Positions 1 to 8,370 of a stretch of DNA of 8,370 nt are shown one piece after another. Position 1 is the stretch's first letter. Every line of letters starts with the position of its first letter. The notes under the pieces are model-generated. The model saw nothing but the letters and a program-made list of their open reading frames with translations, ran no database searches and was not told the origin of the DNA. Origin of the DNA: Desulfobacula sp. (lineage in GTDB: Bacteria; Desulfobacterota; Desulfobacteria; Desulfobacterales; Desulfobacteraceae); NCBI GenBank assembly GCA_027858355.1, contig JAQICW010000473.1, positions 1 to 8,370 of the forward strand, read 5' to 3'. Both the position numbers and the translations under genes were made by a program.

Positions 1-56
1 ATGCTGGGTTAGATTTTATTCCTAAAAAAACATGACTTATAAGATATGGGACTTCA

Positions 57-75
57 AAATCGCACAAAACGATTT
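57..75. repeat. Short inverted repeat upstream of the first sigma-54 promoter
   Basis: AAATCG at 57-62 and CGATTT at 70-75 are exact inverted copies separated by 7 bases. The site ends about 30 bases before the -24 element of the promoter at 105-120. It could be a binding site for a regulator, but 6-base arms in AT-rich DNA can arise by chance, and no matching copy is seen upstream of the second promoter. Confidence 0.25.
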
Positions 76-104
76 AAAAAGGGAAAATTAAGGCAGAGAT
101 CACA

Positions 105-120
105 TGGCATATAAAATGCA
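105..120 (+). promoter_or_regulatory. Sigma-54 (RpoN) -24/-12 promoter of the first methyltransferase gene
   Basis: TGGCATATAAAATGCA fits the sigma-54 consensus TGGCAC-N5-TTGCA in its invariant parts: GG at 106-107 and GC at 118-119, exactly 10 bases apart. Transcription would begin near 131, leaving a leader of about 107 bases before the ATG at 238. A copy differing by one base sits upstream of mttB at 1908-1923, which argues strongly that this is functional and not chance. Sigma-54 promoters need an ATP-dependent enhancer-binding activator; none is encoded in this window. Confidence 0.75.
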
Positions 121-237
121 TTACAAGGACAAGGTTACTTTTTATAAAATCCTTATTCTTAGGGAGCTTTGAATAAAAAGTTATAATATCTACACAAATT
201 GACAGGTTTAACAACCAATCATAAGGATCGAATAAAC

Positions 238-1677
238 ATGGACCATATTCAAGAAACAGGTTTGTTTTTAGAAAACCCGATTGATGTAATTCCCAACGCT
301 TATTTAGATGAAATTCATGGGGTAACAATTGATATCCTGTCGAAAAAAGGTGTTGTTGTCCATCTTGAGAAGGCCAGGGATGTTTTGGCTTCAAAGGGTG
401 CAAGAGTTTCAGGTGAGATCGTATATATTGATGAACCGCTTTTAACGGAATCTATTGATTTAACACCAAAAAGTTTTCAGATGACAGGCCGGGATAACCG
501 TTCACCTCTTGTTTTTGGGAAAGGGCAGAAACGGCCGGTGATTTGTCCAGGAAATGGCACCATGTCCATTATTGAAACAAACGGCAATAAAAGACCGAGC
601 ACTACCCTTGATTTTGATAATATTACCAAACTTTGCGAGTCAAGTGACGTTGTGGATATGATTGGATCTATTCCTGTGGAAGCATCTGATATGTCAACCA
701 AATCAAGACATCTTCACCTGCTTCGACATCTCATCCGTCACAGCCACAAACCGCTTATCGGCATTGCTACTGATTTTGCGGAAACAATGGAAAGCTTTAC
801 TCTGCTGGAAATGGTTTACGGTGAAGGATTCTTAAAGGATAACCATGTGATTGCCTATAGTGTAAACCCCATCAGCCCATTGGCGTTTGATCCCCTGGCC
901 TGTCAGACACTTATGGCATATGCAGAAAATAATCAGGTTCTTTTTATCCTGCCCGGACCCATGGCTGGTCTTACCGGACCATTGGACATGTATGGAATGC
1001 TGGCGGTCATCAATGCTGAAAATTTAGCAGGTATCTGTCTGGCCCAGGCCGTTTCCCCTGGAACACCCGTGGTATATTCCAGTGGTGCCATGACGGCTGA
1101 TATGCGGTGGGCCAACACCATAACGGCTGCTCCGGAAGGCAGCCTTATCGGTATGGCTGCAATGCAGCTTGCCCGGTATTATCATCTGCCGTCCAGGGCC
1201 ATGGCAGGGCTCAGCGAAGCCAAGCAGGTGGACTATCAGGCGGGCATGGAAACCATGCAGAACTACCTTGGGCATGCTATGGCAGGGGTGGGCGTTGTAA
1301 ACGAATGCCTGGGGGTGATGGACTCCATTATGAGTACCTCCTATGAAAAATGGATATTAGATGAAGAGCTGATCAGCCGTGTGGAGCTTATGAATAGAGG
1401 TCTGGGCATCTTTGATAAAGCAGATATCTTTGAGACAATTAATAATGTTGATCACAAAGGAACCTATCTTCTGGAAAAATCGGTTTTTCAAAATTGTCAC
1501 AAAATATGGAAGCCCTCGGCATCCTTCTGGCAGCCCTATGACATGTGGGCAAAACAGAGACCGGGTATCCTGGAAAAAGCCGGCCAGATTTGCAAAGATC
1601 GTCTGGCAAGCCAGGAAAAACCCTTGCTGGCGCCAGGGCTGGATAAGGATTTAGGAAAATATATTGAAGGTTTGTAA
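238..1677 (+). CDS. MttB-superfamily corrinoid methyltransferase without pyrrolysine
   Basis: The 479-residue product has the length and TIM-barrel sequence pattern of the trimethylamine methyltransferase (MttB) superfamily. Recognisable family segments include GPMAGLTGPL near residues 240-249, then NAENLAGICLAQ and PGTPVVYSSGAM, and the segment PSRAMAGLSEAK near 318-329. In MttB the residue after this last glycine is pyrrolysine; here it is Leu325 (codon 1210-1212), so this belongs to the non-pyrrolysine branch. The characterised member of that branch, MtgB, demethylates glycine betaine, but the branch is broad and the substrate here cannot be read from sequence; other quaternary amines are equally possible. 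The protein should be cytoplasmic and transfer a methyl group to the cobalt of a partner corrinoid protein. I chose ATG 238 because AAGGA lies 10 bases upstream; a TTG at 199 would add 13 residues with no clear ribosome binding site. No terminator is evident after the stop, but the next gene has its own promoter. Confidence 0.9.
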   Translation: MDHIQETGLFLENPIDVIPNAYLDEIHGVTIDILSKKGVVVHLEKARDVLASKGARVSGEIVYIDEPLLTESIDLTPKSFQMTGRDNRSPLVFGKGQKRPVICPGNGTMSIIETNGNKRPSTTLDFDNITKLCESSDVVDMIGSIPVEASDMSTKSRHLHLLRHLIRHSHKPLIGIATDFAETMESFTLLEMVYGEGFLKDNHVIAYSVNPISPLAFDPLACQTLMAYAENNQVLFILPGPMAGLTGPLDMYGMLAVINAENLAGICLAQAVSPGTPVVYSSGAMTADMRWANTITAAPEGSLIGMAAMQLARYYHLPSRAMAGLSEAKQVDYQAGMETMQNYLGHAMAGVGVVNECLGVMDSIMSTSYEKWILDEELISRVELMNRGLGIFDKADIFETINNVDHKGTYLLEKSVFQNCHKIWKPSASFWQPYDMWAKQRPGILEKAGQICKDRLASQEKPLLAPGLDKDLGKYIEGL

Positions 1678-1906
1678 ACAATTGCTCCAAATAAAATGCT
1701 ATGGAAAAAATTTAAAAATAAAAAATAGTATGATAAATTTTTAACTTTATCGAAAAATTCCAAGTTTTCATCAACTGACAGATAAAAAGCCGATGGCATC
1801 CTTACCCTATATGGTAAAGGAAGATAACTTTAAAACCACCTGCAGAAAACACAGGACAGAGTTTAGATAGCCGTATCCATCAAATATAGAGAAAAAATAA
1901 TACCGG
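1678..1906. other. Intergenic region between the two methyltransferase genes, upstream part
   Basis: No credible gene is visible on either strand. Two imperfect symmetric elements occur: AATTTTT (1736-1742) with its inverse AAAAATT (1753-1759), and CCTTACC (1800-1806) facing GGTAAAGG (1813-1820), where one bulged A breaks the match. The second lies about 90 bases upstream of the -24 box at 1909, a distance at which sigma-54 activators often bind. Neither has a T-tract that would make it a convincing terminator of the preceding gene. Confidence 0.4.
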
Positions 1907-1907
1907 A

Positions 1908-1923
1908 TGGCATATAAAGTGCA
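1908..1923 (+). promoter_or_regulatory. Sigma-54 (RpoN) -24/-12 promoter of mttB
   Basis: TGGCATATAAAGTGCA has GG at 1909-1910 and GC at 1921-1922 with the obligatory 10-base spacing. It matches the element at 105-120 at 15 of 16 positions, while the surrounding sequences are otherwise different. Transcription would begin near 1934 and give an mttB leader of about 130 bases. The twin promoters imply that both methyltransferase genes answer to one activator, presumably sensing methylated amines (inference). Confidence 0.78.
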
Positions 1924-1980
1924 ATTCCGTCAACAGAATTGAAATGAATTATGAATTTGCAATTTAAAAAGCTTAACCAA

Positions 1981-2027
1981 AGGAGGAAAAAAAAGTGAGT
2001 TGGCGGCAGGCGTGCCTGCCGGGTTGA
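1981..2027 (+). promoter_or_regulatory. mttB leader: strong Shine-Dalgarno, 10-codon mini-ORF and GC-rich hairpin
   Basis: A perfect AGGAGG (1981-1986) is followed 8 bases later by GTG at 1995, which opens a ten-codon frame (MSWRQACLPG) ending in TGA at 2025-2027. The mini-ORF contains the palindrome at 2004-2021, with a 7-base-pair stem of CGGCAGG and CCTGCCG and loop CGTG, much richer in GC than the DNA around it. The mini-ORF is in the same frame as mttB but is separated from it by TGA at 2025 and TAA at 2040. It may be a translated leader peptide that controls mttB, or a small repeat inserted between an original ribosome binding site and the gene. Which is correct cannot be told here. Confidence 0.4.
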
Positions 2028-2066
2028 ATGAGATATGAATAACCTTTTAATTTACAGGTGAATGAA

Positions 2067-3548
2067 ATGGGATCAAAAAATCCATACTCAGACATGGTCG
2101 CAACCGGTGGTTTTGGCTTTAATGTTTTTGGAGACGATGAAATTGAAAAAATTCACCTTGCCACCCTTGAAGTGATGAGAACAACCGGGCTTTATGTTGG
2201 AAGTGATGAAGCCCTTGATATCCTTGAAGGGGGAGGTGCAACAATTAATCGCAAGAAAAAGATTGCTAAATTTCCAGCATATCTTGTGGAGGACTGCATC
2301 CGTTCGGCACCGCCGAATATAGTTCAATACGGACGTGACCCAAAGCAGGATGTATTTCTGGGAGGCAAAAGAGTTAATTTTTGTACGTTTGGGCAGGGTG
2401 TTAAGGTAATGGACACAGATGGTTCGGTCAGACCATCCATCAATGAGGATGTGGGCAAAGCAGCCCTCCTGACAGATGCCATGGAAGAAGTAGATGTGTG
2501 TGAACGATCCCTGACTGCAGGTGATGCACCAGATAATGTCGCACCCATCCATGAAGCGGAAGTGGTCTTTGCCAACACGTCAAAGCATACGGTCTACGGA
2601 CCTGGCAACGGCTGGCGGGCTGATAAAATCATAAAAATGGCCCAGGCCATTGTCGGGGGAGAAGAGGCTTTAAGGGACCGGCCGATTCTTACTATTAATT
2701 GTTCCCCCACAAGCCCGCTTACCCTGGATGTAAACTGCTGTACCGGGGTTATGACATGTGCAAAGGCCGGTGTCCCCTGCAACCTGATCTCAATGGTAAT
2801 GGCCGGTGCATCCGGGCCAATTACACTTGCAGGATCCCTGGTTACACACAATTGTGAAATCCTGGGGGCCATAGTCCTGCATCAGCTGACATGTAAAGGG
2901 GCACCCGTCATTTACGGTTGTTCTTCTCTGGCATTTGACCTGAAACTGACCACAACACCAGTGGGATCTCCGGAATGCGGCATGTTGAATGCTGCAGCTC
3001 CGGTTCTTGCCCAGAAATATATGCTCCCGAGTTTTTCTGCCGGTGGCTAGGCTGACTCTAAATTACCCGATGCACAGGCTGGTCACGAAAAGACTCTGAC
3101 AGCCATGTGCGCAGCCAATGCAGGCTCAAACTTAATTTACGGTGCTGGAATGTTGGATTCTGGACTGATTTTCAGTTATGCCCAATTGGTTATTGACAAT
3201 GATATTTTTAAAATGGTTCGAAAAGTGATGCAGGGAATTGTAGTAAATGATGAGACCCTTGCAATAGATACGATCAAATCGGTAGGACCCGGTGGTGACC
3301 ATCTGATGCAGGCCCATACAATGAAATACATGAGAACACTGCCCTCTGCACCCCATATTATCGAACGTGCCAATTACGATCGCTGGCTTGGAAAAGGTGG
3401 TAAGGACATGGCAGAACGTGCAGCGGAAAAAGCAGCTGATATTCTGGCCAACCACAAACCCATACCGCTATCAGAAGAAACAAAATCTGCAATGAGAAGT
3501 ATTGTTGAAGATGCAACAGCAGAAAATAAAGAAATGAATAAAAAATAA
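2067..3548 (+). CDS. mttB: Trimethylamine:corrinoid methyltransferase with in-frame amber codon (pyrrolysine)
   Basis: This gene encodes the enzyme that takes a methyl group from trimethylamine and passes it to the cobalt of the corrinoid protein MttC. The frame is open from 2058 to 3548 except for one TAG at 3048-3050. Reading TAG as pyrrolysine gives 493 residues, the usual MttB length, with Pyl at residue 328; the Methanosarcina enzyme has it at about 334. Homology is unbroken across the codon: PSFSAGG precedes it and ADSKLPDAQAGHEKTL follows, then IYGAGMLDSGL, all typical of the family. The upstream half shows GASGPITLAGSLV, GAPVIYG and TTPVGSPECGMLNAAA. I prefer ATG 2067, because AGGTGA (2056-2061) is a good Shine-Dalgarno 5 bases before it; the GTG at 2058 adds three residues and has no good site. 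An ordinary annotation would wrongly split this into a 330-residue protein and a fragment starting at 3105. Function depends on pyl genes and an mttC elsewhere. Confidence 0.93.
3048..3050 (+). other. In-frame UAG read as pyrrolysine
   Basis: The single amber codon falls exactly where MttB proteins carry pyrrolysine, the residue thought to bind and activate the methylamine. The paralogue at 238-1677 aligns without a gap across the site (PSFSAGG-Pyl-ADSK against PSRAMAG-Leu-SEAK), which fixes the position. I see no strong stem-loop directly after the codon, in keeping with reports that mttB lacks a conserved insertion structure. Confidence 0.92.
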
Positions 3549-3632
3549 TTTGATCATTAGTTTGGGACACTTCTTTCCGGTAGGTGCCAGATAGAACGTC
3601 AGGAACTGCGATCAAATGTTATCCAACATGAG

Positions 3633-3660
3633 AACTACCCCTGAATTCCAGGGGTAGTTT
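3633..3660 (+). terminator. Hairpin terminator after mttB
   Basis: AACTACCCCTG (3633-3643) and CAGGGGTAGTT (3649-3659) form a perfect 11-base-pair stem around the loop AATTC, 85 bases after the mttB stop. The T-tract is short, only the TTT ending the stem, followed by A residues, so termination may be incomplete. The reverse strand lacks a T-tract too, so I assign it mainly to mttB, although it sits in the gap between convergent genes and may also limit transcription from the minus-strand thioesterase. Confidence 0.7.
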
Positions 3661-3709
3661 AAAAATCCAAGAAAAAAATTTATCTGTACCAAGGGTGGAT
3701 CGGATGGGA

Positions 3710-4189
3710 TCACCTATTTTTTTTTAGGCCTGTTTCAAATATATTTACATCTTTCGCAAGCTTGAAAACAGCCGAAAATTTCATTACCTCTCTATCATTT
3801 TCATCAAAAACCATTGAAGACCCTTGGATCATTCTGTCTTTTAAAAGTTTTACTTTGGCTTTGGATGTCAGCACTCCCTTTGTTACTGGAGCAAGAAATT
3901 CAGAGTTTAATGAGATTGTAACAAAACGACTATTCGGAGGAATAATACTTTTTATTGCCATGGCCACTGAAGTATCAGCAAGTGCTACAATGGCGCCTCC
4001 ATGTGCCAGCCCTTTTCCCTGGGCTAATTGAAAAACAAATGGCATGGTTAAGTGAGCATGACCATCCCTGGCTTCAATAATTTTTATCCCAAGGAGTTCT
4101 TCAAAAGGTGCGCAGCTGATCCATTTACCAAGTTCGACTTTATGCGGCCCAGTGAATGATACGTCTGTTTTTTCTTTTTGCTTTTCCAT
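3710..4189 (-). CDS. PaaI-like hotdog-fold thioesterase
   Basis: The 159-residue product matches the PaaI/YdiI type of hotdog thioesterase, which hydrolyses acyl-CoA or aryl-CoA thioesters in the cytoplasm, usually as a tetramer. The signature is LAHGGAIVALADTSVAMA: His63-Gly64-Gly65 begins the central helix, and Asp72 lies where the family has its acidic catalytic residue. A beta-rich second half follows (TISLNSEFLAPV, then alternating strands up to FSAVFKLAKD). Residues 1-20 are charged and poorly conserved. The start ATG has no clear Shine-Dalgarno, and no other start is available before the conserved core. The C-terminal coding end runs through a stretch of nine T on the plus strand (A on the message), a spot prone to length change. 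The gene stands alone, convergent with mttB and divergent from the transporter; the substrate cannot be predicted. Confidence 0.85.
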   Translation of the reverse strand: MEKQKEKTDVSFTGPHKVELGKWISCAPFEELLGIKIIEARDGHAHLTMPFVFQLAQGKGLAHGGAIVALADTSVAMAIKSIIPPNSRFVTISLNSEFLAPVTKGVLTSKAKVKLLKDRMIQGSSMVFDENDREVMKFSAVFKLAKDVNIFETGLKKNR

Positions 4190-4455
4190 GCTGAAAAAAT
4201 AAATCCATAATTATTTTATTATCATCGAGAGCAGATTACATACAAGAATACAGGAAAAATGGCAAGGGATTCAAAATCGAATTCATTTTTACTATCCGTA
4301 TAATTTCGTATTCTTATTTTTTCGGTATGGAATAATTTCCTTTCCCAGGACAAAAATGGTCCTGCAGGACAAAGAAAGATGGATTCTTTGTTAAGAGTGT
4401 ATTATGAATAGGGTCAATGATAATCAAATTAAAACCCTACAATACTTGATAAAAA
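4190..4455. other. Divergent intergenic region between thioesterase and transporter genes
   Basis: No gene is visible. The hexamer TATAAT at 4299-4304 is a possible -10 box for the transporter gene, but its best upstream partner (TCGAAT, 4277-4282) matches the -35 consensus weakly. Further downstream lies the symmetric element described at 4346-4373. No sigma-54 element like those at 105 and 1908 was found on either strand, so these genes are probably not in the same regulon as the methyltransferases. Confidence 0.3.
4346..4373. promoter_or_regulatory. Candidate operator: overlapping direct and inverted repeats
   Basis: CAGGACAAA occurs at 4346-4354 and again at 4365-4373, 19 bases apart. 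Between them GTCCTG (4359-4364) is the inverse of the first CAGGAC, making a 6-base-pair hairpin with a 7-base loop, and TCCTGCAGGA (4361-4369 with flanks) is itself a palindrome. The cluster lies 83 bases upstream of the transporter start and could bind a dimeric regulator. There is no independent copy in the window to support this. Confidence 0.3.
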
Positions 4456-5700
4456 TTGGACACTGAAAAAACAAATTCATCACGCCGTTGGCTGGTCTTC
4501 ATTTTTGCAGGAATATTGTTCATCCTGTCACAATTTTATCGCTCATCCGTCGCTGTGATTGCTCCGAATTTAATTCAGGATTTAGCCCTTGATTCCTGGG
4601 AACTGAGTACGGTTTCTGCCTCATTTTTTTATGGTTTTGCCCTGATGCAAATACCGGTTGGCATTTTTCTTGATAGTATCGGCCCCCGAATAACCATGAC
4701 CCTGCTCACTTTGGTTGCCGTTATTGGAGCATTGGTTTTTTCCCATGGTGAATCCTATTATTCTCTGACATTGGGACGGGTTCTTCTTGGAATCGGTATG
4801 GCATGCAATTTTATGGGAGGTTTGAAACTGATCACCATCTGGTTCAACCCGAAACAGTTTGCAACCCTTTCAGCCTTGATAGTTTCTATTGGGACCGCTG
4901 GGAATATCGCAGCTACAACCCCGCTGGTATTGATGGTTCAAACCATGGGATGGCGAAATTCTTTTATGACAATGAGTGTAGTCACTTTTTTGATCATCAG
5001 CCTTTTTTATTTATTGGTAAACGACCAGCCTACGACTCAAAAACCAGAAAACACACAGAAGATTTCTAAACCCGGGATAAAAGATACCCTGAAAAGCGCC
5101 CGAATGCTTTTTTCTCATAAAGATTTCTGGATCATTTCTTTTTCCACCTTCTGCCGCTACGGCATATATGCTTCGGTTCAGGCATTATGGGCAGGTCCCT
5201 ATCTGACAAAAGTTGCCGGTTTTTCAAATGTAACCGCCGGCAATATCATTTTGCTTATGAGCATTGGTTTAATTATTGGATGCCCATTAAGCGGACACTT
5301 ATCTGATAGTATTTTCAATTCGCGGAAAAAAATCATTATTCCAGGTCTATTAGGGATGACCGGTATCTTATTTTTTCTTGTTTTTCTCCCAGCTGGAACA
5401 GGACCCGGAATACTTTCGATCCTGTTTTTTGGATTTGGGCTGTTCAGCGGTTCCGGTCAGATCATGTATGCCCATATAAAAGAGCAGGTCCCCCATGAAA
5501 ATGCAGGGATGGCAATGACTGCAATCAATTTTTTTACCATGGCTGGAGTCGCGGTTTTCTTACAGGGAATGGGTGCTCTGATGAAGGTTCTCTATCCTGA
5601 AACCTCTTTGGGCGTATCAGCATTTAAAAGTGCTTTTATTTTTTGTGCCGTCTGCCTTACAATTGTCAGTTCAATCTACATGCTGACAAAAGAAAAATAA
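4456..5700 (+). CDS. Major facilitator superfamily transporter, 12 membrane segments
   Basis: The 414-residue product is an inner-membrane secondary transporter of the major facilitator superfamily. It shows two blocks of about six hydrophobic helices separated by a polar cytoplasmic loop near residues 189-220, rich in Q, K, P and N. After the second helix comes a variant of family motif A, GIFLDSIGPR near residues 69-78, with Asp and Arg retained. The first helix carries FYRSSVAVIAPNL, a pattern common in anaerobe members related to sugar-phosphate and organic-acid permeases. The substrate is unknown; proximity to the methylamine genes makes a methylated amine conceivable, but a terminator and a reversed gene lie between, so I would not assign it. 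The start is TTG 4456: an in-frame TAA lies two codons upstream (4450-4452) and no other start occurs before helix 1. It lacks a clear Shine-Dalgarno. Confidence 0.88.
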   Translation: MDTEKTNSSRRWLVFIFAGILFILSQFYRSSVAVIAPNLIQDLALDSWELSTVSASFFYGFALMQIPVGIFLDSIGPRITMTLLTLVAVIGALVFSHGESYYSLTLGRVLLGIGMACNFMGGLKLITIWFNPKQFATLSALIVSIGTAGNIAATTPLVLMVQTMGWRNSFMTMSVVTFLIISLFYLLVNDQPTTQKPENTQKISKPGIKDTLKSARMLFSHKDFWIISFSTFCRYGIYASVQALWAGPYLTKVAGFSNVTAGNIILLMSIGLIIGCPLSGHLSDSIFNSRKKIIIPGLLGMTGILFFLVFLPAGTGPGILSILFFGFGLFSGSGQIMYAHIKEQVPHENAGMAMTAINFFTMAGVAVFLQGMGALMKVLYPETSLGVSAFKSAFIFCAVCLTIVSSIYMLTKEK

Positions 5701-5739
5701 TAATAATCTGATTGTTATACCTTCCCCAAACTTATTCGC

Positions 5740-6111
5740 TTATTTCAAGGAAACTCCCGGGCACTCAAGAAGAATCATTTGCGGCTCTTTCTTGAATTTA
5801 TTCCAGAATGGAAAAGTTCTACACTGCCTGGGCCTGCTCTGATAGATTGTGCACTGACAATCTATCAAGTCAAAAAAACAGCAAAAATGCTCGCCATTTA
5901 TAACATACTCTTGCAACGAAAGCTTACCGTGAACCTGCCGCACATATTGCTTGGCAAATAAAGCCACATCCATGTTCCTGGTGCCTGCCATTTCCTTCAG
6001 TTCTTCCATGCTGACCCAGACATAACCTCCAAAACCCCTGCAGCATTTTCCGCCACAGGTTTTGCAAGCATTGCTATTGAAATGATATGGGAAATTATTT
6101 TTATTATCCAT
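5740..6111 (-). CDS. YkgJ-type cysteine-cluster (Zn/Fe-chelating) protein
   Basis: This 123-residue protein belongs to the YkgJ/UPF0153 family, small cytoplasmic proteins thought to bind iron or zinc through conserved cysteines; their molecular role is not established. The N-terminal motif is Cys16-x2-Cys19-x3-Cys23-Cys24 (CKTCGGKCC). A second set follows as Cys77-Cys78, Cys85, Cys87, Cys97 in the family-typical segment CTIYQSRPRQCRTFPF, and Cys117 near the end. Length and motif order are normal, so the gene looks intact. It lies 39 bases downstream of the AlaX-like gene on the same strand and is probably cotranscribed with it from the promoter at 6694-6721. It converges with the transporter gene, with only 39 bases between their stops and no evident terminator. 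Confidence 0.85.
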   Translation of the reverse strand: MDNKNNFPYHFNSNACKTCGGKCCRGFGGYVWVSMEELKEMAGTRNMDVALFAKQYVRQVHGKLSLQEYVINGEHFCCFFDLIDCQCTIYQSRPRQCRTFPFWNKFKKEPQMILLECPGVSLK

Positions 6112-6150
6112 TTTTTCCAGTATTTGTAATAATTTTAATCCTGGTACTCT

Positions 6151-6624
6151 TCACCCAGTCTGAAAAAATGCTCCAACAATTTTATCTATCTCATCTATCT
6201 TGAAACGAATTCTAAGTACACCGTCCTTACAGTCTGAAGTGGTGATTCGAAAAATTCCAATCTCCAAAGTCTCAGCCACGTGGGGGCCGATACAGGGACA
6301 GACATCATAATCACCTATATGCACCATACGTATCTGGGCAGAACTCCCTTCGGGCAATCGACTTAGGTTGAATTTTTTCTCCGCTTCTATCTTTGTGATA
6401 TAGGTGTCCGTCACCTTCATATTGGAACGGATTACCCTGTTGACCCGTGACTGGATCTTACTCAATTCCTCCGAGGTGAGTGATCGGTTAAAGTGGTAGT
6501 CACACTTGGATTTCTTTCGTTCGATATGTGCACTGAAACACCGGCCGCAGGAAAACAACTGGTCCATGGTGCCATTGAGAATATGTTCTGCCGTATGCAT
6601 GCCCGGATCAATCGGTTTCTTCAA
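6151..6624 (-). CDS. AlaX-type alanyl-tRNA editing protein
   Basis: The 157-residue product corresponds to the second additional domain (SAD) of threonyl- and alanyl-tRNA synthetases in free-standing form, like short AlaX proteins, which hydrolyse Ser-tRNA(Ala) or Gly-tRNA(Ala) after mischarging. The metal-binding residues are present: His10-x3-His14 in MHTAEHIL, and Cys111-x3-His115 in CPCIGPHV. The domain occupies almost the whole protein; the N-terminal translation-like domain of long AlaX proteins is missing, as expected for the short class. Extra cysteines (26, 29, 41, 109) near these motifs could modify metal binding. Translation starts at TTG 6622-6624, with AGGAG on the minus strand 9 bases upstream; the next start, Met9, directly precedes the catalytic motif and would be tight. 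The gene heads a likely two-gene unit with the YkgJ-type gene. Confidence 0.85.
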   Translation of the reverse strand: MKKPIDPGMHTAEHILNGTMDQLFSCGRCFSAHIERKKSKCDYHFNRSLTSEELSKIQSRVNRVIRSNMKVTDTYITKIEAEKKFNLSRLPEGSSAQIRMVHIGDYDVCPCIGPHVAETLEIGIFRITTSDCKDGVLRIRFKIDEIDKIVGAFFQTG

Positions 6625-6693
6625 AATCCCTTTCTCCTCATTTGAAGTTTATGGGTGTCCGCCTGGTCCTAAAACCGGTTTCGGATGTGGAGT

Positions 6694-6721
6694 AAGATAG
6701 GGCGCGCTAGAATTCTGTCAA
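6694..6721 (-). promoter_or_regulatory. Sigma-70 promoter of the AlaX-YkgJ unit
   Basis: On the minus strand a perfect TTGACA (6716-6721) is followed after 16 bases by TATCTT (6694-6699), a 4-of-6 match to TATAAT. Transcription would start near 6687 and give a leader of about 60 bases before the TTG start at 6624. Position and orientation fit the gene pair well. Confidence 0.55.
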
Positions 6722-6768
6722 GACTTTAATTGAGTGGTTTGGGGAGAAGCGGTAGACGTGGGTTAGCC

Positions 6769-6806
6769 TTGACACACCGGGTTAAAATCGAACAATAACT
6801 TTGTTC
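6769..6806 (+). promoter_or_regulatory. Possible plus-strand promoter with overlapping inverted repeat
   Basis: TTGACA at 6769-6774 is followed after 16 bases by AACAAT (6791-6796), a 4-of-6 match to the -10 box. The inverted repeat GAACAA (6790-6795) and TTGTTC (6801-6806), with 5 bases between, overlaps that -10 box, where a bound repressor would block transcription. If real, it would drive the gene at 6964 with a leader of about 160 bases. The -10 match is modest. Confidence 0.35.
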
Positions 6807-6963
6807 AGATTATTGGTCATGAGATTGTTGAAAGTATAAATTATGTCCATGAGGAAATTTTTTTTACTTTTACAAAATATGCTGACAATCGATTCTTTAC
6901 TTGTTTGGTGTTTTTTACTATTTAATTACTTTTTTTATTTATTTTTAGAAACAAGAGGGAAAA

Positions 6964-7449
6964 GTGAACTTATCCACTGAGCAGCTATTAGAAATCGCAC
7001 AGTATTCGTTTGTACGTATGGATGGCGCCTGGTTTATGGCTTTAACCAGAAAACTTGGAAAAGAAACTGCATGGGAGGTTGATGTTGATGCCTGGAGCCA
7101 GTTCTCATATGTATTTGGTAAAAAAATCAGAAAAGACATTATCCCTACTCCGATATGGCCGGAAAGTTTTCTGGATATGCTGGAGATTTTCTGTAAGGTG
7201 CTGAAAATTGAAGGTCGTGAAGTATTTGTTGAATCAGATATCATAACCATTCGAGTTACAGACTGTGAAACCCAGAAGGCAATTGCCAAGGCTGGCATAG
7301 CAGATTGTGGAATTGTGACTATACATGCCTATCAAGGACTCATCAAGGGATTATTTGGAAAAGAAATGGATGTATTTGTACAGCATACAAAAAACCTGAA
7401 TCAAGGAGATGATTTTTGTGAGGTGATCATTTCCAGGAAAACTCATTAA
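6964..7449 (+). CDS. DUF6125-like protein of unknown function
   Basis: The 161-residue product resembles the DUF6125 group found in anaerobic bacteria and methanogens, related in pattern to L-2-amino-thiazoline-4-carboxylate hydrolase-like proteins. The resemblance rests on the N-terminal wording RMDGAWFMALTRKLGKETAW (residues 18-37), with the following DVDAWSQFSYVFGKKI, and on IRVTDCETQKA near residue 98, as in C-terminal halves of that family. Its biochemical role is not known. It has no membrane segment or signal peptide and should be cytoplasmic. Cysteines occur at TDCE, ADCG and FCEV. Start is GTG 6964 with GAGG 5 bases upstream. The stop TAA (7447-7449) lies immediately before homology to PhoU begins, so this gene borders a rearranged region; whether its own C-terminus was changed by that event is unclear. 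Confidence 0.75.
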   Translation: MNLSTEQLLEIAQYSFVRMDGAWFMALTRKLGKETAWEVDVDAWSQFSYVFGKKIRKDIIPTPIWPESFLDMLEIFCKVLKIEGREVFVESDIITIRVTDCETQKAIAKAGIADCGIVTIHAYQGLIKGLFGKEMDVFVQHTKNLNQGDDFCEVIISRKTH

Positions 7450-7451
7450 TC

Positions 7452-7607
7452 TTGAAAAAAGATATTCAAGCCCATCCCCAAATGGTTGGTGAAATTATTA
7501 ACATGTATCTGATTTCCAGGCATTTGGAAAGAATAGGAGACCATACCACCAATATTGCAGAAGAGGTGATATATCTTATAGAGGGTGAGATTGTGCGGCA
7601 TAAATGA
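7452..7607 (+). pseudogene. phoU: C-terminal remnant of PhoU, phosphate-transport regulator
   Basis: From TTG 7452 to TGA 7605-7607 the frame encodes about 51 residues that match the last helix pair of PhoU, above all ISRHLERIGDHTTNIAEEV followed by IYLIEGEIVRHK at the C-terminus. Intact PhoU is a cytoplasmic protein of roughly 220 residues that links the Pst phosphate transporter to the PhoR kinase, so about three quarters is missing. The frame is open upstream only to 7422, inside the end of the preceding gene, and there is no ribosome binding site. The missing part was presumably lost when the DUF6125-like gene was joined to this point. The stop overlaps ATG 7604 of the next reading frame (ATGA), the usual tight coupling of phoU with a kinase gene. 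Confidence 0.8.
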
Positions 7608-7610
7608 GTA

Positions 7611-8241
7611 TTGAGTTTTGCCAAGAATTTAAAAAAAGATCAGGATCAGATCCTCTATATTGATGAACAATGCAAGGAGATTGGAAAAACAACCGGGACA
7701 AGGGTTACCATTATTCTTCCTTCCGGCCTGGTTGCGGGGGATTCTTTTGGAAATATAAATAGAATGGAAAACCATATGAAGCAGCCGGAAATCAGGGAAG
7801 CCCTGAAAAGGAAAAAAGGAGTTTCCCTACGGTACAGTGCGACCCTTGATAAAAATATGATTTATATCGCTCTTCCTGTGATGCTTAAAGAAAGAGTGAC
7901 TGCCATTGTACGCCATGGTGGATCCCATTCAATGGAGCAGGCCATTATCAATCTTGTGGACAATGCTATTAAATACAGCCATGAAAATAAAACTATTGCC
8001 ATCATGGTTTCAAAAACAGATACGACTAGGGATATTGTAATTAAAGACAATGGCTGGGGAATTGACAAAGAACATTTATCAAAGATCTTCAACCGGTTTT
8101 ACAGAGTGGACAGGGCATGAAGGCGGCACAGGACTTGGTCTGGCCATTGTTAAACATATTGTCCAGTATCACCGTGGAAACATTGATGTCCAAAGCAAAA
8201 AAAATATCGGCACCTCCTTTAAAATCAGTATTTCTGCCTGA
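7611..8241 (+). pseudogene. Decayed PhoR-like sensor histidine kinase, internally deleted and frameshifted
   Basis: The frame starting at TTG 7611 first encodes a PhoR/PnpS-type extracytoplasmic sensor domain (TGTRVTIILPSGLVAGDS, then MENHMKQPEIREAL and IYIALPVM). Near 7910-7925 it jumps straight into the ATP-binding domain: MEQAIINLVDNAIKYS (N box) and DNGWGIDKEHLSKIFNRFYRVDRA. The second membrane helix, HAMP, PAS and the whole HisKA domain with the phosphoacceptor histidine are absent, and the first membrane helix is missing at the N-terminus. At 8118-8120 the frame ends in TGA, while the last ATP-binding motif, EGGTGLGLAIVKHI, continues in the +1 frame from 8119 to the stop at 8239-8241, consistent with a small out-of-frame deletion of the linker that normally precedes it. 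With three lesions the gene cannot make a working kinase. Its place after the phoU remnant supports a former phosphate-response kinase. Confidence 0.82.
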
Positions 8242-8293
8242 CTTTCAATCCCAAGAATAAAGATTGACTAACACGCTGATTTTAATCTATATA

Positions 8294-8333
8294 TATCGTT
8301 TATGTTAATTTTTGGTAATAATTTTAAACGATA
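8294..8333. repeat. 9-base inverted repeat in AT-rich non-coding DNA
   Basis: TATCGTTTA (8294-8302) and TAAACGATA (8325-8333) are perfect inverted copies separated by 22 bases. No coding sequence is evident from 8242 to the window end. It could be a regulator or recombinase site belonging to a gene beyond the window; the long AT-rich spacer argues against a terminator. Confidence 0.35.
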
Positions 8334-8370
8334 AAGATAGCGACAATGCAGACCATACGAGGGTTTAGAG

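What the first reader, a model, noticed from the sequence alone, without database searches (positions are those of the whole stretch)
3048..3050. In-frame amber codon at the pyrrolysine site of a bacterial mttB
The frame is open on both sides of one TAG, with MttB homology flowing through it without gap, and the TAG falls at the exact pyrrolysine position by alignment with the neighbouring paralogue. A random nonsense mutation hitting just this codon, with 165 following codons undamaged, is unlikely. Bacterial pyrrolysine systems are rare and are normally misannotated as two ORFs.
Basis: partly seen in the sequence, partly recalled or inferred. Interest (0 to 1): 0.88.

Follow-up and report, generated by a model that had tools for sequence, protein, structure and literature searches.

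The report
Pyrrolysine-coded methyltransferase beside broken pylT
A bacterium related to marine sulfate reducers most likely reads one internal 'stop' codon as the rare amino acid pyrrolysine in an enzyme that probably strips methyl groups from trimethylamine; this is a known kind of system, with the odd detail that a broken piece of the special tRNA gene lies just behind it.

Summary
TAG 3048-3050 is codon 328 of an ORF with 165 open codons behind it. The read-through protein passes NCBIfam's Pyl-MttB cut-off (650 v. 525 bits); the TAG aligns with Pyl334 of a solved MttB, and Gly110, Met249 and Tyr364 are kept. TAG stands in 9 of 9 relatives that reach the codon. Behind TAG the window's own branch has 2 replacement and 16 silent changes. 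PylSc is above cut-off in 9 of 10 relatives' genomes; one relative shows pylT, pylSn, pylBCD and pylSc together. So the TAG is almost surely pyrrolysine, a known kind of gene in this group. The window's genome is not held, so its own pyl genes are unseen. Not noticed before: 141 bases behind mttB lies a 24-base 5' remnant of tRNA-Pyl, exactly where relative L001 has an intact pylT. It is cut inside the gene and joined to a thioesterase gene; a working pylT must lie elsewhere, or decoding was lost very recently, or the contig is misjoined. The gene sits in a clade of its own; its substrate is untested. PYLIS RNA structure gets no support.

The parts
2067..3548 (+). mttB, Pyl-type trimethylamine methyltransferase family, read through one TAG (493 residues counting Pyl; GTG 2058 is an alternative start)
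   Evidence: a public protein set holds it as a 327-residue protein that stops at the TAG (P0002)
3048..3050 (+). in-frame TAG, the pyrrolysine codon (residue 328 from ATG; aligns with residue 334 of 7xcm)
3048..3147 (+). stretch matching Rfam PYLIS_3 (87.4 bits, gathering 38); read here as sequence homology of mttB, no support for a conserved RNA structure
238..1677 (+). MttB-superfamily paralogue without Pyl (Leu in the Pyl column)
   Evidence: TIGR02369 259.7 bits, below the cut-off of 525; Pfam MTTB
3632..3660 (+). strong 12-bp hairpin between mttB and the pylT remnant; L001 has a strong hairpin of different sequence at the matching place
   Evidence: -20.4 kcal/mol, z -5.2 to -5.9, 0 of 200 shuffles as good; L001 11566-11616 -16.9 kcal/mol, z -5.2 (the weaker value came from a stretch I had cut too short)
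3690..3713 (+). 5' remnant of a tRNA-Pyl gene: 22 exact bases with L001 (3692-3713); first three bases CAA where L001 has GGA; anticodon arm, T arm and 3' acceptor strand missing
   Evidence: ARAGORN finds no tRNA in the window
3714..3719 (.). junction between the pylT remnant and the 3' end of the thioesterase gene
   Evidence: homology to L001 ends at 3713; homology to thioesterase loci of relatives begins at 3720 (L125, L127) or 3717 (L129)
3710..4189 (-). hotdog-fold thioesterase gene on the far side of the junction; its stop codon lies in the pylT remnant
   Evidence: TIGR00369 and 4HBT
1908..1923 (+). sigma-54-like -24/-12 word TGGCATATAAAGTGCA upstream of mttB (consensus recalled)
   Evidence: the two such words are the only matches in the window, 0.14 expected, 1 of 200 shuffles had 2; pattern match only
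105..120 (+). sigma-54-like word TGGCATATAAAATGCA upstream of the paralogue; the same 16 bases stand at L002 8237, upstream of the paralogue's relative there
   Evidence: pattern match only

Best explanation
The gene is a pyrrolysine-containing methyltransferase of the MttB family in a Desulfobacterales-like bacterium. A tRNA-Pyl with CUA anticodon, charged by PylSn/PylSc with pyrrolysine made by PylBCD, reads the UAG, giving one protein of 493 residues. Pyl328 would bind the methylamine through its imine, with Tyr358 and Gly109 (numbering from ATG 2067) helping to activate it, and the methyl group would pass to a corrinoid protein and on to tetrahydrofolate. Shown here: the frame, the alignment, conservation of TAG, selection behind it, and pyl genes in relatives. 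Inferred: decoding in this very organism, the methyl acceptors, and the substrate. The pylT copy that once stood behind mttB is broken in this contig, so the working tRNA gene is most likely elsewhere in the genome (inferred, less sure than the pyrrolysine reading itself).
For: TIGR02369 650.2 bits. Alignment to 7xcm with residues 334, 364, 110 and 249 matched by TAG, Tyr, Gly and Met (counted by hand, read against passages of PMC9842639). TAG in 9 of 9 relatives that reach the codon. dN/dS against L001 0.042 behind and 0.049 before the TAG; window-only changes behind TAG 2 replacement, 16 silent, binomial p 2e-8 if three quarters were expected to be replacements (my assumption). PylSc above the cut-off in 9 of 10 relatives' genomes, a 63-position piece at a contig end in the tenth; of 14 control genomes only Methanosarcina acetivorans is above it. 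In 86 genomes of the G002 family TAG-mttB and PylSc occur together in 25, TAG-mttB alone in 5, PylSc alone in 3, neither in 53 (Fisher p 1e-13, genomes treated as independent although they are related). In L038, tRNA-Pyl and PylSn, PylB, PylC, PylD and PylSc, each protein over its NCBIfam cut-off.
Against: No pyl gene is seen in the window except a broken pylT, and the genome is not held. Five of the 30 family genomes with TAG-mttB show no PylSc, three of them neither PylSc nor the pylT patterns; their completeness is not told. Against the more distant L004, L005 and L006 the part behind the TAG has more replacements than the part before it (dN 0.18-0.19 v. 0.11-0.13), though still few beside silent changes. 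No corrinoid-protein gene is among the eight window proteins scanned. The substrate of this clade is not known.
Confidence: 0.92

Rival explanations
1. Pyl decoding has recently been lost or is failing: a rearrangement cut the only pylT, and the TAG now ends translation, leaving mttB a young pseudogene.
For: The pylT at the position it holds in L001 (141 bases behind mttB in both) is cut after 24 bases and its first bases are changed. In G001 the one match to the pylT pattern is the copy behind mttB, so a lineage whose assembly shows a single pylT at this place exists. Other decay is near: PhoU-like and PhoR-like remains at 7452-8241 with a stop and a frameshift.
Against: Only 2 of 18 window-only changes behind the TAG are replacements, so any loss would have to be very recent. 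ARAGORN finds tRNA-Pyl in 7 of the 10 stretches fetched around PylSc in relatives, so pylT often stands with pylS; 3 family genomes (G027, G052, G070) have two intact copies.
Confidence: 0.05
2. The contig is misjoined inside pylT; the real genome has an intact pylT behind mttB.
For: The break falls inside a tRNA gene, and the sequence on the far side belongs to other neighbourhoods in relatives.
Against: The two sides share no overlap visible by eye at the break. The first three bases of the remnant (CAA) are, as a triplet, in none of the 28 intact copies of the G002 family nor in L001, which have GGA, GGG or GAA: this speaks for decay.
Confidence: 0.15
3. The TAG is an ordinary nonsense mutation or a sequencing error.
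For: None found.
Against: The same codon in 9 of 9 relatives that reach it, in 44 of the 47 listed clusters of 71% identity or more an end right after ...AGG, and selection behind it.
Confidence: 0.01

Closest known systems
M. barkeri trimethylamine methyltransferase MttB (PMC9842639, passages; PDB 7xcl, 7xcm, 7xcn, which I take to be its entries)
   Same: Same family over nearly the whole length (phmmer 391.8 bits); columns 334, 364, 110 and 249 match
   Different: Gln instead of Thr beside Gly110; bacterial; no corrinoid gene among the eight window proteins scanned
TMA methyltransferase of the marine Deltaproteobacteria-bbl genomes (PMC8318568, passages)
   Different: The paper describes a corrinoid gene nearby; none is seen here. 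Its sequences were not compared here, so whether it is of the window's clade is open
Pyl-MttB beside the pyl locus of relative G002 (L038 5231-6721)
   Same: TAG at the same column; TIGR02369 730.2 bits
   Different: 47% identical to the window's protein; another clade in the tree
Non-Pyl MttB superfamily, such as glycine betaine methyltransferase (PDB 9yce) and 2qne (putative methyltransferase)
   Same: Same family; the paralogue at 238-1677 is of the non-Pyl kind
   Different: No Pyl; weaker match to the window's mttB (236.6 and 236.7 bits)

Membership tests
Pyrrolysine-containing MttB (TIGR02369) | Score above the curated cut-off over the whole protein | tested here: met
   650.2 v. 525 bits, residues 20-486
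Pyrrolysine-containing MttB (TIGR02369) | In-frame UAG at the Pyl334 column | tested here: met
Pyrrolysine-containing MttB (TIGR02369) | Gly110 and Tyr364 (fully conserved per PMC9842639) and Met249 | tested here: met
   alignment, counted by hand, read against passages
Pyrrolysine-containing MttB (TIGR02369) | pylT, pylS and pylBCD in the same genome | not testable with these tools
   no genome held; pyl genes seen in relatives
Pyrrolysine-containing MttB (TIGR02369) | Cognate corrinoid protein gene nearby | tested here: inconclusive
   none among the eight window proteins scanned; may lie outside the window
Pyrrolysine-containing MttB (TIGR02369) | Demethylates trimethylamine | not testable with these tools
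   needs an assay
tRNA-Pyl gene (piece at 3690-3713) | Complete cloverleaf with CUA anticodon | tested here: not met
   only the 5' 24 bases are present
PYLIS RNA element | Rfam gathering score | tested here: met
   87.4 v. 38 bits
PYLIS RNA element | Conserved base pairing in relatives | tested here: not met
   10 sequences: 71.3% of cells paired, shuffles 71.0%; covariation score reached by 133 of 500 shuffles. The slid versions pair less (15.7-42.5%), which favours the pairing but is expected of a structure that fits the consensus. A passage of PMC3639795 reports no sign of common structure for mttB

The most novel reading that the evidence does not exclude
The contig catches a lineage moving or losing its expanded genetic code: an ancestral mttB-pylT unit (still intact in L001) was broken inside pylT, so the UAG now depends on a second, relocated tRNA gene or has none; with the cut pylT in G003 (contig C312, broken at the anticodon loop) pylT would be a recurrent breakpoint, so that Pyl decoding is gained and lost through breaks in its own tRNA gene.
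Probability: 0.1. Interest if true: 0.6.

Novelty: new member of a known kind. Interest (0 to 1): 0.33.

Why it matters
Protein sets stop at the TAG: of the 47 listed clusters of this clade 44 end right before it. Read correctly, the gene is one of several Pyl-MttB genes in some genomes of the group (up to five with TAG in one genome), and I know of no tested substrate for this clade. The pylT remnant gives a concrete place to ask how an expanded genetic code moves or is lost.

Tried and rejected
Own genome: not held. The 3' part of tRNA-Pyl was sought elsewhere in the window: nothing beyond chance, so a split or permuted tRNA with both parts inside the window is not supported. Orphan 3' parts in the G002 family: 30 sites in 27 of 86 genomes match the 3' pattern; 28 of them belong to the 28 intact genes, the other two (G051, G082) have no match to the 5' pattern and were not looked at. 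The remnant as a terminator: no terminator-like site, and its fold is no better than shuffles (z -0.27). PYLIS as a structured element: not supported. Other recoded TAGs: the eight window ORFs examined end in TAA or TGA. A mobile element in pylT as cause of the window's break: the G003 case breaks at another place, and no integrase was looked for beyond the ORF lists; left open. Literature: searches showed no title or abstract start about a truncated tRNA-Pyl gene; I saw only listings, and passages of four papers, of which only two were searched with a term that bears on it (pylT in PMC8318568, 0 occurrences; pseudogene in PMC3639795, passages not shown).

Rows left out: leave out the partial loci L007, L008, L010 and L011; one search uses L001, L002 and L003 only. 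The tree uses 19 of the 120 listed proteins and keeps matches spanning at least 380 residues. One search was given 10 of the 11 loci (L011 comes from the same isolate as L008).

Full report
OBSERVATION. TAG 3048-3050 lies in frame in an ORF that starts at ATG 2067 (or GTG 2058) and ends at TAA 3546-3548. It is codon 328, with 165 codons behind it. The read-through protein matches NCBIfam TIGR02369, the Pyl-type trimethylamine methyltransferase, over residues 20-486 at 650.2 bits (cut-off 525), and Pfam MTTB. The best solved relative is 7xcm, trimethylamine methyltransferase (391.8 bits); counted by hand on that alignment, the TAG falls on chain residue 334. The structure paper of M. barkeri MttB names Pyl334 (PMC9842639, passages), gives Gly110 and Tyr364 as fully conserved in Pyl-MttBs, and Met249 as moving on MttC binding; the window has Gly, Tyr and Met in these columns. 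Thr111 is Gln here.

CONSERVATION. One scan of the GTDB genome contigs gave 11 relatives. Nine reach the codon and all nine have TAG there; the other two are cut short. Of 1407 public protein matches the best 120 were listed; 70 are shorter than 400 residues, and 67 of these end in ...AGG, directly before the Pyl codon; of the 47 clusters at 71% identity or more, 44 do so. The window's own protein is listed as a 327-residue stump (P0002).

SELECTION. Against L001 (dS 1.05 before, 0.80 behind) dN/dS is 0.049 before and 0.042 behind the TAG. Against the more distant L004, L005 and L006 the part behind the TAG has more replacements than the part before it (dN 0.18-0.19 v. 0.11-0.13), and dS is near or at saturation. 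Changes seen only in the window, where L001, L002 and L003 agree, are 9 replacement and 18 silent before the TAG, and 2 replacement and 16 silent behind it. The part behind the TAG has been under selection on the window's own branch.

MACHINERY IN RELATIVES. The window's genome is not held. Of the 10 relatives' genomes given, 9 have PylSc above the cut-off, and the tenth has a piece at a contig end; at the looser E <= 0.001 the search also rings in 13 of 14 control genomes, but above the cut-off only in one, Methanosarcina acetivorans. In the 86 genomes of the G002 family, 28 have PylSc at E <= 1e-20 (27 above the cut-off) and 30 have an mttB match at E <= 1e-100. Of the 58 matches, 51 carry a TAG (one of these also a TAA) and 7 have no stop. 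TAG-mttB and PylSc occur together in 25 genomes, TAG-mttB alone in 5, PylSc alone in 3, neither in 53. G002 has one stretch with tRNA-Pyl, PylSn, a corrinoid protein, a methyl-THF-type methyltransferase, PylB, PylC, PylD, PylSc, a BCCT transporter, a second TAG-mttB and a non-Pyl MttB. ARAGORN finds tRNA-Pyl in 7 of the 10 stretches fetched around PylSc.

THE pylT REMNANT. In L001 an intact tRNA-Pyl with CUA anticodon stands 141 bases behind mttB. A single BLAST match joins window 2050-3713 to L001 9990-11659 at 83% and stops inside that tRNA gene. In the window the piece also begins 141 bases behind mttB; 22 bases (3692-3713) are identical, and the 21-base word has 0 expected by chance. The three bases at its start are CAA in the window and GGA in L001; the 28 intact copies in the G002 family have GGA, GGG or GAA. 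The remaining two thirds of the tRNA are not in the window. Between mttB and the piece both have a strong hairpin of different sequence. From 3720 on, the window matches the end of a thioesterase gene that has other neighbours in relatives. So a break inside pylT joined two neighbourhoods, in the genome or in the assembly. ARAGORN of the 29 pylT-pattern sites of the family intact. The exception is in G003 (contig C312), a copy cut at the anticodon loop behind an etfA gene; 69 bases there are 98.6% identical to the end of the contig holding G003's intact pylT. Whether that is a variant strain, an inserted element or an assembly effect was not settled.

WHAT KIND OF MttB. In a tree of 69 rows the window's gene falls in a clade of 10 rows (8 different sequences, support 100/100), apart from the other Pyl-MttB clades. 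Its members come from Desulfobacterota genomes, except L006, whose record is titled Deltaproteobacteria and which the tree tool places in Myxococcota; a Clostridia bin (L010, partial) also has a relative at 74%. It is 47% identical to the copy beside the pyl genes of G002. Its active-site residues suggest a methylamine, most simply trimethylamine, but this is inference. Four of the seven relatives in the tree (L001, L002, L003, L009) carry a non-Pyl MttB paralogue within 1.9 kb upstream, as the window does; only that of L002 groups with the window's.

PYLIS. The Rfam PYLIS_3 match (87.4 bits) starts at the TAG, but its base pairs are kept no better than in shuffles. RNAalifold's own structure gains nothing from covariation (term +0.23; 2 of 21 pairs with a change on both sides). 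The match most likely reflects coding homology.

VERDICT. It is a new member of a known kind: Pyl-MttB in marine Deltaproteobacteria has been described (PMC8318568, passages). The pylT remnant is the part that deserves a second look.

Noticed in passing
L047 517-585 (minus strand; G003 contig C312): A second truncated tRNA-Pyl gene, cut at the anticodon loop behind an etfA gene (Pfam ETF_alpha), followed by sequence with a repeated 'tggtagca' and the start of a small ORF with a weak ribbon-helix-helix match (E 0.015, below cut-off); perhaps the end of a mobile element.
   Followed up: partly
public proteins P0047-P0055, P0058 and others: Of the 50 full-length MttB relatives among the 120 listed, 15 have Trp at the Pyl column (TGG is one change from TAG), 12 His; five of the closest Trp forms make one clade beside Pyl clades in the tree.
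   Followed up: partly
L003, L008 and L009, mttB ends: In 3 of 8 relatives whose end was read, the same ORF has TAG both at the Pyl site and as its apparent final stop.
   Followed up: no
window 7452-8241: PhoU-like piece (Pfam PhoU), then a stop, then a histidine-kinase-like ORF to 8120 whose ATPase domain goes on in another frame (HATPase_c in both pieces); looks like decayed phosphate-regulon genes.
   Followed up: partly
window 105-120 and 1908-1923: Near-identical sigma-54-like words (consensus recalled) upstream of both mttB genes; 2 found, 0.14 expected; the first recurs in L002 upstream of the paralogue's relative.
   Followed up: partly
window 2004-2021: Perfect 8-bp inverted repeat CGGCAGGC-GT-GCCTGCCG 45 bases before the mttB start; similar hairpin-like sequence stands before mttB in L003 and L009 (by eye).
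   Followed up: no
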